In this document: in pieces, positions 1 through 64,000 of the stretch
How the letters are laid out: every line of letters begins with the position of its first letter
How positions within the stretch are numbered: the stretch's first letter is position 1
From: Ruegeria atlantica
GTDB lineage: Bacteria > Pseudomonadota > Alphaproteobacteria > Rhodobacterales > Rhodobacteraceae
Assembly (NCBI RefSeq): GCF_001458195.1
Contig: NZ_CYPU01000074.1
Location: 62,001 to 126,000, forward strand
DNA length: 64,000 bases
Direction: 5' to 3'
Program-made: the position numbers and the translations under genes
Notes under the pieces: generated by a model
Told to the model about the DNA's origin: nothing
The model's database searches: none
The model's input: only the letters and a program-made list of their open reading frames with translations

Positions 1-1
1 G

Positions 2-769
2 GTCCCTCAGCGTATTCAGCAGGTGATCGTATTCCTAATGGTCGCGGTTACGCTTGGTATCTCGATGCGGCGGCTCAATCGATTGTTGATGACAAATGCC
101 GGTCTTGAGAGGGAGCGTGCAAACCTGTCGCGATATTTCTCTCCGAATGTCGTGGACGAACTCAGCCAGAATGATGAGCCGCTCAAGCAGGTTCGCAAAG
201 AAGACATCGCAGTTTTGTTCATCGACATCGTGGGGTTTACCAAATTCGCTGCTGGGCGCGACCCGTATGAAGTCATCGAAGTTTTGCGTGGGTTTCACGC
301 CCGAATGGAAACCGAAGTGTTTCGCCATCATGGCACGTTGGACAAATATCTTGGGGATGGTCTGATGGCCACATTCGGTACGCCGGTGACGACCCCATTG
401 GATGCCAGTAACGCGGTGGCTTGCGCACGCGATATGGTGGATGTGATTGATCGCTGGAACCTGGAGCGGCGACGGGCAGGTGAGCCGGAAATTCGTGTAG
501 GAATTGGGGTTCACTATGGCTCGGTGGTTTTGGGAGATATCGGAGCGAACCGACTGGAATTTGCGGTTATCGGGGATGCGGTGAATGTCTCCGCCAAGCT
601 CGAAGCGATGACGCGTGACCTTGGTGTTCGCGTGGTGCTGAGTGACGCGGTCCGGGCACAGGTGATGCAGGAGGGCAATAACGCCGCCGACCTGACAGCA
701 GGTTTTGTGAAGCATGAAAACCAGCCGGTTCGCGGGGTGCAGGGCACTATGGATATCTGGGCGCAATAG
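2..769 (+). CDS. Class III adenylate/guanylate cyclase, C-terminal part
   Basis: The frame is open to the left edge, so the gene starts outside the window. What remains is the end of a membrane segment (hydrophobic, about codons 7-21) followed by a short linker and a full cyclase homology domain. Counting from the Met at position 23, the two metal-binding aspartates are D68 in FIDIVGFT and D112 in KYLGDGLMATFG. The lysine of LDKYLGDG and the aspartate of VIGDAVNVSAKLE match the adenine-recognising pair, so cAMP is the likelier product. The usual transition-state arginine, four residues after the Asn, is a lysine here. The missing N-terminus is probably a membrane or periplasmic sensor (in this family often CHASE2), but this cannot be seen. 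Confidence 0.9.
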   Translation, partial: VPQRIQQVIVFLMVAVTLGISMRRLNRLLMTNAGLERERANLSRYFSPNVVDELSQNDEPLKQVRKEDIAVLFIDIVGFTKFAAGRDPYEVIEVLRGFHARMETEVFRHHGTLDKYLGDGLMATFGTPVTTPLDASNAVACARDMVDVIDRWNLERRRAGEPEIRVGIGVHYGSVVLGDIGANRLEFAVIGDAVNVSAKLEAMTRDLGVRVVLSDAVRAQVMQEGNNAADLTAGFVKHENQPVRGVQGTMDIWAQ

Positions 770-853
770 GACGGACAGCTCCCGCCGGTCGGCCACGCAT
801 CAAAGATGCGCGTCATTCCGTTGGGCCGGGCTGCGCGCGGGCGCGCGCTGCGG

Positions 854-1990
854 TCACGAACGCGGCAACGGGTTGAGAGATCTGTTGTACGGCTTCCAAT
901 CAGTGACTTCGGGATAATATTGCCGCCGCCAGGCCCGAACGCGGGGGTTCATGACGCGCCGCCAAAGCGGTGGGACCATCGCAGCGACGGTCATAACCGG
1001 ATAGCCATAGGGCAGTTGCGGGGCCGCATCTTCCGAATGATGCTGCAGCAGCGGAAAGCGCCGGTTGGGTTTGTAGTGATGGTCCGAGTGACGCTGCAGG
1101 TTGATCAGCAGCCAGTTCGACGCTTTTTGCGAGGCGTTCCACGAATGGCGCGGCTGGACATGCTCGTACTTGCCATCGCCAAGATGTTTGCGGGTCAGGC
1201 CGTAATGTTCGACGTAGTTCACCAGTTCCAGCTGCCATATGGCGACGCCCGCTTGCACCAGAAAGAGGGCCACACCTGACCATCCCCCGACCACGAAGGC
1301 CAAAATCAGCATGCCTGCCTGAAGCGCCCAATAGCGCCAGAACGGGTTCGCCGGGTCGGTCCACGGACGTTGCTTGCGCGCCAGCTTGTCCCTTTCTGCG
1401 TGGAAGGCGGATGCAAGGCACTGCCACAGAACGCGCGGATAGAAGCGGTGAAATCCTTCATTGTACCGTGCAGTGACCGGATCGCGTGGTGTTCCGACAT
1501 AGCGATGGTGAACCAGCAGGTGCTCTGACCGGAAGTGAGAATACAGCACCATGGCCAGTAGAATATCACCCAGCCAACGTTCTGACCGCCCTTTCTGGTG
1601 CATCAGTTCATGGCTGTAGTTGATCCCGATGGTGCCCGAGATCACACCCATCCCGAAGAACAATCCAATCTTGCTAAAAACAGACAGGTGATCGGTATGA
1701 GTGGCGTACCAGAGCAACCCAAACAGCGTAAGAAACTGAACCGGGGCCCATGCCTTGGTCAGCAGAATGTACCATTTGAGACCGCCGTCCGGCGTGGCCG
1801 GATCGGCATTTTCAAGGTTCAGCCCCGTTAACCGATCCAGAACTGCAAACGCCCACCAAGTCGAAAGAGGCACAAGCAAGACCCACCAGCCTCCGGCAAC
1901 GGCGGTAAGCCAGATGACGGGGATCAGCAGGAAGGACACCCAGAAGGGCAATGCCGCTTGCCAGCGTGACAGACTGTCTGATGCGATCAT
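854..1990 (-). CDS. alkB: AlkB-type membrane di-iron hydroxylase (alkane 1-monooxygenase family)
   Basis: A 378-residue membrane protein of the AlkB family, which hydroxylates terminal carbons of alkanes or related chains using a di-iron centre, electrons from rubredoxin, and O2. All four signature boxes are present: HELMH (127-131), EHLLVHH (156-162), NYVEHYGL (258-265) and LQRHSDHH (298-305), with hydrophobic segments between them. The ATG at 1990 was chosen because CGGAG lies 7 bases upstream; a longer reading to 2041 adds a non-conserved stretch. It is transcribed alone, with mutY behind it on the same strand. No rubredoxin or alkS-like regulator is next to it, so the electron donor must be encoded elsewhere. 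Chain-length preference cannot be read from the sequence. Confidence 0.9.
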   Translation of the reverse strand: MIASDSLSRWQAALPFWVSFLLIPVIWLTAVAGGWWVLLVPLSTWWAFAVLDRLTGLNLENADPATPDGGLKWYILLTKAWAPVQFLTLFGLLWYATHTDHLSVFSKIGLFFGMGVISGTIGINYSHELMHQKGRSERWLGDILLAMVLYSHFRSEHLLVHHRYVGTPRDPVTARYNEGFHRFYPRVLWQCLASAFHAERDKLARKQRPWTDPANPFWRYWALQAGMLILAFVVGGWSGVALFLVQAGVAIWQLELVNYVEHYGLTRKHLGDGKYEHVQPRHSWNASQKASNWLLINLQRHSDHHYKPNRRFPLLQHHSEDAAPQLPYGYPVMTVAAMVPPLWRRVMNPRVRAWRRQYYPEVTDWKPYNRSLNPLPRS

Positions 1991-2049
1991 CGCTTTGCTC
2001 CGAGAAACTATGGGCAGACTAGCCCCACCCGGCAATGCCACACAATGGG

Positions 2050-3105
2050 TTACGTAGAGCGCCAGAGGTCATACGCTTTGCGCATAACAGTAGGTAGGTC
2101 ACTGGGGCGGAAAGCGTGTCTTTCCATGACAATCAGATCGTCATGCGACCAGCCGACCGGCAGCGTGGTCGTCCAGATGCGCAGGATCAGGTGGAAGTGG
2201 GTAAATGTATGGCGTACCTCACCCGGCAGCACCTGCCATTCGCACGGAAAAGGCGGTGCCTCGGCCGGGCCGTCTGACCATTCTGACCCCGGCCAGCCCA
2301 GCATACCACCCAGCAGCCCCTTGTCGGGACGACGTTCCATCAGAAAGGCTCCGTTATCGCCTTGGGCTATATAGACATGGCCGTATCGCGTGGGTTTGGG
2401 CTTTTTTGGTGTCTTGCGTGGCAAATCGGATTGCGTTCCAGCGGCGCGAGCGGCGCAGGGGGCTTGCACCGGGCAGATACCGCAGGCCGGAGATTTTGGT
2501 GTACAGATTGTTGCCCCCAGGTCCATGACCGCCTGCGCATAGTCACCCGGTCGCGTGGCAGGCGTAAGTGCAGCCGCATGCTTTTTCAGTTGCAGTTTTG
2601 AACCGGGCAAAGGGTCGTGAATGTCGAAAAGTCGGGCCATAACCCGTTCTACGTTGCCGTCCAACACGGTTTCGGGTCGGTCGAAGGCGATGGCGGAAAT
2701 TGCAGCGGCGGTGTAGGGACCGATTCCCGGCAAATTGAGGAGCGCGTCATAGGTATCGGGGAACGTTCCACCATGTTGTTCGGCAACGACCCGGGCGCAT
2801 TTCAGAAGGTTCCGCGCACGCGCGTAATAGCCAAGTCCTGCCCATTCCCCCATGACCTGATCATCCGGGGCGGCGGCCAGTGCCTGAACTGTCGGCCAAA
2901 GGGTTGTGAACCGCACGAAATAGTCGCGTACAGCCGCAACGGTGGTCTGCTGCAGCATGACCTCGGACAACCATATGCGGTAGGGGTCCGGCATCACGCC
3001 CGCAGCCCGATCGGCGGGGGCTACGCGCCAGGGCATCTCGCGCGCATGGCGGTCGTACCAGTCCAGCAGCGCACTGCTCACGTCAAATTCACCGGAGTCA
3101 CGCAA
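2050..3105 (-). CDS. mutY: A/G-specific adenine DNA glycosylase
   Basis: MutY removes adenine mispaired with 8-oxoguanine, the second line of the GO repair system. The protein has the helix-hairpin-helix LPGIGPYTAAA (125-135), the catalytic Glu of SEVMLQQT (E48), the catalytic Asp in DGNVERV (D149) and the iron-sulfur loop C-x6-C-x2-C-x5-C (C201, C208, C211, C217). A NUDIX-like C-terminal domain that reads 8-oxoG follows. The start is uncertain: position 3105 is a TTG with no good ribosome site, and a GTG at 3081 giving MSSALLDWYD would also match the family N-terminus. It is divergent from the DUF721-dsbA-like pair with about 80 bases between. Confidence 0.95.
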   Translation of the reverse strand: MRDSGEFDVSSALLDWYDRHAREMPWRVAPADRAAGVMPDPYRIWLSEVMLQQTTVAAVRDYFVRFTTLWPTVQALAAAPDDQVMGEWAGLGYYARARNLLKCARVVAEQHGGTFPDTYDALLNLPGIGPYTAAAISAIAFDRPETVLDGNVERVMARLFDIHDPLPGSKLQLKKHAAALTPATRPGDYAQAVMDLGATICTPKSPACGICPVQAPCAARAAGTQSDLPRKTPKKPKPTRYGHVYIAQGDNGAFLMERRPDKGLLGGMLGWPGSEWSDGPAEAPPFPCEWQVLPGEVRHTFTHFHLILRIWTTTLPVGWSHDDLIVMERHAFRPSDLPTVMRKAYDLWRST

Positions 3106-3186
3106 GTTTTATCTATCTCCCTGTCGGGTTTCGCTGGCGCCTGTTGTCGTGCCCTTTACAATAGCGGCACAGGAGTTGGAAACCAG

Positions 3187-3693
3187 ATGCAGCGCAGACG
3201 TTCTTCGACCCGCGGGTTCAAACGCACCGCGACATTGCTGAACGACCAGATCAGGCGCGCCGGTGAAAGCCGGGGCTTTGCCGTATCACGCCTGCTGACC
3301 CATTGGTCCGAGATCGTTGGACAGGATATGGCCGCTATCGCGCGACCGGTAAAAGTGGGTTACGGGAAGGGTGGTATTGGTGCCACGCTAACGGTTCTGA
3401 CCACCGGACCGCAGGCCCCGATGCTGGAGATGCAGAAGGAACAACTGCGCGGCAAGGTGAACGCGGTTTATGGCTATAACGCCATCAGCCGGGTGCGCAT
3501 CACCCAGACCGCTCCGACAGGATTTGCCGAGGGGCAGGCCAGTTTCGACCACAAGCCGAAACAAGCGAAACCCAAGATCGAACCAGAAATAGCAGCCGAG
3601 GCCGACTGCACTGCGCAAGAAGTTCACGATGGTGATCTGCGCGCAGCCCTTGAACGTCTGGGCCGTAACGTTTTATCCAAGCAAAAACGCTGA
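3187..3693 (+). CDS. DUF721 (DciA-like) family protein
   Basis: A 168-residue protein of the DUF721 family. Its N-terminal part (FKRTATLLNDQIRRAGESRG, then WSEIVGQDMAAIARPVKV) is the conserved domain. DciA, the ancestral loader of the replicative helicase, belongs to this family, but alphaproteobacterial members next to mutY and dsbA are a separate branch and a helicase role is inference only. The C-terminal tail is charged and Lys/Glu-rich. The ATG at 3187 follows AGGAG by 11 bases; upstream in-frame codons overlap mutY antisense and are not convincing. It is followed 14 bases later by a DsbA-like gene, probably in one transcript. Confidence 0.75.
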   Translation: MQRRRSSTRGFKRTATLLNDQIRRAGESRGFAVSRLLTHWSEIVGQDMAAIARPVKVGYGKGGIGATLTVLTTGPQAPMLEMQKEQLRGKVNAVYGYNAISRVRITQTAPTGFAEGQASFDHKPKQAKPKIEPEIAAEADCTAQEVHDGDLRAALERLGRNVLSKQKR

Positions 3694-3707
3694 GAAAGGG
3701 CTGAGAA

Positions 3708-4370
3708 ATGAGCCGTATTGCAACCGGAATTTGTGCGGCCGTCGCCGTGGCCGCTGGCGGTTATTGGCTGTCGCTGTCAAATTCCAACCCCGCCTATCCG
3801 CTGATTAGCAGCGCCGAGGCGCAAGAGGCCGATCTGGACACCTCGACCATCGTCGAGATGACTCTGGGCGCCGAAAACGCACCAGTCGAGATCATCGAAT
3901 ATGCGTCCTATACCTGCCCGCATTGTGCGAATTTCCACACGGGAGCGTACAAGCAGCTCAAGAAAGATTTCATCGACACAGGTAAGGTGAAGTTCATCTA
4001 TCGCGAGGTCTACTTTGACCGCTATGGCCTGTGGGCGTCGATGGTTGCACGCTGCGGCGGGCCCGAAAAGTTCTTTGGCATCTCCGACCTGATCTACGAA
4101 GGCCAGTCCGAGTGGACCAAAGCCGGTGGTCCCGCTGAAATCGTGGACGAGCTGCGCAAAATCGGGCGTCTGGCTGGTATCGACAATGATCAGCTTGAAG
4201 CCTGTCTGCAGGACGGAACCCGCGCGCAGACGCTGGTCGCTTGGTATCAGGAAAACGCCGAGCGCGACAGTATTCAGGCGACCCCGTCCTTCATCGTGAA
4301 TGGCAAGCCGGTCGAGAATCAGTCCTATGACGGCTTCAAAAAGCTGATCGAAGACGAACTGGGCAGCTAA
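3708..4370 (+). CDS. DsbA-family thiol:disulfide oxidoreductase
   Basis: A 220-residue periplasmic thioredoxin-fold protein. An uncleaved or cleaved signal (about residues 5-22, AVAVAAGGYWLSL) leads to a linker and then a DsbA-type domain with the redox motif CPHC (70-73) in YASYTCPHCANFH and a cis-proline loop in ATPSFIVNG. The long alpha-helical insertion expected in the DsbA/ScsC-like group is present between the active site and the cis-Pro. It likely forms or isomerises disulfides in exported proteins. It follows the DUF721 gene by 14 bases. A stem-loop just after the stop may end the transcript. Confidence 0.9.
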   Translation: MSRIATGICAAVAVAAGGYWLSLSNSNPAYPLISSAEAQEADLDTSTIVEMTLGAENAPVEIIEYASYTCPHCANFHTGAYKQLKKDFIDTGKVKFIYREVYFDRYGLWASMVARCGGPEKFFGISDLIYEGQSEWTKAGGPAEIVDELRKIGRLAGIDNDQLEACLQDGTRAQTLVAWYQENAERDSIQATPSFIVNGKPVENQSYDGFKKLIEDELGS

Positions 4371-4378
4371 TTGCTTTT

Positions 4379-4409
4379 ACGACCGGCTCAATCCGGGCCG
4401 GTCGTCTTT
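4379..4409 (+). terminator. Stem-loop terminator after the DsbA-like gene
   Basis: A 9-bp perfect stem, ACGACCGGC pairing with GCCGGTCGT (4379-4387 and 4397-4405) around a 9-base loop, followed by CTTTC. It lies between the convergent dsbA-like and lpxK genes. The T-tract is weak, so efficiency is uncertain. Confidence 0.55.
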
Positions 4410-5407
4410 CAGGGCGACGGGGCGATCTGCAAAAGCATCTGCCTGATCTTGTCCGCCTCATCGACCTTCAAACGAACTGGAAGCGTGATGACCTTGCTGC
4501 GAAACGCAGCGGGCAGGCGAACGGCGTCTTTTTCCGTGGTGACCATTTGGGCGCGCAACAAGCGGGCTTCGTTTTCAAGACGGGTCATCAGGGCGGGTGT
4601 CAGCGGCTGGTGATCATCCAGCGCTTCGGCCCGCAGCAAGGTCGCGCCATGTTGGCGCAAAGTGGCAAAGAACTTTTCGGGATGTCCGATGCCTGCAAAG
4701 GCAAGAACGGGCGTATCGCTCCAATCCATGCCGGTTTGCAGCGGCTCAACCGCGCCGGTCGCATGTGGGACGGACAGTTTTTTTCCCCAACGTTCGGCAA
4801 ACTCGATTTGGGAATCAGCTTCGCCAAGGGACAGCACCAGATCAGCGCGCCGTAATCCGACTTCCACCGGTTCCCTCAGGGGGCCAGCCGGCAAGCACAG
4901 CCCATTTCCAAATCCGCGCGATGCGTCCACCACAATGACCGAGAAATCTTTGGCCACCGAGGGGTTTTGAAACCCGTCGTCAAGCACGATGACTGTGGCA
5001 CCCGCCGCGGCGGCTGCCTTTGCTCCAGCAGCGCGGTCTTTGGCGACCCAGACATCGGCAAAAGCCGCCAGCAACAGGGGCTCATCCCCGACCTGCGCCG
5101 CGGTATGCTTGCCGGGGTCCACGCGCACCGGCCCTTCGAGCGAGCCGCCATGGCCGCGCGTGACCACATGTGTCTCATGCCAGGCATCGCGCAATTGCTC
5201 GATCATCCAGATCACGGTTGGGGTCTTGCCGGTGCCGCCCGCGTTCAGGTTGCCAATGCAAATGACAGGAACACCCGGGTTAATGCCGGGTTCCGAGGCG
5301 ACCCGACGCGCCGTAGCGCCAGCATAGAGCCGCCCAAGCGGTGCCAGTAGCCGTGCGCGCAGGTCCAGCCGATCTGGCGCGGTATTCCAGAAATCAGGTG
5401 CTCGCAT
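4409..5407 (-). CDS. lpxK: Tetraacyldisaccharide 4'-kinase (lipid A synthesis)
   Basis: LpxK phosphorylates the 4' position of the lipid A disaccharide precursor to give lipid IVA at the inner membrane. The 332-residue protein carries the Walker A loop [11 protein letters not shown] (52-62), the ILDDGFQ-like stretch VLDDGFQN and the conserved ATGAVEPL and TEKDAVRLP segments. I chose the ATG at 5407, which has GGAG 8 bases upstream; a GTG nine bases earlier is possible. The gene overlaps the 3' end of the Kdo-transferase-like gene by 14 bases, so the two are translated from one message and act in successive lipid A steps. Confidence 0.95.
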
Positions 5408-6629
5408 CGTCTGCACTCCGCTGGTCCAGGTAGTCCTGAATCATGTCGATCAGGTGATCCGCCTGCGGCGCACCCTCGGTAACGATCTGCCACCCGGCCA
5501 GCGCCATATTGGCGGCCTGATCCGGTGCCAACAATTCCACCACTGCATCGCCCAGTTCGGTGGCGGACCTGACCGTGCGCGCGGCCCCGGCCCGGTCAAG
5601 CTGATCGTAAAGCTGTTGTTGGCTGTGCACAAACGGGCCGTGGATCACAGCTGATCCCAGCGCCGTTGCGATCAGCGGATCCGCGCCCCCGGCGCCGCGT
5701 TCCAGAGAGCTGCCCATGAAGGTCACGGGCGATACACGCTGCCAAAGACCCAGATCCTCGGGCACGGCAGAGAGGATCACCTGTGTCATATCCTCGATCG
5801 TCCCGCTTTCATCCCAGTTGGTACAGCGCAGATCCATCGCTTCAAGCCGCCGATGCAGCGGTCCGGCTTCGGTAACATCGGCCACTTGCAATACCAACGC
5901 CAAACGCGGCAGCATGCGCATTGCCTGCCTATGGGCGCTGAGGACCGAGATGAATTCTTTGTCCTGGACCCCCGCCGCCAACCAAACCGGTCGGCCAGAC
6001 AGCGCATGGTTCACTTCGATCAGCTCGTCCTCGGGCCATGGGCGCGGATTTGGGCTGATATGAAGGGGCGGTGCCTCTTGCACCTTGTTCGAAGCGACGC
6101 CTAGCCGCCGAATTTGACGAGCGATTTCCGGTGTCGTGCACAGGATCGTCTGAAAACAGTCAATCGTGTATCTTGTGATATCGGGCAACCAACGGCCGCC
6201 CCGTGCGATTTTCACGTCCGCCTGTGCTTCGATCAGCATCAGGGGAATCCCGCGTTCCTCGGCGCTCGTGATCAAATTGGGCATCAGGCCGCCACCAACC
6301 CAAATTCCGATATCCGGCTGCCAGTGATCTAGAAACGCGCGCGCGGCCCCGGTTTGTTCGGTGGGCAGGTTGACCAGAGGGTATCCGCTGCTGGCCCATC
6401 TTGTCAGATCTGCATCGGGTGGCGCGGTCAGAACCACCGACAGATTGGGGCGCGTCTGCTGCAACCGCTGGCAAAAATCAACAACAGCGCGGTGACGTTC
6501 CCACGCATTTATGTGCAACCACAAAACCTCGCCCTCGGGGCGCGCAATATCGCCGTTGCTGGCGGTATTTTGCATACCCCAGGACAGCACGCGATAGGCG
6601 GCAAGGCTTAACGAGCGTGGCTTGCTCAT
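5394..6629 (-). CDS. Kdo-transferase (WaaA/KdtA)-like glycosyltransferase
   Basis: A 411-residue protein with the two-domain layout of 3-deoxy-D-manno-octulosonic acid transferase: an N-terminal GT-B domain ([12 protein letters not shown]..., then the [15 protein letters not shown] segment) and a C-terminal donor-binding domain with [29 protein letters not shown], which matches the conserved GGHNP-type loop region only loosely. It lacks the clear N-terminal membrane anchor and the canonical HAVSVGE motif of WaaA, where the Glu is catalytic; HINAWE sits in that place. The lpxK neighbour supports a role in lipid A/Kdo assembly. The ATG at 6629 overlaps the stop of the phosphatase gene (ATGA). 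Confidence 0.75.
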
Positions 6630-7426
6630 GGCGCGATTCCAGGGCTTTCCGGTTCGAGTTGTTCCGACAGTAGCCCATAAACACCTGAACCCGCAGCGAT
6701 CACACCGTTCAGACGCGGAATTGCATTGTTGAACCGCAGAGGCAGCCCCGCGCGGTCCGAACACCGACCGAGGGCTTCGCGTATAATCAGATCACCGGCG
6801 GCGATGTCCCATTCCCAACTGGGCCTGAGGGTCATCATCCCGTCAAATCGTCCCTGTGCAACAAGGGCCATGCGATAGGCCAGAGATGGCCTGTAGTTCC
6901 GTTTGAACTCGGGTACCTGCCCCTGACGCCAGTGTTGCGGCTGCATGTTGGGTTTCGCGGCCAACACCTCGGCGCTTTCCAACACACCGAGTTCGCTGAC
7001 CCGAATCTTTTCGGCGTTGAGCGTAGCACCCTGACCTTTTGCTGCGGCATAAAGCAGGTTTCGCAAAGGCAGGTAGATCACAGCGGCCGTCACTTCGCCC
7101 TGTTCGGCGATGGCCAAGGAATGGGCCCAGGTCCGCGAGCCTTCGGCAAAGCTGCGGGTGCCGTCGATGGGATCAATGATGAAAACACGGTCTTTCGACA
7201 GCCTGTCAGCTGAATCCTCAGTCTCTTCGCTCAACCAGCCATACCCCGGACGCGCCGCGGGCAGCATTTGCTCAAGCATCGCGTTCACGGCCAGATCAGC
7301 TTCGGTTACCGGGCCGGCCCCGTCAGGTTTATCCCAGCGTTCCGCAGTGGTCCCCGAAAACCGTGTGGCGATCTTTCCGGCCTTTAAAGCGGCGTCAATC
7401 AGCAGTTGCAGGTCAGGTGCCGGCAA
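6626..7426 (-). CDS. Inositol monophosphatase-family phosphatase (CysQ/SuhB type)
   Basis: A 266-residue Mg-dependent, Li-sensitive phosphatase family protein. It shows the metal-binding motifs SEETED (66-71), DPIDGTRSF (85-93) and WEWDIAAGDL (204-213). Within the family the SEETEDS/DPIDGT spacing fits 3'(2'),5'-bisphosphate nucleotidase (CysQ) at least as well as inositol-1-phosphatase, and substrate cannot be fixed from sequence. It overlaps the upstream PmbA-type gene by 14 bases and the downstream Kdo-transferase-like gene by 4, so it is embedded in a four-gene operon. Confidence 0.88.
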   Translation of the reverse strand: MPAPDLQLLIDAALKAGKIATRFSGTTAERWDKPDGAGPVTEADLAVNAMLEQMLPAARPGYGWLSEETEDSADRLSKDRVFIIDPIDGTRSFAEGSRTWAHSLAIAEQGEVTAAVIYLPLRNLLYAAAKGQGATLNAEKIRVSELGVLESAEVLAAKPNMQPQHWRQGQVPEFKRNYRPSLAYRMALVAQGRFDGMMTLRPSWEWDIAAGDLIIREALGRCSDRAGLPLRFNNAIPRLNGVIAAGSGVYGLLSEQLEPESPGIAP

Positions 7427-8759
7427 GTGTCATTCCTTCGATCAGGATCGATGGCACCACGCGGGACAAGTACGTACGTGCGTCATTTGCCGGAATAATC
7501 CGTTTCAGCATGTCACGCAGATTGCCAGCGATCGTGCATTCGTTGACGGGGTGGGTGATTTCCCCGTTTTCGACCCAAAAGCCTGATGCCCCACGTGAGT
7601 AGTCGCCGGTATTGGGGTTGATCGTCGATCCGATCATCGAGGTCACCAGCAGGCCGGTTCCCATATCACGCAGCAGATCGTCCCGGCTGTGCGTGCCTTG
7701 GGTCAGGCTCAGGTTCCAGTTGCTGGGCGACGGGGGGCCGGACACGCCACGCGCCGCATTCCCGGTCGAGGTCATGCCCAGTTTTCGTGCGCTGGCCAAA
7801 TCCAGGGTCCACCCGGTCAGTACTCCGTTTTCAACAACGGCCCTTCGCTGTGTTGGCAAACCTTCGGCGTCAAAGGGGCGAGAGCCCGAGATACGCGGGC
7901 GATGCGGGTCTTCGATCAGTGACAGGTGTTCAGGCAGGACCTGCTCTCCCAGGCTGTCCTTCAGCCATGACGCACCACGGGCAATGGCGGCGCCGTTGCT
8001 GGCGGCCAAAAGATGACCGATCAGCGAAGACGAAATTCGCTCGTCGAACAGGACAGGGAATGTGCCTGTCGCGGGTTTTTGTGCCCCAATCAGCGCAACG
8101 GCGCGTTCACCTGCCGAGCGGCCAATCTCATCAGGGCTGCGCAGATCACTCTGGAATGTGCGGCTGTCGCCGTCATAGTCGCGTTCCATCCCGGTGCCTT
8201 CGCCTGAGATAGCAACGCAAGAGGTCGAGCGGCTGCTGCGGGAATACCCGCCGGAAAAGCCATTTGTGGCAGCCAGATGCACGCGGTGGGTGCCATAGGC
8301 GGCCGCAGCGTCCGATACCTGGGACACACCTTGAATTGCCAATGCGGCAGCTTCGGCAGCCAGTGCATCCTGCAAAAGCGCATCCGCCGATGGTTCCGGC
8401 GTCGGGTCGAATTGTTCCAGCGCCGCGATATCCCAGTCTTTTGCAAGCTGGTCGGGCGTGGCCAACCCTGTAAAAGGATCTTCCGGAGCTTCGTTGGCCA
8501 TCGCTACCGCACGTTCGGCCATTGCCTTCAGCGTTTTGGGACGGCTGTCCGAACTTGAAACGATTGCTTGCCGCTTGCCCAGAAAAACACGCAGCCCAAG
8601 GTCGGCACCTTCGGATCGTTCGGCGTTTTCCAAGGCGCCATTGCGTACCTCTACCGAAACCGATGAGCCGTCCAGAACGATAGCATCCGCCGCTTCGGCC
8701 CCGGCTTTGCGGGCCGCGTCCAGCAGGTTATGGCTGATTTCTTCGGGTTCGCGGGTCAT
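7413..8759 (-). CDS. TldD/PmbA-family metalloprotease (PmbA-like)
   Basis: A 448-residue protein of the TldD/PmbA family. In E. coli, TldD and PmbA (TldE) form a heterodimeric zinc protease that matures microcin B17 and degrades CcdA; TldD carries the HExxxH zinc site and PmbA does not. No HExxxH is seen here, so this is the PmbA/TldE-type subunit. Family landmarks are VEVRNGALENAERSEG near the N-terminus and TGLLVTSMIGSTINPNTGDYSRGASGFWVENGE-type C-terminal core (seen about residues 370-405). It is first in the minus-strand operon that continues into cysQ-like, waaA-like and lpxK genes. Confidence 0.9.
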   Translation of the reverse strand: MTREPEEISHNLLDAARKAGAEAADAIVLDGSSVSVEVRNGALENAERSEGADLGLRVFLGKRQAIVSSSDSRPKTLKAMAERAVAMANEAPEDPFTGLATPDQLAKDWDIAALEQFDPTPEPSADALLQDALAAEAAALAIQGVSQVSDAAAAYGTHRVHLAATNGFSGGYSRSSRSTSCVAISGEGTGMERDYDGDSRTFQSDLRSPDEIGRSAGERAVALIGAQKPATGTFPVLFDERISSSLIGHLLAASNGAAIARGASWLKDSLGEQVLPEHLSLIEDPHRPRISGSRPFDAEGLPTQRRAVVENGVLTGWTLDLASARKLGMTSTGNAARGVSGPPSPSNWNLSLTQGTHSRDDLLRDMGTGLLVTSMIGSTINPNTGDYSRGASGFWVENGEITHPVNECTIAGNLRDMLKRIIPANDARTYLSRVVPSILIEGMTLAGT

Positions 8760-8904
8760 GAGGCCTCCGGTCTTTGTATATTGGACCTAGCCTCGCACCT
8801 CGTGTCCCGCAAGTCCTGCCTTTGCGATCAGTCGGCCATAAGGCGTGGTAATAGACGAATTCTAGGGAATCAGTGACAAAACTGGCTGCTTTGGAGACCG
8901 GTTC

Positions 8905-9651
8905 TTGTTAAAGGTCTTTAAAGATCAGAAGAGAATGATCTTCAAGCAATACAAACGAGCAGTGGACGACATGCAAGACTACCTTTCTCTGCGCGGCGTA
9001 CAGATACCGGATGACCCGCAGATCATTACCCAAAAAGTCAAACGCTCCATTCTCGCCGAGCGCTACGAAAAAGATGAAGTAAACGGGTTGCCAAAGTTCA
9101 TCGATCCCAAGGACCGAGTTGTTGAACTTGGGGCCGGGATAGGCTTCGTTTCCTCTTTTCTGGTCACACAGCTAGGTGTGCGAAACGCTATGTGCGTCGA
9201 AGCGAACCCTGTACTGTGCGAATTTGCTCGCCGTGTTCATAAGGCCAACAATATCGAAAATGTCAGCGTCGTGAATGCGGTTGCTCTGACCGATGGGCAG
9301 GAACCGGGTACCGCATCATTCTTTGTGCGCGAACCATTCTGGTCGTCGTCGCTGGATCCTACGCCGGGTTACGAAAAAAAGATCGGTGTCCCCGCGCACC
9401 GTTTGTCGGAAATGCTGCGCGATTTTGACGCCAATGTATTGATTGTCGACATTGAAGGTGGCGAAAAGCATCTGTTTGACGGCGTGGACCTTGCTAACGT
9501 GCAAAAGGTCTATCTTGAGGTGCACACTCGAAAGATCGGCCTGCACGGGATCAAAAAGTGTTTTGATAACTTGTCAGCGCTTGGTTTTGCTTATGATCAA
9601 CGCGTTAGTTGCGGCGGGTCTGTATTGTTCCGGCGCGCCAAAAGCCGATAG
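8905..9651 (+). CDS. FkbM-family SAM-dependent methyltransferase
   Basis: A 248-residue methyltransferase. The SAM-binding motif I is VVELGAGIGFVSSFL, motif II is MCVEANP, and the FkbM family block NVLIVDIEGGEKHLFDG follows. FkbM-type enzymes O-methylate sugars, lipids or secondary metabolites; the substrate here is unknown. The chosen start is a TTG at 8905 with GGAG 8 bases upstream; an ATG at 8935 lacks a clear ribosome site. It stands alone, divergent from the PmbA-type gene and convergent with the DUF2125 gene. Confidence 0.82.
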   Translation: MLKVFKDQKRMIFKQYKRAVDDMQDYLSLRGVQIPDDPQIITQKVKRSILAERYEKDEVNGLPKFIDPKDRVVELGAGIGFVSSFLVTQLGVRNAMCVEANPVLCEFARRVHKANNIENVSVVNAVALTDGQEPGTASFFVREPFWSSSLDPTPGYEKKIGVPAHRLSEMLRDFDANVLIVDIEGGEKHLFDGVDLANVQKVYLEVHTRKIGLHGIKKCFDNLSALGFAYDQRVSCGGSVLFRRAKSR

Positions 9652-9662
9652 GCAGAGAATTG

Positions 9663-9685
9663 GGAAGGCAGCAATGCTGCCTTCC
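9663..9685. terminator. Convergent stem-loop between FkbM and DUF2125 genes
   Basis: GGAAGGCAGCA (9663-9673) and TGCTGCCTTCC (9675-9685) form a near-continuous 10-11 bp stem in the 42-base gap between two convergent genes. There is no strong T-tract on either strand, so it may block read-through rather than be a full intrinsic terminator. Confidence 0.55.
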
Positions 9686-9693
9686 GATGTACT

Positions 9694-11217
9694 TTACTTG
9701 ATGCGCTGACCGTTCGCCAGAATCTGGCCATCTGCGGTGAACTCGATTTCCGAATTTAGTGTGTCGGGCTCCTCACCCGGTACAGCCATCAGACCCATCA
9801 TCATCCGCGCGCCCATTGCATCGCTTTCTGACACCAGCCCCATCCCGATCAGCTTGTCGATCAGTGCGTTGGCACCATTGAGCTTCAGCTTGGCAACGCC
9901 TGTCGGCGTGGGCATTCCGTCGAACTCTGAGACGTTGGAGTTGTCGAAGGTGAAATCGCCTTCACCTGTCAGCTTGGCTCCGACCAGAGACACCAGCAGT
10001 TCGTTGATCTTCAGCGAGTGCAACTCGCCCGGGGCTGCGTCAGATGTATCAAGGTTTTCGACCGCGGTAGGATCAAAGATGTTCAACAGAACCTTGGCGG
10101 TCCCGGTCGTGTCCAGCGCAATCGTCGCCGGGTCGCGCGGCAGGGCGCCTGCCGGGTCGAACATGCTCCACAAGATATCCGACATGGTGAATTCGGTCAG
10201 GTTCATCGCGAAACCAAACGGCTGGATTTCCTCGGATTCCTGTACCGGAATTTCAAACTTGAACCCGGCATTTTCCATCGCGATTTCGATTGGGAAAGGC
10301 AGATCGGCTGTCGTCACAGCAACTTTTGCGCTGTTCTGCTCGATGTCATAGGCAAGACGTTCAGCGTCGATGCTGGCGCCAAATTTACCACCCTGGGACT
10401 CGCTTCCGACCGAGAATGATTCACCTTCGCTTGTGCCCGCGATGGCGTTCTGGCCGGAGCCGTAGGTGAACAGACCCGAGAACGAGAAGCCCGCCTTATA
10501 AAAGGCCTGCGGATCCGAAATGTCGAAGCCAGACGGAATAACGTTTGTGCCTTCAAACGCCAGCTGGCTCATCGAACCGTCAATCTTGGCCGCATCGCCA
10601 GTGTCCGGGTCCTTGAATGCCATATCATAGGTCATACCACCCGCGGTGAACTTCTGATCGATGTCACGGTTTTCGCCGATTTTCATCAGCGAGCTGCCCG
10701 CAAGCTCGGTCATGTTCAGGTTAAGGGCGAGCGCTTCAGCGGGCATCGTTTCACCGTCCACGGTAACATCGTCCAGCTTGATCCCCAGCGCGTCGGCGGA
10801 ATAATCGTAAGTCATCTCATCCTTAGAGCCCGAAACGACCATGGTCATCCCGCTCTGCGAATAATCGATATTGACCGAAAACTTTTCGCCTTCCCTCTCT
10901 CCGGATATGGTCATCGGAAAATTCTCGGGGAAACCAATACTTACTGTACCGTCGCCGTTTTCAGTCAGGGTCATTTCTGGAATGACCATCTGAAAAGCTG
11001 CCTGTTCTTCCGGCAAGTCCATCAACATGGCCATGTTGGCAATCGTTGTGACATTTCCAGCAACGGATTCGTCGCCTGAAACGGTATAACCCATCTGACC
11101 CAGATAGGTTTTCCAATCATTCCAGACATCCTGCGAGGTCAGGTCGGCAAGTGCGCCTTGTGTGATAACGGCATATGCCAATACAGCACCGCAACTGCGG
11201 CGAAGGTAAACGGACAT
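9694..11217 (-). CDS. DUF2125-family exported protein
   Basis: A 507-residue protein with an N-terminal signal peptide (about 1-24, ending ...ITQGALA-D). The mature part is built of long beta-rich stretches with regular alternation and many Thr, Asp and Gly residues, as expected for a DUF2125 envelope protein of alphaproteobacteria. It has no catalytic motif that I recognise. Its likely location is the periplasm or outer membrane, and the function is not known. It is transcribed alone, with 138 bases of divergent spacer before the SDR gene. Confidence 0.75.
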   Translation of the reverse strand: MSVYLRRSCGAVLAYAVITQGALADLTSQDVWNDWKTYLGQMGYTVSGDESVAGNVTTIANMAMLMDLPEEQAAFQMVIPEMTLTENGDGTVSIGFPENFPMTISGEREGEKFSVNIDYSQSGMTMVVSGSKDEMTYDYSADALGIKLDDVTVDGETMPAEALALNLNMTELAGSSLMKIGENRDIDQKFTAGGMTYDMAFKDPDTGDAAKIDGSMSQLAFEGTNVIPSGFDISDPQAFYKAGFSFSGLFTYGSGQNAIAGTSEGESFSVGSESQGGKFGASIDAERLAYDIEQNSAKVAVTTADLPFPIEIAMENAGFKFEIPVQESEEIQPFGFAMNLTEFTMSDILWSMFDPAGALPRDPATIALDTTGTAKVLLNIFDPTAVENLDTSDAAPGELHSLKINELLVSLVGAKLTGEGDFTFDNSNVSEFDGMPTPTGVAKLKLNGANALIDKLIGMGLVSESDAMGARMMMGLMAVPGEEPDTLNSEIEFTADGQILANGQRIK

Positions 11218-11355
11218 TACAGTACCCTTCTAGATAATTTTGCCGGCATCGTCGTGCTTGTGACGTCGGGCGTCAAGGGGCAAGGGCTGGACCCTTTCCC
11301 CCTTCGCGCGGTAAGCATTCACACAAATTCAAACCGTTGGAGGTATAGGAACCAA

Positions 11356-12099
11356 ATGCAGGGGAAAACCGTACTGATAACCGGGGCCAGCCGCGGCATC
11401 GGAGCAGAGGCAGGGCGCGTTTTTGCCGCAGCAGGCACGAACGTGGCACTGGTCGCGCGCAGCCGCGATCAAATCGCCACACTGGCATCCGCGCTGGGCG
11501 AAAATGTAATCGCGCTGGAATGTGACGTCAGTGATTTTGCGCAGGTTGAACAGGCGGTGGCAGATTGCGTCGACCGCTTTGGCGGATTGGATGTCCTGAT
11601 CGGGAACGCCGGTGTCATTGATCCGATCTTCCATCTTTCGAACGCGGATGTTGCGGCTTGGGACAAGGCGATCGATATCAACCTCAAGGGTGTGTTCCAC
11701 GGAATGCGCGCGGCCCTGCCTGTCATGCGCGCCGCAGGTGGGGGCACCGTGCTGACCGTATCATCCGGCGCGGCCTCGAACCCGGTTGAGGCATGGAGCC
11801 ATTACTGCGCATCCAAGGCCGGTGCCAAGATGCTGACGGAATGCCTGCATCTTGAGGAATCGATCCACGGCATCCGCGCCATGGGGCTGTCACCGGGCAC
11901 CGTGGCAACTGACATGCAGCGGGTTATCAAGACAAGCGGTATCAACGCCGTCAGCCAGTTGGATTGGAGCGATCATATCCCTGCCGACTGGCCAGCGAAG
12001 GCGCTGCTGTGGATGTGCACGTCCGATGCGGATGAATTTTTAGGGACCGAAATCTCGTTGCGGCGTGAAGATATTCGACAAAGGGTTGGGCTGACGTGA
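11356..12099 (+). CDS. Short-chain dehydrogenase/reductase
   Basis: A 247-residue classical SDR. The cofactor loop is TGASRGIG (9-16), followed by NAG (84-86), the catalytic Ser in VSSGAAS (S136/S137) and YCASK (Y150, K154). The arginine-rich ARSRDQ after beta-2 (34-39) suggests NADPH preference. The start at 11356 places AGGA five bases upstream and removes a long N-terminal extension with no homology. The stop overlaps the GTG start of the enoyl-CoA hydratase-like gene. With that gene and the VOC gene it forms a three-gene operon, possibly for an acyl or aromatic side chain; substrate unknown. Confidence 0.88.
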   Translation: MQGKTVLITGASRGIGAEAGRVFAAAGTNVALVARSRDQIATLASALGENVIALECDVSDFAQVEQAVADCVDRFGGLDVLIGNAGVIDPIFHLSNADVAAWDKAIDINLKGVFHGMRAALPVMRAAGGGTVLTVSSGAASNPVEAWSHYCASKAGAKMLTECLHLEESIHGIRAMGLSPGTVATDMQRVIKTSGINAVSQLDWSDHIPADWPAKALLWMCTSDADEFLGTEISLRREDIRQRVGLT

Positions 12100-12704
12100 T
12101 CGAACTAAACAAAGAAGACGGTTTGTGGATTGTTACGTTGAACAATCCCGGCAAAGCCAACGCGCTGACCGGGGCGATGCTGACTGAGCTGGCCGAAATT
12201 GCCGAAGCCGCTACCGAGGCACGCGCGTTGATCCTGACCGGGACGGGCAAAGTGTTCAGCGCCGGGGCCGATCTGGACGAGGCGCGCGCCGGGCTTGCAA
12301 CCTCGGACGTATGGGAGCGTTTGTCGGGTGCGATCGCTGCCCTTCCATGCCTGACCGTTGCCGCTTTGAATGGCACTTTGGCGGGTGGCGCGAACGGGAT
12401 GGTGCTCGCCTGTGACATTCGAATTGCGGTCCCGTCTGCCAAGTTTTTTTATCCTGTGATGAAGCTGGGCTTTCTCCCGCAACCGTCCGACCCGGTGCGC
12501 ATGTCGGCGCTGATAGGGCCGTCGCGCACCAAGTTGGTCCTGATGGCCGGGCAAAAGATCACCGCGGATGAGGCCTATGCCTTTGGTTTGGTGGATCGGG
12601 TGGTGGCACCGGATGACCTGATGCAAACAGCGCGTGAACTGGTCGCCGAAAGCACCGCCGCCGATCCCAAGATCGCTGCCGGTATCGCCGGGCTGTGCGG
12701 ATGA
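12096..12704 (+). CDS. Short enoyl-CoA hydratase/isomerase-family protein
   Basis: A 202-residue crotonase-fold protein, clearly shorter than the usual 255-265 residues because the C-terminal helical domain is truncated. The oxyanion-hole regions are present (FSAGADLDEARAG near residue 50, and LAGGANGMVLACDIRIAVPS near 93-113). The segment that normally carries the catalytic glutamate (PEIxLG) reads YPVMKLGFLP, so ordinary hydratase chemistry is doubtful. The GTG start overlaps the SDR stop codon (GTGA), and its own stop overlaps the next start (ATGA), showing translational coupling on both sides. Confidence 0.82.
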   Translation: MIELNKEDGLWIVTLNNPGKANALTGAMLTELAEIAEAATEARALILTGTGKVFSAGADLDEARAGLATSDVWERLSGAIAALPCLTVAALNGTLAGGANGMVLACDIRIAVPSAKFFYPVMKLGFLPQPSDPVRMSALIGPSRTKLVLMAGQKITADEAYAFGLVDRVVAPDDLMQTARELVAESTAADPKIAAGIAGLCG

Positions 12705-13438
12705 GGCTGTCTGGCCTGCGACTACGCGTCGCCGATCCTGAACAACTGGGCAAATTCTATACGGATGTCCTTGGGATGTCGGTTCAGGCCCAGGGGGTGA
12801 GCCTGCGCATCGGCTATCCGGGGCAGGACGCCGATTTGCTGCTGATGCCTGGCGGCGGAGGATACACCCATGACATAGGACAACGCTATTGGAAGATCGG
12901 TATCACCGTACCGGATGTCGATCTGGCGGCCGCATTCCTGCGCGAAAAGGGAATTGAGGTTTCGGACCCGAAACAGTTTCTGGACATCGGGTACATGTGT
13001 CACCTCAAAGACCCCGAAGGCTTTGTGATTGAGCTGCTTCAGCATGATTTTGAAGGCAACCGGCCGCCAAACGCTGCAGACCCGGGCGATCCGTTTGCAC
13101 AGGCTTGTATCGGCCAGATCACCCTGCGCACCGGAAATATAGAAGCCGAGGATGAATTCTGCCGGGGCAAGGGCATGCGCCTGCTTTCGATGCAGGACAT
13201 AGGGCGATACGACTTTGATCTGCATTTTTTCGCGTTCACCGACGAGGCTCCGCCAAATCCAGACCCTTGGTCAGTAGAAAATCGCGAATGGCTGTGGAAA
13301 CGCCCCTACACAACGTTGGAGTTCCAACACGTCAAAGGCGTCAGGTTTGCCAATGTGCCCGATTATCGCGGTTTGGAGTTTCAGGGGCTTGCTGCGCCGA
13401 CGCGGGACGCGTTTGGCGACCCGGTTAATCCCGGCTAA
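12701..13438 (+). CDS. VOC-family (glyoxalase/dioxygenase fold) protein
   Basis: A 245-residue protein with one clear N-terminal vicinal-oxygen-chelate module (LRLRVADPEQLGKFYTDVLG, 5-24, to FVIELLQHDFEG around 109-120) and a second, more divergent repeat (QITLRTGNIEAEDEFCRGKGM onward). This is the two-module layout of metal-dependent dioxygenases and glyoxalases. The substrate cannot be assigned. The ATG at 12701 overlaps the stop of the preceding gene. The 3' end abuts the convergent HNH gene with no spacer. Confidence 0.75.
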   Translation: MRLSGLRLRVADPEQLGKFYTDVLGMSVQAQGVSLRIGYPGQDADLLLMPGGGGYTHDIGQRYWKIGITVPDVDLAAAFLREKGIEVSDPKQFLDIGYMCHLKDPEGFVIELLQHDFEGNRPPNAADPGDPFAQACIGQITLRTGNIEAEDEFCRGKGMRLLSMQDIGRYDFDLHFFAFTDEAPPNPDPWSVENREWLWKRPYTTLEFQHVKGVRFANVPDYRGLEFQGLAAPTRDAFGDPVNPG

Positions 13439-13735
13439 TCAACGACCTCGACGCTTGCCCGGAACTTTCGAGCGAAAGCCGGGCGGGCGTTTGCGAACCC
13501 AATTCAGGAATTTCTCCAACCTAGGATGGGCGCGCAGGGCCTCGACGGTGTTGAATTCACGGGCCAATTCCGCCTCGGTCAGGGATACATGCACCTCTTT
13601 ATGGCAGATCTGGTGCAGCAGGACGGTGGGTCCGCCCTTGCCCCCTTTGAATTTTGGGATCAGATGGTGCAGGCTTCCGTCCCCGTCCGGGATCGGGCGG
13701 TTGCAGAGCGGGCAGATCGGATCGCTGTTCGTCAT
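13439..13735 (-). CDS. Small HNH-type nuclease-like protein
   Basis: A 98-residue protein with CPLC near the N-terminus, HHLIPKFKGGKGG in the middle and LHQICHKEVH, the ββα-metal layout of an HNH endonuclease with its structural Cys pair. The C-terminal tail is very basic (RKRPPGFRSKVPGKRRGR), fitting DNA or RNA contact. It is convergent with the VOC gene and divergent from the flavoprotein gene. It is not accompanied by a methylase or toxin-antitoxin partner. Solitary small HNH proteins of this kind are common and uncharacterised. Confidence 0.78.
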   Translation of the reverse strand: MTNSDPICPLCNRPIPDGDGSLHHLIPKFKGGKGGPTVLLHQICHKEVHVSLTEAELAREFNTVEALRAHPRLEKFLNWVRKRPPGFRSKVPGKRRGR

Positions 13736-13783
13736 GACGAGGGTAAGGTTGCGTCAGGTGGCGCGAAAGGCAAGAGGTCAGGG

Positions 13784-14968
13784 ATGGCACAGGCACTGGT
13801 GATCGGCGGCGGACCCGCAGGCCTGATGGCAGCCGAGGAACTGGCCAAAGCCGGGCACTCTGTTGTTGTGGCAGAGGCCAAGCCTTCGGTTGCGCGAAAG
13901 TTCCTGATGGCGGGAAAGTCCGGGCTGAACCTGACCAAGGACGAACAGTTTGAGATTTTGCTGAGGTCCTATGGTGAGGCCGCGACCTGGTTGCGACCAA
14001 TGATTGCCGAATTCGATGCGTCGGACGTGCAAACATGGGCGCAAGGGTTGGGGCAAGAGCTGTTCACAGGCTCGACCGGTCGGGTGTTTCCGACGTCGAT
14101 GAAGGCCTCTCCGCTGTTGCGGGCGTGGCTGGCACGGCTGACAGAGGCTGGCGTTCAGGTCAGAACACGCTGGCAGTGGGTTGGTTGGGACGGTGCCCAA
14201 GCCGTTTTCGACACGGATGATGGCAGGCAGAACCTGTGCCCCGATGTGACAGTTCTTGCGCTGGGCGGGGCAAGCTGGTCGCGGTTGGGATCAGACGGAG
14301 CATGGGCATCGGTGCTGACGGGTAAAGGCGTGCCCCTCACACCTTTCGCACCCGCAAACTCAGCCATTTCCGTGGAATGGAGCCCCCATATGCAGCCGCA
14401 TTTTGGCGCGGCATTGAAATCTGTGCGGTGGAGGACTGGAGAAATTGAAAGCCGGGGCGAGGCTACGGTGTCGGCGAAAGGGTTGGAAGGGGGCGGATTG
14501 TACTCGCTGACCCCGGCCTTGCGTGACAGAGCACCGCTTTTTGTCGATTTGGTTCCGGATTTGGACGCTGATACGTTGCGTAGTCGTTTTGCGTCAAAAA
14601 AATCGAAAACGACCCTGTCGCAGTGGCTGAAGAAATCTCTTCACCTGTCTTCGCAAAAGGTCGCCCTGTTTCATGAAGTGTCCAAGCGCGATGGCCAGTT
14701 TCCATCGCTAGACGTAAGCGTGATCAAGCATCTGCAGATCAGACACTCGGGCCTGCGCCCGATGGACGAGGCCATCTCCACAGCAGGAGGTGTGCCACGT
14801 GCGGCGCTTAATGAGGGGCTCATGCTGACTGCATGTCCCGGAGTGTTTTGCGCGGGCGAGATGCTGGATTGGGAGGCCCCGACCGGGGGGTACCTTCTGA
14901 CAGCCTGCCTGGCGACCGGCCGTTGGGCTGGGCGTTCGGCGGCATATTGGTTGGATCAAAGCGGTTAG
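13784..14968 (+). CDS. NAD(P)/FAD-dependent flavoprotein (TIGR03862/HI0933-like)
   Basis: A 394-residue flavoprotein. It begins with a dinucleotide-binding motif, VIGGGPAGLMAAEELAKAG (6-24), followed by the family block RKFLMAGKSGLNLTKDE, then TVLALGGASWSRLGSDG, and ends with the second FAD motif GVFCAGEMLDWEAPTGGYLLTACLATG. These fit the HI0933/BaiN-like family, specifically the shorter TIGR03862 branch. Physiological substrate unknown. The start at 13784 puts the FAD motif close to the N-terminus as in the family. Its stop overlaps the convergent holA stop by 4 bases. Confidence 0.85.
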   Translation: MAQALVIGGGPAGLMAAEELAKAGHSVVVAEAKPSVARKFLMAGKSGLNLTKDEQFEILLRSYGEAATWLRPMIAEFDASDVQTWAQGLGQELFTGSTGRVFPTSMKASPLLRAWLARLTEAGVQVRTRWQWVGWDGAQAVFDTDDGRQNLCPDVTVLALGGASWSRLGSDGAWASVLTGKGVPLTPFAPANSAISVEWSPHMQPHFGAALKSVRWRTGEIESRGEATVSAKGLEGGGLYSLTPALRDRAPLFVDLVPDLDADTLRSRFASKKSKTTLSQWLKKSLHLSSQKVALFHEVSKRDGQFPSLDVSVIKHLQIRHSGLRPMDEAISTAGGVPRAALNEGLMLTACPGVFCAGEMLDWEAPTGGYLLTACLATGRWAGRSAAYWLDQSG

Positions 14969-15993
14969 CGGGTTCGCGCCAGCATCGCCAGACGGATCAT
15001 GGCACGTTCGACCAATGCCATGGCCGGTGCCGTTTGCCCGGCGGAGCGCAGCGACAGGTCGGTATCTGTCAGTACAGTCAATGCTGTCTGCAGTTTTGGC
15101 GCGCCCCACCCTTGGGCCTGACGCAGAATGCGGTCGCGCCGTTTCCCATAAACCGGGGGGCGCAGCTTTCCGATGCCCTGTGCTGCTCCGCCCGGATCGG
15201 ATGCGCAGGCGTACAAAGTGCGGAAGTGCCTTGTCGCGCCGATGCACAGGCTGACCGCATTGGTTCCCTGTGATTGCAAACGTCGGATCAGCGGGCCGAT
15301 TTCACCCGCGCGACCATCGGCAACCACGTTCAGCACATCGTCCAAGGCGGCCTCAGTCGAACGAGGCGCGCAGGCTTCGACGTCTTCAATGGTCAGTTCG
15401 GAACTGTCATCGCGCTTGTAAAGCGACAGTTTCTCAATCGTTTGGGTAAAGTCACCGGGACTGATGCCCGATGCCAGCTCAGCAATCGCGGCCATCGAAT
15501 CGCGCGGGATGTTCTGCAAACCGGCCTCAGAAAGTATTCGTTCGACTTCGGCCCGGGATGGTGGGTCGTCATAGATACCTACCGCATAGGCCGAGCGGTG
15601 CGATTCGAACGCTTTGCGAATCTTGGAACTGGCCTTTAGCTGTCCGGCGGTGACGATGATCTGGGCATCGCCAGCCACCCAATCTTCCAGCACGGCAAGG
15701 ATTGCTGGGGCGGCCGTGTCGGTTGTGTCTTCGACGAATACAGCGCGTGGCCCGGGAAAGAACCCGACCGCCTTGACCGCGTCCAGCAACAAGGCCGGAT
15801 CGCCACGCAGATCGCTTCCGGGCAGGCGGGTCAACCGCATCTCTTCTTCGGCATTGGCGCCCAGCAGAGCGGCCAAAACCTGTTGCCGCTTTAGCGCCAC
15901 GCGCATCGCATCCGCACCGTAGATCAACAGCCCGGTCTTGTCCGCGTCGGGTCTCGAGAAATATCCCTCGGCCTCGCGCGGGCTCAACTTCAT
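14965..15993 (-). CDS. holA: DNA polymerase III subunit delta
   Basis: A 342-residue clamp-loader delta subunit. The family N-terminus ([11 protein letters not shown]...GLLIYGADAMRVALKRQQVL), the AAA+-like fold without a Walker A motif, and the C-terminal collar domain (LKIGATRHFRTLY-type region, about 245-330) are visible. Delta opens the beta sliding clamp. The gene overlaps lptE by 4 bases and forms, with leuS and lptE, the well-known leuS-lptE-holA order. Confidence 0.9.
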   Translation of the reverse strand: MKLSPREAEGYFSRPDADKTGLLIYGADAMRVALKRQQVLAALLGANAEEEMRLTRLPGSDLRGDPALLLDAVKAVGFFPGPRAVFVEDTTDTAAPAILAVLEDWVAGDAQIIVTAGQLKASSKIRKAFESHRSAYAVGIYDDPPSRAEVERILSEAGLQNIPRDSMAAIAELASGISPGDFTQTIEKLSLYKRDDSSELTIEDVEACAPRSTEAALDDVLNVVADGRAGEIGPLIRRLQSQGTNAVSLCIGATRHFRTLYACASDPGGAAQGIGKLRPPVYGKRRDRILRQAQGWGAPKLQTALTVLTDTDLSLRSAGQTAPAMALVERAMIRLAMLARTR

Positions 15994-16481
15994 GCGGACA
16001 GGCCCGGCGTGGCGTACAGCCGACTGATGATCTGATCGGACAGAATCACCATCAGGCGCTGCGTTGCATCCCGCTCATCAGCCAGGGTGGATACGGTGGA
16101 ACCGGCAGCCGAATACCCCACGAAGTCCGTCACCGAGCCCGAGGCAAGAACTTGCCCCGTCGCTTTCGATCTAAGCGAATAGCTGGCGGTCCCGTTGATG
16201 ATAAGACGGTTGGTTTCGTTCGTTGAGGTGATCGATGCCGCCACCGTCTGGGTTACGACGGAAACGTCCAGACTGTATTCACTGCCGGATGTTGCGCTAC
16301 GGCCCAGCTTTTGTTCCAGATCTTCGACCAGAAGAAAGCTGGTGACCGTGTTTGGTGCCGACACTTCTACGCGACCAAAAAGCGCCGAGCCCGATCCGCC
16401 CGGAGCGTACACAGGTTCAAACCCGCAGGCGGCAAGCGCCAAGGGCATCAGCAACAAGGTTCTGCGGTTAAACGACGACAT
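15990..16481 (-). CDS. lptE: LPS-assembly lipoprotein LptE
   Basis: A 163-residue lipoprotein. The signal peptide ends in the lipobox LAAC-G (C19), and the mature part begins [13 protein letters not shown], the typical start of alphaproteobacterial LptE. LptE plugs the LptD barrel and helps place LPS on the cell surface. It overlaps leuS by 14 bases and holA by 4, so all three share one transcript. Confidence 0.92.
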
Positions 16482-19020
16482 TCACAATCCGGCCCGGTAC
16501 AACGATTACTTTCTTGGGTGTAGCGCCATCCAGCGCCTTTTGCACAGCTTCGGTGCTCAGCGCGATTTTTTCAACCTCGTCCTTGGGCATATCTTTGGCC
16601 ACGCTGATTTCCGCGCGGCGCTTGCCGTTGATCTGGATCGGCAGGGTAACGGTGTCATCCACCAGCATAGCGGCATCCGCAATTGGCCATGGCGTCGTGG
16701 CAACCAGCCCTTCGCCACCCAGCAGCTGCCAAAGCTCCTCGGACAGGTGTGGGGTCATCGGCGACATCAGCTGTGCCAGCGTTTTGGCGGCCTCGCGTTT
16801 GGCTGCGGCGCCCGCCTTGGATTTGGCCATCGTGTTGGTGAAAGCATAAAGCTTGGCGATTGAGGCGTTGAAGCCGAAAGATTCGACTCCACCTGTGACG
16901 TCATGGATGGCTTTGTGCATCTCGCGCAGCAGGGTTTCATCCTCGGCATTGGCCGGAGCATCCGATTCGGCGATTTCCGTCGCGATCCGATGCACACGGC
17001 TGAGGTGCTTGAACGCAGCCTCGGCCCCGGATGCGGTCCATTCGACATCCCGTTCAGGCGGCGAATCGGACAGGACGAACCAACGCGCGGTATCCGCGCC
17101 GAAGGCCGAGATGATGCTGACCGGGTCGACTACGTTTTTCTTTGATTTCGACATCTTGGCCGAGGGGATAATCTCAACCTCGGTGCCGTCGACCAGTTTT
17201 CCGTCGGTCACATCTTCGGGCAGGTGATAAACCGGACGGCCATTGGCGTCGCGTGTCTGATAGATCTCATGCGTGACCATGCCTTGCGTGAACAACGCAT
17301 TGAACGGCTCGATGGCTTTCTTAGGCAGGTGACCCGTGATGTTCATCGCCCGCGCGAAGAAGCGCGAATAGAGCAGGTGCAGGATCGCGTGCTCGATACC
17401 GCCGATATACTGGTCGACATTCATCCAGTATTCGGCCTCGGCCAGATCGGTGGGTGTGTCAGCGCGTGGCGCGGTGAAACGGGCGAAATACCACGACGAA
17501 TCGACGAAGGTGTCCATCGTGTCGGTTTCGCGTTTGGCAGGCGCGCCGCAAGACGGGCAAGGGGTGTCACGCCAATTGGCATGGCGCTCCAGCGGGTTGC
17601 CGGGGATCGAGAAGTCGATGGGTTTGCCGTTGCCATCGTCGTAAGGCAATTCGATCGGCAGATTTTCTTTCTTCTCGGGCACGGTGCCACATTTGTCGCA
17701 ATGCACGACCGGAATCGGGCAGCCCCAATAGCGTTGACGGCTGAGCCCCCAATCGCGCAGGCGGTATTTTGTGACGCCTTCACCCCAACCTGATTTTTCC
17801 GCGAAATCGACGGTGGCGTTGATCGCCTCATCCCCCGTGGCCTCGGTCAGGCCTGCGAAGTGGTCCACCCAGCGGACTTTTTCAGTTTTCGGCGGCACAA
17901 AGGCGATCTTGTCGACCGGCGTATCGTCATCCAGTGCAAAGAAGGTGTCGATGACCGGCAGGCCATACTTGCGGCAGAAATCAAGATCACGCTGGTCATG
18001 CGCGGGGCAGGCAAAGATTGCACCGGTGCCGTAATCCATCAGGATGAAGTTGGCGATCCAGACCGGCAGTTCCCAATTCGGGTCCAGCGGGTGACGCACG
18101 CGAATGCCGGTGTCGTAACCCAGCTTTTCGGCCGTCTCGATGGCCTCTTCCGTGGTGCCACCCTTGCGGCATTCGGCAACAAACTCAGCAACTTCGGGGT
18201 TTTCGGCCTCAAGCTTCTTGGCAATCGGGTGATCCGGCGAAATACCAACAAAGGACGCGCCCAACAGCGTATCGGGCCGAGTCGTATAGACGGTGATGGG
18301 CTCACCACCATCAGTACGTTCGAAGCCAAATTGCAGGCCGCGCGACTTGCCGATCCAGTTTTCCTGCATCAGCCGCACTTTGGCAGGCCAGTTCTCCAGC
18401 GTATCAAGCGCATCCAGCAATTCTTCGGAATAGTCCGAGATTTTGAAGAACCACTGTGTCAGCTCGCGCCGTTCCACCAGTGCGCCCGAGCGCCAGCCAC
18501 GTCCATTTTCCACCTGTTCATTGGCCAGAACGGTCATGTCGACCGGGTCCCAGTTCACCACGGCGTTCTTGCGGTAAACCAACCCAGTATCGAGCATATC
18601 GAGGAACAGAGCCTGCTGCTGGCCATAATATTCGGGGTCACAGGTGGCGAATTCGCGGGACCAGTCAATCGACAAGCCCAGTGGCTTCATCTGTCCGCGC
18701 ATGTCGGCGATGTTGCTATAGGTCCAGTCTTTCGGGTGGCCGCCAATGGCCATGGCGGCGTTCTCTGCGGGCATCCCGAAGGCATCCCAGCCCATCGGGT
18801 GCAGCACGTTATGCCCCGTCGCGAGCTTGTGACGCGCAATGACGTCGCCCATCGTATAGTTGCGCACATGCCCCATATGGATTCGCCCTGACGGGTAGGG
18901 GAACATCTCAAGCACATAATATTTCGGCTTGTCCGCCTTATGGTCGGCGGTGAAGATCCCGGCCTTGTCCCAGGCCTCTTGCCATTTTGCTTCGATTTCG
19001 GTGGCCGAATAGCGCGACAT
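16468..19020 (-). CDS. leuS: Leucyl-tRNA synthetase
   Basis: An 850-residue class I aminoacyl-tRNA synthetase charging tRNA-Leu. It has the HIGH-type motif in [11 protein letters not shown] (41-51), the CP1 editing domain in the middle ([12 protein letters not shown] and the [17 protein letters not shown] segment), a zinc-type insertion ([11 protein letters not shown] ... CPSCGAP) and KMSKS at 622-626. Length is normal for the bacterial enzyme. It leads the leuS-lptE-holA operon. A terminator from the upstream DUF3576 gene stands before it. Confidence 0.98.
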
Positions 19021-19040
19021 TGTGCGGTCCTTCGTGAATG

Positions 19041-19065
19041 AAAACGCCGGGCGTGAGCCCGGCGT
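19041..19065 (-). terminator. Intrinsic terminator of the DUF3576 gene
   Basis: A 9-bp perfect GC-rich stem, ACGCCGGGC with GCCCGGCGT, around a GTGA loop (19044-19065). Reading the minus strand it is followed by TTTT. It separates the DUF3576 gene from leuS on the same strand. Confidence 0.8.
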
Positions 19066-19092
19066 GGTAATATTGTGATTTTCGGCGGGTGG

Positions 19093-19581
19093 CTAGAGTT
19101 TGTTGTCCGCAATGCGCAACTGGCGTGCGCGGTTTAGGATTGCATCCTCGACCACTCGCGCAGTTGCAGCGCTGACCGGAGCGCCTCCGCTGCTTTGCAG
19201 TGCCACCGAAAGCGACCGTGCCGCCAGCGCCGGGTCACTTATATGCACGGTCGCGCGATAAGAGCGTCCGCCACCCGGCGGCGTGCCGTAACCTGTTACG
19301 ATCACGCCGGTAAATGGATCAACTTCCTGAATTGGTAGGAAATTCAGCACATCCAGCGAGGCCGCCCAAAGATACCGGTTAACATTGACGATCTGTTCGG
19401 CATTTCCGCGATCGAACACATCCCAGATTGTTGTGCGTTCTGGATCGTTCAGCTCTCGTTCTTCTGTACGTGTGCTATCTGTATACAGCAATGCGGGATT
19501 CGGAGCCGCACTCTGATTCTGTCCGCAGGCCGACACGGCAGCAGTCATTATGATCAAACTGAAAATCGTCTGCAGGCGCAT
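19093..19581 (-). CDS. DUF3576-family lipoprotein
   Basis: A 162-residue protein. The N-terminus MRLQTIFSLIIMTAAVSAC is a lipoprotein signal, with the acylated Cys in VSAC-G. The conserved part, NRYLWAASLDVLNFLPIQEVDPFTGVIVTGYG, is the DUF3576 signature found in alphaproteobacteria, and function is unknown. I prefer the ATG at 19581, which has AGGA ten bases upstream and gives a standard signal; a GTG seven codons earlier is possible. The gene has its own terminator and is divergent from the porin region. Confidence 0.85.
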   Translation of the reverse strand: MRLQTIFSLIIMTAAVSACGQNQSAAPNPALLYTDSTRTEERELNDPERTTIWDVFDRGNAEQIVNVNRYLWAASLDVLNFLPIQEVDPFTGVIVTGYGTPPGGGRSYRATVHISDPALAARSLSVALQSSGGAPVSAATARVVEDAILNRARQLRIADNKL

Positions 19582-19744
19582 TGTCGACTGGTCCTGTTTC
19601 ACTTGGTCTACTTTGTTACGTGTTACTCCTAGACAAGGTCCAGTTCAGCAACAACCCTATTCTTATTGCACATGTCAGTGTGGCCGGTAGTTTAGCCCCC
19701 AAATATCGACTGTGGCATCCTTGCACCAATTTGGGGTCAATGCG

Positions 19745-19830
19745 CCCTTCACATTTAAGGCAAGCTTGCGTGAAGGGGGTAATTCGAGCGAAACGGTTCC
19801 CGTGCTGAGACATGTGCTGATGCATGTGTC
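19745..19830 (+). promoter_or_regulatory. Two hairpins upstream of the porin gene
   Basis: Within the 283-base gap between the DUF3576 and porin starts, CCCTTCAC (19745-19752) pairs with GTGAAGGG (19770-19777), and its loop contains the perfect palindrome GCAAGCTTGC (19760-19769). A second stem, GACATGTGC with GCATGTGTC (19809-19817 and 19822-19830, two G-T pairs, loop TGAT), follows. They may be a structured mRNA leader or part of a small RNA; either is inference. Confidence 0.4.
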
Positions 19831-19864
19831 GAGTAGATAAATTTTTGAAACCGAGGGAAACAAG

Positions 19865-20905
19865 ATGAAAAAAGTTCTCTTTGCAACGACCGCTCTTATT
19901 GCAACCGCAAGCGTTGCTGCCGCGGACGTTAGATTTAGCGGCTACGGTCGTTTTGGTATTGGTTACCAGGAAGACCGTCGTGGTACTGTTGACAACTTCG
20001 TGACCGACCCGGCAACTGGTGAAATCAGTCGTGGTACTGGTGACGATGCTGAAGCAACTGTCGACACCGACAACACCATCCTGGTCTCGCGCTTCCGTCT
20101 GAACATCGACGGCAACACAGAAACCGATGGCGGCGTTGAGTTCTCGGCTCGTGTTCGCCTGCAGGCTGACGAAGACTCCGGCAACGGTGAACAGAACAGC
20201 GCGGGTCTGAACGGCGCACGTTTCTCGGTCATCTACGGTGGTCTGCGTGTTGACGCAGGCAACGTTTCGGGTGCCTTTGACAACCTGGCAAACTACTACG
20301 GCAACGAGCCTGGTCTGGAAAGCTTCGTCGGCCAGTACTCGGGTGTTGACTACAGCTTCCTGGGTTACTCGTCGACCGGTTCGGGTTCGAACGCCGTGTT
20401 CTTCCAGTACGCAGTTGGCGATTTCGCCTTTGGCGCATCGTACGATCAGGCAACTGTTGCTCTGGACGGTGTTGCGCAGGACGCAGACCGCTGGGATATC
20501 AGCGCAACCTACAGCTTCGCCAACATCACCGCTGCACTGGCCTATGGTCAGACCAAGGCAAACGTGAATAGCGCGAGCGAAAAGCAGTCGCTGACCGTTC
20601 TGACCTTGGGCGCAGAATTCGGTGATTTCTCGGGTACTGTGTTTGTTGCTGACGATGACGTTGTCGCTGACGACCTAAACGGCACTGCATATGGTCTGTC
20701 GCTTGCCTACACCTTCGGTGCAGCAACTACTGTGACCTTCGCGTATGGTGATGGCTCGGCTGACGACGATACCCGTAACCTGGGTGTTGGCGTGATCTAT
20801 GACCTGGGCGGCGGTGCATCGCTGCGCGGCGGTATTGGCGAAGCAAAAACTGGCGACCAAGACGGCTCGTACCGTGCTGACTTCGGTGCTCAGTTCAACT
20901 TCTAA
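19865..20905 (+). CDS. General outer-membrane porin
   Basis: A 346-residue 16-strand-type porin. It has a signal peptide (MKKVLFATTALIATASVAAA), then alternating amphipathic beta strands rich in Tyr, Gly and Asp, and ends in the outer-membrane signature ...YRADFGAQFNF with a C-terminal Phe. The codon use is strongly biased to a few codons (GGT, CTG, AAC), as in very highly expressed genes, and this differs from the neighbours. The size and sequence fit the major Rhodobacteraceae porin. It is monocistronic, with a long structured leader and a strong terminator. Confidence 0.92.
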   Translation: MKKVLFATTALIATASVAAADVRFSGYGRFGIGYQEDRRGTVDNFVTDPATGEISRGTGDDAEATVDTDNTILVSRFRLNIDGNTETDGGVEFSARVRLQADEDSGNGEQNSAGLNGARFSVIYGGLRVDAGNVSGAFDNLANYYGNEPGLESFVGQYSGVDYSFLGYSSTGSGSNAVFFQYAVGDFAFGASYDQATVALDGVAQDADRWDISATYSFANITAALAYGQTKANVNSASEKQSLTVLTLGAEFGDFSGTVFVADDDVVADDLNGTAYGLSLAYTFGAATTVTFAYGDGSADDDTRNLGVGVIYDLGGGASLRGGIGEAKTGDQDGSYRADFGAQFNF

Positions 20906-20929
20906 GTTGAGCTAAGCCACAAAGCTTAA

Positions 20930-20960
20930 GGGCAGGTCTTCGGACCTGCCCTTTTCTTTT
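20930..20960 (+). terminator. Intrinsic terminator of the porin gene
   Basis: Stem GGGCAGGTC/GACCTGCCC with a very stable TTCG loop (20930-20951), followed by TTTTCTTTT. Confidence 0.92.
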
Positions 20961-21010
20961 GCGCGGGTTTGGTGTTTTTCTGCCCAAAAGCAGAGAGAGA
21001 GAGAAATTCC

Positions 21011-21670
21011 ATGTCGCTGCACGACATCACTTCCCGCATGGCCAAGGCCGAATCCGCCGCCGGACGACTTGCGGGATCGACAAAGCTGATTGCGGTTTCA
21101 AAGGTCCAGCCGAATGAACGTGTTGAGGCTGTGCTGAGCCAAGGCCACCGCTGTTTTGGGGAAAACCGCGTGCAGGAAGCGGCCGAAAAGTGGCCGGGCT
21201 TTAAGGAGCAATTCTCAGGGATAGACCTGCATCTGATCGGACCGCTGCAAACCAACAAGGCCCGGCAGGCAATTGAACTGTTCAACGCGATTCATTCGGT
21301 AGATCGGCCCAAGCTTGCCAAAACGCTGGCACGGTTGGCGCAAGAGGTTGGCCACTGCCCGGATCTGTTCATTCAGGTCAATACCGGAGAAGAAGAGCAA
21401 AAAGCAGGGATCATGCCGGTTGATGCGGACGCCTTCATCGCCGAGTGCCGCGAACTGGATTTGCCGGTTCAGGGTCTGATGGCAATCCCGCCGGTTGAAG
21501 AGGAACCCTCGCTGCATTTTGCGTTGCTGGCCAAGATCGCCGAACGCAACGGTTTAGAAGGGCTCTCGATGGGGATGAGCGGTGATTTCGAGCAGGCGAT
21601 CGCGTTGGGGGCCACCCATGTGCGCGTGGGGTCCGCCATCTTTGGCGAGAGGGTCAAACCTGCGGGATAA
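21011..21670 (+). CDS. YggS/PROSC-family PLP-binding protein
   Basis: A 219-residue member of the YggS/PLPBP family, which binds pyridoxal 5'-phosphate and keeps its homeostasis without known catalysis. The PLP lysine is K31 in KLIAVSKVQP. Other landmarks are FGENRVQEA, HLIGPLQTNK, and SMGMSGDFEQAIALGATHVRVGSAIFG at the C-terminus. The start at 21011 follows a GAGAGAGA stretch. The 3' end overlaps the convergent L,D-transpeptidase gene by 17 bases. Confidence 0.93.
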   Translation: MSLHDITSRMAKAESAAGRLAGSTKLIAVSKVQPNERVEAVLSQGHRCFGENRVQEAAEKWPGFKEQFSGIDLHLIGPLQTNKARQAIELFNAIHSVDRPKLAKTLARLAQEVGHCPDLFIQVNTGEEEQKAGIMPVDADAFIAECRELDLPVQGLMAIPPVEEEPSLHFALLAKIAERNGLEGLSMGMSGDFEQAIALGATHVRVGSAIFGERVKPAG

Positions 21671-22154
21671 TCAGACGCGTTCCGGGGGAAATTCTACGCG
21701 CGATCCAATGCAGATGGTCGCGGCGAAAAGCGACACAGCCTTCGGTCGGGTAGCCGGGGCGTCTCCACTGGTGAAGGAAAATGGCTGATCCCCGGCCTGA
21801 CACAGAGTTCGGCCAGTTCCAGTCGGTGATCAGAACAAGATCGTACAGGGGGTCCGCGCGCCGCAGCTTTTCGTGGCTGGGGGCATAGGGCGCGCTGACC
21901 ATCTGATTGTACTGGCTGTCCGCGCTGTCATCAGACCAAAGATCGCCGGGGCCGATTGGGATGGCCCATGAGGACGGAGCTGCAATTCTATCTGGTCGAA
22001 ACAGCATACCGACTATGTGATGCACACCGATTGGCGTTGCCCCATCGCCTTCGTGCTTGTCATCCGTCAGGCCGCCTTTTCCGACCGAACAAGGAAAGAG
22101 GCGCCCGGCAAACCGGACGCCGCGTGGTGTAAGCACCAGATCGTCCGGGGTCAC
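21654..22154 (-). CDS. L,D-transpeptidase (YkuD-domain) family protein
   Basis: A 166-residue YkuD-domain protein, the catalytic fold of L,D-transpeptidases that crosslink peptidoglycan or attach proteins to it. The active site is H128 in FLHQW and C140 in PTEGCVAF. There is no obvious signal peptide, so export or a different substrate is open. The N-terminal RFPCSVGKGG-type stretch (GRLFPCSVGKGG) and DGATPIG are typical of the smaller alphaproteobacterial branch. It overlaps ribA by 4 bases and is likely cotranscribed with it. Confidence 0.85.
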   Translation of the reverse strand: MTPDDLVLTPRGVRFAGRLFPCSVGKGGLTDDKHEGDGATPIGVHHIVGMLFRPDRIAAPSSWAIPIGPGDLWSDDSADSQYNQMVSAPYAPSHEKLRRADPLYDLVLITDWNWPNSVSGRGSAIFLHQWRRPGYPTEGCVAFRRDHLHWIARRISPGTRLIIPQV

Positions 22155-23245
22155 AGCAAATGGCCTGACTTTGCGGCTTTGGTCGCCAGATATCCCCGAT
22201 TATGGGCTGTTTCACCCACTTTCAGCGGCACTCTTTCAGTCACGGCGATGCCCGTCTTTTCCATCATCGCGATTTTCGCCGGGTTGTTTGTCAGCAATCG
22301 AACCGACGAAAAACCAAGTTCTTTCAGAATGTCCGAACCCAGTCGGAAATCACGTTCATCATCTTCGAATCCCAATCGATGATTGGCCTCGACTGTGTCA
22401 AATCCCTGATCCTGCAGGAAATAGGCCCGCGTCTTGTTGGCAAGGCCGATACCGCGTCCCTCCTGATTGAGATACAGCAATACGCCCGCGCCTTCTGACC
22501 CCATCTGGGCCAGCGCTCCACGTAGCTGGGGCCCGCAATCGCATTTCAAGCTGCCCATCAAATCACCCGTAAAACAAGCCGAATGCAAACGGGCCAGCAC
22601 AGGTTTGCTGCGGTCCGGACGCCCGATTTCTACGGCATAGTGTTCTTCGCCGCCATCTTCGGGGCGGAAAACATGCAGACGACCGGCCTCGGACACTTCC
22701 ATTGGCAGGCGCGCGGCGGCAATCGCGTGCAAGGCGCTTCGATCTGCCAGATGCGGCGCAGCGCGGGTATGGTCGATGCAGGTCAGGCCATGTGCCACCG
22801 CAAAATCGCGACCCTCATCAATGGGAACCACCACGGCCGCCGGCAAGAGGCGTGCGGACTTCGTCAAATCGATGGCAATACGGTGCAGGTTGGCACTACC
22901 CTGACGCTCGGACATCAGGGGGCCTTTCATCGGGGTATTCAGATCATCCGAGGGATCGGCGACCGCCTGAACCCATGCGATGTCGGTGTCCGATGGGATA
23001 ATTACCCGTGCGAGGTCGCCATCATAGGCGCGTGCCTTCAGCGTTTCTGCGCGTCTTACGGTGATCGCGACCACAGGCTGACCGTCGAAGTTCCGTAGGT
23101 CGGCCAGCCGTTGTGCGCTTAATGTCTCGGACGCTATCGCAATGACGCTGAACCCGCTGTCATCAGTCAATACGACGGGAACGCCCATACGCAGATCCGC
23201 GCGGGCCCGTGCCAGCAATTCCGAGATATCGGGGATAAGACTCAT
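22151..23245 (-). CDS. ribA: GTP cyclohydrolase II with a degenerate RibB-like N-terminal domain
   Basis: RibA opens GTP to start riboflavin synthesis. The catalytic half (about 190-364) carries zinc cysteines C224, C235 and C237 in HSACFTGDLMGSLKCDCG, then LLYLNQEGRGIGL and the end block RLLTNNPAKI. The first 190 residues look like dihydroxybutanone-phosphate synthase (DLRMGVPVVLTDDSG, TDDS in place of the acidic DDEDREN motif) but lack its catalytic acidic residues. So this reads as a RibBA-type fusion whose RibB part has decayed. It is cotranscribed with the L,D-transpeptidase gene. Confidence 0.9.
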   Translation of the reverse strand: MSLIPDISELLARARADLRMGVPVVLTDDSGFSVIAIASETLSAQRLADLRNFDGQPVVAITVRRAETLKARAYDGDLARVIIPSDTDIAWVQAVADPSDDLNTPMKGPLMSERQGSANLHRIAIDLTKSARLLPAAVVVPIDEGRDFAVAHGLTCIDHTRAAPHLADRSALHAIAAARLPMEVSEAGRLHVFRPEDGGEEHYAVEIGRPDRSKPVLARLHSACFTGDLMGSLKCDCGPQLRGALAQMGSEGAGVLLYLNQEGRGIGLANKTRAYFLQDQGFDTVEANHRLGFEDDERDFRLGSDILKELGFSSVRLLTNNPAKIAMMEKTGIAVTERVPLKVGETAHNRGYLATKAAKSGHLL

Positions 23246-23406
23246 CTATGTTACCCTATAACGTGTTGGTCTTCGTCTAACCCGAACAGAAGAAAAAGTG
23301 AAACAATTCCTCTGCGTCAGACACGAGGGCGTGAGACCAATGCAGTAAATCTTGTTGATTGCATCTTCCGCACGCAAATGGTGGAAAAGGCTTAGGAGGA
23401 CCGGAC

Positions 23407-24093
23407 ATGGCTCAGCTCAAGAAAATCCTGCTGGTGGATGACGATGAAGATCTGCGCGAGGCGCTCAGCGAGCAACTTGTGATGACCGAGGATTTCGACG
23501 TGTTCGAAGCGGCAGACGGTCAATCCGCCATGGAGCGTGCACGCGAGGCGATTTACGATCTGGTCATTCTGGACGTTGGTCTGCCGGATACGGACGGTCG
23601 TGAGCTGTGCCGTCTGATGCGCAAACAAGGCGTCAAAAGCCCGATCCTGATGCTGACAGGCCATGACAGCGACGCAGATACGATTCTGGGTCTTGACGCA
23701 GGCGCTAACGATTATGTCTCTAAGCCGTTTAAATTCCCGGTCTTACTGGCTCGTATCCGCGCGCAGCTGCGTCAGCATGAGCAATCAGAGGACGCGGTCT
23801 TTGTGCTGGGGCCGTATACCTTCAAGCCTGCGATGAAGATGTTGATCACCGAAGAGGATCGCAAGATCCGTCTGACCGAGAAAGAGACCAACATTCTCAA
23901 GTTCCTGTATCGCTCTGCCGATGGTGTGGTTGCCCGCGATGTGCTGCTGCACGAGGTCTGGGGTTATAACGCCGGTGTCACCACACATACGCTTGAAACC
24001 CACATCTATCGTTTGCGCCAAAAGATCGAACCCGACCCATCGAACGCGCGCCTTTTGGTCACAGAATCGGGCGGATATCGCTTGATTTCGTAA
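23407..24093 (+). CDS. OmpR/PhoB-type response regulator (CenR/PetR-like)
   Basis: A 228-residue two-component response regulator. The receiver domain has D11/D12, the phosphoacceptor D56 in ILDVGLP, T84 and K106 in YVSKPFKFP. The C-terminal winged helix ends LETHIYRLRQKIE...GGYRLIS. Sequence style and length resemble the conserved alphaproteobacterial CenR/PetR group, which controls envelope and division genes in relatives; this is a resemblance from memory, not a search. A strong AGGAGG precedes the ATG at 23407. No histidine kinase is adjacent. Immediately downstream lies an FNR-type box and a candidate small RNA. Confidence 0.9.
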   Translation: MAQLKKILLVDDDEDLREALSEQLVMTEDFDVFEAADGQSAMERAREAIYDLVILDVGLPDTDGRELCRLMRKQGVKSPILMLTGHDSDADTILGLDAGANDYVSKPFKFPVLLARIRAQLRQHEQSEDAVFVLGPYTFKPAMKMLITEEDRKIRLTEKETNILKFLYRSADGVVARDVLLHEVWGYNAGVTTHTLETHIYRLRQKIEPDPSNARLLVTESGGYRLIS

Positions 24094-24104
24094 CTCCGGG
24101 TGGA

Positions 24105-24146
24105 TTGACGTGGATCAAAGTGATACTCTGGATGTGTAATTAGATT
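24105..24146 (+). promoter_or_regulatory. FNR-type box and -10 element of a class II promoter
   Basis: TTGAC-GTGG-ATCAA at 24105-24118 matches the FNR/FnrL consensus TTGAT-N4-ATCAA at nine of ten positions. Its centre is 24111.5, and TAGATT at 24141-24146 sits where a -10 box would be if transcription began at 24153, exactly 41.5 bases downstream, the standard class II spacing. It starts 11 bases after the stop of the response regulator. Function is inferred from pattern only. Confidence 0.6.
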
Positions 24147-24152
24147 ATTCCC

Positions 24153-24225
24153 AACCCGCGCATGTCCGGGTTATGACATGCACCTCCCTGTTGGACTGCC
24201 GGGCCTTATGGCCCGGCTTTTTTTT
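24153..24225 (+). ncRNA. Candidate FNR-controlled small RNA (about 73 nt)
   Basis: From the predicted start, AACCCG (24153-24158) can pair with CGGGTT (24167-24172) to make a 5' hairpin; alternatively GCATGTC (24160-24166) pairs with GACATGC (24175-24181), and the two are mutually exclusive. Then comes an unpaired ACCTCCCT (24182-24189), which could pair with Shine-Dalgarno sequences, and then a strong terminator. This hairpin, anti-SD stretch, terminator order is typical of base-pairing sRNAs. It could instead be only the 3' UTR of the response regulator. Confidence 0.5.
24198..24225 (+). terminator. Strong intrinsic terminator
   Basis: Perfect 8-bp stem GCCGGGCC/GGCCCGGC around TTAT (24198-24217), followed by eight T residues. 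It ends the response-regulator transcript and the candidate small RNA. Confidence 0.93.
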
Positions 24226-24392
24226 GTAGTCAGAGGGGATTTGAAGTCTGCTTTGAGCCCAAACTTACTAGATTCAACATGATCCACGAACGGCAGTCGG
24301 TACAGCCGAACACAAAACCTTTGACGGCAATCGAGCTTTGAGCGACGGTCTGAGAATTCAAAAACAGCATCGACTTTTATGGACTCACTAAA

Positions 24393-24779
24393 ATGACCAA
24401 AGAGGAAAAAGGACCTGCCTTTTCCACTGAAGAACTGTCAAAGGCTTTGGAAGTCTGCAAGCATTCAAGTAGGAGTTCATTGACCACAAGCGGTCAAAAT
24501 CCGGGATATTTGTTCTGGCATTCCCAACGCTGGGTTGATGTCGAAGAGCACTTCGGTGACAGCAAGTCTAAGGTGTTATTGGCGGCACTCGAAGGCATCT
24601 CTGACGACTTCCGCAACCTAGAGAAAGCTTTTTTGCTGCAAACTCGAAACAATGGTGACTCGCGGCCAGCGTTTGATTGGCGCGGGCAGATAGTAAAGGC
24701 ATTTGGAAATAAGTTCCCCGATGTGCCGTCGAAGGTTATGTCATGCTTAGAGGCAGACTTTGCACATAGGCACAGATAG
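24393..24779 (+). CDS. Hypothetical 128-residue protein (orphan)
   Basis: I do not recognise this protein. It is hydrophilic and mostly helical in character, with no signal peptide, membrane segment or Cys cluster; FWHSQRWVDVEEHFGDSKSKVL and a C-terminal HRHR are its most distinct parts. The gene and its flanks (about 24230-24980, with 167 and 203 non-coding bases) are visibly AT-richer than the rest of the window, and codon use is different, which suggests acquisition. The ATG at 24393 is preceded by only a weak ribosome site. It is separated from the response regulator by a strong terminator. Confidence 0.6.
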   Translation: MTKEEKGPAFSTEELSKALEVCKHSSRSSLTTSGQNPGYLFWHSQRWVDVEEHFGDSKSKVLLAALEGISDDFRNLEKAFLLQTRNNGDSRPAFDWRGQIVKAFGNKFPDVPSKVMSCLEADFAHRHR

Positions 24780-24982
24780 CTCCAACGAATTCAGATTGGA
24801 CAACCAAATCAACGATTGACTAAATGACTGTCTAAATACAGACGTCTACGTAGTCGCAGCGAATGGAAACTCTGTCCGCTTAACCGCCACCGAATAATCC
24901 ACGCCCCTTCGGTGATCTTTTTCCATGGCACCCCAATCCACACCACGCTAACCTCAGCCCAACCGCGACAGAGGAATCCCCC

Positions 24983-25771
24983 ATGCCCTTTACACTTGCC
25001 ACCTGGAACATCAACTCGGTCCGCCTGCGCGAGCCTATCGTGCTGAAATTACTGCAGGAAGAAGCTCCCGATGTATTGTGTTTGCAGGAGTGCAAGTCGC
25101 CGGTTGAGAAGATCCCAACCGAAGGATTTGCCGAATTGGGGTACACCCACATGGTTGCAAGGGGCCAGAAGGGGTATAACGGCGTCGCCATTCTGTCGCG
25201 CCTGCCGATGGAAGAGGTCGAGGACAAGGATTTCGCCGGTCTCGGTCACGCGCGCCACATCGCTGGGCGGTTGGAAAACGGCGTGACGATCCACAATTTC
25301 TACGTCCCCGCCGGTGGCGACATCCCGGACCGTGAAAAGAACGAGAAGTTCGGGCAGAAGCTCGACTATCTCACGGATATGCGCGACTGGTTCAACGCTG
25401 AAAAACCTGAAAATTCCATTCTGGTTGGCGATCTGAATATCGCCCCGCGCGAGGATGACGTCTGGTCGCACAAAAAACTGCTCAAGGTCGTTTCGCACAC
25501 ACCGATCGAGGTTGAACACCTGGCCGAAACGCAGGACGCGGGCGGATGGGTGGACATAACCCGTCAGGACATCCCCGAGGGGCAGCTGTACAGTTGGTGG
25601 TCCTACCGCGCCCGCGATTGGGACGCAGCCGACAAGGGGCGGCGTCTGGATCATGTCTGGGCCACGCAGGATATCTCGAACGCAGGGCACTCCAGCCGCG
25701 TTCTGCGCGATGCGCGCGGGTGGGAGAAACCCAGTGACCACGCGCCGGTCTTTGCGACATTCGACCTTTGA
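24983..25771 (+). CDS. xth: Exodeoxyribonuclease III
   Basis: A 262-residue AP endonuclease/3'-5' exonuclease of base-excision repair. Family motifs in order: TWNINSVR (7-14), LQECK with the metal-binding Glu (E36), the DLNIAP segment near residue 150, and the terminal SDHAPV with the catalytic His. The ATG at 24983 follows GAGGAA. It is 76 bases ahead of the thioredoxin-TPR gene. Confidence 0.95.
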   Translation: MPFTLATWNINSVRLREPIVLKLLQEEAPDVLCLQECKSPVEKIPTEGFAELGYTHMVARGQKGYNGVAILSRLPMEEVEDKDFAGLGHARHIAGRLENGVTIHNFYVPAGGDIPDREKNEKFGQKLDYLTDMRDWFNAEKPENSILVGDLNIAPREDDVWSHKKLLKVVSHTPIEVEHLAETQDAGGWVDITRQDIPEGQLYSWWSYRARDWDAADKGRRLDHVWATQDISNAGHSSRVLRDARGWEKPSDHAPVFATFDL

Positions 25772-25847
25772 CCCTGTAACTCTCCCCTTGGTTTCTTCCC
25801 TTTGCAGTTGCATATAGGGGCCAAATTCGAACGAAAGAGTGAATGCC

Positions 25848-26765
25848 ATGGACCTTCTGAACGCCGCAGCCGGACCTGATACCGCCGATCTGATCAAGGA
25901 CGGATCCGAGGCCACCTTTATGGCCGATGTCGTCGAGGCCTCGCAGGAAATCCCGGTAATCGTAGATTTTTGGGCACCCTGGTGCGGACCGTGCAAAACG
26001 CTTGGGCCGCTGCTGGAGGAAGCCGTGACCGCCGCCAAAGGGGCGGTGAAGATGGTTAAGATTAATGTGGATGAGGCACAGATGATCGCCTCGCAAATGC
26101 GCGTTCAGTCGATCCCGACCGTATACGCGTTCTACAAAGGTCAACCGGTCGACGGGTTTCAGGGTGCCGTTCCAGGGTCCGAGATCAAGGCGTTTGTGGA
26201 CCGAGTGATTGAGGCCGCCGGTGGTGAAAGCCCCGGGGGGCAGCTGGATGACGCTGTTCTGGCCGCCGAAGAAATGCTGGCCGATGGCGCAGCTGTGGAT
26301 GCCGCACAGACCTTTTCCGCCATTCTGGGGGAAGACCCGAACCACGCCGCCGCTTATGGCGGTCTGGTGCGCGCCCATATTGCAGCAGGCGATCTGGAGC
26401 AGGCCGAGGCCATTTTGAACGGCGCACCCGCAGAGATTTCAACCTCGGCTGAGGTTGAAGCAGCCCATGCCCAGCTTGAACTGGCGAAGCAAGCGGCCGA
26501 TGCAGGCCCAGTGGGTGAGCTAAAAGCAGCGGTCGAGGCGGATGCCGACAATCATCAGGCGCGGTTCGATCTTGCGCAGGCGCTGCACGCCAATGGTGAA
26601 GTTGAAGAGGCTGTAGCGCAATTGTTGGAACTGTTCCGCCGCGACCGCGAGTGGGATGACGGTGCCTCAAAGGCGCAACTGTTCACCATTTTCGACGCGC
26701 TGAAGCCCAATGATCCGATTGTTCTGAACGGGCGGCGCAAGCTCAGCTCGATGATATTTGCCTAA
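25848..26765 (+). CDS. Thioredoxin-TPR protein (CnoX/YbbN-like)
   Basis: A 305-residue fusion. An N-terminal thioredoxin domain has an intact WCGPC site (45-49), and the C-terminal half (about 130-305) is a helical tetratricopeptide array rich in Ala and Glu. This is the CnoX (YbbN) layout, a chaperone-redoxin (chaperedoxin) that protects proteins from oxidative aggregation and hands them to GroEL. E. coli CnoX lost the thioredoxin CxxC, while this protein keeps it, so it may also reduce disulfides. The start is ATG 25848; a GTG nine bases before is possible. A LON-domain gene follows 27 bases later. Confidence 0.9.
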   Translation: MDLLNAAAGPDTADLIKDGSEATFMADVVEASQEIPVIVDFWAPWCGPCKTLGPLLEEAVTAAKGAVKMVKINVDEAQMIASQMRVQSIPTVYAFYKGQPVDGFQGAVPGSEIKAFVDRVIEAAGGESPGGQLDDAVLAAEEMLADGAAVDAAQTFSAILGEDPNHAAAYGGLVRAHIAAGDLEQAEAILNGAPAEISTSAEVEAAHAQLELAKQAADAGPVGELKAAVEADADNHQARFDLAQALHANGEVEEAVAQLLELFRRDREWDDGASKAQLFTIFDALKPNDPIVLNGRRKLSSMIFA

Positions 26766-26792
26766 TTCCTGATCAGGGCTACACTCGGGTAC

Positions 26793-27434
26793 ATGATGCA
26801 TCCCGCTGACCTGCCGGAGACGGTATCCGTTTTCCCATTGCCCGGGGCGCTTTTGCTGCCCCGGTCTCGCTTGCCGCTACATATTTTTGAGCCGCGCTAC
26901 CTGCAAATGCTGGACGACGCGCTGAAAACACCTGAACGGCTGATCGGCATGATCCAGCCGAATCCGTGTCAGTCTAACGAAAGCAAACTGCATCAAATCG
27001 GCTGTGCCGGGCGTGTGACGCAGTTCTCTGAAACCGAAGACGGTCGGTACCTGATCACACTGTCCGGCGTCTCGCGTTTTCGGATCAAGTCCGAGTTGGA
27101 TGCGTTTACGCCTTATCGCCGTTGTGCTGTTTCATGGGACGGGTTCGACCGCGATCTTGGCAAGGCCGAAGCGGACAATGCGTTCGACCGCTCGCGGTTT
27201 TTGAATCTGCTTGAACGGTTTTTTTCGTCGCGCCAATTATCGACCGATTGGGAAACCTTAAAAGACGCCGATGATGAGTTGTTGGTGAATTCACTGTCGA
27301 TGCTGCTGGATTTCGATCCCGAAGAAAAACAGGCTCTGCTTGAAGCACCTTGCCTTCGTACGCGCCGCGAGACATTGGTGACGTTGATTGAATTCGCCAT
27401 GCGCGGCGGATCGAGCGAGGAAAAACTGCAATGA
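26793..27434 (+). CDS. LON N-terminal (substrate-binding) domain protein
   Basis: A 213-residue protein made of only the LON protease N-terminal domain: it starts [34 protein letters not shown], the family's hallmark. No ATPase or protease domain is present. Such stand-alone proteins are common in alphaproteobacteria and function is not known. The stop overlaps the start of the Trm112-like gene by 4 bases (ATGA). Confidence 0.92.
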
Positions 27435-27616
27435 CCGAAGCCGAACACCCTTTTGATCGCCATATGCTTGAGGCTCTGATCTGCCCACAAACGCACACCA
27501 CGCTGCATTATGATGCCGAAAAGCAGGAACTGGTTTCAAAGGCTGCCAACCTGGCCTTTCCGATCCGCAACGGTATCCCGGTGATGCTGGTGGATGAAGC
27601 CCGGCAACTTGACTAA
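27431..27616 (+). CDS. Trm112-family small protein
   Basis: A 61-residue Trm112/YcaR-type protein. It has [16 protein letters not shown] in the N-terminal half and [17 protein letters not shown] at the end, the usual layout. Eukaryotic and archaeal Trm112 activates several methyltransferases; the bacterial role is less clear. Only one Cys of the zinc-binding set remains, so zinc is probably not bound. It overlaps the LON-domain gene upstream and the convergent UbiH-like gene by 4 bases. Confidence 0.9.
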
Positions 27617-28875
27617 ATCGCGCGCCCTTGCAGAAGTTTCGGCAGATCTCCGGTCAGCCCGGCGGCCTCACGTACAAAGCCGCGACGTAGTCCGGGGATC
27701 GAGCCGACGATCTCCATCCCGATGTCGCGCCCGAAGCGCAGAATGGGGTTGTCGTTGGAAAACAGCTTGTTGAACACATCTGTCGCCATGGCAAGCGCTG
27801 CCGTGTCGAACCGACGCCATTCCTGGTAACGTTCCAAAACCAATACCGAACTGATATCCTCGCCGCGCCGTCCAGCCAGTGTCAGAACTTCCGCCAAAGC
27901 GCCTACGTCGCGAAGACCTGCATTCAAACCCTGACCTGCGATTGGGTGCATGCCGTGGGCGGCGTCGCCTACCAGCGCCATACGGTCACCAATAAAGGAA
28001 TTGGCGATGGTCAGGTTCAACGGATAGGTGAACCGGTCACCCTGAAGGCGGATGTCACCCAGAAAATCACCAAATCGCGGGCGCAATACCTGCAGGTAAT
28101 CCGCCTCGGGCATGGCGTTGATGCGTTTGGCCATTTCAGAGCGTTCGCTCCAGACGATCGAGCTGCGATTGCCGGTCAGCGGCAGAATCGCCAAGGGGCC
28201 GGGGGGCATGAAGAACTGATGCGCCACGCCGTTATGGGGCAGCTCATGCTCGATAGCACAGACCAGCGCGGTCTGGCCGTAGTCCCAACCGGTGCGCTTG
28301 ATCCCAGCACGCGCGGCGGTGCCACTACGGCGCCCGTCACAGCCAACCAACAATCCGCCGGTCAGGGTTGTGCCATCATCCAGCGTCAGCGTTACGCCGG
28401 TATCATCAGAGGCCTGCGCGACAACGGTTTTGCCGCTGATCTGCGTGATGCTGTCCTGTTCGGCCATGGCATCCAGAAACGCGCGGCGCAGGTGGCGGTC
28501 TTCGACCATGTAACCCATCGGGCCTTCTTCAATCTCGGCATGGTCAAAATGCAGGAAAAAAGGGGATGGACCAGCGCCGGAATGGCCATCAGTGACCTTG
28601 ATCTCAAGCATGGGCTGGGCACGGTCTGCCACCTTGTCCCAGATGCCAACCGCATCCAGCAGCCGCTGCGAGGCCAGCGCCAGCGCATAGGCGCGCCCGT
28701 CAAAAGCCGCGTTTTTCCGGGCTTTTTTGGCCAATGCGTCGATGACGGTGACAGAATGCCCTGTCTGGGCCAGCGCCAAGGCAAGGGCCGGGCCGTTCAG
28801 GCCGCCGCCTACGATCAGGATATCCGAGTTGTGTTCCATGGCCTGCAATATGCGCGCCCTTTCGGGATTGTCCAT
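27613..28875 (-). CDS. UbiH/UbiF-family FAD monooxygenase
   Basis: A 420-residue flavoprotein hydroxylase of ubiquinone synthesis. The FAD motif [24 protein letters not shown] lies near the N-terminus, DGRAYALAL is the family-specific stretch, VGCDGRRS the DG motif, and [21 protein letters not shown] the second FAD motif. Members hydroxylate C1, C5 or C6 of the ring; which position cannot be settled from sequence. The ATG at 28875 has AGGA six bases upstream; the ATG at 28839 would put the FAD motif closer to the N-terminus. It is divergent from the amidase gene. Confidence 0.9.
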
Positions 28876-28929
28876 GTGCGGTCCTGTCGCTACCGTCCCT
28901 CAAAGTGCTTTTTTTGCAAGGGGGCAGGG

Positions 28930-30258
28930 ATGCAGGACTGGCTGACCATGACGGCGTGTGATCTGGGTCGGGGTATCGGCATGGGACAGATTGATCCGGT
29001 TGAACTGACCGAGACCTATCTGGCCGCTATCGACGCGCATCCGCACCGTGACAGGATGTATGCCCGCGTTACGCATGATCGTGCTAGGGCCGAGGCACAG
29101 GCTGCGCAGGAGCGCGCCAATCTGGGCCTGCGGCGGTCCCTGCTGGATGGTGTGCCGATCAGCTGGAAAGATCTGTTCGACACCGCCGGCACCGCGACTG
29201 AGGCAGGCTCGGCCTTGCTGAAAGGTCGGGTGCCCGAAATGGACGCGGTCGTTGTGCGTAACGCCACCGCCATGGGCACGGTCTGTCTGGGCAAGACGCA
29301 TATGAGCGAGCTGGCTTTCTCAGGCCTTGGCCTGAACCCGATCACTGGCACGCCCCCATGCATTGACGATGAAGACGCTGTATCCGGAGGCTCTTCTTCC
29401 GGCGCGGCGGCATCGGTGGCCTGGGGGCTTGCCGCCTGTGGGATCGGTTCGGATACGGGCGGGTCAGTGCGCATTCCAGCGGCCTGGAACAATCTGGTCG
29501 GGCTGAAAACCACCGCCGGGCGCGTCAGCCTTGAAGGTACAGTGCCCTTGTGTCTGCGGTTCGACACTGTTGGTCCACTGACCCGCTCAGTCGAGGACGC
29601 GGCTCAGATGCTGGCCTTGCTCGAGGGGCGCTCTCCACCGGATCTTCGCGGTGCCAGCCTGAAAGGCCGCCGCTTTGCCAATCTTCAGACTGTGGCGCAG
29701 GACGACCTGAGGGATGAACCGCGTAAGGCCTTTGAGGATGGGTTGCAAAAACTCACCGAGGCAGGCGCCGAGATCGTTCCGCTGGACGTCCCCGAGCTGC
29801 ACGACGCCATGGCGCTGTCCGGCATTCTGTACACGACCGAAGCTTATGGGTTGTGGCGCGATGTGATCGAAGCCAACCCTGACGCCATGTATCCCGAGAT
29901 ACTGGAGCGGTTTCGGTCGGGTCAAAACGCGACCGGTGCCGATTACATCGCGGCCTGGTCCAGGCTGAAAGCCTGTCGGGCTGCATGGGATGCCGCCACA
30001 TCCGGGTTTGATGCGGTGCTTGCGCCGACAGCGCCCATTTTGCCGCCGAATCTGGATCGGTTGATGAATGACCATGACTACTATGTCACGGAAAATCTGT
30101 TGGCGCTGCGCAACACCCGTATTGGCAATCTGATGGGACTTGCTGCACTGACACTGCCGACCGGAATACCCGGGTGTGGCGTGATGATGATGGGATATCC
30201 GGGGTCAGAAGAGGCCCTGCTAAGGCTGGGATCAGCGGCCGAGACGGCGTTGGCCTGA
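28930..30258 (+). CDS. Amidase (amidase-signature family)
   Basis: A 442-residue amidase-signature enzyme. The Ser-cisSer-Lys triad is K80 (SWKDLF), S155 (SGGSSSG) and S179 (GSDTGGSVRIPA); the spacing of 24 between the two serines is that of well-studied members. Family members hydrolyse aliphatic or aromatic amides, or act as GatA; no GatB or GatC is near, so it is a stand-alone amidase of unknown substrate. The start at 28930 has AGGGGG just upstream. An open frame continues far upstream but overlaps the UbiH-like gene antisense and is not coding. Confidence 0.9.
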   Translation: MQDWLTMTACDLGRGIGMGQIDPVELTETYLAAIDAHPHRDRMYARVTHDRARAEAQAAQERANLGLRRSLLDGVPISWKDLFDTAGTATEAGSALLKGRVPEMDAVVVRNATAMGTVCLGKTHMSELAFSGLGLNPITGTPPCIDDEDAVSGGSSSGAAASVAWGLAACGIGSDTGGSVRIPAAWNNLVGLKTTAGRVSLEGTVPLCLRFDTVGPLTRSVEDAAQMLALLEGRSPPDLRGASLKGRRFANLQTVAQDDLRDEPRKAFEDGLQKLTEAGAEIVPLDVPELHDAMALSGILYTTEAYGLWRDVIEANPDAMYPEILERFRSGQNATGADYIAAWSRLKACRAAWDAATSGFDAVLAPTAPILPPNLDRLMNDHDYYVTENLLALRNTRIGNLMGLAALTLPTGIPGCGVMMMGYPGSEEALLRLGSAAETALA

Positions 30259-30366
30259 ATGCCACAATCCCCTGATTCGCCACCTCTTTGTCTGGACGAA
30301 ACCGGGTGCGATCTGTAGTCTGCCTGTAAAACGGGGCGGAATGATCCCGGTATTGAGGCAGTAGTT

Positions 30367-31548
30367 ATGAATTTTCCCGAACGGTTTTCGGACCTACCGG
30401 AATATGCATTCCCGCGTTTGCGCACCCTGTTGGATCACCACCAGTCGGGTGGTGAAGTGATTCACATGACCATTGGCGCGCCGATGCATGATTTTCCGGC
30501 GTGGGTCACCGATGTGATCACAGAAAACGCCGCCGGGTTTAAAGGATACCCGCCCAACGAAGGGTCGCCCGAGTTGCGGTCGGCGATTACTGACTGGATT
30601 GATCGCCGCTATGGCGTTTCGATGGACCCTGACACCAACGTGATGGCGTTGAATGGCACGCGCGAAGGATTGTACAACGCCGCGATGGCGCTGTGCCCCG
30701 AGCAGAAAAACGGTGAAAAGCCCGTCATTCTGTGCCCGAATCCATTCTACCAGGTCTATATGGTGGCCTCACTGTCGGTTCGTGCCGAGCCTGTATTCGT
30801 ATCTGCAACTGCCGCCACAGGTCACTTGCCGAACTATTCGGGGCTACCGAAGGACGTTCTGAACCGCACCGTGGCGGCCTATATCTGTTCTCCCGCCAAT
30901 CCGCAGGGCGCAGTCGCCTCGCGCGACTATTGGGTCGAACTGATCCAACTGGCCGAAACCTATGATTTCCGCATCTTCGCGGATGAATGTTATTCCGAGA
31001 TTTACCGCGACACGGCACCAACCGGTGTGCTGACCGTCGCGCAGGAACTTGGGGCCGATCCGGAGCGGATCACCTTGTTCAATTCACTGTCGAAGCGGTC
31101 CAATCTGGCTGGTCTGCGCTCGGGCCTGATCGCCGGTGGTCCCGAGACCATCAAGAGGGTCAAGCAGTTACGCAACTACGCCGGTGCGCCTTTACCGCTA
31201 CCTTTGCAGGCTGCCGCCGCAAAAGTTTGGGCAGATGAGGCACATGTTGTAGAGAACCGCGCGCTGTATCAGGAAAAATACACGATCGCGGATGAGGTTT
31301 TCGCGGGCGTGCAGGGCTATATGCCACCCGAAGCCGGTTTTTTCCTGTGGCTGCCGGTCGAAAATGGCGAGGAAACCGCACTAAGGCTGTGGCAGGAAAC
31401 CGGTGTTCGGGTTCTGCCTGGTGCATATCTTTCTCAAGGTGATCCGGGGCAAAACCCGGGCGAACAATTTATCCGGGTCGCAATGGTGGCCCCAAAAACA
31501 GAGTTGCGGCAGGGGCTGATTACGCTCCGCGACTGCATCTATTCGTGA
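30367..31548 (+). CDS. Class I/II aminotransferase (DapC-like)
   Basis: A 393-residue PLP aminotransferase. The Schiff-base lysine is K243 ([15 protein letters not shown]), with SPANPQG (175-181) and D206/Y209 completing the pocket. It is close in style to succinyldiaminopimelate aminotransferase (DapC) of the lysine/peptidoglycan branch, but substrate is inference. It is followed 14 bases later by ftsK, and preceded by about 108 bases with nothing evident. Confidence 0.88.
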
Positions 31549-31562
31549 GGTACGAGGGCAAA

Positions 31563-34460
31563 ATGGCATCATATAACGCGCGCAACCGCGATCCATTGCT
31601 GGACAGTACGACTCAGGCCGCCATCGAACGGCGCAGCAAGGAACTGATCGGGATCGCTCTGATCCTGCTAGGGCTGGCATCAGCCGCGATGATCTGGTCC
31701 TACACGCCGGATGATCCGAACTGGATGGTGTCGACAGACGCGCCGGTGCAGAACTGGATGGGGCGGATCGGGGCGTCGATCGCTGCGCCGCTGTTCATGA
31801 TCGTCGGATGGGGCAGTTGGAGCATCGCGTTGGTGGTGATTGGCTGGGGCATACGCTTTGCCGGGCACTTCGGCGAGGAACGCGCAGTGGCCCGCCTTAT
31901 CTTTGCTCCGATCTGGATTGCCATCGTTTCCGTTTATGCCGCGACTTTGGTGCCGGGTGAGGCATGGCGCACGACCCACAGCTTTGGTCTGGGGGGCTTG
32001 TTTGGCGATACCGTCATGGGTGCGTTGCTGACACTGCTGCCTATATCGTCACATTTCATGGTCAAACTTATGTCGCTGGCGATGGCAGCTGGCATGCTGG
32101 TGCTGGGTACATTTGTCCTTGGGTTCACAAAAGCCGACGTGCGCAAAGGCACGTGTGCCTTCTTGTTGGGCCTTGTGATGTCCTATGACATGTTGATGAA
32201 CCTCTTGGGTCGCAGTGCGTCGGTGACCGCACAGGCGGCACGAGATCGCCGGGCACAGTGGGAAGAGCGCAAGGCCATCCGCGCAGAGGCCAACGACGCG
32301 GTGTTTGACGATGATATGGCGTATGCCGATCCGATGTTCGAAGAGCCGGATTTCGAAGAGCCCGAACCAGCAAAACCCGGTCTGCTGGCGCGGATGCCAA
32401 GCCTGATCCGCCGCGCCGATCCCATGCCGGAACCTGAACTGGTCGCTCGCGAACCGGTTGCCGGATTCGATGAAATGCCGGGTGAAGATCGTATTAAGTC
32501 CAAGATTTCCGCAGCCGTACGCAATCGCAAAGTGGCCGCGGGTGAAGTGGCGCCAGAGGTCGATCCAACCCTGCCATTGACCAAAGGGCGTGGCCGGGGG
32601 CCGGACCCGTTGATTTTGAACGCCAGAGGCGGAGAGGAGCTTCCCCCCGAGCCGCCGATGACATTGGACGATCTGCCGCCTGAGCCGATGCTGACAGCAG
32701 AGCCAGAACCCGAGTGGCAGCAGGAACCCCTGCATCATGATTTTGCGCCTGAGCCCGTCTATGAGGATGAGGCGGTATTTGAAGACGCAACCGAACCCGA
32801 ACCGGCCCCGCGCCCTGCGATGAAAATTCCAGTGGCCGAACCGCGCAAGCCCGTGGTGGCACAGCCCGTGCGCCGCACCCCTGCGCCGTCGCGTCGTGCC
32901 CAGGCCGAAGCACAGCCTGGGCTGTCCTTTGAAGACCGGCATTCGGACTTTGAGCTGCCGCCTTTGAGCTTGCTGTCCAACCCTTCCAGCATTCAGCGCC
33001 ATCACCTCAGCGATGAGGCATTGGAAGAAAACGCGCGGATGCTGGAAAACGTGCTGGACGACTATGGCGTCAAGGGTGAGATCACCAGCGTCCGCCCCGG
33101 TCCGGTTGTCACCATGTACGAACTAGAGCCTGCTCCGGGCCTGAAAGCCAGCCGGGTTATCGGTCTGGCCGATGATATCGCGCGCTCGATGTCGGCACTG
33201 TCGGCACGTGTTTCGACCCTGCCGGGTCGCTCGGTGATCGGGATCGAACTGCCGAATGAAAACCGCGAGATGGTGGTGCTGCGCGAAATCCTTGCCAGCC
33301 GTGATTTTGGTGATGGCAACCACGCGCTGCCACTGGCGCTGGGCAAGGATATCGGCGGCGAATCCATGGTCGCAAACCTGGCTAAGATGCCCCACTTGTT
33401 GATTGCGGGGACAACCGGCTCCGGTAAGTCGGTTGCGATCAACACCATGATCCTATCGCTGCTATATAAGCTGACACCGGACGAATGTCGCCTGATCATG
33501 ATCGACCCCAAGATGCTGGAACTGTCCGTCTATGATGGCATTCCGCATCTGCTGTCGCCCGTTGTGACCGACCCGAAAAAGGCGGTTGTCGCCCTGAAAT
33601 GGGTCGTGGGCGAGATGGAAGACCGCTATCGCAAGATGTCCAAGATGGGCGTGCGCAACATCGCGGGTTACAATGGTCGCGTGAAGGACGCGTTGGCCAA
33701 GGGCGAGATGTTCAGCCGCACCGTGCAGACCGGGTTCGACGATGAAACCGGCGAGCCAACGTTCGAGACAGAAGAGTTCGCGCCCGAAGCGATGCCATAC
33801 ATCGTCGTGATTGTTGATGAGATGGCCGACCTGATGATGGTCGCGGGCAAAGAGATCGAGGCCTGTATCCAGCGACTGGCGCAGATGGCAAGGGCCTCGG
33901 GTATTCACCTGATCATGGCCACGCAGCGCCCCTCGGTCGATGTGATTACCGGTACGATCAAGGCGAACTTCCCAACCCGGATTTCGTTCCAGGTGACCTC
34001 GAAAGTCGACAGCCGCACTATTCTGGGCGAAATGGGGGCCGAGCAACTGCTGGGGCAGGGCGACATGCTGTATATGGCAGGTGGCGCCAAGATCACCCGT
34101 TGCCACGGCCCGTTTGTTTCGGACGAGGAAGTCGAGGAAATCGTCAACCACCTGAAACAGTTCGGCCCACCGGACTATGTAAACACCGTACTGGACGGCC
34201 CATCTGAGGATAAAGCCGACAACATCGATGCCGTATTGGGCCTCAACACCGGTGGCAACACCAACGGGGAAGACGCGCTATACGATCAGGCGGTGGCGAT
34301 TGTGATCAAGGATCGCAAATGCTCGACCTCGTACATTCAGCGGAAACTTGCCATTGGCTACAACAAAGCTGCGCGACTTGTTGAGCAAATGGAAGATGAA
34401 GGCGTTGTTTCGTCGGCAAATCATGTCGGGAAACGCGAAATCCTCGTACCCGAACAATAG
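31563..34460 (+). CDS. ftsK: DNA translocase FtsK
   Basis: A 965-residue septal DNA pump that clears the chromosome during division. The N-terminal quarter has four membrane segments (about residues 25-190). Then comes a long Pro/Glu-rich linker, and the motor: Walker A GTTGSGKS (616-623), the Walker B region [12 protein letters not shown] and the FtsK core to about 900. The C-terminal gamma winged helix ([18 protein letters not shown]) reads KOPS-type sequences. Start at 31563 has GAGGG upstream; a GTG at 31545 is a weaker option. It lies between the aminotransferase gene and lolA. Confidence 0.97.
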
Positions 34461-34500
34461 GATATTTAATAACAAGGGCAGAGCGCTTATCTGGGAACTT

Positions 34501-35097
34501 ATGAAACAGATTGCCTTTGCCCTTGCTTTGACACTCGCCGCGCCTGCGGCCTGGGCGGCTGATAAGCTGCCGTTGTCCCAAATCTCAAACTACCTCAATG
34601 GCCTCAAAACCGTTGAGACCACGTTTACACAAGTCAACGATGACGGCTCGCTGAGCACCGGAAAGCTGTGGATAGAACGCCCCGGTAAGATGCGGTTCGA
34701 ATATGACCCGCCCAACAGCGCTGTGGTTCTGGCGCGCGCAGGTACGGTGCAGATCTTTGATCCGAAATCGAACCAGCCGCCGGAACAGTATCCGCTAAAA
34801 CGTACGCCGTTGTCGCTTGTGCTGGCGCGCAACGTCAATCTGGGACAGGCGAATATGGTGGTGGCCCATGATTTTGACGGGACGGCCACGGTTGTTACCG
34901 CTCGGGACCCAAAAAATCCCGAATCCGGCCGGATTGAACTGATGTTTACGGGGGACCCGATCGAGCTGCGCAAATGGGTCATTCACGACAATGCCGGCAG
35001 TCAGACTACCGTTCTGCTGGGGCAGCTGAGTGCCGGCGGAAATCTCAGCAACGATCTGTTTTCCAGATCAAAAAGAAGCGGGTCAGGCAATCGCTGA
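34501..35097 (+). CDS. lolA: Outer-membrane lipoprotein carrier LolA
   Basis: A 198-residue periplasmic chaperone that carries lipoproteins from LolCDE to the outer membrane. The signal peptide ends APAAWAA (about residue 20). The mature part has the family segments LNGLKTVETTFTQVNDDG, GKLWIERPGKMRFEYDPP and PNSAVVL. It follows ftsK by 40 bases and is probably cotranscribed. The stop codon lies inside a stem-loop. Confidence 0.93.
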   Translation: MKQIAFALALTLAAPAAWAADKLPLSQISNYLNGLKTVETTFTQVNDDGSLSTGKLWIERPGKMRFEYDPPNSAVVLARAGTVQIFDPKSNQPPEQYPLKRTPLSLVLARNVNLGQANMVVAHDFDGTATVVTARDPKNPESGRIELMFTGDPIELRKWVIHDNAGSQTTVLLGQLSAGGNLSNDLFSRSKRSGSGNR

Positions 35098-35101
35098 CCC
35101 G
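35070..35101 (-). terminator. Terminator at the lolA/transglycosylase junction
   Basis: Perfect 8-bp stem CGGGTCAG/CTGACCCG (35079-35086 and 35094-35101) around a 7-base loop. On the minus strand it is followed by CTTCTTTTT, so it ends the transglycosylase-gene transcript. Because it overlaps the lolA stop, it may also slow read-through from the plus strand. Confidence 0.8.
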
Positions 35102-35109
35102 AACTCCTG

Positions 35110-35691
35110 TCAGTAGCGGCAATTGGCCAGCTGCGCCTGATAGAGCTTGGCGCGTGCATCCACGTCATTGGCGACGTTCAACAGCCAGGATTTGCTGTTA
35201 TGGCTGCCACGGGCAAAGCCGGTGTGCCCCTCGTGATACGCCAGATACTGGTTGCGCGTATCTGTGGGATGAATACCGTTCCGCTGTTGGCTTTTGTTCA
35301 TGTACCAGCCGATGAAATCTGACGCATCGCGGATGCGGTCCCGCTTGGCGCGGCGTTTGCCGGTTTCCTTGCGATATTCATCCCAGGTGCCGTCCAGCGC
35401 CTGGCTGAAACCGTAGGCGCTGCTTTGACGGCCCATCGGGATCACACCCAGAACGTATTGGTGCGGCGTACGTGCGTCGTGTTTGTAGCGGCTTTCCTGA
35501 TAGATCGTCGCCATCTGAACGTGAATTGGGACGCCCCATTTCCGTTCGGTGCTTTTGAACGCCTTGATAAAATCAGGCCGTTCGCGCGCAATGCTGCACG
35601 CGTCATTCAATCTGCTCGGTGGCTGTTTGGACCCGCCACCGCAGGATGCCAAAAGCAGCACCCCGAAGAGTACGAAAAGAATTCTGCTCAT
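35110..35691 (-). CDS. Lipoprotein with lytic-transglycosylase (SLT) domain
   Basis: A 193-residue lipoprotein. The lipobox is LLASC (C17). The SLT-type catalytic Glu is E66 in IYQESRYK, with the GFSQALDGTWDEYR, ASDFIGWYMN and YLAYHEGHTGF segments following. It cleaves peptidoglycan glycan strands in the periplasm by family role. It is shorter than typical MltC/Slt enzymes, consisting of a single domain. It is convergent with lolA; the start at 35691 places a normal signal peptide at the N-terminus. Confidence 0.9.
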   Translation of the reverse strand: MSRILFVLFGVLLLASCGGGSKQPPSRLNDACSIARERPDFIKAFKSTERKWGVPIHVQMATIYQESRYKHDARTPHQYVLGVIPMGRQSSAYGFSQALDGTWDEYRKETGKRRAKRDRIRDASDFIGWYMNKSQQRNGIHPTDTRNQYLAYHEGHTGFARGSHNSKSWLLNVANDVDARAKLYQAQLANCRY

Positions 35692-35751
35692 GTGCCTCGT
35701 ACCTTTTTTCTTTATTCTAGCGCAAATTGAGCCTTTAGGAAATCACAATCG

Positions 35752-36633
35752 TCATAGAACAATGGCTATAATTATAGGCAAAGCGCCTACGCTTAGCACA
35801 GTTGACACCATGACCATCCCTGCAACCGCGTCCGAATCCGCGTCGAACCGCTCGGCCAGCAGGTACGATGTAACCGCGACTGGAGTGCACATCTGCAGAA
35901 CCAATACTCCAAAGGCGGTTGAGTCCAGATCAAAGAATCGGGCTATTGCCCAGCCGAGCGCGAAGCAGACCAGCAGCTTCAGGACGGACAGCCAGATCGC
36001 CTGACCCAATTTGCGCGTCGTCAGCCTGGCAATTGCCACGCCGACTGTAATCAACATCATGGGGATGGCCATTTGGCCTAGCAGCTCTAGCATATTGGTC
36101 AGGAACAGTGGCGTTTCCCAGTCTTGCCATAGGAATAAGGCCCCAAGCAGGGTTGCCCAAACCATCGGTTCGCGCGCAACTTTGCCGAATCCACCCTTTC
36201 CAGCGACGAGGTAAATTCCATAGGTGAACGAAAACAGGGCGGTAATTGCCAGGAAAATGACTGCAAAACCCAGACCTGCCTGACCAAACGCAAAAATGCA
36301 CAGCGGCAGGCCCAGATTTCCGGTATTGCCAAAAATCAGTGGCGACAGGTATGTCCGACGGTCCAGGTTTGAAAGTCGAACGAAAACGCCAAAGGCCACG
36401 GCAAGGCCAATATGACCCGCGATTGCGGCCAGTGTGAAGCGGGTCAACTCTCCTGCCGGGATCTCGGTTTGCATCAGCGCAACAAAGATCAGGCTGGGCA
36501 CGGCAAGTGTCACGGCAAGGCGCGTCACAAACTCCAAACGGTACTCAAAACCAAGTTTGACCCAAGTGAATCCAATGCCCGCCAGCAGAAAAACCGGCGC
36601 CACAATTTCGAACACTGTCAGTAAGATGTTCAC
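35752..36633 (-). CDS. AEC-family (auxin efflux carrier-type) transporter
   Basis: A 293-residue inner-membrane protein with about ten hydrophobic segments; N-terminus VFEIVAPVFLLAGIGFTWVKLG and the motif PSLIFVALMQTEIP are typical of the AEC family. Substrates in bacteria are mostly organic acids such as malate or malonate; not assignable here. It shares an 80-base divergent region with hspQ. Confidence 0.88.
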   Translation of the reverse strand: MNILLTVFEIVAPVFLLAGIGFTWVKLGFEYRLEFVTRLAVTLAVPSLIFVALMQTEIPAGELTRFTLAAIAGHIGLAVAFGVFVRLSNLDRRTYLSPLIFGNTGNLGLPLCIFAFGQAGLGFAVIFLAITALFSFTYGIYLVAGKGGFGKVAREPMVWATLLGALFLWQDWETPLFLTNMLELLGQMAIPMMLITVGVAIARLTTRKLGQAIWLSVLKLLVCFALGWAIARFFDLDSTAFGVLVLQMCTPVAVTSYLLAERFDADSDAVAGMVMVSTVLSVGALPIIIAIVL

Positions 36634-36713
36634 AGACTGTTTCCTTTAATTTCCGATCAATGATTGGCATTCCGGCCCGGAAAGAGGTAGTAAGATCTCT
36701 GGGGGCTAAGATA

Positions 36714-37040
36714 ATGCTGAAGACAAATGCCAAGTACCGCCTGGGACAGGTGGTCCGCCATAAAAAGCATCCCTTCCGAGGGGTGGTTTTTGACGTGGAC
36801 CCGGAATTTTCCAACACAGAAGAGTGGTATCAGGCCATTCCCGAGGATAGCCGCCCCATCAAGGATCAGCCGTTTTATCATCTGCTCGCAGAAAACGACC
36901 AATCCTTCTATGTGGCTTATGTTTCAGAACAAAATCTGATTGCGGACCAATCCGGGGAACCGGTTGAGCATCCTGATATTCCTGACATGTTCGGTCCTTT
37001 CGAGAATGGCGCGTACCCGCTGCACTTTAATTTGAACTAA
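36714..37040 (+). CDS. hspQ: Heat-shock protein HspQ
   Basis: A 108-residue protein of the HspQ (YccV) family: YRLGQVVRHKKHPFRGVVFDVDPEF at the N-terminus, then EEWYQAI, and QPFYHLLAEN, with the C-terminus YVSEQNLIADQSGEPVEHP. In E. coli HspQ enhances Lon proteolysis and binds hemimethylated DNA regions. No sigma-32 promoter was recognised; an imperfect palindrome at 36653-36667 lies in the upstream gap. Confidence 0.93.
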   Translation: MLKTNAKYRLGQVVRHKKHPFRGVVFDVDPEFSNTEEWYQAIPEDSRPIKDQPFYHLLAENDQSFYVAYVSEQNLIADQSGEPVEHPDIPDMFGPFENGAYPLHFNLN

Positions 37041-37074
37041 GTGATTTGGTGCGCCAGATTGCGCGCCCGGGTGG

Positions 37075-38652
37075 TCAATAACCTAACGCACAACCGTCTT
37101 TTCTGGGATCACTTGCGCCTTCCAGGACACCATCTGTGCGGATTCGGATTGCTTGCGCTCCGCCAAGTGGCGTTTCTGGAACCTGAACGTTGTGCCCAAA
37201 ATCGCTCAATTGTTGAGATGTGCTGGGCGGAATTCCGCGTTCAAGTTTCAGAACGCCGCCGTCTGCAAAGGCGCGCGGGGCGTCCATACAGGCCTGCAAA
37301 CCCAACCCATGATCCGTGAGGTTGGACAACAGGCGTGCATGGCCTGTTGGTTGAAAAGCTCCGCCCATCACGCCAAATGGCATGAGCACACGGCCATCCT
37401 GTTTGAGCATACCGGGAATGATCGTGTGCATCGGGCGTTTGCCCGGGCCAAGCTCGTTTGAGTGACCGGCGCTCAGGTTGAAGCCTGAGCCGCGGTTTTG
37501 CAGCAAAATCCCGTATTTTTCCGATGCGATGCCAGACCCAAAGCTGTGAAATATGGAATAGATCAGCGAAACGGCCATCCGATCCCGGTCAACAACCGTA
37601 ATATAGACCGTGTCCTTGTGAATGGACTCGGTTAGTGGGGCCGCCGCTGGCATGGCGCGCTTGGGGTCAATCAACGCGGCCAGCTTATTCGCCACGCTCT
37701 GGTCGAGGAATCGTTCAGCGTGGGTTGTGTGATCGGGGTCCGCAATGAACCGATTGCGCGCGTCATAAGCGAGTTTCGAGGCCTCGGCCTCTAGATGGAT
37801 GAGTTCTGGGCCAAATGGGTCAAGACCGGCCAGATCGAAGTTCTTTAGGATGTTCAAAAGCAGGATTGCAGTCGCACCTTGGCCGTTTGGCGGGTGTTCG
37901 ACAAGATCGATGCCGTTGTAGTTTCCGCTGACAGGCTGGGATTTTGTGCATTGCGTGGCTAGAAAATCCTCGGCCGTGTGAACACCACCCAATGCTGTTA
38001 GGGCGTCAATCATATCCTGTGCAATTTCACCGGCATAAAAGGCGTCACGACCATTGCGTGCAATCTGGCGCAGAACCTCGGCTTGCCCTGGCGCGCGAAA
38101 GACCTGACCTGTTTTCGGCGCTTCGCCGTCAGCCAGGTAATGCCTGCGCGCTGCCCCCTGCAGCGTGTCAGCCCCCGTTTTCCAATCATAGGCGACCCGG
38201 GGTGCGACCGGGACACCGGCCTCGGCATAGTGAATGGCAGGTGCCAGTATCTCATCCAGCCCAAGCCTGCCCTCGGTTTCTGCCAGATGGCAAAAGGCAT
38301 CAATCGCACCGGGAATGGTCACCGCATCGGGTGTGTTCAACGGCACTGTATCCAGCCCCTCAGCCCGCAACTTGTCCGCATTGGCAGCCGCCGGCGCGTG
38401 CCCGGATCCGTTCAGGGCGCGTATCTGATCTTCGCCTGCGCGGTTGAACAGGACAAAGCAATCGCCGCCGATGCCCGTCATCTGCGGCTCGCAAATGCCC
38501 AGCAGCACAGCGCCTGCGATGGCGGCGTCCATGGCGTTGCCGCCTTGCTGCAGGATATTTACGGCAACTTGCGCGGCCAGAGGATGCGATGTGGCGCACA
38601 TTCCCTCGGTCGCCAGAACTTCGGACCGACCTGGAGTGTGAAAATCCCGCAT
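37075..38652 (-). CDS. Gamma-glutamyltransferase-family protein
   Basis: A 525-residue GGT. The precursor cleavage and nucleophile threonine is T348 in HKDTVYITVVDRDRMAVS, and the downstream small-subunit motifs LSAGHSNELGPGKRPMHTIIPGM and PFGVMGGAFQPTGH are present. No signal peptide is visible (it begins MRDFHTPGRSEVLATEGMCATSHP), so the protein is probably cytoplasmic, unlike classical periplasmic GGT. Such cytosolic relatives hydrolyse gamma-glutamyl compounds other than glutathione or use cephalosporin-like substrates. It is monocistronic. Confidence 0.92.
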   Translation of the reverse strand: MRDFHTPGRSEVLATEGMCATSHPLAAQVAVNILQQGGNAMDAAIAGAVLLGICEPQMTGIGGDCFVLFNRAGEDQIRALNGSGHAPAAANADKLRAEGLDTVPLNTPDAVTIPGAIDAFCHLAETEGRLGLDEILAPAIHYAEAGVPVAPRVAYDWKTGADTLQGAARRHYLADGEAPKTGQVFRAPGQAEVLRQIARNGRDAFYAGEIAQDMIDALTALGGVHTAEDFLATQCTKSQPVSGNYNGIDLVEHPPNGQGATAILLLNILKNFDLAGLDPFGPELIHLEAEASKLAYDARNRFIADPDHTTHAERFLDQSVANKLAALIDPKRAMPAAAPLTESIHKDTVYITVVDRDRMAVSLIYSIFHSFGSGIASEKYGILLQNRGSGFNLSAGHSNELGPGKRPMHTIIPGMLKQDGRVLMPFGVMGGAFQPTGHARLLSNLTDHGLGLQACMDAPRAFADGGVLKLERGIPPSTSQQLSDFGHNVQVPETPLGGAQAIRIRTDGVLEGASDPRKDGCALGY

Positions 38653-38848
38653 AGCTTTGTCTTCCCCTTTTGAACACGCCGAACGTAAAGCGCAGTCAGG
38701 GATTGTCTAGTCACATCAGCGGGAAGGGAGATCCTCGACGCCGTTCACTGGGTGGGGGCTGTGACACTAGGCGCCGAGGGAAGCTATCTGAGCTACAAAT
38801 ATCTTTTTGCCCTTTGTTTGCGGCGCGCCAATGGTGCGATCAGGGCCT

Positions 38849-39316
38849 TTATGTGGCCTTTTTGGGGCCGGCGGAGGGGTTTGGGAAGTCAAACCGCAGC
38901 GACAACCGGTTGCAGCCATTGCGATGTTCATAGCGAATGTCGCTGGTCAGTTCGTGGATCAGGAACCAGCCAAACCCGCCTTCGGGCAACTCGTCGAGTG
39001 CCGATCCCAAAGGCGCGGGCACACCATCGGGCAGGCGAAATCCAGGCAAAGGAGTCCCGGTGTCAGAGATCAGAATGTCCAGCCAATTTTGGTGCAGCCG
39101 ACAATGCACCTGGACCTTGGCCGGGGTGACGCCCGCATAGGCATGCTCGACCACATTGTTGATCGCCTCGGCCAGAGCGATTTTCACGTCGCTTGCCTTG
39201 TGCGGCGGTAGGCCCTGCGCCTCCAGCCCTTTGCTTAGCTGGGCGATACCAACACTGGCTTCGGCTTCAGTTGCAGTAAAGCTCAAATCCAAGCAGTTCC
39301 CGTTCCCCATCGACAT
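38849..39316 (-). CDS. RsbW-like anti-sigma factor / serine kinase (HATPase_c)
   Basis: A 155-residue GHKL-ATPase domain of the RsbW/SpoIIAB kind. The N-box is EAINNVVEHAY (with Asn residues for Mg), the G1 box DTGTPLP, and the G2 box GGFGWFLIHEL. Such proteins bind a sigma factor or phosphorylate a STAS protein. The STAS gene 22 bases upstream is its probable partner. No sigma factor or PP2C phosphatase lies in the window, so the module's target is unknown. Start at 39316 is preceded by a weak site. The 196 bases after its stop show nothing definite. Confidence 0.85.
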   Translation of the reverse strand: MSMGNGNCLDLSFTATEAEASVGIAQLSKGLEAQGLPPHKASDVKIALAEAINNVVEHAYAGVTPAKVQVHCRLHQNWLDILISDTGTPLPGFRLPDGVPAPLGSALDELPEGGFGWFLIHELTSDIRYEHRNGCNRLSLRFDFPNPSAGPKKAT

Positions 39317-39338
39317 CGTGCCTATTCAATCCGTGAAG

Positions 39339-39677
39339 TCATTCCGCCGGCGGTGCCAGAGCGTCGGCCAAGGTAGGATAGAGGTTGAAAACCGTATCCA
39401 TGCGGGTCAGCCGAAACACCTTTTCGACAAACGGGTGTAACCCGGCCAAATCCAACCTGCGGTCACTGCCCAGTTGTTTCATCGACGCGACGATGGCCCC
39501 AAGGCCGCTTGAATCGATAAATTCGACCCCCGTCAGGTCCAGAACAACGCGCGGCGCGCCACCGTCGGCCACATTGCGCATGTCTTCCTTGAACTGAATG
39601 GCCATTGCGGCATCAATCCTGTCCGAATGCACGGTAATGATCTGCGTCGTGTCTGTTATCTTACTGGTCAGGGCCAT
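39339..39677 (-). CDS. STAS-domain anti-anti-sigma factor
   Basis: A 112-residue single STAS domain. The phosphorylatable serine is in FIDSSGLGAIV (S56/S57), the hallmark of SpoIIAA/RsbV-type antagonists. The unphosphorylated form would bind the RsbW-like kinase encoded next and free its partner. ATG 39677 is chosen over a GTG two codons before because the AGAG site is better placed. It is divergent from the thiolase gene. Confidence 0.9.
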   Translation of the reverse strand: MALTSKITDTTQIITVHSDRIDAAMAIQFKEDMRNVADGGAPRVVLDLTGVEFIDSSGLGAIVASMKQLGSDRRLDLAGLHPFVEKVFRLTRMDTVFNLYPTLADALAPPAE

Positions 39678-39779
39678 GCGCACGGGCTCTCTAAACTGAA
39701 AATCACTCGTAGAAATACGCTAGACGACAATTCTTACCATTCTGTATCCATTCCAGTAGAAAAGCGAAGGAGCATCCAG

Positions 39780-40952
39780 ATGAAGCAAGTCGTTATCGCC
39801 GGCGCGGCGCGGACCCCGATGGGTGGGTTTCAGGGGATGTTCGATACCGTGACAGCGGCCGATCTGGGCGGCGACGCCATCAGGGCAGCGTTGCAAGGGG
39901 CCGGTACTGAAACCGTTGACGAAGTCCTTATGGGATGTGTTTTGCCTGCCGGGCAGGGGCAGGCGCCCGCGCGCCAGGCCGGTTTTGCGGCAGGGTTGGG
40001 CGAAGACGTTCCCGCGACAACGCTGAACAAAATGTGCGGATCGGGCATGAAAGCGGCGATGATGGCCTATGACCAGATCGCTTTAGGGCATGCCGATACA
40101 ATGATCGCAGGCGGGATGGAGAGCATGACGAACGCGCCATACCTTTTACCCAAAATGCGCGAAGGCGCGCGATTGGGTCATGCGCAGGCAATGGATCATA
40201 TGTTCCTGGATGGGCTCGAGGACGCCTATGACAAAGGTCGCCTGATGGGCACATTCGCCGAAGACTGCGCCGAGGCCTATCAGTTCACGCGCGAAGCGCA
40301 GGACGAATATGCGCTGCGTTCATTGTCAAATGCGCTGGCCGCACAGGAAAACGGCGCATTCGCGGATGAAATCACGCCGGTTACGGTCCGCACCCGAAAG
40401 AGTGAGGTCACGCAGGCCACGGATGAACAGCCGCTTTCGGCGCGGCCCGAGAAGATCCCGACGCTCAAACCGGCGTTTCGGAAGGATGGCACTGTCACGG
40501 CGGCAAACTGTTCTTCGATATCGGACGGTGCCGCTGCATTGGTGCTGGCATCCGAGAACGCAGCCCATGCGCAGGGTCTGACTGTTCGTGCCCGTATTGT
40601 CGGCCACGCTAGCCATGCGCAGGCACCGGGGCTGTTTACGACGGCACCTGTTCCGGCCGCGCAGAAACTGCTGACCAACATCGGCTGGTCGAAAGAAGAT
40701 GTCGATCTGTGGGAGGTCAACGAAGCCTTTGCGGTCGTGCCGATGGCGTTCATGCACGAAATGGGTCTGCCCCGCGATATCGTCAACGTGAACGGCGGGG
40801 CTTGCGCACTTGGACATCCGATCGGTGCGTCGGGTGCGCGGATTATAGTCACGCTGCTGAACGCGTTGGAAAAGCGAAACCTGAAACGCGGGGTGGCGGC
40901 GATCTGCATCGGCGGCGGCGAAGGAACGGCGATCGCCATCGAACGCGTTTGA
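39780..40952 (+). CDS. Acetyl-CoA C-acyltransferase (thiolase)
   Basis: A 390-residue thiolase. The acyl-accepting cysteine is C86 (NKMCGSGMKA), followed by GGMESMTNAPY, the catalytic His in NGGACALGHPIGASGARI and the second Cys in AICIGGGEGTAIA. The family joins two acetyl-CoA (biosynthetic) or cleaves 3-ketoacyl-CoA (degradative); sequence length fits either. The start at 39780 has AGGAG seven bases upstream. Confidence 0.95.
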   Translation: MKQVVIAGAARTPMGGFQGMFDTVTAADLGGDAIRAALQGAGTETVDEVLMGCVLPAGQGQAPARQAGFAAGLGEDVPATTLNKMCGSGMKAAMMAYDQIALGHADTMIAGGMESMTNAPYLLPKMREGARLGHAQAMDHMFLDGLEDAYDKGRLMGTFAEDCAEAYQFTREAQDEYALRSLSNALAAQENGAFADEITPVTVRTRKSEVTQATDEQPLSARPEKIPTLKPAFRKDGTVTAANCSSISDGAAALVLASENAAHAQGLTVRARIVGHASHAQAPGLFTTAPVPAAQKLLTNIGWSKEDVDLWEVNEAFAVVPMAFMHEMGLPRDIVNVNGGACALGHPIGASGARIIVTLLNALEKRNLKRGVAAICIGGGEGTAIAIERV

Positions 40953-41003
40953 CGCTTCACCTTTTTCCAAATACTCCGGTGCAAACGTGCCACGAGTTCT
41001 GAC

Positions 41004-41456
41004 ATGACAGCTGATTATAATACACTTGCCAAAACCATCGCAGCCCTGACCGAGGGGGAAACCGATGACGTGGCCCTGATGGCTACAGTCGCTTGCGAAG
41101 TGCATCATTCCGATGATCGATTTGACTGGACAGGCTTCTACCGTGTCACCGAGCCGGGGCTTTTGAAGATTGGACCTTATCAAGGTGGGCACGGCTGTCT
41201 GGTCATCCCGTTCGACCGCGGTGTCTGTGGCGCTGCCGCCCGTACGGGCGAGGTACAGTTGGTGCCGGATGTGGATGCGTTTCCGGGCCATATCGCCTGC
41301 GCATCTTCGACCAGATCCGAGGTGGTGCTGCCTGTGCACAACGCCGCCGGTGACGTCATTGCGGTGTTCGATATCGACAGTGATCAACCCAACGCGTTCA
41401 ATGAACAAGACGCAAGGCAACTGAGCGGAATTCTGTCCAGCGTATTCGCCAAGTAA
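41004..41456 (+). CDS. Free methionine-R-sulfoxide reductase (GAF domain)
   Basis: A 150-residue GAF-domain enzyme of the fRMsr family, which reduces free L-methionine-(R)-sulfoxide. Three cysteines expected for the catalytic relay are present: C65 (GHGCLVIPF), C75 (RGVCGAAA) and C99 (GHIACAS), along with the E of SEVVLPV. It follows the thiolase by 51 bases. A bidirectional terminator follows. Confidence 0.93.
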   Translation: MTADYNTLAKTIAALTEGETDDVALMATVACEVHHSDDRFDWTGFYRVTEPGLLKIGPYQGGHGCLVIPFDRGVCGAAARTGEVQLVPDVDAFPGHIACASSTRSEVVLPVHNAAGDVIAVFDIDSDQPNAFNEQDARQLSGILSSVFAK

Positions 41457-41458
41457 AA

Positions 41459-41484
41459 ATGGCCGGGGGCGTACCCCCGGCCAT
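41459..41484. terminator. Bidirectional intrinsic terminator
   Basis: Perfect 11-bp stem ATGGCCGGGGG/CCCCCGGCCAT with a CGTA loop, between convergent genes. On the minus strand it is followed by TTTTACTT, on the plus strand by ATTGATT. Confidence 0.88.
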
Positions 41485-41506
41485 ATTGATTAGTGTGTGC
41501 TTCCTA

Positions 41507-41896
41507 TTAGGTGCTCAGAAGCTTGGCTTTCTGCGCTGCAAATTCCTCATCCGTCAGAACGCCTTTTTCCTTGAGCGCTGCAAGCCGTTCCAGCTCATCC
41601 GCGGCGGATACGGTTGCGACTGAGCGGATATAGTCCTTTTGCGCCTGTTCGATCTGGCTCATGGCCTCGGCATTGTGCTGGTGCATCTTGTCGCCGCGGA
41701 CGATCAGGTAAGCCAGAACGCCCATCCATGGAATCAGGATGACAAAGGCGATCCAGACTGCCTTTCCACCGCCGCTTAGGTCCTTGGAGCGGAAGACATC
41801 GGCCACAACCGAAATCATCACCCAGAACCAGGCCACCATCAGAAACAGCCAGAAGATTGACCAGACTATGTCGAAGAAACCGATGCCGTTGTCCAT
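41507..41896 (-). CDS. PLDc_N/SHOCT-domain membrane protein
   Basis: A 129-residue protein. Two hydrophobic segments (about 8-34 and 46-66) are of the PLDc_N type (MVAWFWVMISVVADVFRSKDLSGGGKAVW...WMGVLAYLIVRGD). A short coiled region follows, then a C-terminal SHOCT module (LERLAALKEKGVLTDEEFAAQKAKLL, from about 102), a small helical domain of unknown function used to anchor or assemble proteins. It is the only gene between the terminator and the DUF1294 gene. Confidence 0.88.
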   Translation of the reverse strand: MDNGIGFFDIVWSIFWLFLMVAWFWVMISVVADVFRSKDLSGGGKAVWIAFVILIPWMGVLAYLIVRGDKMHQHNAEAMSQIEQAQKDYIRSVATVSAADELERLAALKEKGVLTDEEFAAQKAKLLST

Positions 41897-42008
41897 TTGT
41901 CATTCAACCCTTTGCGAATGCGTAAGAATAATCATATTCAGATAGAATGGGAGTGTAGCAGACAGTTTTCCAAATGGTTAGCAACTAATCCTTGATGGAA
42001 ATCTCGCG

Positions 42009-42290
42009 CTAGACCAGGCTGGGCAATTCCAAGGCCGCCAGAAGATAGGCCAGGACAGCCTGAGCGCCGAAAATCCCGAAGATGTAGTATGAAAACAGCC
42101 GCTTGCGGGTTTTGTGTCTGAAAATCCACCGCCCCAGCAATGCGCCTGGACTGCCGCCCAGCGCCGCCAGCCGCAATAGTTTTCGTTCAGGGATACGCCC
42201 TTTCCGCCATCTTGCCCGCAGCTTATCCCAGCCAAAGGCAAGCAAAGTCAGGGTGTTGACGACCCACAGATAAATCACCGCAATCCACAT
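42009..42290 (-). CDS. DUF1294-family small membrane protein
   Basis: A 93-residue protein of two or three hydrophobic segments with the family core GWDKLRARWRKGRIPERKLLRLAALGGSPGALLGRWIFRHKTRK. Function unknown. The start MWIAVIYLW at 42290 is preferred, because the family begins with a hydrophobic stretch and the 34 extra upstream residues run through the XRE operator region. The ribosome site is weak. It is divergent from the XRE-cupin gene. Confidence 0.8.
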   Translation of the reverse strand: MWIAVIYLWVVNTLTLLAFGWDKLRARWRKGRIPERKLLRLAALGGSPGALLGRWIFRHKTRKRLFSYYIFGIFGAQAVLAYLLAALELPSLV

Positions 42291-42325
42291 GGTTGACGGA
42301 TATCCAAACAATGTCGTGGACCCAA

Positions 42326-42350
42326 GTGAAAAAAATCTTGGATTTTTCAC
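42326..42350. promoter_or_regulatory. Inverted repeat O1 (GTGAAA-N13-TTTCAC)
   Basis: GTGAAAAA (42326-42333) faces TTTTTCAC (42343-42350). It lies between the divergent DUF1294 and XRE-cupin genes, 36 bases before the DUF1294 start. An identical half-site layout recurs 39 bases downstream, which suggests a paired operator for the XRE-cupin regulator. Inferred from pattern. Confidence 0.6.
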
Positions 42351-42364
42351 GGAATCAATGCATC

Positions 42365-42389
42365 GTGAAAAACGAGGAAAAAATTTCAC
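42365..42389. promoter_or_regulatory. Inverted repeat O2 (GTGAAA-N13-TTTCAC)
   Basis: Second copy of the same 25-bp layout: GTGAAA (42365-42370) and TTTCAC (42384-42389). The inner halves of O1 and O2 (TTTTTCACG at 42343-42351 and CGTGAAAAA at 42364-42372) also form a 9-bp inverted repeat with a 12-base spacer. So half-sites stand about every 19-20 bases over four positions, ending 18 bases before the XRE-cupin start. Confidence 0.6.
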
Positions 42390-42407
42390 CAAACTTCGGA
42401 GCGTTCA

Positions 42408-42977
42408 GTGAACAGCCAAGCCCCGCACAGCGCCACACTCGGAGCCGATCTTCGGGCTTTGCGTAAGGCGCGTGGGTTGACGCTGACCGAGATCGCTGCA
42501 CGTCTGGGCCGGTCTGTTGGTTGGCTTAGCCAAGTCGAGCGCGACAAGTCCGACCCCTCAATTTCCGACCTGCGCCAGATTGCCGAATGTCTGGGCGTGC
42601 CGATGTCGATGCTGTTCGCGCATTCCTCCGCTCCGGCAGATGAGCAGGGGTATGTGGTGCGCGCCGGAACGCGCCGCCCGATGGGGTCCGGTGAGGAAGG
42701 GTTGATCGAAGAACTGCTGTCGCCCGATCTGACCGATGATTTCGAAATGGTGCATTCCACGTTCAAGCCCCGATCGAAAATGCAAACTCCGGCCAACCGA
42801 CCAACGCAGGAGGTAGGGTACATGGTGTCAGGGCGGTTGGAACTGACGATCAGTGGGCGCCAGTTTTCGGTCGGCCCCGGCGACAGCTTTCGGATCAAAC
42901 ATGAACCCTATCAATGGTCGAACCCCTATGATGAGCCCGCAGTGGCCGTCTGGGTTATCGCTCCGCCGGTGTACTGA
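42408..42977 (+). CDS. XRE-family regulator with C-terminal cupin sensor
   Basis: A 189-residue transcription factor. The N-terminal helix-turn-helix (LRALRKARGLTLTEIAARLGRSVGWLSQVERDKSDPSIS, about 15-53) is followed by a cupin domain (about 105-185), the sensor part found in PuuR- and ErcC-like regulators of amine and polyamine catabolism. The GTG start at 42408 has CGGAG six bases upstream. Its stop overlaps the LysE start by one base. It is first in the nine-gene cluster and likely acts on the paired inverted repeats in front of it. Confidence 0.9.
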   Translation: MNSQAPHSATLGADLRALRKARGLTLTEIAARLGRSVGWLSQVERDKSDPSISDLRQIAECLGVPMSMLFAHSSAPADEQGYVVRAGTRRPMGSGEEGLIEELLSPDLTDDFEMVHSTFKPRSKMQTPANRPTQEVGYMVSGRLELTISGRQFSVGPGDSFRIKHEPYQWSNPYDEPAVAVWVIAPPVY

Positions 42978-43600
42978 TGAGCTTTGAAGCCTGGACCATA
43001 TTCGCGCTGTTTTGGGTGGTGTTCGTCACCACTCCGGGTCCGAATGCGGTAAACTGCATCTCGAACGGAATGAGCCTGCCGTTTCCCAAGGCGATGCTAG
43101 GTGTTTTGGCGATTCTGACGCAGGCCAGCACGTTTTTGATTCTGTCAGCACTAGGTGTGACCGCGTTGATCGCAGCCTCCCCAACCGGGTTTTTCATCGC
43201 CAAACTGGTTGGTGCAGGGTTCCTGATTTGGGTTGGGGTTCGCGGTTGGATGAATGCCACGCGTCCGGCACCAGTTACCGAACGCCCTGCGCGTCACGTG
43301 TATCTACACGCACTGGTGGTTGCGACGATCAATCCTAAAAGCGTGGCAGGGTATCTCGCCGCCTTTTCGCAATTTGTGCAACCGGATGTGCCGATCTGGC
43401 AGCAGATGGTCGTCATCATGCCCACGGCGCTGGTCATTACCACGCTCAGCTATACCGGGTTCACCCTGATGGGCACATTGATGGGCAAAGCGGCGCTGGG
43501 AGCGGTTTTCAACACTTGGGTGCGTCGTGCCATGGCCGCCTGTTTCATCATCTATGGCGTGTTGCTGGGTGCCAGCTCCACGCCCGCAGCTAGGGGGTAA
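42977..43600 (+). CDS. LysE/RhtB-family exporter
   Basis: A 207-residue membrane protein with six hydrophobic segments, and the family motif FVTTPGPNAVNCISNG near the N-terminus. Members export amino acids and their derivatives. The gene begins on the last base of the XRE stop (TGATG) and is followed four bases later by the GFA gene. In this context it could remove an amino-acid intermediate of methylated-amine catabolism. Confidence 0.88.
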   Translation: MSFEAWTIFALFWVVFVTTPGPNAVNCISNGMSLPFPKAMLGVLAILTQASTFLILSALGVTALIAASPTGFFIAKLVGAGFLIWVGVRGWMNATRPAPVTERPARHVYLHALVVATINPKSVAGYLAAFSQFVQPDVPIWQQMVVIMPTALVITTLSYTGFTLMGTLMGKAALGAVFNTWVRRAMAACFIIYGVLLGASSTPAARG

Positions 43601-43604
43601 TCAG

Positions 43605-43985
43605 ATGCAAAACGGTTCTTGCCTCTGCGGCGCAGTCGCGTTCACGATTGACGGAGAGCTTTCACAGCCTTCGGCCTGCCATTGCGGTCAATGCCGCAAG
43701 CAGTCCGGCCATGTTTGGTCTTCGACCTGGACACATCAGGATCACTTGAGCTTCACCGCCAGCGATACGCTGACTTGGTTCCGCGCTTCGGACACCGCCC
43801 GCCGCGGTTTCTGCCGTTCCTGCGGCTCGTTCCTCTTCTGGCAGCACAATGACGAGGACACGATTTCAATTTCCATGGGAGCGCTCAGCGAGCCCACGGG
43901 TCTAACGCTCTCGAAGCATATTTTTGTCGCCGACAAGGGCGATTACTACGACATCACAGACGATCTGCCCCAACGGGCACAGTAA
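43605..43985 (+). CDS. GFA-family (glutathione-dependent formaldehyde-activating-like) protein
   Basis: A 126-residue zinc protein with the family cysteines: C6 and C8 (CLCGA), C25, C27 and C30 (ACHCGQC), and C70/C73 (FCRSCGS). Gfa itself speeds the addition of formaldehyde to glutathione, and CENP-V-like relatives share the fold. Formaldehyde is a product of oxidative demethylation, which fits the dehydrogenase gene starting 15 bases later. The start at 43605 is chosen because it is the first Met before the Cys set. Confidence 0.88.
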   Translation: MQNGSCLCGAVAFTIDGELSQPSACHCGQCRKQSGHVWSSTWTHQDHLSFTASDTLTWFRASDTARRGFCRSCGSFLFWQHNDEDTISISMGALSEPTGLTLSKHIFVADKGDYYDITDDLPQRAQ

Positions 43986-44000
43986 CAAGGATCAAGACCA

Positions 44001-46451
44001 ATGAGCGATTTTCCTACAAAAGCCCGCGTGGTTGTTATCGGTGGCGGTGTGGTGGGGGCCTCCTCGCTGTACCATCTGGCCAAGAAGGGCTGGACTGATT
44101 GTGTTCTGCTGGAAAAGAACGAACTGACCGCTGGCTCGACTTGGCACGCGGCGGGTAACGTTCCGACGTTCTCGAATTCCTGGGCGATCATGAACATGCA
44201 GCGGTACTCAACCGAGCTGTATTCGCGTTTGGGCGAAGAGGTCGACTATCCGATGAACTACCACGTTTCAGGCTCGATCCGTCTTGCGCACAGCAAGGAG
44301 CGGATGCAAGAGTTCGAACACGCCATGGCGATGGGACGCTATCAAGGCATCCCGATGGAGATGTGGACCCCGGAAGAAGCTAAAGAGCGCTATCCTTTTC
44401 TGGCGACGCACGATCTTGAAGGCGTTCTTTACGATCCCACCGATGGTGATATTGATCCGGCGCAGCTGACACAGGCACTGGCCAAGGGTGCCCGTGACAT
44501 GGGCCAGAAGATCATCCGCTTTTGCCCGGCAACTGGCGTAACTCAGCACGACGACGGCATCTGGACCGTACACACCGACAAAGGCGATATAGCCTGCGAC
44601 TATGTTGTGAACGCCGCTGGGTATTACGCGCAGCGCGTGGGAGAGTGGTTCAAGCCCTTTGGCGGCCGCACAGTTCCCGCGATGGTGATGAGCCACCAGT
44701 ACCTGCTGACGGACGAAGTTCCAGAAATTGAAGAATGGTCCAAAGCGAACGGTGGTAAGAAATTGCCACTGCTGCGCGATGTGGATATCTCGTACTACCT
44801 GCGGCAGGAAAAGAATGGTTTCAACCTTGGTCCGTATGAGCCTAACTGCAAGGGCCACTGGATGACCGAAGACGACGCTATGCCCGAGGATTTCTCGTTC
44901 CAGCTGTGGAATGACGATCTCGACCGCATCGAAGACATCGTTACCGATGCGATGGAGCGGGTTCCGCTGATGGCAACCTCGGGTGTTGGCCGTGTCATCA
45001 ATGGTCCGATCCCCTATGCACCGGATGGCCTGCCGCTGATCGGCCCAATGCCCGGTGTGAAAAACGCGTTCGAGGCACACACATTCACCTTCGGCATCGC
45101 TCAGGGCGGTGGTGCAGGAAAGGTGCTAGCCGAATGGATCGTCGATGGCGCGACCGAGTGGGACATGTGGGCTGTCGATCCGCGCCGCTACACCGATTAC
45201 ACAGATCAGGACTACTGCAACCAGAAGGGTCTGGAAGTTTATGGCAACGAGTACGCCATGCACTTCCCTCATCACGAATGGCCTGCCGCACGCGACAAGA
45301 AACTGTCGCCGGTGCATGACAAGGTCAAAGCGCTGGGCGGCGTGATGGGTGCCTATAACGGATGGGAGCGGGCCAACTGGTTCGCAAAGCCGGGCGACGA
45401 CACGTCGCTTGATGCCACCCATACCTGGGGTCGGTCCGGCCCGTGGGAGCAGCGGATCAAAGAAGAATGCGAGGCCGTGCGAGATGATTGTGGAGTGCTG
45501 GATCTGCCAGGCTTCTCGCGCTTCATGGTCAAGGGAGAGGGCGCCGCTGAGGCGCTGCGCGGCCTCGCAACCGGAGGGTTGCCAAAGGTCGGCCGGATGA
45601 ACCTCATCTACGTCTCCGATGACCGTGGTCGCATTCTGACCGAGATGTCATGTATCCGTCTTGGCGAGGACGAATTCGTCATGATCACCGCCGCCACCGC
45701 GCAATGGCATGACCGTGACATCCTGATGAACGCGATGCCTGCGAGTGTGTCGATCGAGGACGTGACCACAACACGCGACACTCTGATCGTCACGGGCCCG
45801 AAATCGCGCGAAACCCTGTCGAAGCTGACAGATGCCGATCTGACCACTGGTTGGCTGACCCACCAGTCCGCCACCGTTGCTGGCCAGCCCGCCTACCTGA
45901 TCCGCGTCTCTTTTGCCGGTGAACTGGGCTGGGAAGTGCACGCCCTGAACGAGCATATGCCTGCGATCTATGACGCAATCGTCGACGCTGGTGCCAAGCC
46001 GTTCGGGATGTATGCCCTGAACTCACTGCGTATCGAAAAAGGCTATCGGGCATGGAAGGGCGACCTGTCGACCGACTACTCTCTGCTGGAAGGTGGGCTG
46101 GAGCGGTTCGTCAAACTCGACAAGCCGCAAGATTTCCCCGGCAAGGCTGCAATCCTGAACGAAAAGCAGCAGGGCGTGAAAAAGGCCTTTGTCACCATTA
46201 CAGTGGATGCAGGAGACTGCGACGCGCCCTACATGTCCTGCATCTGGCAGAACGGCGAGATCGTGGGCGAGACCACTTCGGGCGCATGGGGTTACCGCGT
46301 CGGCAAGTCCATCGCGCTGGGCATGGTCAAGGCCGAGCTTGCCAATCCCGGCACCGAGCTTGAAGTCGAAATCTACGGCCAAAAGTGCCGCGCTGTGGTA
46401 GAGCAGGATCAGCCGCTCTGGGATCCTGAGAACGAGCGGTTGCGCGCTTAA
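44001..46451 (+). CDS. FAD/GcvT-fusion dehydrogenase 1 (dimethylglycine/sarcosine dehydrogenase-like)
   Basis: An 816-residue two-part enzyme. The N-terminal half is a DAO-type FAD domain (VVIGGGVVGASSLYHLAKKG, 11-30), with the covalent-FAD histidine H49 in GSTWHAAG. The C-terminal half (about 420-816) is a GcvT-like tetrahydrofolate-binding domain (VLDLPGFSRFMVKG, FAGELGWEVHAL, ALNSLRIEKGYRAW). Such enzymes oxidise an N-methyl group, and the folate half captures the one-carbon unit. The stretch after H49 (NVPTFSNSWAIMNMQ) differs from both the mammalian enzyme and its own paralogue downstream, so its substrate may be different. It is followed by the cupin gene after 18 bases. Confidence 0.88.
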   Translation: MSDFPTKARVVVIGGGVVGASSLYHLAKKGWTDCVLLEKNELTAGSTWHAAGNVPTFSNSWAIMNMQRYSTELYSRLGEEVDYPMNYHVSGSIRLAHSKERMQEFEHAMAMGRYQGIPMEMWTPEEAKERYPFLATHDLEGVLYDPTDGDIDPAQLTQALAKGARDMGQKIIRFCPATGVTQHDDGIWTVHTDKGDIACDYVVNAAGYYAQRVGEWFKPFGGRTVPAMVMSHQYLLTDEVPEIEEWSKANGGKKLPLLRDVDISYYLRQEKNGFNLGPYEPNCKGHWMTEDDAMPEDFSFQLWNDDLDRIEDIVTDAMERVPLMATSGVGRVINGPIPYAPDGLPLIGPMPGVKNAFEAHTFTFGIAQGGGAGKVLAEWIVDGATEWDMWAVDPRRYTDYTDQDYCNQKGLEVYGNEYAMHFPHHEWPAARDKKLSPVHDKVKALGGVMGAYNGWERANWFAKPGDDTSLDATHTWGRSGPWEQRIKEECEAVRDDCGVLDLPGFSRFMVKGEGAAEALRGLATGGLPKVGRMNLIYVSDDRGRILTEMSCIRLGEDEFVMITAATAQWHDRDILMNAMPASVSIEDVTTTRDTLIVTGPKSRETLSKLTDADLTTGWLTHQSATVAGQPAYLIRVSFAGELGWEVHALNEHMPAIYDAIVDAGAKPFGMYALNSLRIEKGYRAWKGDLSTDYSLLEGGLERFVKLDKPQDFPGKAAILNEKQQGVKKAFVTITVDAGDCDAPYMSCIWQNGEIVGETTSGAWGYRVGKSIALGMVKAELANPGTELEVEIYGQKCRAVVEQDQPLWDPENERLRA

Positions 46452-46469
46452 ACTCTCACGGAGACCACC

Positions 46470-46946
46470 ATGAGCAAACGATACGCCAAACTGGGACCCG
46501 GTGAGGGTCCCAACTATGACTGGGAAAATGACCACACCTTTGTGAAAGTGTCTGGTCAGGACACCGATGGCGCATACACGCTCATGGAAGATAATCTGAA
46601 GGCCAGCTTCGCGCTTGGCCTTCATCGCCATGATACCCACGCCGAGACTTTCTACTTTCTGGAAGGCGCGGTGGATTTCTACGTTGATGGCGACTGGCAT
46701 CGCTGTACTCCGGGCACAACCATGCATGTCCCGCCTGGAGTACCCCATGCGTGTCGCGTCGCTGATGGCGCGCCCGCCAGAATGCTGATGATCTTTCAGC
46801 CCTCGGGGTTTGACGGGTTTCTGGCTGAACTGGCAAAAATGACCGAGGCTGACTTTGCAGATGAGGCGAAAATGGCCGAGCTGAACGCGCGTTACGACAT
46901 TGTGCCGATGGGGCCGGTTCCAGCCCATCCGGAAGACAGGGTCTAA
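46470..46946 (+). CDS. Cupin-domain protein
   Basis: A 158-residue single cupin. The metal motif is GLHRHDTHAETFYFLEG (residues about 49-65) with the second box PGTTMHVPPGVPHACR. Four likely ligands (His, His, Glu, His) are present, so it may bind Fe or Mn. Its fold covers isomerases, dioxygenases and sensors; a small-molecule role beside the dehydrogenase is inference. It sits 18 bases after that gene and 2 bases before the reductase gene. Confidence 0.8.
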   Translation: MSKRYAKLGPGEGPNYDWENDHTFVKVSGQDTDGAYTLMEDNLKASFALGLHRHDTHAETFYFLEGAVDFYVDGDWHRCTPGTTMHVPPGVPHACRVADGAPARMLMIFQPSGFDGFLAELAKMTEADFADEAKMAELNARYDIVPMGPVPAHPEDRV

Positions 46947-46948
46947 AG

Positions 46949-48001
46949 ATGACCACGCCCACGAAAATGTCCGGCGTTTACCTGACGCGCCACGGCGGTC
47001 CCGAAGCGCTGGAATGGCGCGAGGATATTCCGGTCCCAACGCCTGGTCCGGGGAAGGTTCTGGTTCGGGTCGCGGCTGCAGGGGTAAACAACACCGACAT
47101 CAATACACGGGTCGGCTGGTATTCCTCGGACGTGACCGGGGCAACGGACGCCGTTGATCAGGATGTTGATGCCGGAGGCTGGGGAGGTTCGTTGGCGTTT
47201 CCGCGCATTCAGGGTGGCGATCTATGTGGGATAGTCGAATTGGCAGGGCAAGAGACCGGGTTTCAAGCCGGGCAACGGGTGACCTGCCCGATCAACTTGC
47301 CGCGCCCACGCCCCGGCAATCCGACTGGCTTTATCGCATTAGGCTCTGAAATCGACGGAGCGTTTTCGCAATACTGTCTGGTTCAGGCCGACGACCTGTA
47401 TGACGTGACGGCCTCACCCCTGTCAGATGTCGAAATCGCCGCCATCCCCTGTGCATTTGGCACGGCCGAGAACCTGTTAACCCGTGCTGGCGTGACCGCT
47501 GGTCATAAGGTGCTGGTCACCGGTGCCTCGGGTGGCGTGGGCCTCGCCGCCGTGCAACTGGCGTCTCTACGCGGGGCGACAGTTTGGGGCGTTACGGGTT
47601 CAGCCAAGGCCGAGGTGGTCAAAGCGCAGGGGGCCGTGGACACCTTTGACCGCAACGCGCCGCTTCCAAAGGACATGTTCGACGTCGTGATCGACGTGGT
47701 CGGAGGCCCGGCATGGCCCGGCCTGATCCTGGCCCTGAAACCCGGCGGGCACTATGCCGTTTCCGGGGCAATCGCAGGACCAATCGTTTCGGCTGACCTG
47801 CGTGAGATCTACCTGCGCGACATCACGATTCACGGCTGCACACATCAGGCATTTGAAGTCTTTGGCCGCCTTGTTGAGATGATGAATGCGGGCCGCATCA
47901 AGCCTTTGGTTTCCAAGACCTATCCACTAAGAGACATCGCCAAGGCGCAGGAGGACTTTCAGTCCAAGGCGCTGCCGGGAAAACTCGTTCTAATTCCGTA
48001 G
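46949..48001 (+). CDS. Medium-chain dehydrogenase/reductase (quinone-oxidoreductase-like)
   Basis: A 350-residue MDR. The N-terminal GroES-like domain has VRVAAAGVNNTDINTR, and the NADPH loop is VLVTGASGGVGLAAVQLAS. The GHE zinc motif of true alcohol dehydrogenases is absent, so it is closer to the zinc-free quinone oxidoreductases. The insert between residues 70 and 100 (DVDAGGWGGSLAFPRIQGGDLCG) is longer than in the QOR type. It starts 2 bases after the cupin stop. Reduction or oxidation of a pathway intermediate is inference. Confidence 0.85.
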   Translation: MTTPTKMSGVYLTRHGGPEALEWREDIPVPTPGPGKVLVRVAAAGVNNTDINTRVGWYSSDVTGATDAVDQDVDAGGWGGSLAFPRIQGGDLCGIVELAGQETGFQAGQRVTCPINLPRPRPGNPTGFIALGSEIDGAFSQYCLVQADDLYDVTASPLSDVEIAAIPCAFGTAENLLTRAGVTAGHKVLVTGASGGVGLAAVQLASLRGATVWGVTGSAKAEVVKAQGAVDTFDRNAPLPKDMFDVVIDVVGGPAWPGLILALKPGGHYAVSGAIAGPIVSADLREIYLRDITIHGCTHQAFEVFGRLVEMMNAGRIKPLVSKTYPLRDIAKAQEDFQSKALPGKLVLIP

Positions 48002-48013
48002 GGAGGTTGGCAA

Positions 48014-48907
48014 ATGGCAGATATCACGCTTCTGGATGGCTCGATTGGGCAAGAACTGGTCAAACGCAGCGGGGACAAGCCCACGCCGCTGTGGTCGACG
48101 CGCGTGATGATCGACCACCCGGAACTGGTGGAAGAGGTCCATGCCGAGTACTTCCGCCGTGGCGCGACGGTTGCAACGACCAACACCTACGCGGTCCATC
48201 GCTCTCGGCTGGAACGTCTGGATATGGAGGATCAACTGCCCGATCTGGTCCGTGCTGCGGTTACCCAGGCGAACCACGCACGCACGGGCAGTTCCGGGCG
48301 TATCGCCGGGGCGCTGGGTCCTTTGCTGGCGTCTTATCGCCCCGATCTGAACCCTGATGTGGAAGACGCCGCCGAAAAGTTCGCCGAGTTGGCTAACCTC
48401 ATGTCCGATGACGTCGACCTTTTCCTGATCGAAACCGTTTCCTCGGTGCAAGAGGCCGAAGGGGCCCTACGTGGTACGGCTGAGGCAGGCAAACCGGTCT
48501 GGCTGGCGCTTTCTGTGATGGATGATGACGGAACACGGCTGCGATCCGGTGAAATGCTTGCTGATGTTGCGCCTCTTGTGGATCGGTTCAACCCTGACGC
48601 TGTTCTGATAAACTGTTCGCGCCCCGAAGCTATTCCCGCCGCGCTCAAGGTCATAGCCACGATGGGCCGACCATTTGGGGCCTATGCAAACGGGTTCACA
48701 GGGATTGCACAGGATTTCCTGAAAGACGCGCCGACTGTCGACGTGTTGACACAACGCCACGATCTTGGACCCGAGGCTTATGCCGATCATGCCATGGAAT
48801 GGGTAGCGCAGGGGGCAACGATTGTTGGCGGATGCTGCGAAGTCGGGCCGGATCACATAGAGGTCCTTGCCGATCGATTGCGGTCCGCCGGGCACCGGAT
48901 CGTCTGA
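48014..48907 (+). CDS. Homocysteine S-methyltransferase-family protein
   Basis: A 297-residue zinc-dependent methyltransferase barrel. The zinc cysteines are C201 (LINCSRPEAI) and C274/C275 (VGGCCEVGPDHI), with GATVATTNTY at the substrate side. The family includes betaine-, S-methylmethionine- and methylcobalamin-type homocysteine methyltransferases. Next to dimethylglycine-dehydrogenase-like genes it is best read as a betaine-homocysteine-type enzyme that makes dimethylglycine. AGGGAGG stands just before the ATG, giving a strong ribosome site. The regulator gene follows 10 bases later. Confidence 0.88.
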   Translation: MADITLLDGSIGQELVKRSGDKPTPLWSTRVMIDHPELVEEVHAEYFRRGATVATTNTYAVHRSRLERLDMEDQLPDLVRAAVTQANHARTGSSGRIAGALGPLLASYRPDLNPDVEDAAEKFAELANLMSDDVDLFLIETVSSVQEAEGALRGTAEAGKPVWLALSVMDDDGTRLRSGEMLADVAPLVDRFNPDAVLINCSRPEAIPAALKVIATMGRPFGAYANGFTGIAQDFLKDAPTVDVLTQRHDLGPEAYADHAMEWVAQGATIVGGCCEVGPDHIEVLADRLRSAGHRIV

Positions 48908-48917
48908 GAGGAAAGTG

Positions 48918-49892
48918 ATGCCATCGCCGTCGAACATCCCGGCTTCTAACGCGCAGCGACATTTCGACATCGTTGTCGCGCCGGGCTATGTGCTGCTGGA
49001 ACTGGCGTCATTGGTTGAGGTGCTGCGGTTGGCCAACCGCGTTTGTCCGAGCCCGCCATTCACCTATACCTATCGCTCTCTGAGGGGGGGGGCGGTCGCC
49101 AGCAGCAGCGAGGCGACGATCCAGACCGACCGCATTCCGTCGCAGCCCAACGCGGACTATTTGTTCGTCATCGGAAATTCCGATCCCGATCATCCTGATC
49201 TGTCGCTGGGGCGTGTTGTGTCGGATTATACTTTCCGCGGTGCACAGGTCTTTTTGCTGTCCGAAGCTGCAAGCCGCTATATCGACGAGCAGGGGACCGA
49301 GGACATGTCGACCCACTGGGAAAACGCGTCCTTCCTGCGTGAACGTCGCGCCCAGTTCGAGGCCAAACTGTCGATTGCAACAGAACAGGGCGCCGTGGTG
49401 ACCTGCGCCGGGATGGAGGCCACTACCGATGTAGCGCTGGCCGTGATCGGGCGTCATATTTCCGGGCCAACAAGAATGACCGTGGCCGACATCATGCTGC
49501 ACGAAAATATCCGGGATTTCTCGTCTCTCCAGCCGTTTTCCGGATCAAAGACCACCGCTACAGGTGACACCAAACTGGACCAGTGCATCAAGGTGATGCA
49601 GGCCAATATCGAAGACCCGCTGCCGATTAACGAAATCGTCGAAGCGCTAAAGCTTTCGAACCGATCTCTGGAACGGAAGTTCAAGAACTATTTCGGAACC
49701 ACACCAAACGGCTTTTACCGCGAAATGCGGCTGGCCAAGGCCAATAACCTACTGCTGAACACAACGATGAGTGTTCGCGAAATTGGTCTTGCCTGCGGGT
49801 TTCCCAACGGTTTCTCGTCGGTCTATAAAAGTTTTTTCGGCGTAACCCCCTTTGTGCTGAGACGCGAAAAACGGCAAGTCAAACAACGTTGA
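48918..49892 (+). CDS. GlxA-family AraC-type regulator (GbdR-like)
   Basis: A 324-residue regulator. An N-terminal DJ-1/PfpI-like ligand domain (FDIVVAPGYVLLELASLVEVLRLANR, about 15-40, to about 200) is followed by two AraC helix-turn-helix motifs (NRSLERKFKNYFGTTP and VREIGLACGFPNGFSSVYKSFFGVTP). GbdR of Pseudomonas, which responds to glycine betaine and dimethylglycine, has this architecture. It lies between the methyltransferase and the second dehydrogenase, so it is the likely local activator. Start 48918 follows GAGAGGAAAG. Confidence 0.88.
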   Translation: MPSPSNIPASNAQRHFDIVVAPGYVLLELASLVEVLRLANRVCPSPPFTYTYRSLRGGAVASSSEATIQTDRIPSQPNADYLFVIGNSDPDHPDLSLGRVVSDYTFRGAQVFLLSEAASRYIDEQGTEDMSTHWENASFLRERRAQFEAKLSIATEQGAVVTCAGMEATTDVALAVIGRHISGPTRMTVADIMLHENIRDFSSLQPFSGSKTTATGDTKLDQCIKVMQANIEDPLPINEIVEALKLSNRSLERKFKNYFGTTPNGFYREMRLAKANNLLLNTTMSVREIGLACGFPNGFSSVYKSFFGVTPFVLRREKRQVKQR

Positions 49893-49922
49893 TTTTTGCA
49901 AATGGGCTGACGTTTTTCGTGC
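49893..49922 (+). promoter_or_regulatory. Direct repeat, possible AraC-type operator
   Basis: TTTTTGCA at 49893 and TTTTTCGTGCA at 49913 begin exactly 20 bases apart, about two helical turns, in the 89-base gap before the second dehydrogenase gene. The GlxA-type regulator gene ends immediately upstream. Direct repeats are usual for AraC-family sites; this assignment is inference. Confidence 0.35.
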
Positions 49923-49981
49923 ATTCTGTGTCGCTCTTCCGTGTCATTTTGGGTGGAAACTCATAAAGCGGAATCATGAGA

Positions 49982-52435
49982 ATGGCTGATCTTCCAAACA
50001 AGGCCCGTGTTGTCATTATCGGTGGTGGTGTCATCGGATGTTCGGTGGCGTATCACCTGACCAAGAAAGGCTGGAAAGACGTTGTCCAGCTGGAGCGTAA
50101 GCAGATGACCAGCGGCACGACCTGGCATGCAGCGGGTCTGATCGCTCAGCTGCGCGCAACGGCGAACATGACAAAGCTGGCGAAATACAGCCAGGAACTC
50201 TATGGCTCGCTCGAAGAAGAAACCGGTGTGGCCACAGGCTTTAAACGCTGTGGATCAATCACCGTGGCGCTAACCGAAGAGCGCAAAGAAGAGATCTACC
50301 GTCAGGCGGCCATGGCGCGCGCTTTCGGCGTCGAGGTCGAAGAAATCGAGAATGAGCGTGTTCAGGAGCTGTATCCCCACATCAACCTCGAAGGCGTGAA
50401 GGGTGCTGTTTACTTACCGCTGGATGGTCAGGGTGACCCGGCCAACATTGCCTTAGCGCTGGCAAAGGGCGCCCGTCAGCGTGGCGGTATCGTCAAAGAA
50501 CGTGTGAAAGTCACCGACATTGTCAAACAAGACCGCAAGGTAACCGGCGTTGACTGGGTCGCAGATGACGGCAGCGCTTCGGGTCATATCGAATGCGACA
50601 TGGTGGTGAACTGCGCCGGTATGTGGGGGCATCAGGTCGGCCAGATGGCTGGCGTGAACGTGCCGTTGCACGCCTGCGAACACTTCTACATCGTTACCGA
50701 AAATATCGACGGTTTGACCCAGTTGCCGGTTCTGCGCGTTCCCGATGAATGCGCGTATTACAAAGAGGACGCAGGCAAAATCCTGTTGGGTGCATTTGAA
50801 CCGAATGCCAAGCCCTGGGCGATGGACGGTATTCCTGACACCTTTGAATTCGACCAGTTGCCCGAGGATTTCGACCATTTCGAACCGATCCTCGAAGCTG
50901 CGTGCGAACGTATGCCGATGCTGGCCGAAGCGGGTATTCACACCTTCTTCAACGGGCCCGAGTCGTTTACCCCCGATGACGCCTATCATCTGGGCCTCGC
51001 GCCTGAGATGGACAATGTCTGGGTCGCGGCGGGCTTCAACTCGATCGGCATCCAATCCGCCGGTGGCGCTGGCATGGCCCTGGCCGAATGGATGGACAGC
51101 GGTGAAAAACCGTTCGATCTGGGAGACGTGGACATCAGCCGGATGCAGCCGTTCCAGGGGAATAAGCAGTACCTGTTTGAGCGCTCGAAAGAGACGCTAG
51201 GCTTGCTCTACGCTGACCACTATCCCTATCGCCAAAAGGCCACTGCGCGCGGCGTGCGTCGGACCCCATTCCACCACCACCTGCTAGAACAGGGCGCGGT
51301 CATGGGCGAGTTGGCGGGTTGGGAACGTGCCAACTGGTTCGCGAATGAAGGGCAGGAGCGCGAGTATCAGTACAGCTGGAAACGCCAGAACTGGTTCGAG
51401 AACTCGGCTGCCGAGCATAAAGCCGTGCGCGAGAATGTCGGCATGTATGACATGTCGTCCTTTGGCAAAATCCGCGTTGACGGCCCGAATGCCGAAGCAT
51501 TCATGAACTATATCGGTGGCGGCGATTACTCGGTCCCGAATGGCAAGATCGTTTATACTCAGTTCCTTAACCGCGCAGGCGGGATTGAGGCGGACGTGAC
51601 CGTCACCCGCCTGACCGAGACCGCTTATCTGGTGGTGACCCCGGCAGCGACCCGTTTGGCTGACCAGACTTGGATGCAGCGCCATGCGGGCAACTTCAAC
51701 GTCGTTGTCACCGATGTTACTGCGGGTGAGGGCGTTCTGGCCATTATGGGTCCAAATGCGCGTACGCTGCTTGAAAAAGTCTCGCCCAGCGATTTCACCA
51801 ACGCGACCAACCCGTTCGGCACCGCACAAGAAATCGAGATCGGCATGGGCTTGGCCCGCGCCCACCGTGTTACCTACGTGGGAGAGCTTGGCTGGGAAAT
51901 CTATGTCTCGTCCGACATGGCAGGTCACGTGTTCGAAACCTTGCACGAAGCAGGTCAGGATATGGGGTTGAAACTGTGCGGCATGCACATGATGGACAGC
52001 GCCCGGATCGAAAAAGGCTTCCGCCACTTCGGCCACGACATCACTTGTGAGGACCATGTGGTCGATGCCGGGCTTGGCTTTGCGGTCAAGGTCGACAAGG
52101 GCGGCGATTTCATCGGGCGTGAAGCGGTGATCGCGCGCAAGGAAAGCGGACCGCATAACCGCCTGTTTCAGTTCAAGCTGACCGATCCGGAACCGCTGTT
52201 GTTCCATAACGAGCCGATCATCCGAGACGGCGAGTATGTGGGCTATCTGTCCTCAGGCAACTATGGCCACACGCTGGGCGGTGCGATCGGTCTGGGTTAT
52301 GTGCCCTGCGAAGGCGAAAAGGCCGCTGACGTTTTGGCCTCGACCTACGAGATCGATGTGTGCGGCGTCAAAGTCAAAGCCGAAGCATCACTCAAGCCGA
52401 TGTACGATCCAAAATCCGAGCGCGTTAAAGTTTAG
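49982..52435 (+). CDS. FAD/GcvT-fusion dehydrogenase 2 (dimethylglycine dehydrogenase-like)
   Basis: An 817-residue paralogue of the gene at 44001 with the same layout: FAD loop VVIIGGGVIGCSVAYHLTKKG (9-29, beginning with VVII), covalent-FAD histidine H49 in GTTWHAAGLIAQLR, and a C-terminal GcvT pair ending NYGHTLGGAIGLGYV. It is closer than the other to typical dimethylglycine/sarcosine dehydrogenases. The ATG at 49982 (MADLPNKARV) is preferred because it has the better-spaced GCGGA and lines up with the paralogue; 49976 is six bases earlier. It has a strong terminator. Confidence 0.9.
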   Translation: MADLPNKARVVIIGGGVIGCSVAYHLTKKGWKDVVQLERKQMTSGTTWHAAGLIAQLRATANMTKLAKYSQELYGSLEEETGVATGFKRCGSITVALTEERKEEIYRQAAMARAFGVEVEEIENERVQELYPHINLEGVKGAVYLPLDGQGDPANIALALAKGARQRGGIVKERVKVTDIVKQDRKVTGVDWVADDGSASGHIECDMVVNCAGMWGHQVGQMAGVNVPLHACEHFYIVTENIDGLTQLPVLRVPDECAYYKEDAGKILLGAFEPNAKPWAMDGIPDTFEFDQLPEDFDHFEPILEAACERMPMLAEAGIHTFFNGPESFTPDDAYHLGLAPEMDNVWVAAGFNSIGIQSAGGAGMALAEWMDSGEKPFDLGDVDISRMQPFQGNKQYLFERSKETLGLLYADHYPYRQKATARGVRRTPFHHHLLEQGAVMGELAGWERANWFANEGQEREYQYSWKRQNWFENSAAEHKAVRENVGMYDMSSFGKIRVDGPNAEAFMNYIGGGDYSVPNGKIVYTQFLNRAGGIEADVTVTRLTETAYLVVTPAATRLADQTWMQRHAGNFNVVVTDVTAGEGVLAIMGPNARTLLEKVSPSDFTNATNPFGTAQEIEIGMGLARAHRVTYVGELGWEIYVSSDMAGHVFETLHEAGQDMGLKLCGMHMMDSARIEKGFRHFGHDITCEDHVVDAGLGFAVKVDKGGDFIGREAVIARKESGPHNRLFQFKLTDPEPLLFHNEPIIRDGEYVGYLSSGNYGHTLGGAIGLGYVPCEGEKAADVLASTYEIDVCGVKVKAEASLKPMYDPKSERVKV

Positions 52436-52453
52436 CGCCAAGGTTCGACACAT

Positions 52454-52479
52454 GGGGCGCTGCGGCGCCCCGTTTTCTT
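52454..52479 (+). terminator. Intrinsic terminator after dehydrogenase 2
   Basis: Stem GGGGCGC/GCGCCCC (52454-52460 and 52465-52471) with a TGCG loop, followed by GTTTTCTT. It marks the 3' end of the 42.4-52.4 kb cluster. Confidence 0.85.
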
Positions 52480-52577
52480 GGTACATATCAATTTTCTTGA
52501 TGCGACCGTTCACGGTTTTCGCAGTTTCCAAACCCTCCGGAACAGCCGTATAGACAAACGGTATCACCCGGAGATCC

Positions 52578-53486
52578 ATGATGGCGGACGTCGCAACATC
52601 ACCCCAGAATGAGGACACGCCAAAAGGATTGGCTCTGGCGGTGACCGCCTACGTTCTATGGGGTTTCCTGCCGCTTTACATGAAAGCTCTGGCGCATATC
52701 GGGCCGGTCGAGATCGTGGCGCATCGGATTGTATGGTCGGTGCCTGTGGCCGGGCTGTTGCTGGTGGCGCTAGGGCGAACCGGGGATTTGAAGGCTGCCT
52801 TACAAAACCCAAAAATGCTGGGCATGGCCTGTCTGACAGCGGCTTTGATCTCGGTGAATTGGGCCATTTACGTCTGGGCGATTGCCAGCGGTAACGCATT
52901 GGACGCAGCGTTGGGCTATTACATCAACCCGCTGTTCAGCATTGCACTAGGGGCAATCCTGTTACGTGAGCCTTTGAATCGTACGCAATTGGCGGCGGTG
53001 GGGTTAGCTGCTTTGGGTGTGCTGGTATTGATCGTCGAAGCGGGTCGGCTGCCGTGGGCTGCGCTGGCCCTGACGGTCAGTTGGGGGTTTTATGCTTTCT
53101 TCAAACGCTCGCTGCCCATCGGGCCCAATCAGGGCTTTCTGCTAGAGGTTCTGATCCTGCTGATCCCAGCCTTGGTCTACATCACCCGGTTGGGGGCAAA
53201 AGGAACCGGCCACTTTGGCGCTGCCGCTGGGGACACCATGCTGCTTGCTTGCGCCGGCATTGTCACCGCTGTTCCGCTGCTGGTCTATGCCAACGGGGCC
53301 AAATTGGTGCGGTTGTCCACAATGGGAATCCTGCAGTACATCGCGCCGACGATGATCTTTATCACTGCGATTACCGTGTTTGGGGAACAGATCGATCGGG
53401 GCCGTATGATCGCCTTCCCGCTTATCTGGGCGGCTTTGGTGGTCTATACGATCCCGATGATCCGTCAGATGCGGGGTCAGCGCTGA
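52578..53486 (+). CDS. rarD: RarD-like EamA-family permease
   Basis: A 302-residue membrane protein with ten hydrophobic segments in two EamA halves. The N-terminus ALAVTAYVLWGFLPLYMKAL, HRIVWSVP, NWAIYVWAIASGNALDAALGYYINPL and SWGFYAFFKRS are the RarD-type signature. Substrate unknown (the E. coli name comes from a chloramphenicol phenotype). The end overlaps the convergent hydrolase gene by 10 bases. ATCAA-TTTTC-TTGAT at 52487-52501 stands upstream. Confidence 0.9.
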   Translation: MMADVATSPQNEDTPKGLALAVTAYVLWGFLPLYMKALAHIGPVEIVAHRIVWSVPVAGLLLVALGRTGDLKAALQNPKMLGMACLTAALISVNWAIYVWAIASGNALDAALGYYINPLFSIALGAILLREPLNRTQLAAVGLAALGVLVLIVEAGRLPWAALALTVSWGFYAFFKRSLPIGPNQGFLLEVLILLIPALVYITRLGAKGTGHFGAAAGDTMLLACAGIVTAVPLLVYANGAKLVRLSTMGILQYIAPTMIFITAITVFGEQIDRGRMIAFPLIWAALVVYTIPMIRQMRGQR

Positions 53487-54187
53487 TGCAATAAATCGGC
53501 CGCGGCCTCCGCCCACAAGCGATAGGCTTTGGGGCTTGGGTGATATCCGTCCGGAGCAGCCAGTGCCGGGTCATCCGGAAACTCCAATGACAGGTGCCGG
53601 GCTTGCGGGAATGTCGCAGCGGCCTTTTGCAAACCCCGATCCAGCCGGGCTGCCTGTCGCCCCAGTGCCCAGGCCAGCGGCTGGGGCAGCGCCGGAAAAC
53701 GGTTCATCTGCGGCACGGCGGTAACCACGACACGTCGAACACCCAGGTTGCTCGTCAGATGATCCAGAAGTTGGGTCTGCAAACCCGTGAACTTTTGCCG
53801 GGATACTCCACGCGTGACGTCGTTTACACCCAAGGCTGTCACGGCGGCGTCATAGCTGCCTTCAAGGTGGTTCAATCGTTCCAGCGTATCCTGTGTTGTG
53901 TGGCCCGTCGTCGCCTCCAGTCGCCACTCCACGCTGTAATGGCAGGCCAACCGCGCCACGAGAAACCCCGATAGTGCCTGTTGCTGTCGCCCGGCCCCCA
54001 CACCCGCGGCCGAGCTGTCACCAGCGATGAGCAGCCGCAACCGAGGGCCGCGCCCTTCGCGCCCTTGGCGCGGGCCGGACGGTTCGGGCAGCAGCTGAGC
54101 GTTACGACGCACGGAAATCGCCTGTGCTGCCAGAACCGGCAACAGTGGGACACGCAATATCTGATCGGCGGCAATCGGGGCACTCAT
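53477..54187 (-). CDS. SGNH/GDSL-family hydrolase
   Basis: A 236-residue hydrolase. Block I is LLIAGDSSAAGVGAG (Ser nucleophile, residue about 58), block III is ALGVNDVTRG with the Asn of the oxyanion hole, and the final block is APDGYHPSPKAY with the Asp and His. These enzymes remove acyl groups from lipids, polysaccharides or peptidoglycan. No clear signal peptide. The stop overlaps that of rarD by 10 bases; an NTF2-like gene is upstream on the same strand. Confidence 0.85.
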   Translation of the reverse strand: MSAPIAADQILRVPLLPVLAAQAISVRRNAQLLPEPSGPRQGREGRGPRLRLLIAGDSSAAGVGAGRQQQALSGFLVARLACHYSVEWRLEATTGHTTQDTLERLNHLEGSYDAAVTALGVNDVTRGVSRQKFTGLQTQLLDHLTSNLGVRRVVVTAVPQMNRFPALPQPLAWALGRQAARLDRGLQKAAATFPQARHLSLEFPDDPALAAPDGYHPSPKAYRLWAEAAADLLHQR

Positions 54188-54189
54188 GG

Positions 54190-54600
54190 TTAGCTGAGCG
54201 CGTTTTTGTATTCGAGGAAGCGGGCGTCCGTCATAACTCGAGCCATCATGGCCTCGCGCAGGGCACCAATGGTCTTGTAAGGGCGCATGACGACTTCGAA
54301 TTCCTGTATCAGACCCTCATCGTTCAATGTGATCAGATCGACGCCGACCGCGTCCAGATCCCCGACCTTGCATTGAAATTCCAACGCCCAATCTTTGCCT
54401 TCACCCATAATCCGGCGATATCGGAAGTCGGAAAACACCTGCCCCACATGGCCCAGCACGGCCGCCACCGGTTCGCGCCCGGTCCAAGTGCTGTAGTAGG
54501 TCGGTGGGGAAAACCGTACGTCTTCGGCCAGCAATTCGTGGATCAGGGTTTCATCGCCCTTGGCGACAACGTCTTGCATGCGCGCGATTGTGGGGTGCAT
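54190..54600 (-). CDS. NTF2-like (SnoaL-type) protein
   Basis: A 136-residue cone-shaped NTF2-like fold: HPTIARMQDVVAKGDETLIHELLAEDVRFSPPTYYSTWTGREPVAAVLGHV at the N-terminus, then KDWALEFQCKVGDLDAVGVDLITLNDEGLIQEFEVVMRP. Members include isomerases, dehydratases and binding proteins, so function is not fixed. It ends 3 bases before the SGNH hydrolase start and is probably cotranscribed with it. Confidence 0.82.
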   Translation of the reverse strand: MHPTIARMQDVVAKGDETLIHELLAEDVRFSPPTYYSTWTGREPVAAVLGHVGQVFSDFRYRRIMGEGKDWALEFQCKVGDLDAVGVDLITLNDEGLIQEFEVVMRPYKTIGALREAMMARVMTDARFLEYKNALS

Positions 54601-54697
54601 AGTCTCTCCTCTGCTTTGGGTCTGAGAGTTGCTGAACCGATCCGTTCAGGCAAGGCCGACGTTGCGGGAACCTACGCCGTGCGATAGGCAGGCGCGC

Positions 54698-55345
54698 ATG
54701 AGCGAGACCTATGATCCCCCGAATACGCCGTTGGATGTGCTGCATGAGGATGCACAGCTGATCGTGGTGAATAAGCCCTCGGGGTTGTTGTCCGTGCCGG
54801 GGCGTGGCGCGCATCTGGCTGTTTGCCTATTGACCCGCGTGCAAGCGGCGTTTCCACAGGCTTTGCTGGTGCATCGGTTGGATCGGGATACGTCGGGTGT
54901 CATGGTGTTTGCCCAGTCACCGCACGCGCAGCGACACCTGTGTATGCAGTTTGAAAAACGCCAGACCCGCAAGACCTATGTTGCGCGCGTTTGGGGGCAC
55001 ATCGAGCAAAAGTCCGGAACCGTCGATCTGCCGTTGATCGTGGATTGGCCCAACCGTCCGCGCCAGATGGTCTGTCATGAGACTGGAAAACCCGCCGTCA
55101 CTGACTGGCGGTTTGTGAAATTCGAAGGTGAGACAACGCGCGTCCGATTGTTCCCAAAAACGGGCAGGTCGCATCAACTGCGCGTTCATATGCTGGCGCT
55201 GGGCCACCCGATTCTGGGCGATCCATTCTACGCCGAGGGCGAAGCGCGCGAATTCCCGCGTCTGATGCTGCATTCTGAGGAACTGCGCCTAAAAAGCCCC
55301 GAGGGCGGAGTTTCGATGAAATTCCGCGCCTCGGCTGATTTCTGA
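54698..55345 (+). CDS. RluA-family pseudouridine synthase
   Basis: A 215-residue pseudouridine synthase. The catalytic Asp is D62 in HRLDRDTSG, preceded by LIVVNKPSGLLSVPGRG and followed by FPKTGRSHQLRVHM and GHPILGDPFY. No S4 domain is present. The short length and lack of S4 fit the RluA-type (23S rRNA/tRNA) subgroup rather than RluC or RluD; the target site cannot be given. It is divergent from the NTF2-like gene. Confidence 0.92.
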   Translation: MSETYDPPNTPLDVLHEDAQLIVVNKPSGLLSVPGRGAHLAVCLLTRVQAAFPQALLVHRLDRDTSGVMVFAQSPHAQRHLCMQFEKRQTRKTYVARVWGHIEQKSGTVDLPLIVDWPNRPRQMVCHETGKPAVTDWRFVKFEGETTRVRLFPKTGRSHQLRVHMLALGHPILGDPFYAEGEAREFPRLMLHSEELRLKSPEGGVSMKFRASADF

Positions 55346-55347
55346 CC

Positions 55348-55533
55348 TCAGGCCGTGCTTGTCCACAGCATCTTGAGGTTGCCCAGCGAGAACCGCTTGG
55401 TCCGTTTGCGCGGTGCGCAGGGCTGACGGGCAGCCATAATTTCACGTTCGATCTCGAACGCGCGCAAAGTGTGATCCTGCGCCCAGCGGTCCAGTTTCAA
55501 TGTCATCATCACGTGATTGTCGAGATATGGCAT
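55348..55533 (-). CDS. 61-residue small protein
   Basis: A short protein beginning MPYLDNHVMMTLKLDRWAQ, with a basic C-terminal half (PRKRTKRFSLGNLKMLW). It is hydrophilic with no recognised domain. A near-perfect AGGAGG six bases before the ATG at 55533 argues that it is really translated, although a longer unsupported reading continues upstream. It is divergent from a WYL regulator, so it may be its target. Function unknown. Confidence 0.7.
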   Translation of the reverse strand: MPYLDNHVMMTLKLDRWAQDHTLRAFEIEREIMAARQPCAPRKRTKRFSLGNLKMLWTSTA

Positions 55534-55577
55534 GGTCGACCTCCTTTGGTTTGTTTCCCAAAGATCGCAGATCACTC

Positions 55578-55595
55578 CTGACACCACCCTGTCAG
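55578..55595. promoter_or_regulatory. Inverted repeat CTGACA-N6-TGTCAG
   Basis: A perfect 6-bp inverted repeat lying between the divergent 61-residue gene and the WYL-regulator gene. Further ACACC and GGTGT flanks give it extra symmetry. A dyad in this position is a likely operator of the WYL regulator, controlling both promoters. Not tested. Confidence 0.55.
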
Positions 55596-55636
55596 TGGGG
55601 TGTGCTAGGATGTCAGCAGTCCGCCCGGAGAACCTT

Positions 55637-56326
55637 ATGCGCCGCTCAACCCGCCTTTTTGAAATCATCCAGATCCTGCGTTCGGCCGAAATGCCTGTGA
55701 CGGCGGAGGCACTGGCAGAAAAGCTGGAAGTGTCAGCGCGTACCATCTATCGCGATATCGCCGCTTTGCAGGCACAGCGAACCCCGATCGAGGGTGAAGC
55801 CGGCGTGGGATACTTGATGCGGCGGGGATATGACCTGCCACCGTTGAATTTCGACGCTGAAGAGGTCGAGGCGCTGTGGGTTGGTCTGTCGATGCTGGCG
55901 CGCACCGGTGATAGTACCCTGCAACAAGCTGCGGACCGTGTTTGTCGCAAGATCGACGCTTTGCGCGCGCCTGCAGATTGGCTGCAAGTCGCCCCATGGG
56001 GTGCGCCGATGGACGATCCGGCCAAGGGGTGCGTGCCCGTCGTAAACTATCGCGAGGCCATCCGCGCAGAACGCAAAATTCGCATCACCTATGTGAATGC
56101 CGAAGGCGAACGGACCGAACGGATCGTCAGGCCAGTTGCCCTGATCTACCACATCGAATGCACGATGTTGGCGGCGTGGTGCGAGCTGAGGAATGGGTTT
56201 CGCCATTTTCGTACGGATCGCATCTGGGCCTGCGACGTTACAGACGATCATTTCTGGGGGCAGGGGGAGCCTCTGCGGGCTATCTGGCAAGACCAGAACC
56301 AATTGGATCCTGTTGAACAGCGGTAA
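55637..56326 (+). CDS. HTH-WYL (YafY-type) transcriptional regulator
   Basis: A 229-residue regulator. The N-terminal helix-turn-helix of the DeoR/YafY kind is RLFEIIQILRSAEMPVTAEALAEKLEVSARTIYRDI (6-41), followed by a WYL ligand-sensing domain (about 130-215; the family's W-Y-L triad is partly replaced). Start 55637 has GGAG six bases upstream. It is divergent from the 61-residue gene across a palindrome. Confidence 0.88.
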   Translation: MRRSTRLFEIIQILRSAEMPVTAEALAEKLEVSARTIYRDIAALQAQRTPIEGEAGVGYLMRRGYDLPPLNFDAEEVEALWVGLSMLARTGDSTLQQAADRVCRKIDALRAPADWLQVAPWGAPMDDPAKGCVPVVNYREAIRAERKIRITYVNAEGERTERIVRPVALIYHIECTMLAAWCELRNGFRHFRTDRIWACDVTDDHFWGQGEPLRAIWQDQNQLDPVEQR

Positions 56327-56434
56327 TTTGCCGACTTCACCCGATTGTTGCTTGAGACTATGTTGAGGTGACGCGATATACTGCGCCAAACAAAGCGGGT
56401 CCGATAAACGGGCCCCAGAGCAGAAGGTGATTTC

Positions 56435-57106
56435 ATGACGATTTCCAAGAGTGTTCTTGCCGCAGGGCTGTGTTCGGCCCTGTTTTTGGGGGCCTGTACG
56501 GACCCCGGCACGCTGAACCTGCCCTCGGATCCGAACCAGAACACCAAGCAGGGTGCGCTCCTTGGCGGTCTGATCGGCGCAGGTGTCGGCGCGATTGCCA
56601 ATGGATCTGATCCGCTTTTGGGTGCGGTGGCAGGCGGTGCGATCGGTGCGGCAGGGGGTGGCCTGATCGGCAACCAACTGGATAGGCAAGCCACAGAACT
56701 GCGTCAGCAACTGGCCAATCAGGGCATCATCGTTACCAACGCGGGAGACCGACTGATTGTGACCGTCCCGAATGATATCACCTTTGACACCGACAGCGCG
56801 ACCGTGCGCCCGGCACTGCGGGCCGATCTGGTCCGGGTGGGGCAGAATCTGGTGAATTACCCCAACTCGAACGTGCAGGTCATCGGCAATACCGACAGCG
56901 ACGGCGACGCCGCATATAATCAGGGCCTGTCTGAACGCCGCGCGCGGTCAGTCGCCGATATTCTTCAAGCCAATGGTGTAAGTGGTGCACGTATCTCGAC
57001 CATTGGTCAGGGAGAAAATCGCCCGATTGCCTCTAACTTGACGCCCGAGGGGAAGGCCCAGAACCGCCGGGTCGACATTGAGATCATTCCGAACGGAAAC
57101 ACATAA
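56435..57106 (+). CDS. OmpA-family lipoprotein with glycine-zipper
   Basis: A 223-residue lipoprotein: lipobox LGAC (C21), then a Gly-rich region (GALLGGLIGAGVGAIANGSDPLLGAVAGGAIGAAGGG in part, about residues 41-78), and a C-terminal OmpA peptidoglycan-binding domain (FDTDSATVRP, then NTDSDGDAAYNQGLSERRARSVAD, ending GRRVDIEI-like NRRVDIEI). This is the YiaD/glycine-zipper OmpA lipoprotein layout and likely tethers the outer membrane to the wall. A terminator follows. Confidence 0.92.
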   Translation: MTISKSVLAAGLCSALFLGACTDPGTLNLPSDPNQNTKQGALLGGLIGAGVGAIANGSDPLLGAVAGGAIGAAGGGLIGNQLDRQATELRQQLANQGIIVTNAGDRLIVTVPNDITFDTDSATVRPALRADLVRVGQNLVNYPNSNVQVIGNTDSDGDAAYNQGLSERRARSVADILQANGVSGARISTIGQGENRPIASNLTPEGKAQNRRVDIEIIPNGNT

Positions 57107-57110
57107 TGAC

Positions 57111-57136
57111 ATGGGCACTTTCGGGTGCCCATTTTT
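57111..57136 (+). terminator. Intrinsic terminator of the OmpA-like gene
   Basis: Stem ATGGGCAC/GTGCCCAT (57111-57118 and 57125-57132) with a TTTCGG loop, followed by TTTTT. Confidence 0.88.
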
Positions 57137-57221
57137 CGCACATTGACTGCGCGTCATCCGGTCTTTGGTGCGCGCGAAAGTTGCGCTAGCTATTGGGAAA
57201 CACCCGAACCGGAGTTCCCCA

Positions 57222-57764
57222 ATGTCTGACCCCATACTTCTGAGCCTGTCCGGCTCATTGCGCCAAAGCGCGACTAACCGCAAATTGCTGCGCGAAGCGG
57301 CCCGGCTGTTCGAGCCGGGGACACATATCGAAGCCGATCTGAACCTGCCGCTTTATGATGGTGATCTTGAGGATGGCGAGGGCATTCCTGCCGAAGTGCA
57401 AACCTTGTCCGATCAGATCGCGCAGGCTGCTGCCGTGATCATTTCCACTCCGGAATACAACAAAGGCCCGTCGGGTGTTCTGAAAAACGCTTTGGACTGG
57501 GTCAGCCGAACAGATGGCCGCCCCTGGGCCGACAAACCGGTTGCCGTGATGTCAGCCGCCGCAGGACGCGCAGGTGGCGAGCGGGCGCAGATGGTTCTTC
57601 GCGGCTATATGGTTCCGTTCCAGCCTCGTATCCTGCAGGGGCCGGAAATTCATCTGGCCAGCAGCTCGAACGAGTTTGATGAGCAGGGGAAATTGTTGAG
57701 CGACCGTTACGAAAGTTCTCTGCGGACACTCATGCAGAAACTGCGGGCTGAGGCCGGGTTCTGA
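57222..57764 (+). CDS. NADPH-dependent FMN reductase-family protein
   Basis: A 180-residue flavodoxin-fold reductase. The FMN loop is SGSLRQSATNRKLLREA (8-24), followed by ISTPEYNKGPSGVLKNALDW (73-92), which is the family signature. Members reduce FMN, quinones or azo dyes with NADPH. The start at 57222 gives the family's N-terminus MSDPILLSLSGSLR. It is followed 49 bases later by the FAS1-like dehydratase gene. Confidence 0.92.
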   Translation: MSDPILLSLSGSLRQSATNRKLLREAARLFEPGTHIEADLNLPLYDGDLEDGEGIPAEVQTLSDQIAQAAAVIISTPEYNKGPSGVLKNALDWVSRTDGRPWADKPVAVMSAAAGRAGGERAQMVLRGYMVPFQPRILQGPEIHLASSSNEFDEQGKLLSDRYESSLRTLMQKLRAEAGF

Positions 57765-57813
57765 GATCAAGACGCCGCTTGCTGGGTCTGGTCCGTCTGC
57801 ATAGTCTGCCGCC

Positions 57814-58614
57814 ATGACTGACGAAATACAGACCGATGTGATAGACCCGGCGCGCGCCTCTGCGCTATTGGTAGCGCTTGGTTCCCATAAGAAATTCGAT
57901 GCGGGCGATCACCTGCCACCATTCTTTCACCAGCTGTATTTCTGGTCGCCGCAACCGCCTGCTGCCTTAGGACGAGACGGGCACCCAAAGGTTGGTGACA
58001 GTCTAATCCCAGATATGGGCCTGCCGCGCAGAATGTGGGCTGGCGGCCGTCTGCAGTTTCACGCGCCGCTGGTCGTGGGTTCAAAAGCCGTGCGCCGGTC
58101 TGTTCTTGAAAGTGCGGCGGCAAAAAACGGACGGACGGGACCGCTGGGGTTTGTTACCCTGCGACACGAGATTTCTCAGGACGGTCAATTGTGTCTGAGC
58201 GAATGGCAGGATCTGGTTTATAGGCCTGACCCTTCGCATACTGACATCAAGCCCAAGCCACCTATGGCCCGTACCGATGAAACCGACAGGCGAGACGTCA
58301 CCTTCTACAGCACATTGCTGTTCCGATACTCGGCGCTGACCTTCAATGGGCACCGTATCCATTACGATCTGGACTACGCGCGGGATGTCGAAGGCTATGA
58401 CGGTCTGGTCGTTCATGGCCCTTTGCTGGCACAATTATTGATGCTGTTTGCCGAGGATCTGGCAGGTCCCTTGGCTCAGTTTTCATTTCGCGCGTCATCG
58501 CCGCTGATGCACTTTGAGACGGCGACCTTGTGCCGGAATGGCCAAGGGATGTGGGTGCGCGGACCAGATGGGCGGCAATGCATGTCCGCCGAGTTTCTCC
58601 CGCGATCAAAGTGA
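57814..58614 (+). CDS. FAS1-like dehydratase (hot-dog, mesaconyl/itaconyl-CoA hydratase-like)
   Basis: A 266-residue protein of two hot-dog halves. The C-terminal half has the hydratase motif HRIHYDLDYARDVEGYDGLVVHGPLLAQLL (about 190-220), with D and H in the catalytic places. The N-terminal half, HLPPFFHQLYFWSPQPPAALGRDGHPK, is the FAS1-like dehydratase section. Related enzymes hydrate mesaconyl-C4-CoA or itaconyl-CoA; the substrate is inference. The 3' end overlaps the convergent oxidoreductase gene by 9 bases. Confidence 0.85.
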   Translation: MTDEIQTDVIDPARASALLVALGSHKKFDAGDHLPPFFHQLYFWSPQPPAALGRDGHPKVGDSLIPDMGLPRRMWAGGRLQFHAPLVVGSKAVRRSVLESAAAKNGRTGPLGFVTLRHEISQDGQLCLSEWQDLVYRPDPSHTDIKPKPPMARTDETDRRDVTFYSTLLFRYSALTFNGHRIHYDLDYARDVEGYDGLVVHGPLLAQLLMLFAEDLAGPLAQFSFRASSPLMHFETATLCRNGQGMWVRGPDGRQCMSAEFLPRSK

Positions 58615-59646
58615 TGCTTCGGGCCTGAAATCACTCGGGATCGCGTCCCGGTTCTCAAGAACCAGATCCGCCATGACCTCAGCTACTTTCGGGGCCATGC
58701 CAAAGCCGACCTTGAATCCACCATTGGCGATGAATTGACCTTTGTGTACCGGGTGCGCGCCCAGAATCGGTGCGCGGCTTTTGCTGCGCGGCCGTACACC
58801 CGCCCATCGTTCGATGACCTCTGCGCCATGCAGGACGGGAACGGCCTGCTTCGCCCGTTCCAGAACGTCATCCAGAGCTGCATCCGTGCTGGTCGGGTCG
58901 TCATAGTCACGCTCAGAGGTCGATCCAATCGCCAATGTCCCGTCCGCATGCGGTATGAAGTGGATCGCGTCAGCAAACAGTTGTGGAACCTCTCCTGCAT
59001 CAAACCGCAGCAATGCGGCTTGACCCTTGACGCCGTTGCCAACTGTTTTGCCAAAAGCCTCGGTCAGTTCCTGCAGACCGGCGAGGCCGGTGGCATGGAC
59101 AACCTGCCCACGATCCGGTGCGTCGGCTACGACCTCAACCCCTATCACAGCCAATGCCGCAACCAAGGCCGCACAGGCCCGGCGGGGATGCATGCGTGCG
59201 CTGAGTGTATCATGGATAACAAACCCTGTGGGGCTGGGCGGGCACCATGCGCCAACTGCTACAGTTTCGACGACCCGCCATTCAGCCCGACCCTGCCAAA
59301 GCTCGGCCGCCGTTTCCGCGCGGGCATGGGCAAGTTCCAGCGATCGGGTGTCGATGATAGGTTGCAACCGTCCCAACCGCGCATATCCGGGTGACACGCC
59401 GCCTGTAGCCTCGACCTGTTTCCAGAATGGTTCGGCCATGATCAGGCTGTCGAACTGAAACGCTTTCTTGGCATTCCAGTTTTCGGGCACATGCGGTGCC
59501 AGTGCGCCAACCAGGCCACCGCTGGATCCGGCTCCGGGACCGAAAGGGTCGACGATCTGCACCTTTGCGCCTCGCCGTGCGCAGGTCCAGGCGATAGACA
59601 GGCCGAAAATCCCTGCACCGCGCACCGTTACATCGACCATTGCCAT
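58606..59646 (-). CDS. DAO-family FAD oxidoreductase (MnmC oxidase-domain-like)
   Basis: A 346-residue FAD enzyme. The dinucleotide motif is VRGAGIFGLSIAWTCARRGAKV (8-29), then GAGSSGGLVGALAPHVPENWN, and the C-terminus has RPRSKSRAPILGAHP. The stretch GGLVGALAPHVP resembles the oxidase half of MnmC, and the gene for the methyltransferase half (MnmD) starts 49 bases away in the opposite direction. A glycine-oxidase-like or other DAO role is the alternative. It overlaps the convergent dehydratase gene by 9 bases. Confidence 0.85.
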   Translation of the reverse strand: MAMVDVTVRGAGIFGLSIAWTCARRGAKVQIVDPFGPGAGSSGGLVGALAPHVPENWNAKKAFQFDSLIMAEPFWKQVEATGGVSPGYARLGRLQPIIDTRSLELAHARAETAAELWQGRAEWRVVETVAVGAWCPPSPTGFVIHDTLSARMHPRRACAALVAALAVIGVEVVADAPDRGQVVHATGLAGLQELTEAFGKTVGNGVKGQAALLRFDAGEVPQLFADAIHFIPHADGTLAIGSTSERDYDDPTSTDAALDDVLERAKQAVPVLHGAEVIERWAGVRPRSKSRAPILGAHPVHKGQFIANGGFKVGFGMAPKVAEVMADLVLENRDAIPSDFRPEASL

Positions 59647-59695
59647 TCCACTTTACCTTGTTCAGTGTCGCGCCGCTTAGCTACAGGATTCCCCG

Positions 59696-60361
59696 ATGGC
59701 AGACCAGCGCGCCGAACTGACATGGACTGAGGATCAGATCCCGGTCTCGGATCGTTTCGACGATCCGTATTACTCGTTGCAGAACGGGCTGGAAGAGACG
59801 CGGCATGTGTTTCTGGCGGGCAATGAGCTGCCTGCGCGGTTCACACCTGGCTTCCACATTGCTGAATTGGGCTTTGGCACCGGCTTGAACATGCTGACTG
59901 TCTGGTCAGAGTGGGAGAATTCCGGCCAGACCACGCCCCTGACCTTTACAAGTTTTGAGGCCTATCCGATGGCGCCCGCGGACATGTCCCGAGCGCTGGC
60001 GGCCTTTCCTGAACTTGCGCCTTGGTCTGACCGGTTCCTTGCGCAATGGGAGGGCGGCACATGTGATTTGGCCACCCTGCGGCTTGAGGTTATTGAAGGC
60101 GATGCGCGTCAAACCCTACAAACGTGGGAAAGTGCCGCCGATGCGTGGTTTTTGGATGGGTTCTCTCCGGCTAAAAACCCCGAATTATGGGGTGAAGACC
60201 TGATGCAGCAGGTCGCCGACCACACGGCCACTGGTGGGACGGCGGCGACGTATACCGCCGCCGGGTTCGTGCGACGGGGGCTTGAGGATGCCGGTTTCAC
60301 TGTTACGCGCACACCCGGTTATGGCCGCAAGCGCCACATGACCCGGGCGGTCAAATCATGA
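59696..60361 (+). CDS. mnmD: tRNA U34 methyltransferase MnmD-like
   Basis: A 221-residue methyltransferase of the MnmC N-terminal kind, which makes 5-methylaminomethyl-2-thiouridine at tRNA position 34. It carries the hallmark DDPYYSLQNGLEETRHVFL near the N-terminus, the SAM loop ELGFGTGLNML (about 55-65), and DAWFLDGFSPAKNPELW (about 145-161), followed by the terminal PGYGRKRHM. The stand-alone form is usual in many bacteria; here the oxidase partner is divergent. Its stop overlaps the next start by 4 bases. Confidence 0.93.
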   Translation: MADQRAELTWTEDQIPVSDRFDDPYYSLQNGLEETRHVFLAGNELPARFTPGFHIAELGFGTGLNMLTVWSEWENSGQTTPLTFTSFEAYPMAPADMSRALAAFPELAPWSDRFLAQWEGGTCDLATLRLEVIEGDARQTLQTWESAADAWFLDGFSPAKNPELWGEDLMQQVADHTATGGTAATYTAAGFVRRGLEDAGFTVTRTPGYGRKRHMTRAVKS

Positions 60362-61227
60362 CGCAGCAGAACAATACGCGCGCCGGGATTGCGTTGATGG
60401 TAGGGGCGACCATCGTCTTTGCGCTGCAGGACGGTATTTCGCGCCATCTTGCGGGAACATACAACACATACATGGTGGTGATGATCCGCTATTGGTTCTT
60501 CGCCGCCTTTGTCATCGCTTTGGCCGCACGTGCGCCCGGCGGATTGAAGGCCACCACCCAGACAAGCCAGCTGAAGCTGCAGATATTTCGTGGCCTGCTG
60601 TTGGCGGCCGAGATCTGCGTCGCGGTGTTCAGTTTCACTGTGCTGGGCCTGATCGACACGATGGCTGTCTTCATCTGCTACCCGTTGTTGATCGCCGCGC
60701 TTAGCGGGCCGGTATTGGGCGAACAGGTCGGCTGGCGACGCTGGGCCGCAATCGGCGTTGGGTGCATCGGTGTTCTGATCATCCTCCAGCCCGGCGTCGG
60801 TGTCTTTAACCCCTGGGCCATTGTACCGCTGATCTCGGCTTTCATGTTTGCAGTCTATGGTTTGCTGACCCGTTACGTATCCCGCCGGGACAATTCCGCC
60901 ACCAGCTTTTTCTGGACAGGCGTCAGTGGTGCCATCGCCATGACGCTAGTGGGAATGTGGTTCTGGGAGCCGATGGCCGAGACGGATTGGGCCTGGATGG
61001 CGCTGCTATGCGTGAGCGGCGTTCTGGGGCATTGGTTGCTGATCAAATGCTATGAGATGGCCGAGGCCAGCGCGGTGCAGCCCTTCGCCTATTTCCACCT
61101 GGTCTGGAGCGCGATCCTGGGAATCTCGGTCTTTGGTGAAACGCTGCGCCCTGAAGTGGTCATAGGCGCAGCGCTGGTTGTCGCCGCCGGGCTGTTCACT
61201 CTATGGCGCGAAAGACGCCAGCGTTGA
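60358..61227 (+). CDS. EamA-family transporter (DMT superfamily)
   Basis: A 289-residue membrane protein with ten hydrophobic segments and two EamA repeats (RAGIALMVGATIVFALQDGISRHL at the start; AEASAVQPFAYFHLVWSAILGISVFGE near the end). Substrate unknown. The ATG overlaps the mnmD-like stop (ATGA), so translation is coupled. Its 3' end overlaps the lytic transglycosylase gene by 27 bases, on the opposite strand. Confidence 0.9.
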   Translation: MTQQNNTRAGIALMVGATIVFALQDGISRHLAGTYNTYMVVMIRYWFFAAFVIALAARAPGGLKATTQTSQLKLQIFRGLLLAAEICVAVFSFTVLGLIDTMAVFICYPLLIAALSGPVLGEQVGWRRWAAIGVGCIGVLIILQPGVGVFNPWAIVPLISAFMFAVYGLLTRYVSRRDNSATSFFWTGVSGAIAMTLVGMWFWEPMAETDWAWMALLCVSGVLGHWLLIKCYEMAEASAVQPFAYFHLVWSAILGISVFGETLRPEVVIGAALVVAAGLFTLWRERRQR

Positions 61228-63165
61228 CCCGACCAGTTCCTGCGAGAACGGGATTGGCAAGGCAGGTTGGCCAAGACGGGCGCGATAGACCGGTAGGCTT
61301 TCCGAAACACGCATCACGTAGTTGCGGGTTTCACTGAACGGGATCGCCTCAATCCAGTCGACCACGTCGATTTCACCTGCGCGCGGGTCGCCATAGCGAT
61401 CCATCCACGACATCGGCCGACGCGGACCTGCGTTATATCCGGCCGCCATCATCACGACGTTTCCGTTGAAATCAGCGGCCAGACCGGACAGGTAATTGGC
61501 ACCCAACTTGGCATTATATTGCCAATCCGAAGTCAGCTTGATCGTCTTGTGGCCGCTTAGGATGCCCAATTCCTTGGCCACAAGCTTTGCCGTGGCCGGC
61601 ATGACCTGCATCAGTCCGCGCGCACCGGCACCGCTGATAACAACAGGGTCAAACTCGCTTTCCCGACGGGCAATGGCCAGCGTCATTTCCTTGGCCATGG
61701 GCAAACCCATGTCTGCCACCGGATGCACTGGGTAGTAGGCGGCTGGCAAAACCAAGCCGACTGTTGCAGCGCGTTTGGCGATCATCACGGCCAGATGCGG
61801 CTGCTTTAACTCGATCACCAAATCGCCCAACTGATTGGCCTGAACCGGGTCCAACCCTTCAACCAGATGGGTCAGGAACCGTTCAGACAGGGTGTCTTCG
61901 TCAGCCTTCAGCAGCAGTAGCCCCGCCTCCAGTACACTTGAATTGGAGAATTCAGCTTGCTTCCAGTGTGGCGCCCGGCGGGGGGTGGCCAGTTCACTAT
62001 CGAAAGGACGCCCGATCTGTTCCGCCGCCAGCAAGCCGTAGAAAGAAGATTGATAATCTGCACCCATTGCATAGGCGTCATAGGCTTTTTCGGCGTCACC
62101 ATGGGCCGCATAGGCACGACCCAACCAATACCCGGCGCGTCCTTTCGAAATCGGCGATTTCACCGCGTCCGAGAAGTTCTGGAAATGCCGGATTGCGGTC
62201 GCAGGATCATTCAGCTTCCGCAAGGCCAGAAACCCGGAAAGCCACTCCAGATCCGCATAGCCATAGCCCATTTCTGGCGTCATGTGGTGATTGGCAGAAA
62301 TCTGATAAGCGCGGTTCTGGTCCCCATTTCGCATCTCAAGTCGGGCCAACCGGCGGCGGCCTTCGGCCCATTTGTCAGGTTCCCCCAACGCATCAGGGCC
62401 GGAAGAACGCGCCAGCATCAAGTCTATCGCGCTGTCGTCCAGTTCTTTCTTGTCACGCCAGACGAACCTGTCAAAAGCCAAGCCCGGTGAATCGCCCAGC
62501 GATTTCGGAACCGCCGCCACCTTGCCGTCGACGCCGGGTTGCCGTTTCTGAAGGCCGATCCGCGCCTCAGCCAGTTTACGCTGATCAGCGCTGACCAGCG
62601 GCAGCATCTGACCTGCGCTGACAAGGTGGTTGTCCCATAGCATCCGGTCCAGACGGGCGACGTGATGGGGTTTCAGCAGCTTGCCAAAATTCTCAAGATA
62701 GTCTTTTTGCAGACCCGAGCCCATTGGCATCGTCCGCCAGGCCGCGACGAGATCGGCCTCGGCATCTCCCTGACGACCCTTTGCCTTCAATGCGACTGCA
62801 TAGTTCAACGCACCCTCTGCGGTTTGCGGCGGCTGTTCGGCATAGAATTTAAGAACGCGGTCCGGGTCGGCGCCAGTGAAGGCGGGCTCACTTTTGCGCC
62901 GCAACCAGGCCAGACCCGGCCAGTCTGGACGACGATCCAAAAACACCAGAACGTCACCCGAACTGCCAAACCCTTCGCGCAGCCAATGCCAGACGATGAT
63001 GTCCCGAGACACTGAGCCCCGCGCACCAGAAACACGCAGGGCTTCATTCCAGTCCCCCTTGCGCATTTCATTCATACCGGCCCGCAGATCACCTGCGGCG
63101 TCGGCCCGCACTTGTGTGCCCGAAATCAGAATTACGACCGTCAAAAACGCCATAAAGCGTGTCAT
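61201..63165 (-). CDS. Soluble lytic murein transglycosylase (Slt-type)
   Basis: A 654-residue periplasmic transglycosylase. A signal peptide (MTRFMAFLTVVILISGTQVRADA) is followed by a long superhelical U/L-type domain (about 25-470) and a C-terminal SLT domain with the catalytic Glu in ARRESEFDP and downstream GARGLMQVMPATAK and NAGPRRPMSWM. It degrades peptidoglycan glycan strands to anhydro products. Start: ATG 63165 gives a clean signal peptide; ATG 63174 is equally possible. It is divergent from dapA. Confidence 0.93.
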   Translation of the reverse strand: MTRFMAFLTVVILISGTQVRADAAGDLRAGMNEMRKGDWNEALRVSGARGSVSRDIIVWHWLREGFGSSGDVLVFLDRRPDWPGLAWLRRKSEPAFTGADPDRVLKFYAEQPPQTAEGALNYAVALKAKGRQGDAEADLVAAWRTMPMGSGLQKDYLENFGKLLKPHHVARLDRMLWDNHLVSAGQMLPLVSADQRKLAEARIGLQKRQPGVDGKVAAVPKSLGDSPGLAFDRFVWRDKKELDDSAIDLMLARSSGPDALGEPDKWAEGRRRLARLEMRNGDQNRAYQISANHHMTPEMGYGYADLEWLSGFLALRKLNDPATAIRHFQNFSDAVKSPISKGRAGYWLGRAYAAHGDAEKAYDAYAMGADYQSSFYGLLAAEQIGRPFDSELATPRRAPHWKQAEFSNSSVLEAGLLLLKADEDTLSERFLTHLVEGLDPVQANQLGDLVIELKQPHLAVMIAKRAATVGLVLPAAYYPVHPVADMGLPMAKEMTLAIARRESEFDPVVISGAGARGLMQVMPATAKLVAKELGILSGHKTIKLTSDWQYNAKLGANYLSGLAADFNGNVVMMAAGYNAGPRRPMSWMDRYGDPRAGEIDVVDWIEAIPFSETRNYVMRVSESLPVYRARLGQPALPIPFSQELVGSTLASFAP

Positions 63166-63298
63166 CCCTTGCATTTCCCAACCAACCAAGGATACAGCCA
63201 TTCAGGATAAAGCTTGCGCCGTCGGGTTCAACTCAAGAAAGACAGATTTCTGGCAAACCGAGGCGTAAAAATTACAAACTGCACCTAAGGAGCGTGTC

Positions 63299-64000
63299 AT
63301 GTTCAAAGGCTCTATGCCAGCCCTCGTCACACCGTTTAGCAACGGCGAGTTGGACCTGAAGACGCTCAAACACTTGATGGAATGGCAGATTCAGGAAGGC
63401 TCCACCGGACTGGTTCCCGTTGGCACCACCGGCGAAAGCCCCACTCTGAGCCACGAAGAGCATGAAACTGTTGTCGACGAGGTTGTCAAAGCCTCGGCTG
63501 GTCGTGTTCCTGTGATCGCAGGTGCCGGGTCAAACAACACTGTTGAGGCCATCCGGTTTGTGCGATTCGCTCAGAAAGTAGGCGCCGATGCAGCTCTGGT
63601 CGTGACGCCATATTACAACAAGCCCACGCAAAAGGGTCTGCTGATGCATTTCCGTGCGCTGCATGATTGCGCGGATATTCCGATCATCATCTACAACATT
63701 CCCGGTCGGTCAATCATCGACATGACCCCTGAAACCATGGGTGAGTTGGCGAAACTGCCACGCATCGTCGGTGTAAAGGACGCAACCGGAGATCTGGCCC
63801 GCGTCAGCCAACAGCGCGCGTCCTGCGGCCCGGACTTTTGCCAGTTGTCAGGCGAGGACGCGACGGCGCTTGGTTTCAACGCGCATGGCGGTGTGGGCTG
63901 TATTTCGGTCACCGCGAACGTCGCACCCAAACTGTGTGCCGAATTCCAGCAGGCGACGCTGAACGGCGACTATGCCAAAGCGTTGGAGTATCAGGACCGC
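63299..64000 (+). CDS. dapA: 4-Hydroxy-tetrahydrodipicolinate synthase, 5' part
   Basis: The first 234 residues of DapA, which condenses pyruvate and aspartate semialdehyde in the lysine/diaminopimelate pathway. The gene runs off the right edge. Motifs: GTTGES (42-47), PYYNKPTQ (104-111), YNIPGR (132-137) and the Schiff-base lysine K160 in [15 protein letters not shown] precedes the ATG at 63299. It is divergent from the transglycosylase gene with about 134 bases between. Confidence 0.96.

Follow-up and report, generated by a model that had tools for sequence, protein, structure and literature searches.

The question raised by this locus is whether the short sequence behind an OmpR-family response regulator gene of Ruegeria atlantica encodes a small RNA with a promoter of its own, or whether it is only the 3' untranslated region (3' UTR) of that gene. 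The window analyzed, i.e. the whole stretch of DNA of 64,000 nucleotides, was compared with Rfam using cmscan. Positions 24153-24223 matched the SorX family (RF02784) with 80.4 bits against a cut-off of 46.6 and over the entire model (1-73 of 73), and SorX was the sole family matched at the gathering threshold in the whole 64 kb. A first-pass annotation made from the letters of the sequence had proposed a candidate sRNA at this place. The RNA is real and correctly located, but it is not new, as it is the known sRNA SorX. The transcription start predicted in that annotation, 24153, is identical to position 1 of the SorX model. The features of the locus are the following:

23407..24093, forward strand: cenR/ompR-1 orthologue, encoding an OmpR-family response regulator with Response_reg and Trans_reg_C domains; host gene of SorX
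24105..24118, forward strand: FNR box TTGACGTGGATCAA (TTGAC-GTGG-ATCAA), centred at -41.5
24141..24146, forward strand: -10 element TAGATT (T-12, A-11, T-7)
24153..24223, forward strand: SorX sRNA (RF02784), with the A at 24153 as predicted +1
24153..24158, forward strand: 5' arm AACCCG, which can pair with the hairpin loop CGGGTT (24167-24172)
24160..24181, forward strand: SorX hairpin GCATGTC (24160-24166)/GACATGC (24175-24181), present in the Rfam consensus pairing and in the minimum-energy fold
24182..24195, forward strand: single-stranded anti-Shine-Dalgarno core ACCTCCCTGTTGGA
24198..24225, forward strand: intrinsic terminator with a stem at 24198-24217 (8 GC pairs) followed by a T tail; part of the Rfam model

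In Rhodobacter sphaeroides, SorX has been described as an sRNA cut from the 3' UTR of ompR-1/cenR, where RNase E cleaves a 116-nt precursor at the 5' end of the 75-nt RNA (PMC6238624). SorX is the new name of RSs2461 (PMC5036791), which is co-transcribed with RSP_0847 from an RpoHI/II promoter and whose levels diverge from those of ompR in a way termed surprising by the authors (PMC3320616). A review classes SorX as a type II, i.e. processed, 3' UTR sRNA (PMC7821165). In the portions of the literature considered here, RNase E maturation and Hfq binding of SorX are known for R. sphaeroides only. The RNA of the window resembles R. sphaeroides SorX in sequence, structure, terminator and its place behind cenR/ompR-1. 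However, whereas SorX of R. sphaeroides has been published as a processed 3' UTR sRNA under RpoHI/RpoHII control, a predicted class II FNR promoter lies exactly at the SorX 5' end here, and the locus taken as that of R. sphaeroides (L027) carries a degenerate version only.

For comparison, 394 genomes of the family were searched with RF02784, which gave a match at E <= 0.001 in 379 genomes and a match over the cut-off in 311. The survey of upstream regions starts from the best 149 of the 379 matching genomes and thus represents the better SorX matches rather than a random draw. One genome with matches at contig ends (G028) was left out, leaving 148, as was the representative of the window's own genus (G043), leaving 147 genomes, one per genus. 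Among these matches listed, a cenR match with 75-100% identity is located upstream of SorX in 144 of the 147 genera. In R. sphaeroides the regulator RSP_0847 has been named CenR (PMC9275681, in whose main text the word SorX does not occur), and because of the SorX synteny in common we regard 23407-24093 as its orthologue. The description of the upstream regulator as CenR-like was therefore appropriate, both by its domains and by this synteny. The cenR stop codon of the window occupies 24091-24093, and from there to 24153 the distance is 59 nt.

The 73-nt RNA folds with -31.5 kcal/mol as compared to -20.4 kcal/mol (sd 2.7) for shuffled sequences (z -4.1). The minimum-energy fold contains the GCATGTC/GACATGC helix only; the AACCCG/CGGGTT helix is absent from it. 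At the one pair position examined between 5' arm and loop, X-Y in CCCX/YGGG, a standard pair is found in 125 of the 144 scored genera among the matches listed (G-C in 80, C-G in 36, U-G in 9), 19 being non-complementary and three of the 147 not scorable. Both helices are thus present where the first-pass annotation had drawn them, but the competition it saw between them is not singled out: competing hairpins acting as a switch or a pseudoknot could fit equally. For the same reason, and as a single pair position is concerned, the 5' arm-loop pseudoknot was dropped as a proven structure. Downstream of the hairpin, ACCTCCCT occupies 24182-24189 within the anti-Shine-Dalgarno core. In the 147 aligned genera among the matches listed, the core CTCCCTGT..G.A, that is CTCCCTGT plus a further G and a further A column, is invariant, an apparent conservation that is favoured by the anchoring of the loci on this core with at most two mismatches allowed. 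The near-invariance of the core in relatives agrees with the anti-Shine-Dalgarno loop recognized earlier, and the terminator, a stem followed by T's, was likewise placed correctly.

Upstream of SorX, TTGAC-GTGG-ATCAA agrees with TTGAT-N4-ATCAA at 9 of 10 positions, and its centre is 41.5 bases away from the predicted start at 24153; box, TAGATT element and spacing are all as first annotated. A degenerate box pattern matched 44 times in the 4.8 Mb genome versus 12 times for the reversed control, which makes it unlikely that a box would fall precisely into register by chance. Within the genus, 45 of 54 genomes contain a perfect box together with the SorX core. Thirty loci of the genus were read, the window's own among them: the box is perfect in 27 and deviates at one position in the other 3, and 29 have TANNNT at -12 to -7. 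A sigma-70 consensus scan detected no promoter at the SorX locus. Lack of a sigma-70 consensus match is usual for activator-dependent promoters and is not support for one either.

The box extends beyond the genus. A perfect TTGAY-N4-RTCAA was found upstream of SorX in 46 of the 147 genera among the matches listed, compared to a mean of 0.12 and a maximum of 2 in 200 Markov resamples of the stretch upstream of SorX. With up to one mismatch allowed, 57 genera carry a box (resamples: mean 2.4, maximum 8), and 90 of the 147 have no box within this limit. Of these 57 boxes, 51 are in register, with 70-90 nt between box centre and CTCCC core; 43 of the 51 are perfect and 8 contain one mismatch. The centre-to-core distance of the remaining six is 44-50 nt in four cases, 98 nt and 104 nt. 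The four close ones (G180, G196, G313 and G115; loci L161, L111, L146 and L106) are FNR palindromes set against the SorX 5' end in a repressor-like position. CRP-like palindromes occupy the FNR box position, or lie close to it, in L095 (G092) and, by eye, in L030 (G228), suggesting a possible swap of regulator. As an exact pattern, box plus SorX core is present in 62 of the 394 family genomes and in none for the reversed control. Conservation in relatives, a check set beforehand, was therefore found, in 45/54 genomes of the genus and 62/394 of the family, without including every relative.

The strongest point for the predicted promoter is the fixed register between the box and the -10 TA (T-12, A-11). 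In the 51 in-register genera among the matches listed, TA occurs at one box-fixed offset in 39, one nucleotide further in 9 and at neither position in 3; in 2000 spacer shuffles the top TA count at any offset was 12. In the 18 genera whose box is at least 77 nt from the core, the box-to-TA offset is the same in 16 and one base longer in 2. If TA is aligned on SorX instead, at most 15 of the 51 share any one upstream place. Box and -10 element hence shift together and the SorX cut site does not shift with them, which argues for a promoter. At position 42 from the box centre, the expected +1, an A is found in 31 of the 57 boxed and 27 of the 51 in-register genera among the matches listed. Pairwise identity drops from 80% in the box to 36% in the spacer, and over the 12 nt that precede the box it is 27%. 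A weight matrix built from box and -10 element scored above the 99% resample level in 64 of the 147 genera among the matches listed (1.5 expected); as 51 of these trained the matrix, 13 are independent, two of which (G282 and G347) are out of register. Several of the 13 carry the half-site TTGCG. This half-site recurs in place of TTGAY upstream of SorX in L021, L029, L117, L099, L079, L126, L153, L131 and L027.

The last of these loci, L027 from G051, was taken as R. sphaeroides 2.4.1, since the coordinate of SorX there matches the published coordinate to the base. It carries a degenerate box, TTGCG-N4-ATCAA (TTGCGTGAGATCAA), and an in-register TATAAA, and its matrix score falls just under the 99% level (p about 0.012). 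The register predicts a start at position 1472 of the locus, about 2,598,196. The 5' end published for pre-SorX is 2,598,182 (PMC6238624). The idea that the 116-nt pre-SorX of R. sphaeroides starts at the FNR promoter was rejected: its end lies 14 nt upstream of the predicted start, so that this promoter does not account for it.

Two genera have a boxed SorX copy that is separate from cenR. In L327 (G302), the SorX behind cenR (73.5 bits) has no box. About 580 nt further on, a frame of 116 amino acids is followed by a second SorX of 61.9 bits; its box is perfect and 73 nt from the core, and its TA is displaced one base beyond the usual place. In L334 (G277), a SorX of 66.3 bits with a box 74 nt from the core and the TA in place lies behind a gene for a SigJ-type sigma factor, and no cenR match was found in the 1500 bases fetched. 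Judged by these two arrangements, the boxed SorX unit can stand alone. Both boxed copies are located just before the same type of oxidoreductase-like gene (frames starting with MKQIVYHQFGDPARVLE and MKRAIYREFGHPAQVLE), and the two may represent a conserved second SorX locus.

The genome of the window encodes FnrL (NF045989, 458.8 bits against a cut-off of 300), and an FNR box lies directly upstream of the fnrL frame as taken here. By protein search, an FnrL orthologue or close relative with at least 50% identity was found in 140 of the 147 genera among the matches listed, including G098 and G022, in which FnrL is split into pieces and was counted as present. The other seven, some of them incomplete genomes, have no match or a best E no better than 1e-28. 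None of these seven has the box (Fisher p 0.04 for the 57 boxes, 0.10 for the 51 in register), so that co-occurrence of box and FnrL points weakly in the right direction. Imam et al. (2014), using ChIP-seq in R. sphaeroides, placed FnrL at the putative promoters of two sRNAs, RSs0019 and RSs2461, an effect of FnrL on the two RNAs being beyond what the authors could establish (PMC4263372). Because RSs2461 is SorX (PMC5036791), this site concerns SorX. PMC4263372 thereby joins FnrL and SorX under the old name; a link between the two is absent from the portions of PMC8307010, PMC6238624 and PMC9779115 considered here, Peng et al. (2016), the primary SorX paper, being outside this scope. In the main text of the paper on FnrL of Dinoroseobacter shibae the term 'small RNA' does not occur, nor does 'SorX' in that of the Ruegeria pomeroyi sRNA paper.

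The first alternative to be weighed is that SorX arises only by processing of the cenR 3' UTR, the box being incidental and the A/T-rich stretch before 24153 an RNase E site. This is the published R. sphaeroides route, with its RNase E cut at the SorX 5' end and its 116-nt precursor (PMC6238624), and it fits the presence of cenR upstream in 144 of the 147 genera among the matches listed. It also fits the spacing: in 24 of the 87 unboxed genera among the matches listed, the SorX start lies 1-25 nt past the stop codon of cenR, and in no boxed genus among them is the distance from stop to SorX less than 45 nt. Processing alone, however, leaves unexplained why an FNR palindrome is kept at a fixed distance to the TA as the distance to the cut site varies, why boxed SorX copies exist away from cenR, and why FnrL was found by ChIP at the R. 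sphaeroides orthologue (PMC4263372). We therefore consider it unlikely as the sole origin of SorX in this lineage. The earlier caveat that the RNA might be the cenR 3' UTR holds insofar as this route is published for R. sphaeroides; the word 'only' in it is opposed by the comparative evidence. Own promoter and 3' UTR processing probably coexist, and the unboxed genera in which SorX lies within 25 nt of the cenR stop may use processing alone.

It is quite improbable that the activator is another regulator of the Crp/Fnr family, e.g. Dnr/NnrR responding to NO or FixK/CrpK, instead of FnrL. Dnr-type proteins use the Fnr box too (PMC5398030), and the CRP-like palindromes of L095 and L030 would suit such a regulator, but in the genome of the window an FnrL query matched FnrL alone at E <= 1e-8, and the second of its two PF00325 proteins is far under the cut-offs of all nine NCBIfam models matched. 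The NO response offered in the first-pass annotation as an alternative to oxygen accordingly found no support in this search, and oxygen sensed by FnrL is favoured as the putative signal. That FnrL instead blocks read-through from cenR or represses SorX, as the boxes much nearer to SorX in G180, G196, G313 and G115 might suggest, is highly improbable, since 51 boxes occupy the class II position and 48 of these have their -10 TA either in register or one base beyond it.

The reading we prefer, and hold with considerable confidence, is that SorX in this lineage has its own class II FnrL promoter in addition to its probable release from the cenR mRNA. The class II promoter proposed at the outset thus survives, as a prediction carried by the box-to-TA register, its conservation, the FnrL gene and the ChIP-seq site of the orthologue. 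At low oxygen, dimeric [4Fe-4S] FnrL would bind 24105-24118 at -41.5 and bring RNA polymerase to the -10 element at 24141-24146, with transcription starting at or near 24153. The primary transcript would be SorX itself; in genera whose gap is longer, a short leader would precede it. From read-through cenR mRNA, RNase E would probably free SorX as well, as published for R. sphaeroides. In either case SorX would act as a base-pairing sRNA that uses its C-rich loop to bind Shine-Dalgarno regions and presumably depends on Hfq, as it does in R. sphaeroides. With somewhat less assurance, we think it probable that FnrL directly activates SorX at low oxygen in much of the Rhodobacteraceae, from a class II promoter within the cenR 3' UTR, and that in some genera the two routes have split into a boxless gene behind cenR and a free-standing boxed one. 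As the sRNA itself was already known, what is new is the putative class II promoter, conserved in a fixed register and distributed patchily, together with the split copies.

The sRNAs FnrS of E. coli and PcrZ of R. sphaeroides are similarly under the control of an oxygen-sensing FNR protein (PMC4263372, PMC8307010). No family relation of either to the RNA described here was seen, as SorX alone is found at the Rfam gathering threshold, and unlike them SorX sits in the 3' UTR of a regulator and has a second, processing route. If our reading is true, one sRNA ties together the essential CenKR envelope system, the singlet-oxygen and heat sigma factors and an oxygen sensor, and a processed sRNA is seen gaining, losing or splitting off its own promoter. 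It would also offer a reading for the FnrL ChIP-seq site whose effect could not be measured (PMC4263372), and perhaps explain the divergence between RSs2461 and ompR levels (PMC3320616).

As the anti-Shine-Dalgarno core is complementary to Shine-Dalgarno sequences, SorX likely acts by translational repression, presumably of transporter mRNAs; this action is also reported in the literature for its target potA. Of 14 potA-like loci fetched, 13 had a scorable start, and their pairing energies were mostly ordinary in comparison to 19 starts of the window (5th percentile -19.7, best -21.4). The sole stronger case, L326, reached -23.4, but this locus is under the potA cut-off. A search for Shine-Dalgarno complementarity in the own genome gave 9 matches versus 2 for the control; two of the 9 fall on the SorX loci in antisense, and two represent a single site. 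At L311 (G000:C74, around 3909-3926, minus strand) the Shine-Dalgarno sequence ACAGGGAGG of a gene read as a TRAP-type solute-binding protein gene is complementary to the SorX core. The stretch is present in 41 of 54 genus genomes; of the 30 loci read from these, 28 retain ACAGGGAGG, at a site picked for its complementarity and of a kind that is conserved anyway. The TRAP gene is thus a candidate target and only a lead.

The own genome contains a second SorX-like locus on the minus strand at G000:C39:529148-529232 (L034:449-533), which scores 48.0 bits with the SorX model and, with 44.6 bits, stays far under the cut-off of 111 of SorY (RF02651). It has an identical anti-Shine-Dalgarno core, CACCTCCCTGTTGGAC, followed by a terminator, and lies behind a LysR-type gene whose product we take to resemble VtlR/LsrB. 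A strict box is absent from this locus; the best palindrome matches at 8 of 10 positions and is 64 nt from the core, outside the register of 70-90 nt. A third SorX match, under the cut-off with 31.7 bits, is located at L035:366-422 on the minus strand behind a gene for a small arginine-rich protein, and presumably belongs to a 3' UTR of the CcaF1/CcsR type.
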